A stretch of 46,284 nt of DNA from Trueperaceae bacterium (lineage in GTDB: Bacteria > Deinococcota > Deinococci > Deinococcales > Trueperaceae), in contig JAABRV010000002.1 of NCBI GenBank assembly GCA_011390735.1, positions 1 to 46,284 of the forward strand, in the 5' to 3' direction. This document shows positions 1 to 46,284 of this stretch, piece by piece (the stretch's first letter is position 1; each line of letters starts with the position of its first letter). The notes beneath the pieces were generated by a model, which had not been told where the DNA came from, searched no databases, and was given only the letters and a program-made list of their open reading frames with translations. The position numbers and the translations under genes are program-made.

Positions 1-961
1 CCTTGCCGATCGCCAGCGACAGCTGGTCGCTGCCGACGTTGACCCGCGCCTCGCCGGCGTCGACGTCCAGTTCGATGTTGCCGACCTTGGCGGGGGAGAG
101 CGCGTTGCGGATGAACTCGCGCGGGCTGGGGTCCCACATGATGATGTCGACGCGCTCGCGCTGGAGCTCGGCGGTCACGGCCTGGATGCGGCTGCCACGG
201 TGACCGATGCAGGCGCCGATCGGGTCGACGTTGGGGTTGGTGCTCGCCACGGCCACCTTCGCGCGCTGGCCGGCCTCGCGGGCGATCGCCTTGAGCTCGA
301 CCGTGCCGTCGGCGACCTCGGGGATCTCCTGGCGCATGAGGTACTCGAGCAGCTCCGGCGCGGCGCGGGACACCAGGATGGACGGGCCGCGCGTCGACAG
401 CTCGACCTTGGCGACGTACACCTTGAGGCGCATGCCCACCATGTAGCGCTCGCCCTGGATCTGCTCGCGCGGGGGCATGATCGCCTCGCCGCGACCGAGG
501 TCCACGAACACGTTGCGCTTGTTGTCGGTGCGCGACACGACCGCGGTCATGATGTCGCCGGCGCGGTCCTTGTACTCCTCGAAGACGTGCTCGCGCTCCT
601 TCTCACGCAGCTTCTGGGTGATGACCTGCTTGGTCGTCTGCACGGCGATGCGGGTGAACTTCTCCGGGTCGACCGGGAACTCCATCTCCATGCCGAGCTC
701 GACGCCTTCATCGAGCTCGAGCGCCTCTGCCAGGAGGATCTCCTTGTCGGCGTCCTCGATCTCCTCGACCACGCGGCGGATCACCAGCACGTCGATCTCG
801 CCGGTCTCCGAGTCGACCTCGACCTCGATCTGTTTGCCGGGCATGACGTTGCGTTCGAACGCCTGCTCCAGCGCCTCCTCGATCGACGTGAGGAGTTCCT
901 CCTTGTCGAGGTTGCGCTCTGCGGCGAGCACGTTGAGGGCATCGATGAATTCCTTGTTCAT
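1..961 (-). CDS. nusA: Transcription termination/antitermination factor NusA (3' end missing)
   Basis: NusA binds RNA polymerase and nascent RNA and tunes pausing, termination and antitermination. The 320 visible codons start with MNKEFIDALNVLAAER at an ATG (961 on the minus strand). The NusA N-terminal polymerase-binding domain comes first (about residues 1-125). The S1 domain follows, with the stretch VFVDLGRGEAIMPPREQ. The first KH domain follows that, marked by PIGACIGHRGSRIQ near residue 245. The ORF leaves the window inside the second KH region, so the C-terminus and any acidic repeats cannot be judged. It lies 146 nt downstream of rimP on the same strand, the usual rimP-nusA order, and is probably cotranscribed. 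It is absent from the ORF track only because it is open at the window edge. Confidence 0.96.
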   Translation of the reverse strand, partial: MNKEFIDALNVLAAERNLDKEELLTSIEEALEQAFERNVMPGKQIEVEVDSETGEIDVLVIRRVVEEIEDADKEILLAEALELDEGVELGMEMEFPVDPEKFTRIAVQTTKQVITQKLREKEREHVFEEYKDRAGDIMTAVVSRTDNKRNVFVDLGRGEAIMPPREQIQGERYMVGMRLKVYVAKVELSTRGPSILVSRAAPELLEYLMRQEIPEVADGTVELKAIAREAGQRAKVAVASTNPNVDPIGACIGHRGSRIQAVTAELQRERVDIIMWDPSPREFIRNALSPAKVGNIELDVDAGEARVNVGSDQLSLAIGK

Positions 962-1061
962 CCTTCACTCCGGTCCGGTCCGTGGCTGCGTGATCGCAGC
1001 ACGCCTGATTGTGGCCGCCCTGCGGCGGCGTGTCCCGCGCCGGTCGCCCGGCCGAAACGGT

Positions 1062-1099
1062 CCCCGCCTGGCGGCGGGGAACCCCGCCGCGCGGCGGGG
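1062..1099. repeat. Two tandem GC hairpins in the rimP-nusA gap
   Basis: Two back-to-back inverted repeats lie between rimP and nusA: CCCCGCC-TGGC-GGCGGGG (1062-1079) and the perfect palindrome CCCCGCCGCGCGGCGGGG (1082-1099). No T-run follows on the minus strand, so they do not look like an intrinsic terminator. They could stabilise the rimP end of the mRNA, act as an attenuation site, or be REP-like repeats. The rest of the 146-nt gap shows nothing else I can name. Confidence 0.55.
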
Positions 1100-1107
1100 G
1101 GGGTGCC

Positions 1108-1557
1108 TCAACGCGGCGAGTCGGGCCACTCCGCGAGATGGGCCCGCTCGATCTCGTCGAGGTGCAGCCGCCGTGGCGGCTCCCCCTCGGCGGTCTCGAA
1201 CACGACGACGTCGCCCTCGACGGCGCGGACCCGGCCACTGAGCTGGGTCCCGCTCGCGCGGAGCTTGACCAGCAGGTCGCGGAACCGCTCGAAGTGACGC
1301 GCGGTGAAGAGCGGTCGCTGCGCGCCGGGCGATTCCACCTCGAGCTGGTACGCGCCCTCGATCGGGTCGAGCCGGTCGAGCTCGAGGCCGAAGGCCTCGG
1401 ACGCGCGGCGCACGTCGTCGACCCCGACGACCTGCTCGTCGAGCCGGTCGATGCGGAGCAACACGCGCCGCGTTCGCCCGTGCGGGCCGACGGACACCTC
1501 GAGCACCTCGTAGCCGAGGGGCGTCAGGGCGTCGCGGGCGGCTTGCGTCAGGTCCAT
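1108..1557 (-). CDS. rimP: Ribosome maturation factor RimP
   Basis: RimP helps late assembly of the 30S ribosomal subunit. The 149-residue product has the usual length. It shows the family layout: an N-terminal alpha/beta domain with LGYEVLEVSVG near residue 17, the linker motif VDDVRRASEAFGLELD, then the conserved YQLEVESPGAQRPLFTARHF block near residue 75. A small SH3-like C-terminal domain ends in LHLDEIERAHL. The ATG is preceded by GGAGG at a good distance, so this gene is led by a Shine-Dalgarno and is not leaderless. It heads the rimP-nusA operon. Its upstream region holds near-palindromic repeats and a weak -10 box. Confidence 0.96.
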   Translation of the reverse strand: MDLTQAARDALTPLGYEVLEVSVGPHGRTRRVLLRIDRLDEQVVGVDDVRRASEAFGLELDRLDPIEGAYQLEVESPGAQRPLFTARHFERFRDLLVKLRASGTQLSGRVRAVEGDVVVFETAEGEPPRRLHLDEIERAHLAEWPDSPR

Positions 1558-1615
1558 GCGGCCTCCGTCATCGCGACCCGGCGGGCGCGACGCGCGAGGG
1601 CGCGGGGCCTCTCAG

Positions 1616-1678
1616 GCGCGGGTCCGCGCGGGGGCGCGGGTCCGCGCCAGCGCAGGTCCGCGCAAGCGCGGGTGTCGC
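1616..1678. repeat. Near-palindromic repeat cluster upstream of rimP
   Basis: Four imperfect copies of GCGCGGGTCCGCGC start at about 1616, 1634, 1650 and 1666; the third has one change and the fourth is degenerate. Spacing is 16-18 nt. Each unit is nearly its own reverse complement, so each can form a small hairpin. If transcription of rimP starts near 1735, these repeats lie in its 5' leader. Confidence 0.6.
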
Positions 1679-1740
1679 ACGACGCGAGGGCGGGTCCTGG
1701 AACCCACCCTCGACGGCCGCCGGGACGTTGTCCGCCCACC

Positions 1741-1746
1741 AAGATA
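1741..1746 (-). promoter_or_regulatory. Weak -10 candidate for rimP-nusA
   Basis: The minus strand reads TATCTT here, about 185 nt upstream of rimP. No convincing -35 hexamer is visible at 16-18 bp. It is the only AT-rich hexamer in this stretch. The surrounding 1558-1858 gap contains no gene that I can support, only this box and the repeats above. Confidence 0.3.
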
Positions 1747-1858
1747 GCACGCGCGCCCGGCGCTCGTCTCGCGTGTCCGAGCCGGACGTCACCACGGCGG
1801 TCGGCCCGGGCGCCGGGCTTCGTCGCGGCCTCCGCACGCGGCACACCCCCCTAGCCGG

Positions 1859-1887
1859 TTGCGCGCCGGCCCGGTCGCGGGTACACT
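1859..1887 (+). promoter_or_regulatory. Promoter for the aminotransferase transcript
   Basis: TTGCGC (1859-1864), a 17-bp spacer and TACACT (1882-1887) form a sigma-70-type promoter. An ATG lies 8 nt after the -10 (1896). It opens an 11-codon ORF, MRCAPRATRPR, whose TGA overlaps the next ATG at 1928. The first real gene begins 195 nt after the -10, leaving a structured leader. Confidence 0.6.
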
Positions 1888-1937
1888 CCCCGACGATGCG
1901 CTGCGCGCCGCGAGCTACACGACCGCGATGACGTGCG

Positions 1938-2000
1938 TCCGCCCCGAGGGCGGAGGCATGCTCGTCGCGTGGTGGGACCGCCTGTCAGGGGGTCCCTTTT
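1938..2000 (+). terminator. Leader hairpins with terminator-like element (possible attenuator)
   Basis: Hairpin one pairs TCCGCCC (1938-1944) with GGGCGGA (1948-1954) across a 3-nt loop. Hairpin two pairs GGGACC (1974-1979) with GGTCCC (1991-1996), has an inner CCT/AGG helix, and is followed by TTTTCGTT. The second has the form of an intrinsic terminator but lies about 80 nt upstream of the aminotransferase, downstream of that gene's apparent promoter. This layout suggests premature termination control. I could not match it to a known riboswitch class. The rest of the leader to 2081 shows only the GGAG site near 2070. Confidence 0.5.
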
Positions 2001-2081
2001 CGTTGGGTTCGCGGCCCGCCGCAACGCGGCGGCGCGCCGCGAGCGTGGCTGACCGGCGCGAGCCGGTACGGAGAGGACGAC

Positions 2082-3338
2082 ATGGACGCCGGACCTTGGA
2101 TGGACGACGTGCTGCTCTTGACGCCGGGACCGACCCCGCTCCACCCCTGGGCGCAGGCGGCGCTCGGTTGGCCGATGCGGGGCCACATGGACCCCGATGT
2201 CTTCGCCCACAACGACGCGATCGTCGCCGACCTGCGCCGTCTCTACGCCGCAGAGCCCGACGCCTTCACCAGCCTGCTGGCGGGCTCGGGCTCGCTCGGC
2301 ATGGAGGCGGGTCTCGCGAACCTCGTCGAGCCGGGCGAACGCCTGCTGGTCGCCAGCAACGGCGTGTTCGGCGATCGCATGGTCGAGATGGGACGGCGGC
2401 TCGGGGCCAAGGTGCACGTGCACCGCGTCGCGCCGGGCGAGGCAATCGAGCCCGACGGCCTGCGCCGCGCGGCCGAGCGGGTGTGCCCCGCCGTCGTCGC
2501 GCTGGTGCACGGCGAGACCTCCACCGGCGTGCTCAACCCGGTCGCCGACCTCGCGTCCGTGGTGCGGGACACCGGCGCGCTGTGGTCGGTCGACGCGGTG
2601 ACCACCGTCGGCATGCTGGACTTCGACATGGCGGCCTGGGGGATCGACTACGCCTACACGGGGTCGCAGAAGTGCCTCTCGGCGCCGCCCGGGCTGGCGC
2701 CGGTGGCGGTCTCCGCCCGGGCGATGGCGCACGTGGCGGCGCGCCGCACGCCGGTGAGCACCTGGTACGCGGACCTCGTGGGGATGCGCGGGTACTGGGC
2801 CGCGGGCGAGGGCGGCCGCCAGTACCACCACACGGTGCCGATCCACCTGCACTGGGCGACCGGCGAGGCGATCCGGGCGGCCCTCGCCGAGGGCGTGGCC
2901 GCTCGTGCCGAGCGGGCGCGGCGGGTGGGGGAGGCCGTCGCGGCCGCCCTCGCTACCGTCGGCTTCGCGCACCTCGTCGCCGCGGGCGTCCGACTGCCCA
3001 CCGTCCTCGCGCTGACGCTGCCCGACGGCGTCGACGACGCCGCCGTGCGCGCCGCGCTGCGGGCCGAGGAGCGCGTCAGCCTGGCCGGCGGGCTCGGCTC
3101 GACGGCGGGCCGGGTGTGGCGGCTGGGCCTCATGGGCGAGGCCGCCCGGCCCGAGCCCTACCGCCGCCTCATGACCGCGCTGGCCGCGGTGCTGCCGCGC
3201 TTCGGGCTCGCGGGGGCCGGCGAACTGCCGGCGGCCTTCGACGCCGCGTGGGCGGCCGCCGCGCCTCGTGCGCCGGAGCGGGTCGCCCCCGGCGCGACGG
3301 CCGCTGCCGCCGCGCTCGCCGCGGCCGCGGTCCGGTGA
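2082..3338 (+). CDS. Class V aminotransferase, alanine/serine-glyoxylate type
   Basis: This is a PLP enzyme of the alanine-glyoxylate / serine-pyruvate aminotransferase group. It moves an amino group from a small amino acid to glyoxylate or pyruvate. The 418 residues begin with the family opening [12 protein letters not shown] near residue 11. [17 protein letters not shown] near residue 67 matches the cofactor phosphate-binding region. [21 protein letters not shown] near residue 170 carries the PLP-binding aspartate. The Schiff-base lysine is in [13 protein letters not shown] near residue 197. C-terminal motifs are less typical, and the tail is Ala-rich. The start follows GGAGAGGACGAC; a second ATG six codons later is also possible. 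It overlaps the next gene by GTGA. The exact amino donor cannot be told from sequence alone. Confidence 0.88.
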
Positions 3339-3814
3339 GCGGCGACCCCGGCGCCTCGGGCCCGCCGCCCGCGCTGGAGGTCCTGCGGGTCGACCCGCGG
3401 TTGCTCGACGTGGTGTCGTCGCTGTTCTGGGCGACCTTCCCGGATCGCCGCCTGGGGCGCGCCGAGCCCGATGCCGACGGGCGCGTCGCGCTGACCACCG
3501 ACGCGCCGTGGCCGGCGGCGGCCGCGGAGCGCTGGCGCACCGCGCTGGACGAGCTGCTGCGGCAGCCCTTCGCCCGCGCCGGTGGCGCGTACCTGCGCGA
3601 GGTGCGGGACCGCGCCGGCCGACGGGAGGAGCTCGCGCTGCCGCTGGCGCCCGACGCCTACCGCGGCGGCGCCTGGCTCGTCGGGCCGTTCCGCGACGCA
3701 TCGGCCGCGGACGCCTGGGCGGGGCGCGTGCTGCGCCCGCCGTGGGTCCACGACGTGCATCGGCACGGCGAGGACTGGTACGCGGACGTCTTCGTCGGCG
3801 ACCCGCAGGCCTGA
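3335..3814 (+). CDS. Small protein of unknown function downstream of the aminotransferase
   Basis: This 159-residue protein starts at a GTG whose TG is shared with the TGA stop of the aminotransferase, so the two are almost surely translated together. It has no signal peptide or membrane segment and is rich in Ala, Arg, Asp and Pro. A cluster near the C-terminus, [18 protein letters not shown] followed by WYADVFVGD, faintly resembles the strand-helix pattern of SPOR-like folds, but not enough to name it. I do not recognise a catalytic motif. The ORF track shows it only as the end of a longer, spurious ORF beginning at 1859. Confidence 0.7.
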
Positions 3815-3849
3815 CGCCCACCGGACCGATCGCAGGGCGTCGGCCGCGG

Positions 3850-4401
3850 TCAGGGCGCCAGCGTCGGGGCGACGACGAGCCGCGCGTAGGCGGTCGCCAT
3901 GACCTCCGCGGGGTAGGGCATGTCGTGGTCGAGCCACCAGCCCACGAGCGCCAGCGATGCCGCGGCCAGGTGATGGGCGGCCAGGTCGACGGGCACGCCC
4001 GGCGGCGTCCGGAAGCTGGGGCTGGCGAGCACGCGGCTGCACACCGCCGCACGCAGGTCGCGCTCGAGGGTCCCGCTGCGCTGCGCGTCGAACAGCACCC
4101 GCAGCGCCGTCGCGTGGCCGGCGACGTAGTCGAAGAGATCGCGGCCGGCGTCCTCGAGCCGACCCGCCTCGGCGCTGGGCTGGAGGAGGTCGGCGAGCTC
4201 GCCGACGATGCCGCCCAGGACGTCGAGCAGCAGTTCCTCCTTGCTCTGGTAGTGGCGGAAGAAGGTCGCGTAGCCGACGTCGGCGACCGAGGTGAGCTCG
4301 CGGATCGTCAGGTCGGCGAAGGGGCGCTCCGCCGCGAGCTGCAGGAGTGCTCGCGCGAGGGCCTCGCGGGTGCGGCGCACGCGCCGGTCGAGGGCGGTCA
4401 T
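3850..4401 (-). CDS. TetR/AcrR-family transcriptional regulator
   Basis: This is a one-component repressor with an N-terminal helix-turn-helix and a ligand-sensing C-terminal domain. From the chosen start (MTALDRRVRRTREALARALLQ), the helix-turn-helix is DLTIRELTSVADVGYATFFRHYQSKEELL, about residues 30-59. It is followed by a TetR C-terminal helical region with AAASLALVGWWLDHDMPYP. The ORF track begins 13 codons earlier (4440). I prefer 4401 because TACCGT (4413-4408) lies 6 nt upstream, giving a leaderless start like many genes in this window. It faces the 4518-5939 gene pair across a long inverted repeat that overlaps both putative promoters. Autoregulation and control of that pair are therefore likely. 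The ligand is unknown. Confidence 0.92.
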   Translation of the reverse strand: MTALDRRVRRTREALARALLQLAAERPFADLTIRELTSVADVGYATFFRHYQSKEELLLDVLGGIVGELADLLQPSAEAGRLEDAGRDLFDYVAGHATALRVLFDAQRSGTLERDLRAAVCSRVLASPSFRTPPGVPVDLAAHHLAAASLALVGWWLDHDMPYPAEVMATAYARLVVAPTLAP

Positions 4402-4407
4402 CGGACG

Positions 4408-4413
4408 ACGGTA
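4408..4413 (-). promoter_or_regulatory. -10 box of the leaderless tetR gene
   Basis: The minus strand reads TACCGT, then CGTCCG, then the ATG at 4401, a 6-nt gap. A -35 at the usual distance (GTGTCT, 4436-4431) would fall inside the left arm of the operator, so bound repressor would block it. Confidence 0.55.
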
Positions 4414-4424
4414 CCCCACCACAC

Positions 4425-4466
4425 GTTTCGAGACACGCATATGTTACGCTACACGTGTCTCATAAC
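4425..4466. promoter_or_regulatory. Inverted-repeat operator between tetR and the kinase-like gene
   Basis: GTTTCGAGACACG (4425-4437) and CGTGTCTCATAAC (4454-4466) are inverted copies matching at 11 of 13 positions, with GAGACACG perfect. The 16-nt centre contains TACGCT (4445-4450), a plausible -10 for the rightward genes. The element lies in the only gap between divergent genes here and covers both promoters, as expected for a TetR operator. Confidence 0.7.
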
Positions 4467-4517
4467 GGTGCGGGCGCCGACCGCACGCACCCGCACGACC
4501 GGAAGGGCGTGGCGACG

Positions 4518-5240
4518 ATGTGGCCCGGCGTGGCGATCCTGTGGGCGTATGACCTCGCGGCGCTCCTGGCGCTGCCGGTGGCCGTCAAGTCCCTCACCGC
4601 GCTCCCCGACGAGGTGGTGCGGAAGTTCCAGCACGTCGCCTACGCGGGCTCGATCTTCCTCCTGCTCGGCCTCTTCGAGCGCTGGACCCAGGCGGTGGCG
4701 GCGGCGGCCGGCCTCGCGCTCTTCGCCTTCCCCGCGCTGTGGCTGTGGGAGCGTCATCCCAGTTACCGTCGGCTGCTGGCGGACCGCTCCCCCGGTGGGG
4801 GCGAGATGCGGCGGCAACTGCTGCTGGCGGTGATGGTGTTCTCGCTGCTGATCGCGTTCTTCTGGGGCCTGCTCGGCCCCGCGTGGCGGCCGGCGATCGC
4901 CGTCGCGGTCATGGTCTGGGGTCTCGGCGACGCGGCGGCGGCCCTGGTCGGCCGCTTCCTCGGGCGCCATCGCCTGGTCCATCGGCTCGTCGAGGGGGCC
5001 AAGACGCTGGAGGGCACGGCGGCGATGGTCGTCGCGGGCGCCATCGCGGCCTTCGTCACCCTCTTCCTCTACGGTGGGGCCTCGTGGTGGGTGAGCCTGC
5101 TCGCCGCGGTGTCGCTCGCGCCCCTCGCCGGCGCGGTGGAACTCGTCTCCCGCCGCGGGTCCGACACCGTCACGGTCCCTCTGGTGACCGCCGTGGGGCT
5201 TGTCCCGTGGTGGCTGCTCGTCGTCGCCTCGAGGGCCTAG
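4518..5240 (+). CDS. Dolichol/phytol-kinase-like integral membrane enzyme (CTP-dependent lipid kinase family)
   Basis: This is a 240-residue polytopic membrane protein of the SEC59 / VTE5 / phosphatidate-cytidylyltransferase-like group. These enzymes phosphorylate isoprenoid alcohols or diacylglycerol or move cytidylyl groups. The family signature is clear: ALPDEVVRKFQHVAYAGS near residue 28, VWGLGDAAAALVGRFLGRH near residue 135, EGAKTLEGTAAM near residue 160, and DTVTVPLVTAVGL near the end. I count about six or seven hydrophobic segments. The ATG at 4518 follows GGAAGGG with a 10-nt spacing; the track's upstream start at 4347 would run through the operator and tetR. Its TAG is immediately followed by the ATG of the next gene. 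The substrate cannot be read from sequence; an isoprenoid such as a carotenoid or menaquinone precursor is only a guess. Confidence 0.82.
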   Translation: MWPGVAILWAYDLAALLALPVAVKSLTALPDEVVRKFQHVAYAGSIFLLLGLFERWTQAVAAAAGLALFAFPALWLWERHPSYRRLLADRSPGGGEMRRQLLLAVMVFSLLIAFFWGLLGPAWRPAIAVAVMVWGLGDAAAALVGRFLGRHRLVHRLVEGAKTLEGTAAMVVAGAIAAFVTLFLYGGASWWVSLLAAVSLAPLAGAVELVSRRGSDTVTVPLVTAVGLVPWWLLVVASRA

Positions 5241-7127
<1,887 letters not shown>

Positions 7128-7128
<1 letters not shown>

Positions 7129-9473
7129 TGCGCGTGCCCTACGGCTGGCTGGGCGAGCTGGTGGAAGGGCTGCCGCCGCTCCAGGAGACCGCCGACCTGC
7201 TCGCCGGCCTCGGGCTCGGGGTCGAGACGACCCAGCACCTGCCCGGTGCACCGGTGGGCGTGCGAGTCGTGTCGGTGCTCGCCGTCGCGCCCGTCGCGGG
7301 CGCGCTCCAGCGCGTGGAGATCGACGACGGCGAACGGCGCATCACCGTGGCCTGCGCGGCACCCAACGTGCGGGTGGGCATGCGTGCCGCCCATGCCCCG
7401 CCGGGCACGCGCCTCCCCGGCTTCGACGGCGCCCTCGAGGTGCGCGAGGTCGGCGGCGTTCGCTCCGAGGGGATGCTGTGCAGCCCGCGCGAGCTGGGGC
7501 TCTTCGAGCACGCGGCGGGCCTGCTCGCGCTCGGCGACGACGCGGCGGTCGGGGCGGACCTGGCCGAGCTGTGGCCCGCCGACGACGTCATCGAGCTCGA
7601 ACTGACGCCCAACCGGGCCGACGCCTTCAGCGTGCTCGGGGTGGCGCGGGATCTGGCGGCCAAGCTCGACACCGTGCTGCGTCACCCGGCCGCGGGCCTC
7701 GAGGCGGCCGCCGGCGACCCGTCGATCGCGGACGGCCTCGAGGTCCGCGTCGCCGACCCCGAGCGCTGCCCCCGCTTCAGCCTACGGCGCGTCGACGGCG
7801 TCCGCGTGGGGCCCTCGCCGGTGTGGCTGCAGCGGCGTCTCGCCCTCCTGGGGCTGCGGCCGCGCAACGTGGTCGTCGACGTCACCAACCTCGTCACCTT
7901 CGAGCTCGGTCAGCCGTCGCACGCCTACGACCTCGAGGCGCTCGAGGGCGGCGTGCTCGAGGTGCGCCGGGCGGCGCCGGGCGAGCGCCTGATCACGCTC
8001 AACGAAGACGAGCTGACGCTCGACCCGGAGGACCTCGTCATCGCGACGCCGGACCCCGAGGGCGGCAGCCGCGCCATCGGCCTCGCCGGCGTGATCGGCG
8101 GGCGCGACGACTCCGTGCGTGACGCCACCACCAGCGTCGCCGTCGAGGTGGCCTCCTTCGAGCCGATCGGCGTCAGGCGTACGGGCAAGCGCCACAAGCT
8201 CGTGACCGACGCCCGCATCCGCTTCGAGCGGGGCGTCGACCCGGCGCTGCCGCTGTCGGCGAACGCGCGAGTGACGACGCTGTTGGCCGCGCTCGCCGGT
8301 GGGCGACCCCACCCGGGCGTGCGCTGGGTCGCCGCGGCCGCACCGGCCGCGCCGGCGATCGGCTTCCGGCCGTCCCAGGTCGGGTTCCTGGTCGACGTCG
8401 CGGTGCCGGCCGACGAGCAGCGGCGCTACCTGGAGCGCCTCGGGTGCGCGGTCGAGGTCGCGGCGCCGGACCGCTGGCGGGTCACGCCCCCCACGTGGCG
8501 GGCCGACCTCGAGCTCGAGGTCGACCTCATCGAGGAGGTCGCCCGACTCCACGGTTACGAGCACATCGGCAGCACCCACCCGCACCTCGCCTTCGTGCCC
8601 CCAGCGACCGACCCGACCCACCGCCGCCTGCGCGAGCGGCTCGTCGGGGCGGGGATGGTCGAGGCCATCGGCTACGTCTTCACGAGTGAGGACGACCTCG
8701 CCCGCGCCCGGGCGCCGGCGGCGCGCGTGCGTCTGAGCGAGCCGCAGGGCATCGAGCGCGCGGTCCTGCGAACCTCGCTGCTCCCGGGCCTGCTGGCCGC
8801 CGCCCGGCTCAACCGGGACGCCTCGCGCCTGGCGCTGTTCGAGGTGGGTCACGTGTTCCTCGACCACGAGGAGGAGCGCCTCGGCCTCCTGTGGCGCGGT
8901 CACGGCGCGTCCAGCGGCTGGCGGCCGCCGCAGGCTCACGACGTCTACGCGGCCAAGGGCGCGCTGGAATCGCTGGCGGAGGGCCTGGGCGCGGACCTCA
9001 CGCTGCGGCCCGCGGCCTTCGACGACCTGCACCCGGGGGTCAGCGCGGAGATCCTGTGGCAGGGAACGCCCGTGGGGCGCTTCGGGCGACTCCACCCCGA
9101 GGTCGCGGCGGCCTGGGGCTGTGGCGACGTCGTGGTGGCGGAGCTGCGCCTGCCGCTCGAGGCGCGGCCGCCGAGGCTCCACGAGCTGCCGCGGCAGCCC
9201 TACGCCGAACGCGACCTCGCGGTCGTGCTGCCGGTCGACGTGACGTACGCCGAGCTGCAGGCGCGCTGTGCGGCGGCCGCCGGCCCGCGCCTGGTCGAGC
9301 TGTTCGCGTTCGACGTGTACCAGGGTCCGCAGGTGGAGGCGGGGCACAAGAGCGTCGCCCTGCGCTTCCGCTTCCGGCACCCCGATCGCGCGCTCACCGA
9401 TGCGGAGGTGGACGCCGACATGGCGGCCATCATGGCGGCGCTGCGCGGCGCCGGGTATGCTTGGCGCACATGA
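7128..9473 (+). CDS. pheT: Phenylalanine-tRNA ligase beta subunit
   Basis: This is the editing and tRNA-binding subunit of phenylalanyl-tRNA synthetase. The 781 residues are of standard length. Domains in order: an OB-type tRNA-binding domain (about residues 40-150, with VACAAPNVRVGM); the B3/B4 editing domain (about 205-370, with QPSHAYDLEALEGG); the B5 domain (about 395-465); the catalytic-like core (LRTSLLPGLLAAARLN); and the C-terminal ferredoxin-fold anticodon-binding domain (about 690-781, with RDLAVVLPVDVTYAEL). The start codon overlaps the pheS stop as TGATG. Its last codons carry a TATGCT box, and its stop overlaps the next gene as ATGA. Confidence 0.98.
9456..9461 (+). promoter_or_regulatory. 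Internal -10 box before the CvpA-like gene
   Basis: TATGCT lies inside the end of pheT, 8 nt before the ATG at 9470. The hexamer and gap fit the leaderless pattern elsewhere in the window. It could give the third gene extra expression independent of pheST. No -35 is obvious. Confidence 0.4.
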
Positions 9474-10024
9474 CCTGGCTCGACGCCGTCCTCCTGCTCA
9501 TCGTCGCCGCCACCACCGCGGTCGCCTCGGAGCGACGGATGGCGGGCCTGGTGGTCGGCGTCGGCGGCGCGCTCGCGCTCCGGCCACTGCTGGCGCTGGC
9601 GCAGTTGCAGCCCTGGCTGGGCATCGTGGGCGCGCTCGTGGCCGGGCTCGTCCTGGCCCTGGTGGGCCGTCAGTTGCTCCCGGCGGCACCGCGCAACGCG
9701 CGCTGGCCGCGGCTGCTCGGCGGCCTCGGCGGGGCGCTGCTCGGCTTCGCCATCGTCGTGACGCTGGTGACCTCGTTGCCCATCCAGCGCAACCCGGTGG
9801 AGCCGGGCCTGATCTACTACCCTCCGCGCGACCTGCCGGCCCCGCTGCAGCGGGCCGTGGCCGAGTCGTCGCTGGTCGCCTTCGGGCGCTCGGTGCTGCT
9901 CTTCCCGCTGCTCGATCCGCGCGGCGGGATCGAGGCCGGCGAGCGCTCGGTGATCTCGGCGCTGCACGCGGTGGCGGTGGTCGGCGAGCCGTGGCGTTCG
10001 CAGGCCGTGCACGCCGAGCCGTAG
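9470..10024 (+). CDS. CvpA-like small membrane protein
   Basis: This is a 184-residue integral membrane protein with about four hydrophobic helices in the first 120 residues. It opens with MTWLDAVLLLIVAATTAVASERRMAG, which resembles the start of the CvpA/colicin V production family (W-L-D followed by a helix and a G-rich second helix). CvpA-family proteins are linked to peptidoglycan and envelope functions, and the role is not settled. The C-terminal 65 residues (YYPPRDLPAPLQRAVAESS onward) are soluble and are not part of the core family. The start is fixed by the ATGA overlap with pheT. The family call is moderate; a lineage-specific membrane protein is the alternative. Confidence 0.6.
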   Translation: MTWLDAVLLLIVAATTAVASERRMAGLVVGVGGALALRPLLALAQLQPWLGIVGALVAGLVLALVGRQLLPAAPRNARWPRLLGGLGGALLGFAIVVTLVTSLPIQRNPVEPGLIYYPPRDLPAPLQRAVAESSLVAFGRSVLLFPLLDPRGGIEAGERSVISALHAVAVVGEPWRSQAVHAEP

Positions 10025-10057
10025 GCCACGCGCCGGCGCCGCGCTGGCGCCATGACG

Positions 10058-10090
10058 CAAAACGGGCGGGGTGGACATCCACCCCGCCCG
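10058..10090 (-). terminator. Intrinsic terminator of the fasciclin gene
   Basis: CGGGCGGGGTGGA and TCCACCCCGCCCG (10063-10090) form a near-perfect 13-bp inverted repeat around CA. On the minus strand it is followed by TTTTGC. It starts 20 nt after the fasciclin stop. The stem may also stop transcripts coming from the convergent pheST side. Confidence 0.85.
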
Positions 10091-10109
10091 CGTCGTGCCG
10101 ATTCGGCGC

Positions 10110-10940
10110 TCAGTCGATGCCGACGTCGCCGCAGGCGACGATCGTGCTCATCTGGTCGGGGGCGAGGTGGACCATCAGCGCGTGGGCGCTCCCGACGATC
10201 CAGGTGAAGGGAACGTCGACGGTGGTCGACGACCAGCCACTGTCGCCGTCGACGTTGTTCAGCGGGATGACGACGCCTCCGGCGCTGCCGCAGCGGCCGC
10301 CGTGGAAGTGGATGGGGTGGTCGCCGCCGGCGGGCGTGCCTTCGAGGTTCACCTGGACCTGGCTCGTGCCGCGGCCCATGTCGACGATGAGGACGCTGCC
10401 CGCGACGCCGCTGCCGGCGACGGCGTCGAGGTCGTAGTACACGTAACCGGACGGCAGGGTCTGGCCGGTCAGCGCCGCCAGGACGGCCTTGGGCAGCAGG
10501 ACCGCGTCGATCACGTGGATGACGCCGTTCGACGCCTCGATGTCGGTCGCGATGACGTTGGCCTGGTCGACCATCACGCCGTCGGCCGTCGACACGGCGA
10601 GGTACTCGCCCTGGACGGTGCGCGCCTTGTCGAGTGCCACGACGTCGGCGGCGCGGACGTCACCGGCGACCACGTGGTACGTGAGCACGGCCGTCAGCAG
10701 GTCGACGTCGGCGAGGACGGCGTCGAGCGCGCCCGCGGGCAGCGCCTCGAAGGCGGCGTTGGTGGGGGCGAAGACGGTGAACGGGCCCTCGCCGGCAAGC
10801 GTGTCGACCAGGCCGGCGGCGGTCACCGCGGTCACGAGGGTGCTGAAGTCCTCGTTGCCGACGGCGATGTCGACGATCGTCTGGGCGGCGCCCCAGGAGA
10901 GGACCGCGGCGGCGAGCAGGGTGGTGAGCGTACGCTTCAT
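10110..10940 (-). CDS. Secreted fasciclin-domain protein with Cu/Zn-SOD-like C-terminal domain
   Basis: The 276-residue product begins with a signal peptide ([20 protein letters not shown]). A single fasciclin/FAS1 domain follows (about residues 20-155), with [34 protein letters not shown] and the closing [12 protein letters not shown]1 domains mediate extracellular adhesion and matrix contacts. Residues 165-276 form a second beta-rich domain with [10 protein letters not shown] and a terminal VACGDVG, separated by VHLAPDQ. This is the pattern of secreted Cu/Zn-superoxide-dismutase-like barrels with HxHxG..C and ACG motifs, though not all copper ligands can be assigned. The ATG has GGAGG 8 nt upstream. 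The gene stands alone, with its own terminator. Function beyond an exported adhesive or metal-binding role is not known. Confidence 0.88.
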
Positions 10941-10982
10941 GTCAATCGACCTCCAGAGAGTGTCTAAGGTTTGTACAATGTG

Positions 10983-10988
10983 ATGCTA
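10983..10988 (-). promoter_or_regulatory. -10 candidate for the fasciclin gene
   Basis: The minus strand reads TAGCAT about 43 nt upstream of the ATG, leaving a leader of roughly 36 nt that contains GGAGG. The -35 is poor. The remainder of the 99-nt gap to the TPR gene has a small G/C stem but no clear terminator. Confidence 0.4.
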
Positions 10989-11039
10989 CGGGCGTCCCCC
11001 GCCCGCGAATGAATCGCAGGCTACGAAGTCGAGGGCGTC

Positions 11040-11885
11040 TCAAATCAGGCCGCGCTGCTGCAGCCACCAGTACGCGAGCAGGCCGAGAGCGCCGAAAAGC
11101 AGCCAGCGCCACGGTCGACCGCCACCCGCCGTTCGCGTGCCCCGACCCCGCGGGCGCCCACCGATGCTCGCGCGGGCGTCCTCGGCGTCGCGCCGCGCCG
11201 CGTGCCGCTGCGCCCGCCGCAACGCCGCGACGCTCTTGCCGATCTGCCCCTTGCGGCGGTACGCCACGCCGAGGTTGTGGTGGGCGTTGGCGAAGCCCTC
11301 GTCGACCCGGATGGCGCGCTCGTAGTCCTCGATCGCGCCGTCGACGTCCCCGGCCTCGAGCTTGACGTTGCCGCGGTTGGTGAGACCCCGCACGTGGTTG
11401 GGGTCGCGCGCGAGGCCCGCCTCGAAGTGGTCGAGGCCGGTCGCGTCGTCGCCCTCGAGGACGGCGAGGGTGCCCAGGAGGATCTCGCGCTCGGCCGTGA
11501 ACACGTCGCTGCGCAGCTCGGCGAGCGCGGCGCGCGCCGCCTCCGGCTCACGCCGGTCCACGGCGGGGACCGCGACCGCCAGTCGCTCCAGGTCGGCCGC
11601 GAGCGCGTCCCAGTCGAGCCAGTCGAGCGGCCGGCGCTCCAGGGCGTCGAACCGCCGGCGCGCGCGCGCGAGCGCCTTCGCGCGGACCGCGCTCTCGACC
11701 TCGGCGAGCGTCTGCAGCGTGTCGAACGTGGCCTCGTCCTCCTCGCCACCGGCCAGCCGCAGGGTGCGGGACGCCAGGTCGAAGCGACCCAGCCGCGCCA
11801 GCGTCCGCCAGTCACCCGCCGTGGCGAGGGAGATCAGCGGATCCTGCGCCGTGGTGTTGGTCGGGACGTCGTTCGGGTCGCTCAT
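11040..11885 (-). CDS. TPR-repeat protein with C-terminal membrane anchor
   Basis: This is a 281-residue protein. About residues 120-235 carry tetratricopeptide repeats, seen in LLGTLAVLEGDDATGLDHFEAGLARDP, LTNRGNVKLEAGDVDGAIEDYERAI and NAHHNLGVAYRRKGQIGKSV. The first 110 residues are helical, Ala- and Leu-rich and may hold degenerate repeats. The C-terminus has a Gly/Arg-rich linker, then one hydrophobic segment WLLFGALGLLAYWWL, so it is probably a tail-anchored membrane protein with a cytoplasmic repeat domain. Such repeats serve protein-protein contacts; the partner is unknown. It overlaps the glgA stop by ATGA and is therefore translated with glgA. Confidence 0.85.
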   Translation of the reverse strand: MSDPNDVPTNTTAQDPLISLATAGDWRTLARLGRFDLASRTLRLAGGEEDEATFDTLQTLAEVESAVRAKALARARRRFDALERRPLDWLDWDALAADLERLAVAVPAVDRREPEAARAALAELRSDVFTAEREILLGTLAVLEGDDATGLDHFEAGLARDPNHVRGLTNRGNVKLEAGDVDGAIEDYERAIRVDEGFANAHHNLGVAYRRKGQIGKSVAALRRAQRHAARRDAEDARASIGGRPRGRGTRTAGGGRPWRWLLFGALGLLAYWWLQQRGLI

Positions 11886-13363
11886 GACGTCGACCCGTCG
11901 AGCGCGGCCGCCTCACCGGGGGCGAGGCCGCCGCGCGCGGTCGCGGCGACGGCGGCGGACGCCGCCCTCGGCGCGGCGACGAGGTCGCGGTAGAGATCGT
12001 CGTACGCGCGCGCGGCCCGCGCCCAGTCGAAGCGCGCCGCCATGGCGGCCGCCTGCATGCTGCGCCACCGCGCACGATCGTCGACCACCCGGCGCGCTCG
12101 CGACAGCGCCGCGGCCAGGGCCTGACCCTCGGCGGCGGCGAAGAGGAACCCCGTGCGTCCGTCGTCGATCGTGTCGAGGAGCCCGCCGGTGGCGCGGGCG
12201 ACCGGCAGCGTGCCGTAGCGCATCGCGATGAGTTGCGCCAGGCCGCAGGGCTCGAAGCGCGAGGGCACGACCAGCGCGTCGGCGCCGGCGTAGATGCGGC
12301 GGGCCAGGCCCTCGTCGTAGCCGATGCGGCCACCCAGGCGATCGGGGTGCGCGGCGAACGCCGCCGCCAGGGCGGCCTCGAGCGCGGGGTCGCCGGCGCC
12401 CAGCAGCGCGAGGTTCCACCCCTGCGCGAGCGCCGCCGGCAGCGCGTCGATCAGCAGGTCGATGCCCTTCTGGTCGGCGAGGCGAGAGACGACGCCGAGG
12501 AGGGGCCGTCCCGGATCCAGCCCTAGCTCGCGGCCCAGCGCGGCGCGGCAGGCCGCCTTGCCAGCGAGGTCGTCGGCGTCGTAGCTGGCGGCCAGCGCCG
12601 CGTCCGTCGCGGGATCGAACGCCTCGAGGTCCAGCCCGTTGAGGATGCCGACCAGCCGCGGCCCGAGGTCGGCGAACGCCTGTTCGAGCCCGTAGGCGAC
12701 GGCCGGCCGCAGCAGCTCGCGGGCGTACGTCGGCGAGACCGTCGTCACGCGGTCGGCCGTGCGCAGGCCCGCGTGCAGCAGGTTCCCCTTGCCGTGCAGG
12801 GCCAGCGGCCCGGCCAGCGTGCCCGGCAGCCGGCCCCAGGCGACGACGTCGGCGGCGTCCGCCCACCCCTGGTACTGGGCGTTGTGCACCGTCAGCACCG
12901 AGGGCAGGCCCGCGAGGCCGGGCGGCAGCAGCGCGGCGTGCCGCAACAGCGCGGGGACCGCGGCGGCGTGCCAGTCGTGCGCGTGGACGACGTCGGGCGC
13001 GAAGCCGAGCCGGGCCGCGACCGCGGGCACGGCGCGCGAGAAGAGCGCGAAGCGGCGGGCGTCGTCCGGATAGCCGTACAGGGCGTCGCGCTGGAAGAGC
13101 GGGTGGCCCACGAACGCGAAGCGCACGCCGCCGGCCTCCAGCGTGCCGACGCCGACGGCGACGTGCCCCCCGTCGAAGGGGACGTCGACGTCGCCGATCC
13201 ACAGCGGTGGCGGCTCGGCCGCGAGGCGCGCGTACCACGGGTGGACGACCAGGACGGCGTGGCCGAGCGCGGCCTGGGCCGCGGGCAGGGCGCCGAGCAC
13301 GTCGGCGAGGCCACCGGTCTTCGCGTAGGGGACCGCCTCGGCGGTCGCATGGAGGAGCTGCAC
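11882..13363 (-). CDS. glgA: Glycogen synthase (ADP-glucose type, GT5)
   Basis: GlgA adds glucose from ADP-glucose to growing alpha-1,4-glucan in the cytoplasm. The 493 residues have the expected GT-B arrangement. The N-terminal substrate loop KTGGLADVLGALP begins near residue 15. HDWHAAAVPALL is near residue 140. The C-terminal nucleotide-binding half contains GVVSRLADQKGIDLLIDAL. PSRFEPCGLAQLIAMRYGTLPVARATGGL holds the conserved Glu and the sugar-nucleotide loop. Translation starts at GTG 13363, 7 nt after a TAGACT box, so the gene looks leaderless with a GTG start. The family opening (M)QLLHATAEAVPYAKTGG supports this start. Other glycogen genes are not in the window. Confidence 0.97.
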   Translation of the reverse strand: MQLLHATAEAVPYAKTGGLADVLGALPAAQAALGHAVLVVHPWYARLAAEPPPLWIGDVDVPFDGGHVAVGVGTLEAGGVRFAFVGHPLFQRDALYGYPDDARRFALFSRAVPAVAARLGFAPDVVHAHDWHAAAVPALLRHAALLPPGLAGLPSVLTVHNAQYQGWADAADVVAWGRLPGTLAGPLALHGKGNLLHAGLRTADRVTTVSPTYARELLRPAVAYGLEQAFADLGPRLVGILNGLDLEAFDPATDAALAASYDADDLAGKAACRAALGRELGLDPGRPLLGVVSRLADQKGIDLLIDALPAALAQGWNLALLGAGDPALEAALAAAFAAHPDRLGGRIGYDEGLARRIYAGADALVVPSRFEPCGLAQLIAMRYGTLPVARATGGLLDTIDDGRTGFLFAAAEGQALAAALSRARRVVDDRARWRSMQAAAMAARFDWARAARAYDDLYRDLVAAPRAASAAVAATARGGLAPGEAAALDGSTS

Positions 13364-13370
13364 GCCGGCC

Positions 13371-13376
13371 AGTCTA
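13371..13376 (-). promoter_or_regulatory. -10 box of leaderless glgA
   Basis: The minus strand reads TAGACT, then GGCCGGC, then the GTG start of glgA. The -35 region shows no recognisable hexamer. Nothing else is visible between here and the rightward -10 at 13489. Confidence 0.6.
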
Positions 13377-13488
13377 CCGCGACACCGGTCGAGCGCCCTG
13401 CGCGGGGCGCCCGGGCGGCGCCTCGGGAGGCGGCGGGGCAGCGGCCGCGGGTGCGCACCAGGACACGGTTCTCATGCCCGAGGGCACC

Positions 13489-13494
13489 TATACT
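13489..13494 (+). promoter_or_regulatory. -10 box of the ctpA transcript
   Basis: TATACT is a near-consensus -10 box. The ATG of a 17-codon micro-ORF follows after a 5-nt gap (13500). A matching -35 is not evident. Confidence 0.65.
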
Positions 13495-13499
13495 GCCGC

Positions 13500-13553
13500 A
13501 TGAACTTCTGCCCCAACGTGCCCACCAACCCCCGCTCCCCGGAGCTCTCGTGA
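13500..13553 (+). CDS. Leaderless 17-codon leader ORF coupled to ctpA
   Basis: The ATG lies 5 nt after TATACT and opens MNFCPNVPTNPRSPELS. Its TGA stop (13551-13553) overlaps the GTG start of ctpA (13550-13552). The 17 codons are too short for the ORF track. A ribosome finishing this ORF would be placed exactly at the weak GTG start, next to the embedded GGAG. The peptide has no recognised motif and may matter only through its translation. Part of the reading frame could be chance, but the exact overlap together with the -10 spacing argues otherwise. Confidence 0.5.
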   Translation: MNFCPNVPTNPRSPELS

Positions 13554-14902
13554 AGCGGCCCGTCTTCTTCGCCGTGCTGGTGACCGCGCTGCTGACGACC
13601 GTCGTGGTGCAGGCCCAGCTGTCGCGTGACTTCGCCGGCGAGTTCCTCGGCACGCCCGGTGGCCGCGCCCTCGTGCAGGCCTACGGTGCGCTCAAGACCG
13701 GCTACCTCGAGGACATCGACGACGAGGCGGTCATCCGCGGCGCGATCACCGGCATGATCGAGGCGGTCGGCGACCCCTTCACCTACTACCTCGAGCCCCG
13801 CGACGCGGCGCGGGAGCTGCAGGACCGCAGCGGGAGCTTCGAGGGCATCGGCGCGGTGCTGACGCCCTACAACCGGCAGACCGGTCGCGGCGTCGAGATC
13901 CTCAACGTGTACCGCGACGGCCCCGCGTACGAGGCCGGCGTCCAGCGCGGCGACATCTTCCTCGAGGTCGACGGCGTCGACGTCGCGGACGCGACCACCA
14001 CGGAGGTGGTCGAACTGGTCCGCGGCCCCGGCGGCACGACCGTCCGCATCAGCTTCCTGCGCCCGGGCGAGGACGAACCCGTCGTCTTCGAGATCGTGCG
14101 CGCCACGATCGAGATCGTCAACGTGTCGGGCGCGATCGTCGACGGCGACGTGGGGTACGTGCACATCAGCTCCTTCGGCAACCAGCTCGTCTACGAGCAG
14201 CTGTTGGAGACGATCATGCGGCTGCAACTCGACGGGGCGAAGTCGTTCGTGCTCGACCTGCGCGACAACCCGGGGGGCCTGTTGACCCAGGGCATCCTGG
14301 TGGCCGACGAGTTCCTCGAGGACGGCGACATCGTCTTCCAGCGCGCGCGGGGCGTCACCCAGCGGCTGGCGTCCGCCGATCCGGGCGGCCTGGTCGACGC
14401 GCCCATGGCCGTGCTCGTCAACCGCAACTCGGCCTCCGCGTCGGAGATCGTCGCGGGCGCGCTGCAGGAGAACGGCCGCGCGCTGGTCATCGGGGAGCCG
14501 ACCTTCGGCAAGGGCGTCGCCCAGAGCGTCGTGTCGCTGGCCGATGGCGGCCAGTTCGCCTACACCTCGTTCGAGTGGTTGACCCCCGAGCGACGCTCGA
14601 TCAGCGACGAGGGGATCGCGCCCGACGTGCGCGTGACCGACTCGCGGCTGGCCCAGACGATCGCCGTCGAGGGCCGCGGTGGCGACACCGGTCAGACGAT
14701 CACCATCCTGATCGACGGCGTGGAGGTCGGCAGCACCGAGGTGGGCGAGGACGGCACCTTCGAGTTCGTCGCCCTGGGCCGCCGGCCGCAGCTGTCCGAG
14801 ATCCAGGGCGAGGCGCTGGTCGACCTGGAGGGCGACGACATCCTGCTCGAGGCGATCGCCGCTCTGCGGGACGGCAGGGCGGCCGCCCTGGGCGCGCGCT
14901 GA
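13550..14902 (+). CDS. C-terminal processing peptidase (CtpA, S41 family) with PDZ domain
   Basis: This is a periplasmic serine protease that trims or degrades exported proteins. The 450 residues start at GTG with a hydrophobic export segment (VKRPVFFAVLVTALLTTVVVQA, first residue read as Met). The S41 N-terminal region follows, with MIEAVGDPFTYYL near residue 67. The PDZ domain (about 95-185) holds GVEILNVYRDGPAYEAGVQ. The peptidase core has the carboxylate-binding stretch LDLRDNPGGLLTQG near residue 240, the catalytic Ser in NRNSASASEIVAGAL near residue 295, and the Lys in GEPTFGKGVAQ near residue 320. After DEGIAPDVRV there is an extra C-terminal beta-rich domain (about 385-450) with IDGVEVGSTEVGEDGTF. 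GGAG precedes the GTG by 5 nt, inside the upstream micro-ORF. Confidence 0.95.
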   Translation: MKRPVFFAVLVTALLTTVVVQAQLSRDFAGEFLGTPGGRALVQAYGALKTGYLEDIDDEAVIRGAITGMIEAVGDPFTYYLEPRDAARELQDRSGSFEGIGAVLTPYNRQTGRGVEILNVYRDGPAYEAGVQRGDIFLEVDGVDVADATTTEVVELVRGPGGTTVRISFLRPGEDEPVVFEIVRATIEIVNVSGAIVDGDVGYVHISSFGNQLVYEQLLETIMRLQLDGAKSFVLDLRDNPGGLLTQGILVADEFLEDGDIVFQRARGVTQRLASADPGGLVDAPMAVLVNRNSASASEIVAGALQENGRALVIGEPTFGKGVAQSVVSLADGGQFAYTSFEWLTPERRSISDEGIAPDVRVTDSRLAQTIAVEGRGGDTGQTITILIDGVEVGSTEVGEDGTFEFVALGRRPQLSEIQGEALVDLEGDDILLEAIAALRDGRAAALGAR

Positions 14903-14969
14903 GCACGGGGGGCGCCCCGTGGCTCCCGCCGCGGGGCGCACTCGGCTCGACGACGCGAGATCGCCGGCC

Positions 14970-15767
14970 ATGATCGAGGTCGAGGGCCTGGTCAAGCGTT
15001 ACGGCACGCATCTGGCGGTCGCGGGGGTCGACCTCCGCGCGCGGCCGGGCGAGGTCGTGGCCCTGTTGGGACCCAACGGGGCCGGGAAGTCGACGACCAT
15101 CCGCGCCATCACCGGGCTGTTGCGCCCGACCGCGGGGCGCGTTCGGGTATGCGGTCACGACGTCGTGCGCGCGCCGCTCGCCGCCAAGTCGAAGCTCGGT
15201 TTCGTGCCCGACCGCCCGTACCTCTACCCCAAGCTGACCGCGCGCGAACTGCTGCGCTTCATCGGGCGGCTCCGCGGCGTCCAGGACGGCGACCGGCGGG
15301 CGGACGCGTGGCTGGAGGCCTTCGCGCTGGCGCCCGTGGCGAACGAGCTCATCGAGACCTACTCGCACGGCATGCGCCAGAAGCTCACCTTCGCGGCGGC
15401 CCTGCTGGCCGAACCGGCGGTGCTCGTCGTCGACGAGCCGATGGTGGGGCTCGACCCGCGGGCGGCGCGGCAGGTCCGCGACCTCATGCGCGGCCACGCG
15501 GACCGCGGTCACACCGTGCTGCTCACCACCCACGCGATGGACGTGGCGGAGGCGTTGGCCGACCGCGTGGTCGTGCTGCACCGGGGGCGCGTCGCCGCCG
15601 AGGGGGCCATGGCGGAGCTGCGCGCCGCCGCGGGGACGGGCGAGGAAGGCCTCGAGGCGATCTTCCTGCGGCTGACCGAGGAGGCGAGCGAGGGGCCGCC
15701 CCCGTGGGGTCCGGCCGCCGCGGACGGGTCCCGGCGGGCGGGGGAAACGGCGGGGCGCGGCGGGTGA
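14970..15767 (+). CDS. ABC transporter ATP-binding protein (ABC-2 exporter type)
   Basis: This is the cytoplasmic ATPase of a two-gene ABC system. The 265 residues from the ATG at 14970 start with the typical MIEVEGLVKRYG. Walker A is GPNGAGKSTT near residue 40, the signature is YSHGMRQKLTFAAAL near residue 132, Walker B is AVLVVDEPMVGLDP near residue 152, and the switch His is in LLTTHAMDVAEAL. The signature reads SHGMRQ where SGGMxQ is usual, as seen in several ABC-2 drug/lipid exporters. The track's start 17 codons earlier is less likely. It overlaps the permease gene by GTGA. The substrate is unknown. Confidence 0.93.
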   Translation: MIEVEGLVKRYGTHLAVAGVDLRARPGEVVALLGPNGAGKSTTIRAITGLLRPTAGRVRVCGHDVVRAPLAAKSKLGFVPDRPYLYPKLTARELLRFIGRLRGVQDGDRRADAWLEAFALAPVANELIETYSHGMRQKLTFAAALLAEPAVLVVDEPMVGLDPRAARQVRDLMRGHADRGHTVLLTTHAMDVAEALADRVVVLHRGRVAAEGAMAELRAAAGTGEEGLEAIFLRLTEEASEGPPPWGPAAADGSRRAGETAGRGG

Positions 15768-17443
15768 GGCGCCCCCGCTCACCCGCTCGCAGGGCGGGCC
15801 TGGTCGCCCTCCGGGCCCGCGCGTTCGTCCACGCGGTGCGTCGGGCGCCCGGGCGCTACCTCGTGGGCGGCGCCCTCATGGGCCTGGTCGCCTGGGGCAT
15901 GGCGGTGCTCGTCGACCGGGGCGTCCGCTGGATCGACGCCTACCCGCTGATCGGCACCATCGCGGACGCCGCCCTGCGGCGCAGCGTCGAGGCCTTCGTC
16001 ACCGTCCTCGTGCTGGCGGTCGCCTTCTCCGTCCTGACCACCGCCATCACGACCCTCTACACGGCCGCCGACCTGCCGCTGCTCCTCGCGTGGCCGCTCC
16101 CGGCCGAGCGCGTGTTCCGGCTCAAGGTATTCGAGACCTACCTCGCGTCGGCCGCCCTCCCGGCCCTCCTCACGCTGCCCGTGCTGGTGGGCCTGGGGAC
16201 CGCGCGCGGCGCGCCCTGGAGCTACTACCCGCAGGCGGCGGTCGCCGTGCTGGCGCTCTACGCCCTGCCGGTCGCGGCCGGGTCGCTGCTGGCGCTCCTG
16301 CTCATGCGCCTGGCGCCCGCCGGGCGCGTCAAGGAGGTGGCGACGGCCGCCAGCGTCGTGCTCGCCGCCGGCCTCGTCGTCGGCCTGCGCGCCCTCCGCC
16401 CGGAGCAGCTGGCCGAGCTGACGCCGGAGGAGTTCGAGGCCTTCCTCGCGGGCTTCGCGTCGCTGGACCTCGGTGTGTCGCCGGCCACCTGGGCCGGGGA
16501 CGCGATCTGGAACGGCCTGTCGGGCGTCGTGTCGCCGGCGCTGCCGCTGCTCGCCCTGGTCGCCTGGGCCTCGCTCGCCCTGCTCGGCCGCGTCGCCGCG
16601 TGGGCTTACCAGGTCGGCTGGGTCCGCTCGCTCGACGGGTCGTCGCGCCCACGGGACCCTCGGCCGCGACCGGCGGCCTGGTGGGAGCGTCCGCTGGCCC
16701 GCTGGGGCGGCGGCGGCGCCGTGGTCGTCAAGGACCTGCGCCTGCTCATGCGCGACCCGACCCAGTGGTCGCAGCTGCTGGTGCTGGTGGCGCTCGCCGG
16801 CGTGTACCTCGTGAGCACCGCCAGCCTCGAGGTCGAGGGGCAGCGCTTCCGCGACGCGCTGGGGACCCTCAACGTCGCCTTCCTGGGGTTCCTCCTGGCG
16901 GGGGTGGGGGTGCGGTTGGCGTTCCCCGTCGTGTCGCTGGAGGGCGAGGGCCTGTGGTTCCTGCGCACCGGACCGATCGGTGCGACCGCGGTGCTGGGGG
17001 CGAAGTTCGCCTACGCGATGCCGCCGCTGCTGCTGCTCGGTCTCGGCCTCGGCTTCGCGCAGGCGACGCTGCTCGACGTCTCGGTCAACCTGGCGAGCGC
17101 CTCGATCGTCGCCGGCGGCCTGGCCGCGATCGCGGTCACCGGTCTCGGCGTCGGGCTGGGGGCGGCCTACCCCCGGTACGACGCGACGCAGGCGGCCGAG
17201 GTGCCGGTGTCGCCCGGCGGCCTGCTGTACATGACGCTCGCGTTGCTGTACGCCGCCGGGTTGACGCTGCTCCTCGCGTACCCGGCGTGGACGACGCTCG
17301 TCGACCCGGCGGTGCCGGTGTGGTCCACGCCGGCGGGCCTGCTGACCGGCGCGCTGGCCGTCGCCTGGACCACGGCGTTCGCCGGCGGCGCGCTCGCCTT
17401 CGGCCGCTGGCGCTTCGTCCGCTACGAGAGCGGGTGCGATTGA
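15764..17443 (+). CDS. ABC-2-type permease
   Basis: This is a 559-residue polytopic membrane protein that pairs with the ATPase just upstream; the GTG start shares bases with that gene's TGA. I count about 12 hydrophobic segments in two halves separated by a soluble Arg/Pro-rich stretch near residue 300 (SSRPRDPRPRP). The cytoplasmic motif LTTAITTLYTAADLPLLLAWPL near residue 90 and the corresponding VVVKDLRLLMRDPTQWSQLL near residue 320 are typical of ABC-2 permeases with large fused halves. The C-terminus ends in a short basic tail. The stop codon lies inside a perfect 16-bp hairpin. The exported substrate cannot be inferred. Confidence 0.85.
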   Translation: MRRPRSPARRAGLVALRARAFVHAVRRAPGRYLVGGALMGLVAWGMAVLVDRGVRWIDAYPLIGTIADAALRRSVEAFVTVLVLAVAFSVLTTAITTLYTAADLPLLLAWPLPAERVFRLKVFETYLASAALPALLTLPVLVGLGTARGAPWSYYPQAAVAVLALYALPVAAGSLLALLLMRLAPAGRVKEVATAASVVLAAGLVVGLRALRPEQLAELTPEEFEAFLAGFASLDLGVSPATWAGDAIWNGLSGVVSPALPLLALVAWASLALLGRVAAWAYQVGWVRSLDGSSRPRDPRPRPAAWWERPLARWGGGGAVVVKDLRLLMRDPTQWSQLLVLVALAGVYLVSTASLEVEGQRFRDALGTLNVAFLGFLLAGVGVRLAFPVVSLEGEGLWFLRTGPIGATAVLGAKFAYAMPPLLLLGLGLGFAQATLLDVSVNLASASIVAGGLAAIAVTGLGVGLGAAYPRYDATQAAEVPVSPGGLLYMTLALLYAAGLTLLLAYPAWTTLVDPAVPVWSTPAGLLTGALAVAWTTAFAGGALAFGRWRFVRYESGCD

Positions 17444-17472
17444 GGGCGGCGGCTGCGCCGCCGCCCTCAATC
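17438..17472. repeat. Perfect 16-bp hairpin over the permease stop
   Basis: GATTGAGGGCGGCGGC and its exact reverse complement flank a TGC loop. The TGA stop of the permease lies within the left arm. There is no T-run on either strand, so classical termination is uncertain, but a bidirectional stem between convergent genes could stop or protect both mRNAs. Confidence 0.75.
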
Positions 17473-17503
17473 GCCATGGCGAGGCGGCGCAGCCGCCTCG
17501 CCC
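17470..17503. repeat. REP-like hairpin, copy 1
   Basis: This is the first of two identical 34-nt units. The core GGCGAGGCGGC-GCA-GCCGCCTCGCC is an 11-bp perfect stem with a 3-nt loop, preceded by ATCGCCAT. It directly follows the larger hairpin and shares its GGCGGC/GCCGCC centre. Confidence 0.75.
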
Positions 17504-17528
17504 AGTGATGCCCGCACCGCCGCCCGCG

Positions 17529-17562
17529 ATCGCCATGGCGAGGCGGCGCAGCCGCCTCGCCC
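17529..17562. repeat. REP-like hairpin, copy 2
   Basis: Exact second copy of the 34-nt unit, 59 nt after the first and ending one base before the pckA stop codon. The pair resembles the paired REP/BIME palindromes found at the 3' ends of bacterial operons. No transposase of the REP-associated type is in the window. Confidence 0.75.
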
Positions 17563-17563
17563 G

Positions 17564-19150
<1,587 letters not shown>

Positions 19151-19264
19151 CGGATCCTCGCTCTCGGGAGATCGGCGGGCCGCCGCGCGGACGCAACGGC
19201 GCCCACGGCCCGCGCGGTCGCTGACCTGCCGCCGCGCGACCGCCGCGAAGCACGGGTGTGCCCC

Positions 19265-19270
19265 GTTATA
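19265..19270 (-). promoter_or_regulatory. -10 candidate for pckA
   Basis: The minus strand reads TATAAC, the only AT-rich hexamer in the 174-nt gap, about 115 nt upstream of the pckA ATG. No clear -35 is visible. I see no cAMP-receptor-type palindrome around it. Confidence 0.4.
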
Positions 19271-19324
19271 CCAGGACGCCTCGGCCCGGCCCGGAGCGCC
19301 CGTCCGGCGGGCGCGAGCGCGCCT

Positions 19325-22300
19325 TCACCAGCGCCAGGTGACGCCGAGGCGCGCGGTCGACCGCTCGGTCGAGAGGTCGAGCCCGAGCTCCAGGGCCCAA
19401 CCCGGCGCCAGGCCGTAGCGCCCGCCGATGGCCAGCGACGGCCCGCCGGTCGCGGCCGTGCCGGCGGCCACGTCGAAGCGCCCCGTCACGTCCATCGCGA
19501 CCGGCCCCAGCTGGTAGGTGAGCGCGACCTCGTTGCTGAAGGCGTCCCCGCCCAGGGTGGAGACGCGGTAGGAGGCGAAGACCTCGTCGCTCAGGTAGCC
19601 ACCCAGGCGCAGCGACACGCCGAAGGCGTCCTCGCCGTCGAGCAGGGCGGACAACGCCGTCGTCCGCAGCTCGACCACCTCCACGCCCAGCGCCTCGGAC
19701 AGCGCCGCCTGGAGCTCACCGGTGATCAGCACGTCGACGGCCGTGTCCAACGCGCTCTGCGCCACGGCGCCCGCGAAGCCACCGCCCGCCTCCAGGCGCC
19801 CGAGCGTCAACAGCGTCAGCAGCTCGAGCTCCGTGAGCGCGCGCGCCCCGCCACCGTCGAGCCCCTCGACGACCGCGTCGCTCGTCAGCGTCGGCGTCAG
19901 GTCGAGGGTGAAGCCGGCGTCGCCGTCGATCGCCTCGCCTGCGAGCACCAGTACGACCTCGAAGCGCTGACCCGCCGGCGCGAGGAAGCGCACCGTCTCG
20001 CCCGCGGGCACGACGCGCCCCTTGTCGAAGGTGGCGCGGCCGCCGACGCGCACGGCGGGGTAGACGCCGCGCGTGGGGTCGAAGGTCGCCAGCGCCTCGG
20101 TCAACTCCAGGTCGCGGCCGGCGAAGCGGACGGTGCCCCGCAGCGCGGTCACCTGGCCGCTCAGGCGTGGCGCCGCCGCCGTGCCGACCAGCGATAGGTC
20201 GACGCTCGCCTCCGCGTTCCCGATCGACTCGTTGAACGTCACCCGCTGGGGTGCGACGATGCGGACGCCATCGAAGCGGAAGCGCTCGCGCGGGTCGCCG
20301 ACGGGGGTGGGTGCGACGGCCGCCGGCGGCGTCGCGTCCCCGTCCACCGACGGCGCGGTCGCCGCCCGCGCGGCGAAGGCGGCGCGCGTCGCGAGGTCGA
20401 TGCGCGCCTCGCTCGCGTCGATCCGCCCACCCAACCGGACGCCGTCACCGTCATCGGCCAGTCGCAGGTCCGCGTCGAGGCGAGCGTCGGCGATGGCGAG
20501 GAAGGGGAGGGTGACGTTGAGGTCGCGCCCGCTGATGCGGAGGTCGAGCGGTGCCAGCGGTCCCTCGATCGTGAAGGGCGACCCGAGGGTCCCGCTCACG
20601 CTGAGCGTCGGGGCCAGGTCGTCGCTCCAGGCGAGTGCCGCCGTGATCGCCTCGACCCGCCCGATGAAGGGGACGTCGAGGTCGCCGGCGGCGCGGGCGT
20701 CGAGGCCGAAGCCGCCCTCGGGGAAGGGGCCGATGCGCCCGCTGGTCGCGAGCTCGAGCCGGCCGGTCAGAGGATCGATCGCCACGATCTCGGCACGACC
20801 GCTCCAGTCCTGGTCGCGGAGGGTGAAGCGGGTCTCGAGCAGCTGGTAGCGGGTGCCCGCGACCAGCAGCCGGAGGTCGTCGGTGCGCAGCGCCACGTCG
20901 GGCGACGCCGGCGTGCCGTGGGCGGTGACGACGAGGTTGCCCTCGGCGGAGACGCCGTAGCGCGCGAAGCTCGGCACCAGGCCGAGCAGCGGCCCGAAGT
21001 CGGCCGCCTGCGCGAGCAGCTCGAGGTCGAGCACTTCCGGCGTGATGCGGCCGCGCGCCTGCCACGTGCCGCGCCCCTCGAATGCGGCCCGTCCGATCGT
21101 CAGGGCGTCGCCGTCCCAGTCGACCGACAGCTCGCCGATCGTCACGACGCCGGCGCGCTCGAGCTCGATGCGTTCGGCCGCGACCCGCAGGTCGTCGGGC
21201 ACGGTCGCGCCCCAGGCCCACGCGCCGCGCACGGCGCCCGTGACCTCGGCCCGCACGTCCGATGGCCCCACCACCGCCTCGACCCACGCATGCAGGGGGA
21301 AGCGCTCGAGGCGCACGAGCGTCGACAGACCCGCCGGACCGACGTCGAACTGCGCGTTCGCGCCCGTGAGGTCGAGGCGACCGCTCCCGACGACGCCCGC
21401 CGCCCCCCCGAGGTCGGCCTGGAACTCGAGGCGCGCCGGGTCGGTGCGCCCGCCGTAGGTGAGGGCGTCGCTCGTCAGCAGACCGAAGAGCCGGTCGCCC
21501 CGCAGCGTCGCGCTGCCCCCGACATCGCCCGCGATGCCCGCGATGCCGGCGATGCCGGTGAGGTCGAGCCCGACGACGCGCGCGTCCAGCTCGCGCACGG
21601 GGGCGCCGGCGACGCCCCAGCCGGCGGGCAGCAGGATGGCGGCGTCCCAGCGCCCGACGGCCGTCGCGCTGCCGCGGGTGCCCACGATGCCGGCGTCGAG
21701 CGCGAGGTGGCGGCCGGCGCCGGCGATGGCCAGTTCCAGCGAGGCCGGGCCGTCGCCCAGCGCGTCGGTCACCATCGAGACGAGCAGCTCGCCGCCCCAG
21801 CCGTCGGCGTCGAGCGTGAGGCGGCCCGCGGCGGACGGGGGCGGCAGATCGTCCACGGCCGCGCCCACCACGTCGAGGGCGATCGCAGCCGCGCTCGAGG
21901 CGGGCTCGACGGTCGCGTCGATGCCCCACGGCGCCTCGCCGGTGAGGGTCAGTCGCCCGTCGCGCCAACGCAGCGTGCCGATCAACGGCTGCGCCCAAGG
22001 CCAGGCGCCGGCGTACGCGAGGTCGGCGCCCCAGCGACTCAGGTCGAGGCGCAGGTCGAGCTCGGCGGTAACCCCCGCCTCGGCCACGGTGTCGTCGCCG
22101 ACGACGAGATCGCGACCCCCTTCCACCCGGCCGTCCACGGTCGCGACCACGCCGCGCCACGCCAGCGACAGCTCCTCGGCCACGAGCCATGCGCCGGTGG
22201 CACCGAGCGCGCGCACGGCGCCGGTCCAGCCGCCGGTCCCGCGCCACCACCAGCCCTCGTTCGTCACCTCGGCCATGGCGGCCAGCAGCGGCGCGTCCGG

Positions 22301-25300
22301 CAGCGTGGCGCTCAGCCCGCCGCCGAGGGCCGGCAGCAGGACGCGCACGGCCGCGGGCTCCGACACCTCGATCCGCAGGCCGCCCGTGTCCACGGCGAGG
22401 GCACCAGCGAGGCGCAGCGCCCCCTCCCGCCAGCCACCGGTCAGACGCACGAGGCCGGCGTCTCCGCCGTCGACGGCGACGTCGATCGTCGGCCACGCCC
22501 GACCGGTCACCGCCAGCGCGGATCCGTCTGGGGACGGCAGCGACGCCTCGACGTGGGCGACGCCCGCGCGCCAATCGGCGTCGACCCGCCATGCCGCGGC
22601 GGGCCCGGCCGTGACGCCGATCGCCAGGGAGGGATCCGCGAGCGTGCCGGCGAGCTCCAGCGTCGCGTCGACTCGCGTGCCCGCTACGCTGGCCCCGATC
22701 AGGCGACCGCTCCCTCCCACCGCGTCCCCGTCGAGCGCGAGGGGCCATGCGACCTCGCCCGCGAACGCGTGCCCCGAGACGTCGCCGCGCCAGCGGTCCG
22801 CCCGACCCGCCGCGGCGACGCGCAGGTCGAGCGGCCCGGCCGGCGTGTCGCCCACCCACGTCGCGGCCAACTCGATGCCGTCGGGGGCACCGCGGGCCGT
22901 GAGCGAGGCGCGCGTGTCGCCGACGGGCAGGGCGACGGCGTCGAGCGCCAGGCGCCAGTTCCGCAGGTCGGGAGCGAGCAGGCCCGTCGCGTGCGTGCCG
23001 GTCAGGGTCCAGCCCGCCAGCGCATCGCCGGTGACGCGGCCGTCGCCCAGCTCCGCGCCCGCGACCGTGGCCGCGCGCCACGCCACGTCGACGACCGGCC
23101 GCCGTGCGTCGCCGAGGTCGATCGTCCCCGCCACGCTGCCGCCGGCGCCGGGCAGCGCGGCCAGGTCGCCGGTGAACTCGGCGCGCCAGCCGGCGGGGTC
23201 GATCGCGACCCCCCAGTCCCGCCAGCGGCCGCTTCCGCGGACGGCAAGGCGCCCGGCGTCCGTCGTCACGCTCCAGGTCTCGCCGCCGACGTCGACCTCG
23301 CCGCCGCCACCGAAGCGCTCCTCGGTCAGACCCACGTCGAGCGCGAGCCCGGCACCGAACAGCTCGCCGTCCGCTCGCAGCTCGACGCTCGCGCGCCCGG
23401 GCCACCATGCCGCGTCGCCGTCGAGGCGTGCGTCGGGGCCGGTGGCCGTCCAGTCGGCGCGGACGAGCGGATCGCCCGCGCTGCCGGTCACCGACAGCGC
23501 CGCCCGCCAGGTCGCGTCGATGCCGTCCCAGCGCACCTCGTCGGCCTCCAGGATGGCCGCGATCGTGCCCGCCAGCGGCTCGCCGATCTCGCCATCGAAC
23601 GACACCGGACCGCGCACGCGACCGCCCAGGTCGGTGTCGAGCAAGAGGTCGCGCAGGTCCACGTCGACGCGGGCCGATGCCTCCACGCGGCCGTTGGGCC
23701 CCCCGACGCCGCCGCCCTCCAGCAGGCTCCCGGGCGTGGTGAGGCGCAGCGCGTCGACCCGCCACGACCCACCGCCGTCGTTCCACACGACCTCGGCGTC
23801 GGCGCTGAGCCGCGGCTCGCGCAGCCACGGCAGCGCGTCGTCGAGCGGCAGGTCGCGCAGCTCGAGGCGGCCCTCGCCTAGCGCGCCGCGGAGTTCCGAC
23901 GTGAGCTCGATGCCCGGGCCCGACAGTTGCGCCCGGATGACGTCCCCGTCGGCCGTCAGCCGTCCGAGCGCCTCCCTAGGGCCCGAGAGACGCAGCTCGA
24001 GGTCGGCGTCGAAACCGGTGGCGCCGAACCCTACGGGCCCCCGCGCGAACAGCGTCGACGACGTCGGCGCGGTGAGCGGCACGGCGAGTTCGGCATCGCC
24101 GCGGATCCCGCGGGTCGGGTCGGGCCCGACGCTGAGCGTCGCGCCGCCCGCGGCGGCGCCGTCGACCGACAGCGCCAGCTGGGCGGCGAGATCGCCCGCC
24201 CCCGCGAGGTCGACGACCGCGTCGAGGTACCCGAGGGCGCCGGCGTCCCAGGCGCCCGTGATTCGGCCGCGGCCCGCCCAGCCCGCGTCGCCGCCCCAGC
24301 GCAGGCCGGCCGCCTCCAGCTCGACGAGGGGCAGCTGCCCTGGTTCGCTGCGGCCGTCGATCGCCAGGCCGCCGTCCACCCAGGTCAGCTGGAGCCCACC
24401 CCAGTCCAGACGCCAGGACGGGGAGGAGACGAGCCGGGCGGAGAAGCCGTCGTCGGCGAGCGCGATGGCGCCGGTGAGCTCCAGCGGCTCGAGCGGACCG
24501 ACGAGGTGCGCGCGCCACGGCTCCTCCGCGTGCGCCACGTCGAGCCGCAGCCACGGCGCCCGGCCGTCGCCATTCGCCGGCAAGCCGACGTGGGCGGCGA
24601 TGGCGAAGCCGCCCACGTCGGCCGCGAGGTCGGCCTCCGGCGACGGGTCTAGGCGCCACGAGAGATCCGCGTCGAGGCCGGCGGGACCGCTGGCGGTCGC
24701 CCGCCCCGTCCGCCCGCCGCCCGCGTTCAGTCGCCAGCGGCCGTCGGCGCTCGTGAGGTCGAGCTCGACGCCGTCGGTGTGCGAGCGGGCCTCGCCGCTC
24801 CAGGCAACGTCCGCGACCTGGCCGGTGAGCGCCCAGCGGGTCGCGGGCCAATCGCCCAGGTCGCCGCCGCTCACCCGCCAGGTGGTCGCCACATCGCCCA
24901 GCTCCGCCTCCGCCGTCAGGTCGAGGCTCTGGCCGGCTGCCTCCAGGCGCGCGTTGGCGGGCCAGCCTGACGCCGCCGGCAGCGAGACGTCGAGGTGGCC
25001 GGCGAGCGACCAACCGTCGGCCCCGATCCGAGCGCGCAGCTCGCCGCGCGCGGCGGGATCGGGCAGTGCCGCGAGCCCGGGCGCCCGCGCCAGGTCGAGG
25101 TCCTCACCCCGCGCGACGACCTCGAGCGCGCCGTCGGCGAGCGTCAGACGCCCCTCGGCCCACGGTGCGGGGTCCGCGGCGGGACCGGCGAGGGGCGCGT
25201 CGTCCGCCAACCACCAGCGGCCGTCGGCGGTGGCCATGGCCCCGGCGGCCTCGAGCACCACCCGGAGGCCCGCGAGCCGAGCGGCGCCAGCGAGCGTCCA

Positions 25301-28300
25301 GGTGTCGAGGTCGCCCGACCACGTCGCGGTCACGACCTCGCCGGCGGCGTCGAGCGCCCAGCCGTCGCCCTCGGGTCGCAGCCGCAGTGACGTCGGCACG
25401 TCCGCCACGGTGACGGTCGTGGACAACCCCTCCGGCCAGGTCCCGTCGAGCCCGTCCAGGCCCGCCAGCGCGAGGCCCGCGGGCCGCAGCGCGACCTCGG
25501 CGGCGAGCCGCGGCCACGCCAGGATGCCGAGCTCGCCCGCCGGCAGGCCGACCTCGCCCTCGAGGCGGGCCTCGCCGGCGGACGCGAGGAAGGCGCCGCG
25601 CCCGTCGAGGCCGAGGCCCACGTCGTCGGCGAGCCGCCACGCGCCGCGCCAGGCGAGGGCACGGCCGAGCGTCACCGTCCCCTCGGCCCACGCCCGGAGC
25701 GGGCCGAGGCTCGCCGTCGCGTCGAGGGTCGGTGCGTCCCCGCCGACGAGCCGGGCGGCGACGTCGGCCCCCGCGAAAGAGGCGGTCAGGTCGAGGGCGC
25801 CCATGCCCGGGCTCGCCGCGGCGGGGCCGAGCGCGAGGGCGAGTTGGCCGTCGATCGTGAGCGCCAGGTCGTCGCGCTGCACCAGCGGTGCGAGGCGCGC
25901 CTGCTCCGCCACGACCTCGACGCGACCGTCGGGCCCGAGGCTGGCGCGCCAGCCCGCGCCCGTCAGTTCGCCGCCCGCCGGCGTCCAGGCGAGACCGACC
26001 GGCCGGTCCTCGGCGTCGCGCCAGTCGGCGCGCAGCTCCAACGACCCCGCGGGCGACCACGCGAACGTCCCCGCGAGGTCCCCCGCGAGCGCCGCCTCGC
26101 CCTCGGCGGCCAGCAGCGGGCTGACCGCCGAGGCCCAATCGGCCACCGGCCCCGCGAGGGTACCGGCGACGCGGTCGAGGTCGCCGGCGACGCGCGCGCG
26201 GCCCCCGCCGGCGAGTTCGAGCGTCGCGTCGACCTCCCCGGCGGGTCGTGCCGCGGACCAGGCCACGCGCCCCGTGACGCGGGCGGGTCGTCCGCCCCAC
26301 GAGAGGCCGAGGTCGACCTCGGCGTCGAGACGCGGGTTCGCCACGTCGAAGGTGGCGCGCGTCGTTCCGAACTCCGCCTCACCCGAGCCGGTGCCCGTCA
26401 GCCGCAGGCGCCAGGCCTGCGGCGGCACGCGCAGGGCCACGGCGCCCCAGCCGGGCCACGTCCCGGCCCCCGAGGCGCCGTCGCGGTCGATGCGCAGTCG
26501 GGCGAGATCGCCCCACGTCAGCGCCCCCGCGAGCGGCTCCGGCGCGCCCGGTCGCCACTGCCCGGTGGTCCGCACGGGCAGCCCGCCGAGTTCGCTCGAC
26601 CCGTCCCAGGTGGCCGCGGCCCCGTCGGCCGCAAGCGCCATCGTGGCGGGCCACGGCGCCGTCAGCGCCAGCGTCGCCTCGCCTTGCGGCAGAACGTCAC
26701 GACCGGTCTCCCACGCCCCGGCGAGGCGCGCCACGCCGGCGACGTCGGCGCCACCCTGCAGCGCGAGCCCGAGGTCGAGCCCCCCCGCGACGTCGAGGCG
26801 GCCGCCGGGCCGCCAGCTGCCTTCCAGACGTTCACCGCCGCCGACGATCGTCCCCCGCAGCGCGCCGTCGGCCCAGGTGGCCGTCGCGACCAGCTGCGGC
26901 AACGCGACCGTGGCCGTGAAGGCGGAGAGCGTGCCTTGCGCGTCGAGGGTGGCGGGCCGACCGAGCCAGGTGACGGGCGCGGCGTCGACGCTCCAGGGGC
27001 CGCCGGCGGCGGAGGTGAGTCGCCAGCGGCCGTCGTCGCCGATCGCCGCCCAGCCGTCGGGACCGCCGTCGACCCGCCACGTGACCTCGTCGGCCATGCT
27101 CCAGAGCGGCTCGGAACCTCCCGGAACGGGCGCCCCGGAGGCGACCAGGGTCCGCCCGGTGGCCGTCCAGCCCGCCGGGCCGCCGCTCGCCCCGACCGGG
27201 CCCAGCGTGCCCCGGAACGCGCCACCCAGCGGCAGCGCATCGATGGCGGCGGTCCAGTCGTCGCCGTCGATCCCGACGGCGACGGGCCCGAAGCGCCCGT
27301 CGCCCCGCAGACGCCCATCGGCGAGCGTGGCCGCGGCCCGGCCGCGGAGGTCGAGTCCGGGCAGGAGCTCGGGGAGATCGATGCCGGCGACGCGCGGCGT
27401 CACCGCTTCGTCGCCGGCGACCTCCAGTTCGAAGCTGGGCACGCGCAGGTCGCCGCCCATCCGCAGCGACACGCGCGCCCCGCCCGCGATCAACTCGTCG
27501 GGCGCCAGCCAGGTGACGCCCCCCTCGACGCGCGCATCGGCGGACACGCGGGTGGCGATGGCGCCCGTGACGCTGCCGCCCCACGCGCTGCCGTCCACGA
27601 AGGCCTGCAGGCCCTCGGCGTCGAGCACGACGTCGCCCGCCAGCCGCCATGGCCCCTCGCCGGCGCGCGCCGTCCCGCGTCCGCGCACGGGCCCGTCACC
27701 CGTCGTCCAGTCGGCCGCGAACGCCTCGAGCGGCGCGCCGAGCACGCGCAGCGGACCCGCTTCCACGTGCCAGTCGGTCGCGCCGTCTCGGTCCTCGGTG
27801 CGCAGGCGCAGCGGCCCGTCGCCCCAGCGACCCTCGAGCGCCAGCGACAGGCCCCGGGCCGTGTCGTACGCCAGTCGCAGGTCGTCCACCGACAGGGGGG
27901 CGTCCAGCCACGCACCCGCGGCGGTGACGTCCGCCTCGAGCGCCGTCGTCGTCCAGCCCTCCGCCGTGACGCTGGCGCGCACCGTGCCGTCGTCGGCCTC
28001 CGGGAGCCCCGGGACGCCGAGGAGGTCGAGCAGCGCGCGGCTCGCGTCCGCCAAGGGCGCATCCGCGGTCGCCGTCGCCTGCCAGCGGGCCTGGCGGAGG
28101 TCGACCGTGCCGCCCGCGTCGAAGCGGCCGCCGACGATGGCGCCCGACCAGGCGACCTCGATGACGTCGTCCCGCCACGCGATGGGGCCCCGGATGTCCG
28201 TCGCGGCCGTACCGAGCGCGTCGACGGCGCCCCCCTCGACCTCGAAGCGACCGGCGGTGAGGCCCGAGGCGCTGCTGAGCTCGCCGCGCAGCGTGCCGGC

Positions 28301-28930
28301 CTCGATGCCGTCCCACCAGTGGCGGGCCACGCGCGCGTCGCCGTGCTCGAGCGTCACGTCGAAGGCATCTTCTCCGAGCCGACCGCGCACCGTCCCCTCG
28401 ACGCGCCCCTCGGCCGTCACCAGCGACGCGGACACCTCCCAGCGGCCGTCGTCGCCGCTGGTCGCCTCGAGGCGGGCGATGCTGAAGTCGGGGAGGTCGA
28501 ACGGCACCTCGGCGATCCGCAGGTCCGCGACGTCGAGCCTCGCCCCGTCGATGCGCACCTGGATCGCGGCGGGCTCGCCCTCCGCCGCCGGCAGCGTCAG
28601 GCGGCCCAACTCCACGTCGCCGGCGAGACCCACGACGTCGAGCCGCAGCGGCAGCTCGCCGACGACGAGTGCCGGCAGGAACCAGTCGACCGAGACGGAC
28701 GTCGCGGTCACGTCCAGGCCGTCGGCCACGAGGCGCGGCTCGGTCAGCGTCAGGCCGCGCCACGCGTAACCGGAGATCGCGACGAAGCTGAGGGTGGCGT
28801 TCGCGGAGGCGGCCGAGTCGACGAGCAGCGAACCGAGGGCACCGCGCAGCCACGACGAGTTGGGGAGCCAACCCAACGTGAGGGCCAGCGCCGCGAACAG
28901 CGTGAGGGTGGTGAGGGTTCGTCGTCGCAT
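19325..28930 (-). CDS. Giant TamB-like (DUF490/AsmA-superfamily) envelope protein
   Basis: TamB-like proteins span the periplasm as a long hydrophobic-grooved beta-taco and move lipids or help assemble outer-membrane proteins. From the ATG at 28930 the protein has 3,201 residues, about two and a half times E. coli TamB (near 1,260). It opens with a signal anchor (MRRRTLTTLTLFAALALTLGWLP). Nearly everything after it is beta-rich repeat sequence of short G, W, D and A-rich strands with no catalytic motifs. The last 350 residues match the TamB C-terminal domain: TRGVYPAVRVGGRATFDKG, FTLDLTPTLTSDAVVEGL, LTELELLTLLTLGRL, then VVELRTTALSALLDGEDAFG. The chain ends in an aromatic residue (VTWRW), like outer-membrane beta-signals. 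The track's start at 29320 would cross acyP and is rejected. A -10-like TAGGGT lies 75 nt upstream. Confidence 0.9.
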   Translation of the reverse strand: MRRRTLTTLTLFAALALTLGWLPNSSWLRGALGSLLVDSAASANATLSFVAISGYAWRGLTLTEPRLVADGLDVTATSVSVDWFLPALVVGELPLRLDVVGLAGDVELGRLTLPAAEGEPAAIQVRIDGARLDVADLRIAEVPFDLPDFSIARLEATSGDDGRWEVSASLVTAEGRVEGTVRGRLGEDAFDVTLEHGDARVARHWWDGIEAGTLRGELSSASGLTAGRFEVEGGAVDALGTAATDIRGPIAWRDDVIEVAWSGAIVGGRFDAGGTVDLRQARWQATATADAPLADASRALLDLLGVPGLPEADDGTVRASVTAEGWTTTALEADVTAAGAWLDAPLSVDDLRLAYDTARGLSLALEGRWGDGPLRLRTEDRDGATDWHVEAGPLRVLGAPLEAFAADWTTGDGPVRGRGTARAGEGPWRLAGDVVLDAEGLQAFVDGSAWGGSVTGAIATRVSADARVEGGVTWLAPDELIAGGARVSLRMGGDLRVPSFELEVAGDEAVTPRVAGIDLPELLPGLDLRGRAAATLADGRLRGDGRFGPVAVGIDGDDWTAAIDALPLGGAFRGTLGPVGASGGPAGWTATGRTLVASGAPVPGGSEPLWSMADEVTWRVDGGPDGWAAIGDDGRWRLTSAAGGPWSVDAAPVTWLGRPATLDAQGTLSAFTATVALPQLVATATWADGALRGTIVGGGERLEGSWRPGGRLDVAGGLDLGLALQGGADVAGVARLAGAWETGRDVLPQGEATLALTAPWPATMALAADGAAATWDGSSELGGLPVRTTGQWRPGAPEPLAGALTWGDLARLRIDRDGASGAGTWPGWGAVALRVPPQAWRLRLTGTGSGEAEFGTTRATFDVANPRLDAEVDLGLSWGGRPARVTGRVAWSAARPAGEVDATLELAGGGRARVAGDLDRVAGTLAGPVADWASAVSPLLAAEGEAALAGDLAGTFAWSPAGSLELRADWRDAEDRPVGLAWTPAGGELTGAGWRASLGPDGRVEVVAEQARLAPLVQRDDLALTIDGQLALALGPAAASPGMGALDLTASFAGADVAARLVGGDAPTLDATASLGPLRAWAEGTVTLGRALAWRGAWRLADDVGLGLDGRGAFLASAGEARLEGEVGLPAGELGILAWPRLAAEVALRPAGLALAGLDGLDGTWPEGLSTTVTVADVPTSLRLRPEGDGWALDAAGEVVTATWSGDLDTWTLAGAARLAGLRVVLEAAGAMATADGRWWLADDAPLAGPAADPAPWAEGRLTLADGALEVVARGEDLDLARAPGLAALPDPAARGELRARIGADGWSLAGHLDVSLPAASGWPANARLEAAGQSLDLTAEAELGDVATTWRVSGGDLGDWPATRWALTGQVADVAWSGEARSHTDGVELDLTSADGRWRLNAGGGRTGRATASGPAGLDADLSWRLDPSPEADLAADVGGFAIAAHVGLPANGDGRAPWLRLDVAHAEEPWRAHLVGPLEPLELTGAIALADDGFSARLVSSPSWRLDWGGLQLTWVDGGLAIDGRSEPGQLPLVELEAAGLRWGGDAGWAGRGRITGAWDAGALGYLDAVVDLAGAGDLAAQLALSVDGAAAGGATLSVGPDPTRGIRGDAELAVPLTAPTSSTLFARGPVGFGATGFDADLELRLSGPREALGRLTADGDVIRAQLSGPGIELTSELRGALGEGRLELRDLPLDDALPWLREPRLSADAEVVWNDGGGSWRVDALRLTTPGSLLEGGGVGGPNGRVEASARVDVDLRDLLLDTDLGGRVRGPVSFDGEIGEPLAGTIAAILEADEVRWDGIDATWRAALSVTGSAGDPLVRADWTATGPDARLDGDAAWWPGRASVELRADGELFGAGLALDVGLTEERFGGGGEVDVGGETWSVTTDAGRLAVRGSGRWRDWGVAIDPAGWRAEFTGDLAALPGAGGSVAGTIDLGDARRPVVDVAWRAATVAGAELGDGRVTGDALAGWTLTGTHATGLLAPDLRNWRLALDAVALPVGDTRASLTARGAPDGIELAATWVGDTPAGPLDLRVAAAGRADRWRGDVSGHAFAGEVAWPLALDGDAVGGSGRLIGASVAGTRVDATLELAGTLADPSLAIGVTAGPAAAWRVDADWRAGVAHVEASLPSPDGSALAVTGRAWPTIDVAVDGGDAGLVRLTGGWREGALRLAGALAVDTGGLRIEVSEPAAVRVLLPALGGGLSATLPDAPLLAAMAEVTNEGWWWRGTGGWTGAVRALGATGAWLVAEELSLAWRGVVATVDGRVEGGRDLVVGDDTVAEAGVTAELDLRLDLSRWGADLAYAGAWPWAQPLIGTLRWRDGRLTLTGEAPWGIDATVEPASSAAAIALDVVGAAVDDLPPPSAAGRLTLDADGWGGELLVSMVTDALGDGPASLELAIAGAGRHLALDAGIVGTRGSATAVGRWDAAILLPAGWGVAGAPVRELDARVVGLDLTGIAGIAGIAGDVGGSATLRGDRLFGLLTSDALTYGGRTDPARLEFQADLGGAAGVVGSGRLDLTGANAQFDVGPAGLSTLVRLERFPLHAWVEAVVGPSDVRAEVTGAVRGAWAWGATVPDDLRVAAERIELERAGVVTIGELSVDWDGDALTIGRAAFEGRGTWQARGRITPEVLDLELLAQAADFGPLLGLVPSFARYGVSAEGNLVVTAHGTPASPDVALRTDDLRLLVAGTRYQLLETRFTLRDQDWSGRAEIVAIDPLTGRLELATSGRIGPFPEGGFGLDARAAGDLDVPFIGRVEAITAALAWSDDLAPTLSVSGTLGSPFTIEGPLAPLDLRISGRDLNVTLPFLAIADARLDADLRLADDGDGVRLGGRIDASEARIDLATRAAFAARAATAPSVDGDATPPAAVAPTPVGDPRERFRFDGVRIVAPQRVTFNESIGNAEASVDLSLVGTAAAPRLSGQVTALRGTVRFAGRDLELTEALATFDPTRGVYPAVRVGGRATFDKGRVVPAGETVRFLAPAGQRFEVVLVLAGEAIDGDAGFTLDLTPTLTSDAVVEGLDGGGARALTELELLTLLTLGRLEAGGGFAGAVAQSALDTAVDVLITGELQAALSEALGVEVVELRTTALSALLDGEDAFGVSLRLGGYLSDEVFASYRVSTLGGDAFSNEVALTYQLGPVAMDVTGRFDVAAGTAATGGPSLAIGGRYGLAPGWALELGLDLSTERSTARLGVTWRW

Positions 28931-29004
28931 CCGGTGTCGGTTCGGGCTGGGCTGGCGCCGGTCCCGCGCGCTTGCGACACGCGACGAGCCCCGTCCTGGT
29001 CGCC

Positions 29005-29010
29005 ACCCTA
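29005..29010 (-). promoter_or_regulatory. -10 candidate for the TamB-like gene
   Basis: The minus strand reads TAGGGT 75 nt upstream of the ATG at 28930. It is divergent from, and only 25 bp away from, the acyP -10, so the two promoters are back to back. The -35 is not evident. Confidence 0.35.
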
Positions 29011-29035
29011 CCATCGGCGCATGAGGGGCCTGAGG

Positions 29036-29041
29036 TAGCAT
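29036..29041 (+). promoter_or_regulatory. -10 box of leaderless acyP
   Basis: TAGCAT, a 6-nt gap, then the ATG at 29048. This matches the spacing seen at other gene starts in the window. Confidence 0.55.
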
Positions 29042-29047
29042 GCGTGC

Positions 29048-29329
29048 ATGACCGACGCCACCGACGTGCGCGCCACCATCCTCGTCCGGGGCCGGGTCCA
29101 GGGGGTCGGCTACCGTGCCTTCGTTCGCCGCCACGCCCTCGACCTCGGCCTCGCCGGCCACGCCGAGAACCTCGCGGACGGCCGCGTGGAGGTGCTGCTC
29201 GAGGGGGACCGGCGCGAGATCGAACACGCCCTCGTCGCCCTCGGGCAGGGCCCCGCGCACGCCGCGGTCGAGGCCCTCGAGGTCGCTTGGAGCGACGCGG
29301 CGGGCCTCCGCGGGTTCCATGTCCTCTGA
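29048..29329 (+). CDS. Acylphosphatase
   Basis: This small cytoplasmic enzyme hydrolyses the carboxyl-phosphate bond of acyl phosphates. The 93 residues are the normal length. The phosphate-binding loop and catalytic Arg are in [16 protein letters not shown] (residues 15-30). The catalytic Asn is in [17 protein letters not shown] near residue 41. The fold ends with GLRGFHVL, a typical acylphosphatase terminus. It starts leaderless after TAGCAT and overlaps trpC by 11 nt, so it leads a three-gene operon with trpC and an SDR gene. Confidence 0.95.
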
Positions 29330-30194
29330 CGGCTCGGCGCCGCGGCCGGCGCCCGTCGATCCGGCGTTCCTCGCCCGCGTGCCCGGCGTGATCGGCGAGA
29401 TCGGGCGGGCCCGCGCGACCGACCTGACGCGCGCCGGGTCGGCCGACGAGCCCGACGTGCCCGTTGCCGCCGCGTGTGCGACCGGCCTGCACGAGGCGAT
29501 CGGCGGGCGCGCGGCCCGCGGCCGGCTGCCCGCCGTGGTGGCCGAGGTGAAGCGCGCCTCGCCGTCGCTGGGCGCGATCGCCGACCTCGACCCGGTGGCG
29601 ACCGCGCGCGCCTACGCAGCGGCGGGCGCGGCGGGGGTCTCGGTGCTGACCGAACCCCACCGCTTCAGCGGCGCGCTCGCCCACCTGCGGGCGGTGGCGG
29701 CCGCGGTGCCCGTGCCGACCCTGCGCAAGGACTTCGTGGTCGACCCGCGACAGGTCGAGGAGGCCGCGCGCGCCGGCGCGAGGGCGGTGCTGCTCATCGT
29801 CGGCCTGCTGGGGGAGGCGGTCGGGCCCTACCTGCGGTACGCGCGTTCGTTCGGTCTCGACCCGCTGGTCGAGGTGCACGACGAGGCCGAGCTCGACCTG
29901 GCGGTCGCCGCGGGCGCGCGCCTGATCGGCGTCAACAACCGTGACCTGCGCAGCCTCGCGATCGATCCCGCGGTCGCGCCCAGGCTGATCCTGGCGGGCC
30001 GTCGGCTCGCGCCCGAGGCGTCCTGGGTCGCGGAGTCCGGCTACCGCGACGGCGAGGCGGTGGCGCGGCTGACCGGTATCGCCGACGCCGTCCTGATCGG
30101 CAGCCACCTCGCGAGCAGCGGCGACCCCGGCGGGACGCTGGGTTCGCTCCTGGCGGCAGCCCGGCGGGCGCACGCCGCCGGCGGTGGCGCGTGA
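29319..30194 (+). CDS. trpC: Indole-3-glycerol phosphate synthase
   Basis: TrpC closes the indole ring in tryptophan synthesis, turning CdRP into indole-3-glycerol phosphate. The 291-residue (beta/alpha)8 barrel keeps its key residues: the Glu and Lys of [15 protein letters not shown] near residue 70, Lys in [12 protein letters not shown] near residue 135, Glu of [12 protein letters not shown] near residue 185, Asn in IGVNNRDL near residue 207, and Ser in [10 protein letters not shown] near residue 240. The N-terminal extension is about 30 residues longer than minimal. The ATG at 29319 lies within the last codons of acyP. No other trp gene is in the window, so the pathway genes are scattered here. 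Confidence 0.96.
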
Positions 30195-30895
30195 GCCGCC
30201 GCGTGCTCGTGACGGGTGGCTCGAGCGGGATCGGCGCCGCCCTCGTGGCGAGCCTCGCGAGCCACGGCTGGCGGGTCCTGGCCACCGGGCGCGACCGCGA
30301 GCGTCTGACGGCCGTGGTGGAGCCGCTCGGTGAGCGGGCCGCGATGGCGGTCGCCGACCTCACCGACCCGAGCGATCTCGCCGCGCTGGCGGCGCTCGCC
30401 GGCGCCGAGCCGCTCGCTGCGGTCGTCCACACGGCCGGGGTGATCGCACTGGCGCCGCTGACCGAGGCCGATCCGGACGACCTGGACTGGCAGTGGCGGG
30501 TCAACGTCGCCGCCCCGGTGCGCCTGACGCAGGCGCTGATGCCCGCCTTGCGCGCCTCGCGGGGCCACGTGGTGTTCGTCAACTCGGGCGCCGGGCGCCG
30601 CGCGAACGCCGGATGGGGCGGCTACGCCGCCAGCAAGTTCGCCTTGCGGGCCGTTGCCGACGCCTGGCGAGCCGAGGAGGCGGCTCACGGCGTGAGGTTC
30701 ACGAGCGTGTACCCGGGGCGAACGGACACGCCGATGCAGCGCGCCGTCTTCGAGGCGGAGGGCCGCGACTACGACTCGGCCGGCGGCGTGCCGGACGGCG
30801 TCGCCCCGGTCGGCGCGGTGGCGGAGGCCATCGTGCGCGTGCTGGAGGGGTCGCCCAGCGTCACCTGGACGGACCTCGACGTGCGGGCCGTGTGA
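30191..30895 (+). CDS. Short-chain dehydrogenase/reductase
   Basis: This is an NAD(P)-dependent oxidoreductase with a Rossmann fold, 234 residues. The cofactor motif is TGGSSGIG near residue 8. ATGRDRERL after strand two, with its Arg, hints at NADP. HTAGV near residue 80 replaces the usual NNAG. The catalytic Ser is in VFVNSGAGRRANAG near residue 132, and the YxxxK pair is in GYAASKFALRAV near residue 147. SVYPGRTDTPMQ follows. The GTG start shares bases with the trpC TGA. The substrate is unknown, and being in an operon with trpC does not by itself place it in tryptophan synthesis. Confidence 0.92.
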   Translation: MSRRVLVTGGSSGIGAALVASLASHGWRVLATGRDRERLTAVVEPLGERAAMAVADLTDPSDLAALAALAGAEPLAAVVHTAGVIALAPLTEADPDDLDWQWRVNVAAPVRLTQALMPALRASRGHVVFVNSGAGRRANAGWGGYAASKFALRAVADAWRAEEAAHGVRFTSVYPGRTDTPMQRAVFEAEGRDYDSAGGVPDGVAPVGAVAEAIVRVLEGSPSVTWTDLDVRAV

Positions 30896-30929
30896 GGCGG
30901 CGGCGCCGCGGGCCGCCCGCGCCCGGTGC

Positions 30930-30935
30930 TACGCT
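30930..30935 (+). promoter_or_regulatory. -10 box before the M16 pair
   Basis: TACGCT, a 7-nt gap, then the ATG at 30943. It fits the leaderless pattern and separates the M16 genes from the acyP-trpC-SDR operon, 48 nt upstream. Confidence 0.55.
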
Positions 30936-30942
30936 CGCGCGG

Positions 30943-32190
30943 ATGCGGCATCCGACGGCCGAACCCCTCGACACCCTCCTGCCCAACGGGCTCCGGATCG
31001 TCGCGGCCGGCATGCCCGGTCGCTCGGTCGTGAGCGCCCACCTGCGCTGGCCGTTGGGGACGGCGGGCGACCCCGCGGATGCGCAGGGCGCGGCGGTCGT
31101 GCTCCACGAATGGTTGCAGCGCGGCGCGGGCGGGCTCGACGCGCACGCGTACGCGGACGCCTTCGATCGCCTCGGGGCCCGACGGGGCGGCGGGGTCGGG
31201 CGTGCCCACGCGACCCTCGGCGTCGCGTGCCTGGCGCGCGACGCGACGCATGTGCTGCCGCTGCTGGCGAGCGCCGTCGTGGCACCGCACCTGGCGGACG
31301 AGGAGTTCGCGGGCGCCCGGCAGCTCGCGCTGCAGGAACTCGCCGCGGTGGCGGACTCGCCGGATGAGCGGCTGCTGGAGGCCGCCATCGCCGCCCGCTA
31401 CGCGGGGGAGCACGGCCGGAGCGCCTATGGCGTCCGCGCGCACCTCGAGCGGCTCGCTCCCGCGGACTTGCGGGCCCTGGCCCCCGCCCGGCTGGCCCCC
31501 GAAGGCGCGGTCCTCGCCGTGGCCGGCGGCGCCGACGCCGAGGCGTTGCTCCAGGCGGCGGCGCACGCCTTCGGCGGCTGGCGGGGAAGGGCCGCGCCCA
31601 TGCCGGCGCCGCGGCCCCGTCCACGGTCGCGCGTCCACCGCGGTGGCCATGGCGAGCAGACGCACGTGGCACTCATCGACACGGCGGTGCCGCCGCGAGC
31701 CGCCGGCTGGACCGCGCAGGCGCTCGCGATGACCGCGCTCGCCGGCGCGACGGCCGCGCGGCTGTGGACGGTCGTCCGCGAGGAGCGCGGTCTCGCCTAC
31801 GACGTCGGCTCGGCCATCCACGTCGTCGCGGCCGACGCCTACCGGCTCACCCACGCCGTGACCGCGCCCGAGCGCGCGAGCGAGGCGATCGACGTCCTGC
31901 TGCACGAGCTCACGCGCAGCCGTGACGGCCTCGATGCCGGCGAACTGCGGCGGGCCCAGCGGCTGCTCCGATCGTCCGTCGTGTTCGAGTCCGAGACCAG
32001 CGGCGGGCGCGCGGCCCGCCTCGCGAGCGACGTCGTTCGCTTCGGGTACCCGAGGGCCGTCGAGCGGATCGAGGCGGAGATCGAGGGCGTGACCCTGGCC
32101 GGCGTCAACGCCTTCCTGGCCTCGCGCCCCCCGGTCGCGCCCACCGTCGTGACGACCGGGCCGTCGCCGGCGGGCGCGTGGTCCGCGTGA
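30943..32190 (+). CDS. M16 peptidase-like subunit without the zinc motif
   Basis: This is a 415-residue member of the pitrilysin/processing-peptidase family. It opens with the family phrase TLLPNGLRIVAAGMPG. Where active members have HxxEH, the aligned segment reads AAVVLHEWLQRG, so the zinc ligands are missing and it should not bind zinc. In the C-terminal half, RLWTVVREERGLAYDVGSAIHV keeps the Arg/Tyr pair that positions substrate in M16 enzymes. This is the profile of the non-catalytic partner in two-subunit M16 proteases such as Sphingomonas SPH2681/2682 or the mitochondrial processing peptidase. The catalytic partner is the next gene, overlapping by GTGA. The start follows a leaderless -10. 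Confidence 0.9.
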   Translation: MRHPTAEPLDTLLPNGLRIVAAGMPGRSVVSAHLRWPLGTAGDPADAQGAAVVLHEWLQRGAGGLDAHAYADAFDRLGARRGGGVGRAHATLGVACLARDATHVLPLLASAVVAPHLADEEFAGARQLALQELAAVADSPDERLLEAAIAARYAGEHGRSAYGVRAHLERLAPADLRALAPARLAPEGAVLAVAGGADAEALLQAAAHAFGGWRGRAAPMPAPRPRPRSRVHRGGHGEQTHVALIDTAVPPRAAGWTAQALAMTALAGATAARLWTVVREERGLAYDVGSAIHVVAADAYRLTHAVTAPERASEAIDVLLHELTRSRDGLDAGELRRAQRLLRSSVVFESETSGGRAARLASDVVRFGYPRAVERIEAEIEGVTLAGVNAFLASRPPVAPTVVTTGPSPAGAWSA

Positions 32191-33419
32191 GCGTGGCCGG
32201 CTTCGACCACCTCACGCTGCCCAACGGGCTGCGGCTGCTGGGCGAGCGCAGCGAGGCCCGCTCCGTCGCGGTCGGCCTGGCGTTCGACGTGGGTGCGCGG
32301 GACGAGGGTGCCGACGAGGGCGGCGCCGCCCACTTCCTCGAGCACCTGGCGTTCAAGGGCGACCGCGGCCGCCGTGCCGACGACGTCAACCGCGCTTTCG
32401 ACGAGCTGGGCGCCCGAGTCAACGCCTACACCAGCCACGACCGCACGCTGTTCTACGGCGCGGCCCTGCGCGAGCTGCGCGCGCCGTTGACCGCGGAGCT
32501 CCTGGCGTTGGCGCGGCCCGCCCTGCGGCGCGAGGACGTCGACATGGAGCGACAGGTCGTCCTGGAGGAGATCGGCATGGCCGAGGACCGCCCCGAGGAG
32601 CGGGCCTGGGAGCGAGGCGCGCGGCGCTACTTCGGCGGCCACCCGCTCGGCGCGCCGGTGCTCGGAACGCGCGGGTCGGTGACGGCGCTCGGTCCGTCGC
32701 GGTTGCGGCGGTTCCATCGGTGCTGGTACCGCAGCGACCGTGCGCTGCTGGTCGTCGCCGGCGCCTACGTCTGGGACGAGGTCGTCGATCAGGTACGGGC
32801 GGCGACGGAGGACTGGACGCCGGGCGGGGCCACGCGCGTCCACCCGGCGTGGTCGGCGCGGCGGGGCGTCGAGGAGGAGCGCGGGTCCGGGTTCGAGCGC
32901 AGCCACCTGTGCTGGTTCGCCCCGGCCCCGAGCGCCCAAGACCCCGCCAGGATCGCCGCCGCCCTCCTGGCGCGGGTGGTGGGCGACGACGACAACGGCC
33001 GGCTGTTCTGGGCGCTGGTGGAGCCGGGCCTGGTCGACGACGCGGCGCTGTGGTTCGACCCGGCCGACGGGCTCGGCAGCTTTCAGGCGAGCGCCACCAC
33101 CGACGACGCCTCGTTCGAGCGCGTCGTCGAGACGGTCGCTGCGGTGCTGGCGCGCTTCGAGCGCGAGGGGCCGACGGACGACGAGTGGGCGCGCGCGCAG
33201 CGGGCGCTCGCCACCGAGGTGACCCTCACCGCGGAGACGCCGATGGGACGCCTCGCGGAGTTGGCGGACGCCTGGCTGGATCGCGGCGAGGCGGAGACGG
33301 CGGCGGCGACGGCCGCCCGCATCCTCGCGACGCCCCCGTCCCTGGGGCGCGAGCTCCTGGAAGGCGCACCCTTCTCCGCCGGCTTCCGTTACGCGCTGCG
33401 CCCGGTCGAGGCGGGCTGA
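32187..33419 (+). CDS. M16 zinc metallopeptidase, catalytic subunit
   Basis: This 410-residue protein has the inverted zinc motif HFLEH in GGAAHFLEHLAFKG near residue 50, and a downstream zinc-ligand Glu in ERQVVLEEIGMAEDRPEER near residue 127. DELGARVNAYTSHDRTLFYG is also family-typical. Its C-terminal half has NGRLFWALVEPGLVDDAALW, where the Tyr of the usual Arg/Tyr pair is not seen. It therefore complements the upstream subunit, which lacks zinc ligands but keeps that pair. I choose the GTG at 32187, which overlaps the previous TGA; the track starts three codons earlier. There is no signal peptide, so it is probably cytoplasmic. Likely substrates are peptides. Confidence 0.92.
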   Translation: MSVAGFDHLTLPNGLRLLGERSEARSVAVGLAFDVGARDEGADEGGAAHFLEHLAFKGDRGRRADDVNRAFDELGARVNAYTSHDRTLFYGAALRELRAPLTAELLALARPALRREDVDMERQVVLEEIGMAEDRPEERAWERGARRYFGGHPLGAPVLGTRGSVTALGPSRLRRFHRCWYRSDRALLVVAGAYVWDEVVDQVRAATEDWTPGGATRVHPAWSARRGVEEERGSGFERSHLCWFAPAPSAQDPARIAAALLARVVGDDDNGRLFWALVEPGLVDDAALWFDPADGLGSFQASATTDDASFERVVETVAAVLARFEREGPTDDEWARAQRALATEVTLTAETPMGRLAELADAWLDRGEAETAAATAARILATPPSLGRELLEGAPFSAGFRYALRPVEAG

Positions 33420-33464
33420 ACCCCCGATGAAGGCCGACGGTCGCGCCGTCCCTGCTCCCGCGGT

Positions 33465-33470
33465 TACCCT
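33465..33470 (+). promoter_or_regulatory. -10 box of the LptA/LptD-like pair
   Basis: TACCCT, a 6-nt gap, then the ATG at 33477. The region from the M16 stop to this box holds nothing else recognisable. Confidence 0.45.
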
Positions 33471-33476
33471 GGGCGC

Positions 33477-34169
33477 ATGAAGCGTCATGGCCGCCGCCCG
33501 CGCCAGCCGATGCGGCTGATCCTGTCTTGGGCCACGCTGCTGGTCGTCGCTGCGGCGTGGGCGCAGGCCGGCGTCGCCGAGCTCGAGGCGATCGCCTACG
33601 GCCGCCAGCGGATCGACCTGGCCAGCGGCCGGACGATCCTGGAGGACGGCGGCGAGCTGATCGAGCGCGGCAGCGGGGTGAGGCTCGTCGCGGCCTGGAT
33701 CGCGTATGCCGAGGGCGTCGAGGTCACCGCGCGCGACGTGTCGATCGAGGGCGACGTCGGGTTCGTCGACGCGCCGCTGCTGACGATCGATCTCGTGGCC
33801 GGTCGGCTGACGGCGAGCGGCGGCGTCGCCTGGCGACGGGAGGGCCTGCAGGTGGCCGGCGAGACGCTGTGGTTCGACGTCGACGCGGGCGTCGTCGGAC
33901 TGCTGGGCGGCGTCGAGGCGGTCGAGCCCGACGCATCGGCCGCGGAGGCGTGGATCGAGCTCGAGAGCGGTCGCGTCCTGCTGCTGGGTCCCTATGCCTA
34001 CGCCGATGGCCCGCTGGTGCTGCGGGGCGGCGAGGGTGCCGCTCTGCAGCTCGACGCCAGCGACACCGACGCGGGCGTCGTGTACGACGCGAGCACCGCC
34101 GTCGACGCGGACTGGCTGGCGGTGGTAGACGCTGCCCGCGCGGCGTGGGAGGCGGCGTCCGAAGAGTGA
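33477..34169 (+). CDS. Exported OstA/LptA-like protein
   Basis: This 230-residue protein has a basic N-terminus and a signal peptide (MRLILSWATLLVVAAAWAQA), then a beta-rich region. It has the repeating strand pattern of LptA/OstA periplasmic bridge domains: QRIDLASGRTILEDGGELIERG, AAWIAYAEGVEVTARDVSIEG and VAGRLTASGGVAWRREGLQVAGETLWFDV. In LPS-making bacteria such proteins link the inner-membrane exporter to LptD. Deinococcota have an outer membrane but generally no classical LPS, so the cargo here may be another glycolipid. It overlaps the larger LptD-like gene by GTGA, and lptF/G follows soon after. A second possible start is Met-12. Confidence 0.7.
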   Translation: MKRHGRRPRQPMRLILSWATLLVVAAAWAQAGVAELEAIAYGRQRIDLASGRTILEDGGELIERGSGVRLVAAWIAYAEGVEVTARDVSIEGDVGFVDAPLLTIDLVAGRLTASGGVAWRREGLQVAGETLWFDVDAGVVGLLGGVEAVEPDASAAEAWIELESGRVLLLGPYAYADGPLVLRGGEGAALQLDASDTDAGVVYDASTAVDADWLAVVDAARAAWEAASEE

Positions 34170-36175
34170 TCCGCCGCCTGGCCCTGGTGTGCGTGGCGTG
34201 GGCCGCGTTCGCTGCGGGGCTCGCCCTGGCGTCCGGCGCGGAACCGGCCGATGCCTGCATCGCGGTCGAGGGCGGCGCGGAGTTGACGGTGGAGGGGCTC
34301 GGCCGGGCGGTGTTCGCCGGCCTGAGCACCGATCGCGTCCGCGACGAGGCGCTGCTGAGCGGCGGCGTGTGCGTGGAGTTCAGCGCCACCGGCGGCGTCC
34401 TGCGCAGCGAGCGACTCACCCTCTCGGGCCTGGGGGACGGCGTGGCGCTGTCGGCCGTCGACGTCGAGTTCCGACTCGACGAGTGGACGATCGCCGCCGA
34501 CGTCCTCGAGGCCGACATCGCCGGTGCCGTCCTGACCGGGGTCAGGTTGACGTCGCCCGACGCGGTCGCCCTGGCCGAGGGGCTGCGCGTCGATCTGGTG
34601 ACCGGGACGATCGTCGCGCACGCGCTGCGGCTCGTGACGGAGACGCTGTGGGTGGCCGCCGACGGCGCGACGCTCGACGGCGATCGGGTCGAGCTCCGCG
34701 CGGTCGGGCTGACGACCTGCGACTGCCCGCCGGCCGAGGCGAGCGTGCGACTCGAGGCGCGGACCGCCGAACTCGACATCGTCGACCCGACCGTGACCCT
34801 GCACGGCGCCGACCTCGTCGTCGGGTCGTTCCGCTGGGCGCTGAGCGACCCCTGGTCCTTCGACGCCGAGAACCTCACGCTCCCGCTGCCGCCGATCTCC
34901 GTGTCGGAGGATCCCGAGGGTCGCCGCGGCACCCTCGTGGGCGTCAGCGAGCAGGCGGTCGCGCCCGGGGTCCGCTTCGCCTGGGACGTCGGGATCGGCG
35001 ATGGCGAGCGCCCGCCGGACCTGTCGCTGCGCATCGCCGCCCGCGCAGGCGACGCCAGCGTCGACGTCACCGGCGCCAGCGACCGCCTGCGCGTGGCGTG
35101 GCGAGTGAACCGCCCCCTGGCGAACGGCTGGACCGTCGCCTACGCGCAGCGGCTGGAGGGCGGCGCGTGGGACGAGCCGGTGCGCGACCAGAGCCTCACG
35201 GCGGGCTGGTCGCGCGCCTGGTCCACACCCACCGCCGGGTTGGCGGTCGTCGAGGTCGACGCGTCGGCGTTCACCGCGCTGACCGCCCAGACGCTGGCGG
35301 GCGGCGAGGTCGTCGGCACGCGGTCGGGCGGATCGCTGAGGGTCCGCATCGCCGGCGAGGTCGTGGCCGGCTGGCGCCCGGCGCTGGAGGTCGCCGGCGG
35401 CGCGACCGGTTACCCGGCCGACGCGGCGACGCAGACCTGGTGGTCCGTCGCGCCGAGGGCCACCCTGACGGCGGGCGCCCTGCGCCTGGAGGTCGAGCAC
35501 CTCTCGCGCTGGGTCCGGGGCGCATCGCCGTTCGGTGCGTCGCTCGACCGACTGGCCCCGCTGCACCGCAGCGACGTGCGCGCCTCCCTCGCGCTCGCGG
35601 GTGGCGCCGGCGACGTCGGAGCGGGACGGCTCACGGCAGTGGCCCGCTGGGACTGGCGGGCCGACCCGCGGCGGCCCGGTCGGGCGATCGGGCTCGAGCG
35701 CCTCGAGCTGACCGGTTCGACCGGCGCCGCCGCCTGGGGTGGCCACCTCAGCGTGCGCGCCGAAGCCGACCTGGCGGGTGCCATCGATCCCAGGCCGGGT
35801 CGGGCGTCGTCGCTCGGTGCCACCGTGGCGTGGACGCGGGCGGACTGGGAGCTCGGCACGCGGGTGCGGCTCGATCCGACGGCGCCCGCTTGGCCGTGGC
35901 GCGAGGCGACGGTCTTCGCGGCGCTCCCCATCGCGACCGGCGACTGGTGGTGGCGGCCGTACCTGGCGGTCGACGTGGCCTCCTGGGCCCGCGAGCAGGC
36001 AGGCTGGTGGGTGGGCCACGGTCTCGACCTGGCATGGACGAGCGATTTCGGCGTGCTCGACCTGGGCTACCGCTACGACGACGGGATCGGTCTGCGGCTC
36101 GACGTCGGGGTGCGCTTCGAGTCCCGGCCGCTCGATCTCGAGCGGCTCGAGCCCGTCACCGAGGGGCGGCCGTGA
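34166..36175 (+). CDS. LptD/OstA-like outer-membrane protein
   Basis: This 669-residue protein starts at GTG with a signal peptide (VIRRLALVCVAWAAFAAGLALASG). Residues 25-230 are OstA-like beta repeats (for example SGGVCVEFSATGGVLRSERLTL and AHALRLVTETLWVAADGATL). A pair of cysteines in LTTCDCPPAEA sits at the junction, a position where LptD proteins also carry cysteines. After PLPPISVSEDPEGRRG the rest (about 255-669) is an alternating amphipathic pattern typical of an outer-membrane beta-barrel, with Trp/Tyr girdles such as TGDWWWRPYLAVDV and VLDLGYRYDDGIGLRLDV. Its neighbours, the OstA-like gene before and LptF/G after, support a role in lipid export to the cell surface. Confidence 0.78.
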   Translation: MIRRLALVCVAWAAFAAGLALASGAEPADACIAVEGGAELTVEGLGRAVFAGLSTDRVRDEALLSGGVCVEFSATGGVLRSERLTLSGLGDGVALSAVDVEFRLDEWTIAADVLEADIAGAVLTGVRLTSPDAVALAEGLRVDLVTGTIVAHALRLVTETLWVAADGATLDGDRVELRAVGLTTCDCPPAEASVRLEARTAELDIVDPTVTLHGADLVVGSFRWALSDPWSFDAENLTLPLPPISVSEDPEGRRGTLVGVSEQAVAPGVRFAWDVGIGDGERPPDLSLRIAARAGDASVDVTGASDRLRVAWRVNRPLANGWTVAYAQRLEGGAWDEPVRDQSLTAGWSRAWSTPTAGLAVVEVDASAFTALTAQTLAGGEVVGTRSGGSLRVRIAGEVVAGWRPALEVAGGATGYPADAATQTWWSVAPRATLTAGALRLEVEHLSRWVRGASPFGASLDRLAPLHRSDVRASLALAGGAGDVGAGRLTAVARWDWRADPRRPGRAIGLERLELTGSTGAAAWGGHLSVRAEADLAGAIDPRPGRASSLGATVAWTRADWELGTRVRLDPTAPAWPWREATVFAALPIATGDWWWRPYLAVDVASWAREQAGWWVGHGLDLAWTSDFGVLDLGYRYDDGIGLRLDVGVRFESRPLDLERLEPVTEGRP

Positions 36176-36199
36176 GCGGAGGCCGCCCGAGGGCTGCGG

Positions 36200-36205
36200 T
36201 AGAGT
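36200..36205 (+). promoter_or_regulatory. -10 box of the lptF/G transcript
   Basis: TAGAGT, then 10 nt, then the ATG of a four-codon ORF at 36216. No clear -35 is present. Confidence 0.45.
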
Positions 36206-36215
36206 GCCCACGCGG

Positions 36216-36230
36216 ATGAGGGCGCCTTGA
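36216..36230 (+). CDS. Four-codon leaderless micro-ORF coupled to lptF/G
   Basis: ATG-AGG-GCG-CCT-TGA (M-R-A-P). Its TGA (36228-36230) overlaps the TTG start of the membrane permease (36227-36229). The ATG lies 10 nt after TAGAGT, so it could be the first or nearly first codon of the mRNA. The peptide is too short for a function of its own; the likely role is to bring ribosomes to the weak TTG. Confidence 0.45.
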   Translation: MRAP

Positions 36231-37351
36231 GTCGTATCGACCGCTACCTGTTGCGCGAGGCCTGGCCGCCGTTCCTGTTCGGCTCCCTGCTGTACGCCGG
36301 GCTGGCGGTGGTCGCGGCGACGCTGCCCCGCCTGCAGTGGATCGTCGGGACGCCGGTCGGCGACTTCGGCTGGTGGCTCCTGACGCTGCTGCCGCAGGCG
36401 CTGGTGCAGACCGCGCCGGTGGCCCTGGTGCTCGCCGTGCTGCTCGCCTTCGGGCGCCTGACCACCGATCACGAGCTGACGGCGATCCAGGCGGGCGGCG
36501 TGCCGACGGCGCGGATCACCGGCGTGTTCGTCGGCATCGGCTTGGGTCTGGCGATCGTGGCGCTGGCGTTCAACCAATGGCTGGTGCCGGCGTCGAACGC
36601 GGCGGCCGCCGACGTCTACTGGCAGCTGACCGCGGGCCGCACCGGCCTGTTCCGGTTGGCCGCCCAGCGCGTGCCCATCGACGGCTTCACCCTGCGGTTC
36701 GACCGGCTCGAGCGCGACGGCACCCTGCTCGACGTTCGCGTCGAGCGCTGGGACGGCGACGTCTACACCCTGTTGCGCGCGGAGAGCGGCCGTCTCGAGG
36801 GCCAGGACCTGGTGCTGTTCGACCACCGCACGCAGCGCTTCGACCTCGCCGCCCTCGACCGACCCACGGACGCCGCGGACGACCTGCTGCGGGCGCTGGT
36901 CCGCCTCGACGCCCGCTCGTCGGGCCCGGACGCGCCCCTGGTGGTCTCGACCGGCGTCGACGAGGCCGAGCTCGTCGCCCGCTTCAGCGCCGGCGGCTTC
37001 GAGGATCCGCGTTCGATCACACGCCTGTGGGCCGACGCTCGCAACCCCGACCTCACCGCCGTCGAGCGCCGGGAGGCGACCGTGTTGGGCCACCGCAAGC
37101 TGGCCGAGCCCGCCTCGAACGTCGCCCTCCTGCTGGCCGCGCTCCCGCTCTCGATCGCCTTCGCCCGCTCGCGGGCGGTGGCCTTCGGGCTGGCGCTGCT
37201 GGTCACGCTCGCCTGGTACCTGCTGTACACCTTCGGGCAGCTGCTGTCGCTGACCGGCGTCGTCTCGGCCTGGGTCGGCCCGTGGTCCGCCAACCTGCTG
37301 TTCGCCGGCCTCGGCCTGGCGTGGCTCTGGAGGCGTGGTGCGCGCCGTTGA
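36227..37351 (+). CDS. LptF/LptG-family permease (YjgP/YjgQ)
   Basis: This is the inner-membrane permease subunit of the Lpt lipid-export ABC transporter. The 374 residues open with the family signature MSRIDRYLLREAWPPFLFG. Six membrane helices flank a central periplasmic beta-jellyroll domain (about residues 125-275). The cytoplasmic coupling stretch LTTDHELTAIQAGGVPTARI near residue 84 matches the conserved HELTALRAAG region. The C-terminal helices contain NVALLLAALPLSIAFARSRAVAFGLAL. The start codon is TTG; no in-frame ATG gives the conserved opening. Only one such permease is in the window; the second permease and the LptB ATPase must be elsewhere. Confidence 0.93.
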   Translation: MSRIDRYLLREAWPPFLFGSLLYAGLAVVAATLPRLQWIVGTPVGDFGWWLLTLLPQALVQTAPVALVLAVLLAFGRLTTDHELTAIQAGGVPTARITGVFVGIGLGLAIVALAFNQWLVPASNAAAADVYWQLTAGRTGLFRLAAQRVPIDGFTLRFDRLERDGTLLDVRVERWDGDVYTLLRAESGRLEGQDLVLFDHRTQRFDLAALDRPTDAADDLLRALVRLDARSSGPDAPLVVSTGVDEAELVARFSAGGFEDPRSITRLWADARNPDLTAVERREATVLGHRKLAEPASNVALLLAALPLSIAFARSRAVAFGLALLVTLAWYLLYTFGQLLSLTGVVSAWVGPWSANLLFAGLGLAWLWRRGARR

Positions 37352-37389
37352 CCGCGTCACCGACGGACCGCGGGCGGCCACCCGCGTGG

Positions 37390-37395
37390 TAGACT
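37390..37395 (+). promoter_or_regulatory. -10 box of the rel gene
   Basis: TAGACT, then 11 nt, then the ATG at 37407. It lies in the 55-nt gap after lptF/G. The gap is slightly longer than in the other leaderless starts. Confidence 0.5.
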
Positions 37396-37406
37396 CTGCG
37401 GCTCAG

Positions 37407-39599
37407 ATGGAGGCCCTCAAGACCGGCCTGCTGGAGGCGACCGCCTACCTGCCCCAACGCGAGCGATCCCGGGTCGCCGAGGCCTTCGACGTCGCCGAGC
37501 GCGCCCACCGCGGCGACGTGCGGCGGTCGGGGGAGCCCTACATCACGCATCCGGTGGCGGTCGCCGAGCTGCTCGCCGAGATGCTGCTCGACGGCGACGC
37601 GATCATCGCCGGCCTGCTGCACGACACCGTGGAGGACACGAGCCTCACCTTCGACGACGTCGAGTCGGGCTTCGGCGCCGCCGTCCGGCGGATCGTCGAG
37701 GGGGAGACGAAGATCTCCAAGCTGGCGGTCCGCGCGTACGAGGACGAGCAGGCCGAGAACCTGCGCCAGATGCTGCTGGCGATGGTCGGCGACGTGCGCA
37801 TCATCCTCGTCAAGCTCGCCGACCGGCTGCACAACATGCGGACGCTGGCCTCGATGCCGCACGCCAAGCAGCAGCGCATCGCGCGCGAGACGCTGGAGAT
37901 CTTCGCCCCGCTGGCGCATCGACTCGGCATCAACCACATCAAGAACGAGCTCGAGGACCTCTCCTTCAGCTACCTCGACCCGGACCGCTGGGAGCAGCTC
38001 TCGCGCCAGGTGCGCATGCGCAGCGCCGAGCGCGAGTCGTACGTCGAGGCCTCCATCGAGGCGCTCGAGACGCGCCTGCGGACGGAGGGGCTGCGCTTCG
38101 AGCTGGCGGGCCGCTCGAAGCACCTCTACAGCATCCACCGCAAGATGCTGCGCGACGGCAAAAACCTCGACCAGATCTTCGACCTCATGGCGATCCGCGT
38201 CATCCTCGACACCGACGGCCCCAACGCCGGCAGCGACGACGACGAGAAGGCCAGTTGCTACCGCGCCCTCGGCATCGTGCACAGCCTCTGGACGCCGATC
38301 CCGGGGCGCTTCAAGGACTACGTGGCCGTGCCCAAGCCCAACGGCTACCAGTCGCTGCACACGACCGTCATCGGCCTGCAGGGACAGCCGATCGAGGTGC
38401 AGATCCGCTCGCGCCGCATGCACGAGGTGGCGGAGTTCGGCGTCGCCGCCCACTGGGCCTACAAGCAGGGCATCGACGACGTCGGCGAGGTCCAGAAGCG
38501 GCTCGCGTGGATGCAGCAACTGCTGGACGTCGACACCGACGCCGATTCGGCCGGGGCCTTCGTCGACGCCGTCAAGACCGACCTGCTCGCGGAGCGGGTG
38601 CTGGTGTTCACGCCCGCGGGCGACGTCGTCAACCTGCCGCGCGGCTCGACGCCGCTCGACTTCGCCTACCAGGTCCACACCGAGATCGGCCACCGCTGCG
38701 TGGGCGCGCGGGTCAACGGCGAGATCGTCCCGCTGGCGTACACCCTGCAGACCGGCGACCGGGTCGAGGTCCTCACCAACCGGAGCCAGAGCTACGGGCC
38801 GTCGCCCGACTGGCTGCAGCTGGCGACGACGCGGTCGGCCCGGCAGAAGATCCGGCACTGGTTCCGGTCGCGCGAGCGGGCCGGCCTCCTGGAGTCGGGC
38901 CGTCGCATCCTCGAGCGCGCCCTTCGGCGGCGCCAACTGCCGGTCGCGGCCAGCACCACCAAGGCGAAGCTGGACGCCGCCGCCAGGCAGCTGCTCAAGT
39001 CGGACGCGGCCGACGACCTGCTCCTGGCGCTCGCCGCGAAGCGGGTGCAGATCAAGCAGGTGATCGACCTGCTGGCGCCCGCCCCCGCCGCGGAACCGGA
39101 CGCCACGCCCGCGTTGGCGCCGAGCCAGGCCCGCAGGTCCGTGTCCGGCGTGTTCATCGAGAACATGGATGCGCCCGCCAAGCTCGCCCAGTGCTGTGGT
39201 CCGGTTCGCGGCGACGACGTGATCGGCTACATCACGCGCGGCCGCGGCGTCACGGTCCATCGCGTCGACTGCCCGAACGTCAAGCACCTCATGCAGGCGG
39301 AGCCGGAGCGCCTGGTGCAGGTCACCTGGGAGGCCCCGGCCGGCGAGGTCTTCGCCGTCGACTTCGAGATCCTCGGCGTCGACCGTCCCGGCCTGCTCAA
39401 GGACGTTCTGGACGTGCTGGCGTCGATGAACAAGTCTGCGAACCGGGTCGCGGCCGACGTCCAGAGCAGCACCAAGGCCCGCATCCACGTGCGCATCGAC
39501 GTGAAGGACCAGGGCGAGATCGAGTTCATCAAGCAGAACGTGGCGCGCATCGCCGACGTCACCCGCGTCTACCGCTCGCGGCCGGGGCTGAAGGCGTGA
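37407..39599 (+). CDS. rel: Bifunctional (p)ppGpp synthetase/hydrolase Rel (RelA/SpoT homolog)
   Basis: This protein makes and degrades the alarmone (p)ppGpp in response to starvation. The 730 residues show the long-RSH order. The HD hydrolase domain (about 40-190) has YITHPVAVAELL, LLHDTVEDT and LVKLADRLHNMRTL. The synthetase domain (about 235-350) has SIHRKMLRDGK, FDLMAIRVIL and GRFKDYVAVPKPNGYQSLHTT. The TGS domain (about 390-450) has VFTPAGDVVNLPRGSTPLDFAYQVHTEIGH. A zinc-finger-like region has LAQCCGPVRGDDVIGYITRGRGVTVHRVDC, and a C-terminal ACT domain ends at RSRPGLKA. Hydrolase and synthetase residues both look intact. The start at 37407 is preferred over the track's 37335 because of the TAGACT box. 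It overlaps the phosphatase gene by GTGA. Confidence 0.97.
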   Translation: MEALKTGLLEATAYLPQRERSRVAEAFDVAERAHRGDVRRSGEPYITHPVAVAELLAEMLLDGDAIIAGLLHDTVEDTSLTFDDVESGFGAAVRRIVEGETKISKLAVRAYEDEQAENLRQMLLAMVGDVRIILVKLADRLHNMRTLASMPHAKQQRIARETLEIFAPLAHRLGINHIKNELEDLSFSYLDPDRWEQLSRQVRMRSAERESYVEASIEALETRLRTEGLRFELAGRSKHLYSIHRKMLRDGKNLDQIFDLMAIRVILDTDGPNAGSDDDEKASCYRALGIVHSLWTPIPGRFKDYVAVPKPNGYQSLHTTVIGLQGQPIEVQIRSRRMHEVAEFGVAAHWAYKQGIDDVGEVQKRLAWMQQLLDVDTDADSAGAFVDAVKTDLLAERVLVFTPAGDVVNLPRGSTPLDFAYQVHTEIGHRCVGARVNGEIVPLAYTLQTGDRVEVLTNRSQSYGPSPDWLQLATTRSARQKIRHWFRSRERAGLLESGRRILERALRRRQLPVAASTTKAKLDAAARQLLKSDAADDLLLALAAKRVQIKQVIDLLAPAPAAEPDATPALAPSQARRSVSGVFIENMDAPAKLAQCCGPVRGDDVIGYITRGRGVTVHRVDCPNVKHLMQAEPERLVQVTWEAPAGEVFAVDFEILGVDRPGLLKDVLDVLASMNKSANRVAADVQSSTKARIHVRIDVKDQGEIEFIKQNVARIADVTRVYRSRPGLKA

Positions 39600-40111
39600 G
39601 GCGGGCGCCCTCGGTGCTGTTCGTCTGCACCGGCAACATCTGTCGCTCGCCGACGGCCGAGGGCGTGATGCGCACCCTGCTGGAGCGCTCGGGCATGGCG
39701 GGCGAGGTGGATTCCGCGGGGACGATCGGCTACCACGTCGGTGATCCGCCGGATCGGCGGAGCCAGCTGGCGGCCGCGGCCCGTGGCTACGACCTGTCGT
39801 CGCTGCGTGGCCGGGAGGTGACCGAGGACGACCTGGAGCGCTTCGATCACGTGTGGGTGATGGATCGCGGCCACCTCAACCGGCTGCGGGCGCGCTACGG
39901 TGACCGCCCGAACGTGCGGCTGTTCCTGGAGGCGACCGCGCCCGAGGGCGTGCGCGCGCGCGAGGTCCCCGACCCGTACGCGGGCGACGCGGCCGGTTTC
40001 GAACGCGTGCTGGACCTGATCGAGGCGGGCTGTCGGGCGGCGGTGGCGGGCTGGTCCGCCTCCGCGGACGGTTCGGCCGACGCTTCGGAGGAGACGGACG
40101 CCGACGCCTGA
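39596..40111 (+). CDS. Low-molecular-weight protein (tyrosine/arginine) phosphatase
   Basis: This 171-residue cytoplasmic phosphatase has the CX5R signature at its N-terminus, VLFVCTGNICRSPTAEG (residues 6-22), and the catalytic acid in VPDPYAGDAAGFERVLDLIE near residue 122. DSAGTIGYHVGDPPDRRS and HVWVMDRGHLNRL complete the fold. Both tyrosine phosphatases (Wzb/Etp-like) and arginine phosphatases (YwlE-like) share these motifs. YwlE-type enzymes usually have Thr after the active Cys (CTGNTCRSP), while Ile here (CTGNICRSP) favours the tyrosine type. An acidic, Ala/Ser-rich tail of about 20 residues is extra. It starts at a GTG inside the rel stop. Confidence 0.94.
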   Translation: MRRAPSVLFVCTGNICRSPTAEGVMRTLLERSGMAGEVDSAGTIGYHVGDPPDRRSQLAAAARGYDLSSLRGREVTEDDLERFDHVWVMDRGHLNRLRARYGDRPNVRLFLEATAPEGVRAREVPDPYAGDAAGFERVLDLIEAGCRAAVAGWSASADGSADASEETDADA

Positions 40112-40117
40112 CACGAA

Positions 40118-40220
40118 GGCCCCGCCGGAGGTCCGCGGCACCTGACGATCACCCCTTAAGGCTGCTTCTTCCGACCTGACCTGGTTCGGGGGTCGCCACC
40201 GCGCGGTTCCGACGGGGCCC
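40118..40220 (-). ncRNA. ffs: Signal recognition particle RNA (small bacterial, 4.5S type)
   Basis: On the minus strand this reads as an extended hairpin of about 103 nt. The universally conserved core GGTCAGGTCGGAAGAAGCAG, with its GGAA tetraloop and the asymmetric AGCAG side, is the Ffh-binding site. The ends GGGCCCCGTCGG and CCGGCGGGGCC pair with each other. It targets ribosomes making membrane and exported proteins. It lies between convergent genes with its own promoter. Exact ends are estimated from the pairing. Confidence 0.93.
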
Positions 40221-40224
40221 GCGA

Positions 40225-40252
40225 AGCCTACCACGGCGGCCGCGAGGCGCAA
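40225..40252 (-). promoter_or_regulatory. Promoter of the SRP RNA gene
   Basis: On the minus strand TTGCGC (40252-40247), a 16-bp spacer and TAGGCT (40230-40225) precede the deduced RNA 5' end by 4 nt. The agreement of -35, -10 and RNA end makes this one of the firmest promoters in the window and calibrates the TANNNT -10 seen elsewhere. Confidence 0.7.
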
Positions 40253-40291
40253 GCGGCGCCGGCAGCGGCCGATCCGGCGAGCGGCCCCTCG

Positions 40292-41488
40292 TCAGTCGCC
40301 TGGCTGCGCCGCGCCCTCTGCGACGGCGGAGCGGAGGGCGTCCGCGACGTGCGCCTGGGCCTCCTCGGAGAGCGTCGGGTAGATCGGCAGCGACAGGACC
40401 TCGGCCGCCGCGCGGCGGGCGTGGGGGAGATCGCCGTGCGTCCGTCCGCCGTAGCCGTCGAGGGTCTCGGGGTAGTACACCATCGAGGCCACCCCCCGCG
40501 CGCGCAATCCCTCGGCGACGGCATCGCGTCGCCCGCCCGGCAAGCGAACGGTGTACTGGTGGTAGACGTGCTCCGGGGTGCGGCGCGGCGGGATGACCCC
40601 CTCGATGTCGCCGAGCAGCGCGTCGTAGCGCGCCGCGACCCGGCGGCGGGCCTGCGTCCAGGCGTCGAGGTGCGGCAGCTTGACCCTCAGCCAGGCGGCC
40701 TGCAGGGCGTCGAGCCGCGAGTTGTACCCGGGCTCGAGGTGGTGGTAGCGGCGCTCGCTGCCGTGGTTGCGCAGCCGCCGGGCGTGGGCGGCGACGTCGT
40801 CGTCGTCGGTCGTCAGCAGGCCGCCGTCACCCAGGGCCCCGAGGTTCTTGGTCGGGTAGAAGGAGAAGGCGCCGGCGTGTCCGAGGCCGCCGGCCGAGCG
40901 ACCGCGCGCCGGCGCCTCGCGCCCGGCGTCGCCGGCGGCGCCGGCGTCCGCGGCCGCCTCCGAGGCGGCGTGGGCGCGCGCGCCGAAGGCCTGCGCCGCG
41001 TCCTCGAGGACCCGCAGGCCGTGTCGCCGCGCGATTCGGTTCAGCTCCTCCATCGGCGCCAGCTCGCCGTACAGGTGCACCGGCAGGATTGCCCGCGTGC
41101 GTTCGTTCACGGCCGCGTCGACGGCGTCGGGGTCTAGGAGGAAGCCACCGGGTCGCAGGTCGACGAAGACGGGCACGGCGCCCAGCTGCAGGACCGTCTC
41201 GCTGGTCGCGAAGAACGAGAACGGGGTGGTGATGACCTCGTCGCCGGGTCCGATGCCCAGGGCCCGCAGGCCGATCGTCAGGGCGTCGGTGCCGGAGTTG
41301 AGGCCGACCGCGTGGCGCACCCCGAGGTAGTCCGCGGCCTCGCGTTCGAAGGCGTCGACCTCGGGGCCGAGGACGAACTGGCCGGACGCGAGCGCCCGCC
41401 GCCAGGCGGCATCGAGTTCGGGCCGCAGCGGTTCGAGCTCCGCGGCGAGGTCGAGGAGCGGCACGGTCGGGGGATCGGCGTGGGACAC
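40292..41488 (-). CDS. DegT/DnrJ/EryC1-family (sugar) aminotransferase
   Basis: This PLP enzyme of the type that aminates nucleotide-linked keto sugars is 398 residues long from GTG 41488. VPLLDLAAELEPLRPELDAA opens the protein. GLNSGTDALTIGLRALGIGPGDEVITTPFSFFAT near residue 64 is the cofactor-phosphate region. ILPVHLYGELAPMEEL and VLEDAAQAFGA precede the catalytic Lys in FSFYPTKNLGALGDGGLL near residue 217. NSRLDALQAAWL is also conserved. Between EDAAQAFGA and HAGAFSFYPTKN there is an Ala/Gly/Arg-rich insert longer than the few residues usual there. The GTG lies 5 nt after TAGCAT. No sugar-pathway genes are adjacent, so the substrate is open. The track's start at 42880 runs across metY and is rejected. 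Confidence 0.92.
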   Translation of the reverse strand: MSHADPPTVPLLDLAAELEPLRPELDAAWRRALASGQFVLGPEVDAFEREAADYLGVRHAVGLNSGTDALTIGLRALGIGPGDEVITTPFSFFATSETVLQLGAVPVFVDLRPGGFLLDPDAVDAAVNERTRAILPVHLYGELAPMEELNRIARRHGLRVLEDAAQAFGARAHAASEAAADAGAAGDAGREAPARGRSAGGLGHAGAFSFYPTKNLGALGDGGLLTTDDDDVAAHARRLRNHGSERRYHHLEPGYNSRLDALQAAWLRVKLPHLDAWTQARRRVAARYDALLGDIEGVIPPRRTPEHVYHQYTVRLPGGRRDAVAEGLRARGVASMVYYPETLDGYGGRTHGDLPHARRAAAEVLSLPIYPTLSEEAQAHVADALRSAVAEGAAQPGD

Positions 41489-41493
41489 GTGGC

Positions 41494-41499
41494 ATGCTA
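41494..41499 (-). promoter_or_regulatory. -10 box of the leaderless DegT gene
   Basis: The minus strand reads TAGCAT, then GCCAC, then the GTG start at 41488. The gap is 5 nt, the same as in the ABC ATPase gene at 45825. Confidence 0.55.
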
Positions 41500-41523
41500 C
41501 CAGCGGCGATGTGGTGTGATGGC

Positions 41524-41578
41524 GCGCGTCCGCCGCCGCTGCGCGTCCGCCGCCGCTGCGCGTCCGCCGCCGCTGCGC
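41524..41578 (+). repeat. 17-bp tandem repeat upstream of the SAM riboswitch
   Basis: Three exact copies of GCGCGTCCGCCGCCGCT (41524-41540, 41541-41557, 41558-41574) plus the first bases of a fourth. It ends about 10 nt before the riboswitch. The 17-bp period rules out coding of a fixed peptide repeat in one frame. Copy number could vary by slippage. Confidence 0.9.
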
Positions 41579-41586
41579 GGCGGGAC

Positions 41587-41706
41587 TCGATCGAGAGCGG
41601 CCGAGGGACCTGGCCCCACGACGCCGCAGCAACCAGCCTCCATCCAGGCGGGTGCTCACTCCAGCCGGCCGCGCGGGCGACGATCGCGGCGCGCCGGGAA
41701 GATCGG
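41587..41706 (+). promoter_or_regulatory. SAM-I (S-box) riboswitch controlling metY-metX
   Basis: The aptamer core matches the S-box consensus: GAGAGCGGCCGAGGGACC, then TGGCCC, ACGCCGCAGCAACC and GGTGCTCACTCC. P1 pairs TCGATC (41587-41592) with GATCGG (41701-41706). The 3' strand of P1 runs straight into the Shine-Dalgarno GGAG of metY, whose ATG is 8 nt further on. SAM binding should stabilise P1 and hide the ribosome site. I see no separate terminator, so translational control seems likely. It fits the downstream methionine genes. Confidence 0.92.
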
Positions 41707-41713
41707 AGACGAG

Positions 41714-43012
41714 ATGCCGGACCGCACGCCCCCCGAACTCGAGCCCGCCTTGGGCTTCGCCACCCGCGCCGTGCATGCCGGCACGCCCCCGGATCGCGTG
41801 GCCGGCAGCCGCGCGCAGCCGATCCACGCGACCTCGAGTTACGTGTTCGAGAACGCGGCCCACGCGGCCGCCCTCTTCGCCGGCGACGCCCGCGGGAACC
41901 AGTACGCGCGCATGCACAACCCGACCGTCGACGCCTTCGCCGAGCGCATGCGGGACCTCGAGGGCGGCGCGGGCGCCGTCGCGCTGGCGTCGGGGCAGGC
42001 GGCTTCCGCCGCCACGCTGATGGCCCTCGCGCGCCCGGGCGCCCGAGTGGTGCTCTCGCAGGAGGCGTTCGGCGGCACCTTCTCGCTGTTCCGCAAGTGG
42101 CTCGAGCCGTGGGGGGTCCGCGTGAGCACCGTGCCGCCGACGGCCGCGGCGGTCGCCGGGGTCCTCGGCGACGACGTCGTCGCCGTCTGGGTCGAGACGA
42201 TCGCCAACCCCAGCGGTACCGTGCCCGACCTGCCGGCCCTGGCGACGCTGGCGCACGACGCGGGGGCCCCGTTGGTCGTCGACAACACCTGGGGGTGCGG
42301 TGGTGTCCTCTGCAGGCCGCTCGAACACGGCGCCGACGTCGTCGTGCACTCGGCCACCAAGTGGATCGGCGGGCACGGCGCCTTCGTCGGTGGCGTCGTC
42401 GTCGACGGCGGCGCCTTCTCCTTCGACGCCACCCGCTTCCCCGCCTTCCACGCCCGCGACGCCCGCGGGCGCACGTGGATCGAGCGCCACGGCCGCGCGG
42501 CCCTGGCCGCGCGCGTGCACGATCTCGGGCTCTTCACGCTCGGCGCCACGCTGTCGCCGTTCGCCGCCTTCCTCGCGCTGCAGGGCCTCGAGACGCTCGA
42601 GCTGCGCTGCACGCGGAGCTGCGAGAGCACGCTGTCCCTGGCCCGCTGGCTCGAGGGGCGGCCGGGCGTCGAGGCGGTGCGCTACGCCGGCCTGCCGGGC
42701 CACCCGAGCCACGCCACCGCGCGCCGGGTGCTGCACGGCGGCTTCGGCGCGGTGCTGGCGCTGGACCTGCCCGACCAGGGGGCCGCCCACCGCTTCCTCG
42801 ACGCGCTGACCCTGGTGTCGCAACTCGCCAACATCGGCGACGCGAAGAGCGTGGCCATCCACCCATGGACCACCACCCACGCGACGCTGGGCGAGGACGA
42901 GCGACGCGCCGCCGGCGTCTTCCCGGGGACGGTGCGGCTCTCCGTCGGCCTCGAGACGCTCGACGACCTGCGCGCCGACCTGGACGGCGCGCTGCGGGCG
43001 GCGACGGCATGA
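41714..43012 (+). CDS. metY: O-acetylhomoserine sulfhydrylase / aminocarboxypropyltransferase
   Basis: This PLP enzyme makes homocysteine from O-acetylhomoserine and sulfide in methionine synthesis. The 432 residues are of normal length for MetY. Motifs: LGFATRAVHAGTPPD and PIHATSSYVFENAAHAA at the start; YARMHNPTVDAFAERM near residue 65; LASGQAASAATLMAL near residue 95; VDNTWGCGGVLCRPLEHGADVVVHSATKWIGGHG with the catalytic Lys near residue 216; and SQLANIGDAKSVAIHPWTTTH near residue 372. This last motif is more typical of the acetylhomoserine branch than of cystathionine enzymes. The ATG follows GGAG and lies directly behind the SAM riboswitch. It overlaps metX by ATGA. Confidence 0.95.
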   Translation: MPDRTPPELEPALGFATRAVHAGTPPDRVAGSRAQPIHATSSYVFENAAHAAALFAGDARGNQYARMHNPTVDAFAERMRDLEGGAGAVALASGQAASAATLMALARPGARVVLSQEAFGGTFSLFRKWLEPWGVRVSTVPPTAAAVAGVLGDDVVAVWVETIANPSGTVPDLPALATLAHDAGAPLVVDNTWGCGGVLCRPLEHGADVVVHSATKWIGGHGAFVGGVVVDGGAFSFDATRFPAFHARDARGRTWIERHGRAALAARVHDLGLFTLGATLSPFAAFLALQGLETLELRCTRSCESTLSLARWLEGRPGVEAVRYAGLPGHPSHATARRVLHGGFGAVLALDLPDQGAAHRFLDALTLVSQLANIGDAKSVAIHPWTTTHATLGEDERRAAGVFPGTVRLSVGLETLDDLRADLDGALRAATA

Positions 43013-44199
43013 GCGGGGCCGGCCCGCGGCGGCTGGTTCACGAGACCTGGGGCGACCACGCGGCGCTGCTGGCGCGCAGCGTCCATGCGCAGGACGGCAG
43101 CGTGGGGCTGGTTCGGCCCCAGGTGGTCGACGTCGCGAGCCCGGAGGATCCGCTGCGCCTCGAGCTGGGCGGTCGCCTCGACCACGTCGCGGTGACCTAC
43201 GAGACCTACGGCGAGCTCGATGCCCGCGGCGAGAACGCCGTGCTCGTGTGCCACGCGCTGACGGGTTCCGCGCATGCCGCGGGCAGGCATGGCGAGGGCG
43301 AGGTGCCCGGCTGGTGGGATCCGCTGATCGGGCCCGGCAAGGCGCTGGACGTGCGCGAGCACTTCGTCGTCAGCAGCAACGTCCTGGGCGGCTGCTACGG
43401 CACGACCGGACCCACCTCGATCGACCCGGCGAGCGGCCGTCGCTACGGCCCGGCCTTCCCGCGGTTCACGGTGCGCGACATGGTCGAGGTGCAGCGCCGC
43501 CTGCTCGACCGCCTGGGCGTGGGCCGCCTGCGCGCGGTGATCGGCGGCAGCATGGGCGGCATGCAGGCGCTCGAGTGGGCCGCCACGCACCCGGAACGCG
43601 TCGGCGTCCTGGTCGCGATCGGGATCGGGGCGCGCCACTCCGCGTGGGCGATCGGGCTCAACGAGGTCGCGCGCCGGGCGATCGCGGCCGACCCGGACTT
43701 CCACGGTGGCGCCTACCGCCCCGACCGCCAGCCGGAGACGGGGCTGGGGTTGGCACGCGCGATCGCGATGCTCACCTACCGCTCCTTCGACTCGCTGGAG
43801 GCGAAGTTCGGCCGCGAGCGACGCCCGGCCGAGGAGGAGGGGCTCGAGGCGAGCTTCGAGATCGCCTCGTACCTGCGCTACCAGGGCGTCAAGCTGGCCC
43901 AGCGCTTCGACGCCAACACCTACGTCGGCCTGACCCGCGCGATGGACGACCACGACCTCGCCGCGGGCCGCGGTCCGCTGCGCGAGGTGCTGGCGGGCAT
44001 GCGCATGCCGGCCCTGGTGATGGGCATCCCGACGGACGTGCTGTACCCGGAGGTCGAGCAGCGCCAGCTGGTGGAGGGCCTGCCCGACGCCCGCTACGTC
44101 CGCATCGTCTCGCCCCACGGGCACGACGCGTTCCTCATCGAGTTCCCCCAGGTGGCCGCCCACCTGCGCCGCTTCCTTCAGGAGCGGGCCCCACGGTAG
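43009..44199 (+). CDS. metX: Homoserine O-acetyltransferase
   Basis: MetX acylates homoserine using an acyl-CoA and supplies the substrate of MetY. The 396-residue alpha/beta-hydrolase shows [28 protein letters not shown] near residue 62. The nucleophile Ser is in [15 protein letters not shown] near residue 182, the Asp in [17 protein letters not shown] near residue 343, and the His in [11 protein letters not shown] near residue 370. [17 protein letters not shown] lies between. Acetyl versus succinyl preference cannot be proven from sequence; the name follows the usual reading and the MetY partner. It shares the SAM-controlled transcript with metY. The next 48 nt before the convergent ABC gene show nothing clear. 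Confidence 0.95.
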
Positions 44200-44247
44200 G
44201 GCGCGCGTGCCCCGCGCCAGGCCGGGGTCAGCGCCGCGGTGCCGGTC

Positions 44248-45825
44248 TCAGGCCGTCGCCGCGGCGTCCGCGCCGGTGCCCGCAGGCGCGCTCGCGTCCG
44301 CACCGAACGAATCCAGCTGCGAGCCCGCCATCAGCAGGCCCAGCCTCTCCGCGGTGGCCTCGGCCTGCTGCAACTCGCCCATGATGCGCCCCTCGAACAT
44401 GACCAGGATGCGGTCGGCCAGGCTCATGACCTCGTTCAGGTCGGCGGAGACCAGGAGGACCGCCAGGCCGTCGTCGCGCGCCTGGACGATCTGCCGATGG
44501 ATGAACTCGATGGCCCCGATGTCGACCCCGCGGGTGGGCTGTGCGGCGACCAGGACGCGCGGCGAGCGCTCCAGCTCGCGTGCGATGATCAGCTTCTGCG
44601 CGTTGCCGCCCGAGTAGCTGCTCGCCAGGACGTCGGTCGCGCGCGGGCGCACGTCGTAGTCCTCGATGATCGCCCGGGCGTGCGCGTCGATCGCCGCGAG
44701 ATCGAGCAGCCCGGCGCGGTTGGCGTAGGGCGCCCGGTGGTGGTCGCCGAGGATGGCGTTCCAGGCCGCCGTGTAGTCGCGGACGAGGCCGCGCTCGTTG
44801 CGGTCCTCCGGCACGTGGGAGAGGCCCCCCTCGCGGCGGGCGCGCGCGCTCGTGCCCGTGACGTCCTCGCCACCGAGCCGCACCGAGCCGCCGTCCGCGG
44901 CGCGCAGGCCCGTCAGCACCTCGACCAGCTCCGTCTGGCCGTTGCCCTCGATCCCGGCGACGCCGACGATCTCGCCGGCCCGCACGGCGAGGCTGACGCC
45001 GTCGAGGATCGGCCGCTGCTTCACCGGGTGACGAAGACGCAGGTCACGGGTCTCGAGCAGCACGTCGCCGGGTGTGGCCGCCCCCTTGGTGACCTGCAGG
45101 AGCACCTCCCGGCCGACCATCATCGAGGCCAGGCGGCGGGTGTCGGTCTCGGCCCGCGCGACGGTGCCGACCATGCGCCCATCGCGCATGACGCTCATGC
45201 GGTCGCAGATCTCCATCACCTCGTCGAGCTTGTGCGAGATGAACACGACGGCGTGGCCATCGGCCGCGTAGCCGCGCAGGAACTCGAACAATCGCCGCGT
45301 CTCCTGGGGCGTCAGGACGGCGGTCGGCTCGTCCATGATCAGGATGCGGGCGTCGCGGAACAGGGCCTTGAGGATCTCGACCTGCTGCTGTAGCCCGACC
45401 GGGAGCTCGTCGATGCGTGTGTCGGGGTCGAGATCGAAGCCGAAGCGTTCGATGATCTCCCGCGCCTTGCGCCGCGCGGTGGCGATGTCCAGGGTCGGTC
45501 CGCGCCGGGGCTCGGCACCCAAGACCAGGTTCTCGGCGACGGTCAGGGTCTCCACCAGCATGAAGTGCTGGTGCACCATGCCGATGCCCTGGTCGATCGC
45601 GTCGCGGGCGGAGCTCATCACCACCCGGCGGCCGTCGACCTCGATCGTGCCCTCGTCGGGTGGCTGCAGCCCGTAGAGGATCTTCATCAGCGTGCTCTTG
45701 CCGGCACCGTTCTCGCCGATCAGGGCGTGGACCTCGCCCCAGGCGACCTCGAAGTCGACGCGCTCGTTGGCGACCACCAACGGGAAGCGCTTGCTGATGC
45801 CCTGCATGCGGACCGCGGCTGGCAT
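44248..45825 (-). CDS. Double-domain ABC ATPase, nucleoside/simple-sugar (BMP-type) importer
   Basis: This 525-residue protein holds two fused ATPase domains, as in RbsA, MglA and nucleoside uptake ATPases. Domain one has Walker [17 protein letters not shown] near residue 38, the Q-loop [18 protein letters not shown], and [35 protein letters not shown] near residue 145. These are characteristic of the subgroup paired with BMP-family nucleoside-binding lipoproteins. Domain two has a non-canonical Walker A ([14 protein letters not shown]) and [20 protein letters not shown] followed by [12 protein letters not shown]. It ends in an Ala/Gly-rich tail. The ATG at 45825 lies 5 nt after TAGCAT; the track's start at 46035 would cross ssrA. 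The permeases and binding protein are not next to it in the window. Confidence 0.94.
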
Positions 45826-45830
45826 GGGGC

Positions 45831-45836
45831 ATGCTA
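45831..45836 (-). promoter_or_regulatory. -10 box of the leaderless ABC ATPase gene
   Basis: The minus strand reads TAGCAT, then GCCCC, then ATG at 45825. It is identical in box and gap to the DegT gene start. Confidence 0.6.
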
Positions 45837-45873
45837 GCACGCGCCAGGACGCATTCCGTGGCCCCTGATGTGG

Positions 45874-45879
45874 TACCAT
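45874..45879 (+). promoter_or_regulatory. -10 candidate for ssrA
   Basis: TACCAT is the nearest -10-like hexamer upstream of tmRNA. The mature 5' end would be 75 nt further on, so a precursor leader must be cut off. That leader contains GCCCGG-TGCCG-CCGGGC, a small stem. Confidence 0.4.
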
Positions 45880-45953
45880 GGAGGTCCGGCTGGGGGGTGA
45901 GCGTCGCCCCGGTCGGAAGCCAAGCCCGGTGCCGCCGGGCCGTGGTTCGCCGT

Positions 45954-46284
<331 letters not shown>

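Follow-up and report, generated by a model that had tools for sequence, protein, structure and literature searches.

How translation of an LptF/LptG-family gene that opens with TTG is initiated is the question raised by 31 nt in the Trueperaceae MAG G000. The original prediction for this DNA (contig C185; 46,284 nt in all, hereafter the window) was that a leaderless four-codon ORF feeds the TTG through an overlap between its stop and the start of lptF/G. The layout was given there as TAGAGT, 10 nt, ATG AGG GCG CCT TGA and an overlapping TTG, and every element of it was found exactly as described (Table 1).

Layout of the lptF/G start region

Table 1. Features at and around the lptF/G start (positions in the window)
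Feature	Position	Strand	Basis and remarks
−10-like hexamer TAGAGT (TANNNT class)	36200..36205	+	Sequence; 10 nt to ATG, 21 nt to TTG; TANNNT orthologous in g1, g5, g8, g15, g12, g7
10-nt spacer GCCCACGCGG	36206..36215	+	Sequence; G004 differs in bases, not in length
Mini-ORF, four codons ATG AGG GCG CCT TGA (MRAP)	36216..36230	+	Sequence; ATG 36216-36218, TGA 36228-36230; relatives' equivalents aligned
GAGG, candidate Shine-Dalgarno 5 nt before TTG, within mini-ORF	36218..36221	+	Duplex −6.1 kcal/mol
TTGA stop/start overlap	36227..36230	+	Start TTG 36227-36229; TTGA in G003; GTGA in G004, G008, G018
LptF/LptG-family permease gene, 374 aa, TTG start	36227..37351	+	LptF_LptG PF03739; 92% identical in G003
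Upstream gene, LptD-like by the original prediction and position	34166..36175	+	Ends 51 nt before lptF/G

The product of the ORF at 36227-37351 matched the LptF_LptG family over residues 6-369 with 192.9 bits (cut-off 27.9). Its upstream in-frame stop is the TAG of the TAGAGT hexamer itself, and between this stop and the conserved SRIDRYLLRE the TTG is the sole ATG, GTG or TTG, which upholds its assignment as the start codon. For the upstream gene no Pfam match was found; in the gap that separates it from lptF/G on the same strand, neither a terminator-like site nor a sigma-70 match with a −35 was found. The genome contains three LptF/LptG-family genes, namely an adjacent pair on another contig (G000:C101:42157-44258) and the single copy of the window. 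Elsewhere in the window, the minus strand of 19325-29320 is occupied by a single called gene whose open reading frame runs to about 3,330 codons.

Nearly all relatives have S, T or K as the second residue of LptF/G, encoded there by codons that begin with A. Because this residue is conserved the NTGA overlap is forced, as any ORF in the +1 frame must stop there. The mini-ORF is, as predicted, extremely short (four codons), but its overlap with the start is dictated by residue 2; on the sequences compared, the overlap is in itself unremarkable, and the informative elements are the RTG, its frame and its position behind the −10. Two of the codons are rare in this genome (AGG makes up 2.0% of Arg codons and CCT 1.7% of Pro codons), and slow decoding or peptidyl-tRNA drop-off within the mini-ORF is conceivable. 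Folding of the RNA from 36212 to 36262 revealed no unusual structure (z 0.78).

The locus had also been presented as the second independent example in the window, but no other was found in the gene calls of the window. The sole other candidate, running on the minus strand from a GTG at 4436 to an ATGA at 4401, is more readily explained by an in-frame leaderless ATG: the ATG of TAGCGT-5 nt-ATG shares its frame with the ATG called for gene 3850-4401, which probably has a leaderless start 13 codons upstream of its ATGA.

The start region in related genomes

The lptF/G start regions of 29 Trueperaceae orthologues were aligned by hand, together with 20 more from the family and order. G003 and G004, which belong to the same genus as G000 (g1) and are the two genus-mates with intact sequence at this point, encode LptF/G proteins 92% and 73% identical to that of the window. 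Both retain the TANNNT, the 10-nt spacer, ATG AGG, the four codons and the NTGA, with MRTS and TTGA in G003 and MRTP and GTGA in G004. Between G000 and G004, five of the 10 spacer bases have changed while ATGAGG has not. A coupled layout was also recognized in two further genera. In g15 (G018) it consists of TAGCAT, 7 nt and a five-codon ORF (MRPAA) ending in GTGA, in which the A of the ATG has become G, leaving a start codon still; in g5 (G008) it consists of TATCAT, 8 nt and a six-codon ORF (MEGRAP), again ending in GTGA. The distance from RTG to the start codon is thus 11, 14 or 17 nt in the three genera, and the coupling frame is held each time. The conservation of the ATG, on which the original prediction had been made to depend, proved real among the coupled layouts, with GTG in its place only in g15. 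Judged from these alignments, the layout is more than chance, as it occurs in both genus-mates that reach this point, has outlasted the change of half of the spacer relative to G004, and recurs in two other genera.

A TANNNT lies at a similar place in most Trueperaceae lptF/G orthologues, and what follows it differs. In g8, TATCAT and 12 nt precede an in-frame ATG AGG that is the start of lptF/G itself, and g7 has its in-frame GTG directly behind the −10, at 8 nt; the g12 relative G015 has a Shine-Dalgarno between the −10 and the start. Two g12 sequences (L013, L015) have, 6 nt from TAGCAT, an in-frame CTG in place of the RTG of other lineages, and a leaderless CTG start is conceivable there. 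In order-level relatives (L180-L185) the sequence reads as if the upstream gene ended on the lptF/G ATG in an ATGA overlap. In the protein tree, g1 clusters with g15 and g12, and g5 clusters with g8. The most parsimonious history, a weak conclusion given the few lineages, would make the coupled layout ancestral to these five genera, with two later changes: the in-frame start would be derived in g8, and the Shine-Dalgarno start in g12.

Leaderless signals and coupled mini-ORFs across the genus

Start signals were counted in 1.17 Mb of G003 (1036 genes), 0.26 Mb of G000 and 0.4 Mb of each of three other genomes, using a home-made gene caller and measuring the spacer from TANNNT to the start codons. 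In G003, in-frame ATGs behind TANNNT show a sharp peak at 6-7 nt, with 136 cases at 5-8 nt and a tail to 11 nt; leaderless genes of this genus are marked by a TANNNT at 5-8 nt. Shine-Dalgarno motifs before the other starts peak at 4-8 nt, and statistically the genus uses both signals. By this measure the term 'leaderless' suits the lptF/G mini-ORF in the position of its TANNNT promoter, but only approximately: its 10 nt exceed the 5-8 nt of the peak and predict some 4 nt of leader.

A coupled case was defined as an out-of-frame ATG outside the neighbouring genes, with a TANNNT 5-11 nt before it, whose ORF ends in NTGA on the start of the gene. G003 contained 16 such ATG mini-ORFs at spacings of 5-11 nt, compared with 2.45 expected from spacings 12-31 (Poisson 8e-9), and at 9-11 nt there were six (1.05 expected). 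Mini-ORFs in the +1 frame outnumbered those in the +2 frame by 20 to 5 (p 0.004). The control motifs AT...T and TT...A gave no comparable excess, bar four TT...A cases at 5-8 nt. These coupled counts are upper bounds owing to gene-start errors, and eight coupled cases with TANNNT at spacings of 32-39 nt raise the background to possibly as much as about one per spacing; the most cautious estimate of the excess would then be some twofold to threefold. Of the 22 coupled cases in G003 at least one, at offset 135133 on the minus strand of concatenated C11, probably reflects a miscalled start: an in-frame ATG lies 9 nt upstream of its GTG. The excess was weak in G056 and not clear in G011 or G017. 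The coupled layout at lptF/G is real and conserved, and part of a genus-wide class, of which some 40 members would be expected per whole genome. Near-leaderless mini-ORFs coupled through NTGA may, at somewhat under even odds, be a regular third start mode of the genus (about 1-2% of genes) beside leaderless and Shine-Dalgarno starts, lptF/G having stayed behind the same promoter while small indels switched it between an in-frame leaderless start, a coupled mini-ORF and a Shine-Dalgarno start.

Four codons and a 10-nt spacing recur in another candidate, TAGACT-10 nt-GTG GTT GCG CCG TGA overlapping a GTG start; it is identical in G003 (G003:C11:73363, plus strand; L074:13363) and G000 (L044:1202-1188, minus strand), and it too has a GGAGG at its start.

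Possible routes to the TTG start codon

The reading that we favour, with a probability of roughly 0.45, is that lptF/G is started through coupling to the near-leaderless mini-ORF with help from the GAGG. The gene would have a promoter of its own, with the −10 TAGAGT so near that transcription would begin close to G36212, about 4 nt before the ATG. Ribosomes would load at this near-leaderless ATG, translate four codons, stop at the TGA and slip back by one base onto the overlapping TTG, where initiation of LptF/G would be assisted by the GAGG just behind. The MRAP peptide would have no role of its own, and on read-through mRNA that also carries the upstream gene, initiation at the TTG would depend on the GAGG only. 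What the sequences show is the anatomy, its conservation, the genus-wide excess of the layout and, statistically, the use of both start signals; the 5′ end, the translation of the mini-ORF and the re-initiation are inferred. Coupling is supported by the retention of the layout in each of the three genomes of the genus that are intact here, always in the coupling frame, by the constancy of ATGAGG while the spacer diverged, by the genus-wide excess and its preference for frame +1 over +2, by the parsimonious placing of the layout at the ancestor, and by the ribosome association of a like architecture in mycobacteria (PMC4633059). It is weakened by the 10-nt spacing outside the main leaderless peak, by the forced NTGA, by the rarity of AGG as codon 2 of leaderless genes (0.6%) and by the lack of a clear excess in G011 and G017. 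The GAGG, 5 nt from the TTG, is moreover a sufficient Shine-Dalgarno, and 14 of the 22 coupled G003 cases carry a fair one.

An ordinary Shine-Dalgarno start, in which the leader measures about 15 nt, the 30S is brought straight to the TTG by the GAGG, and the ATG is there by chance or as a remnant of an in-frame start like that of g8, is accordingly a serious possibility, at rather better than one chance in three. The 5 nt between the GAGG and the TTG fall within the distance (about 4-10 nt) at which a purine-rich anti-SD match marks a Shine-Dalgarno-led gene, and GAGG precedes in-frame GTG or TTG at exactly that spacing 31 times, with 7 and 6 occurrences in the two other frames. The duplex energy is about the median of non-leaderless genes (−5.9 kcal/mol), being attained by 48% of these and by 11% of random coding sites. 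The GAGG would serve a read-through mRNA as well, on which only the Shine-Dalgarno route would work, and G015 shows a Shine-Dalgarno-led start behind the same −10. What this explanation leaves out is why an RTG is retained (A to G in g15, otherwise ATG) where the GAGG suffices, why the distance from RTG to the start varies by multiples of three, and why the coupling frame is in excess across the genus. Of the original prediction, the TTG as start, the conserved ATG and mini-ORF and the position of the TANNNT promoter are borne out, and the genus shows an excess of such coupled mini-ORFs; a need for the mini-ORF does not follow, since the embedded GAGG has the right spacing to serve the TTG as a Shine-Dalgarno. 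The two mechanisms are not mutually exclusive, and separating coupling from an ordinary Shine-Dalgarno start takes experiment.

The local promoter might instead be irrelevant, with lptF/G read from a longer mRNA of the upstream gene and TAGAGT and ATG placed by coincidence. The shared strand, the short gap with neither a terminator-like site nor a sigma-70 match with a −35, and the apparent ATGA overlap in L180-L185 fit this explanation; it is unlikely in view of the similarly placed TANNNT of most Trueperaceae orthologues, including g7 with its directly leaderless GTG, and of the finding that in Deinococcus a TANNNT near an ORF is a working −10 (PMC12340547). A sequencing or assembly error, with one base missing and the ATG truly in frame, is suggested by g8, where the in-frame ATG AGG region is one base longer. 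A frameshift of this kind was rejected as highly improbable: the separately assembled G003 and G004 have the same frame, and the start codon is kept (TTG, TTG, GTG) where g8 has CTC, CTA, TCG or GTA.

The lptF/G mini-ORF is an instance of a principle known from mycobacteria, in which leaderless coupled small ORFs have been described (Shell et al. 2015, PMC4633059); in M. tuberculosis, of 220 leaderless small ORFs 23 were coupled, compared with 32 of 1000 random ones, and a Shine-Dalgarno may assist re-initiation according to the same authors. As in mycobacteria, there is a statistical excess in the genome, and the geometry is conserved between species though the peptide differs. The mycobacterial ORFs encode 5-50 aa and overlap through RTGA, whereas here there are four codons in the window, G003 and G004 (five in G018, six in G008) and the overlap is TTGA in the window and G003 and GTGA in G004, G008 and G018. 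The present case further differs in its predicted leader of about 4 nt rather than 0, its embedded Shine-Dalgarno and its phylum. In Deinococcus-Thermus, mRNAs whose TANNNT −10 motif lies a few bases before the start codon are leaderless or nearly so (Zhong et al. 2025, PMC12340547). The spacing peak of 6-7 nt in this genus equals theirs, but in their cases the start codon beside the motif opens the gene itself, whereas at lptF/G it opens a mini-ORF, with the TAGAGT 10 nt away; nothing relevant to short ORFs, uORFs or coupling was found in that paper. Translational coupling of overlapping genes (−4 spacing), and short ORFs that 'deliver' a ribosome, have been reviewed (PMC12548453); the stop/start tetranucleotide is the same, but in place of an upstream gene there is here an ORF of only four codons. 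A literature search, the 2014 D. deserti transcriptome paper excepted, found no report of leaderless coupled ORFs in Deinococcota.

For gene finders the locus is a warning: the TTG looks improbable as a start unless the mini-ORF or the GAGG is taken into account. Should the four codons be translated, few coupling ORFs would be as short, and leaderless coupling would extend from mycobacteria to Deinococcota, which are also rich in leaderless mRNA. The lptF/G series of the Trueperaceae would then show how the mode of starting a gene can change without loss of its promoter.
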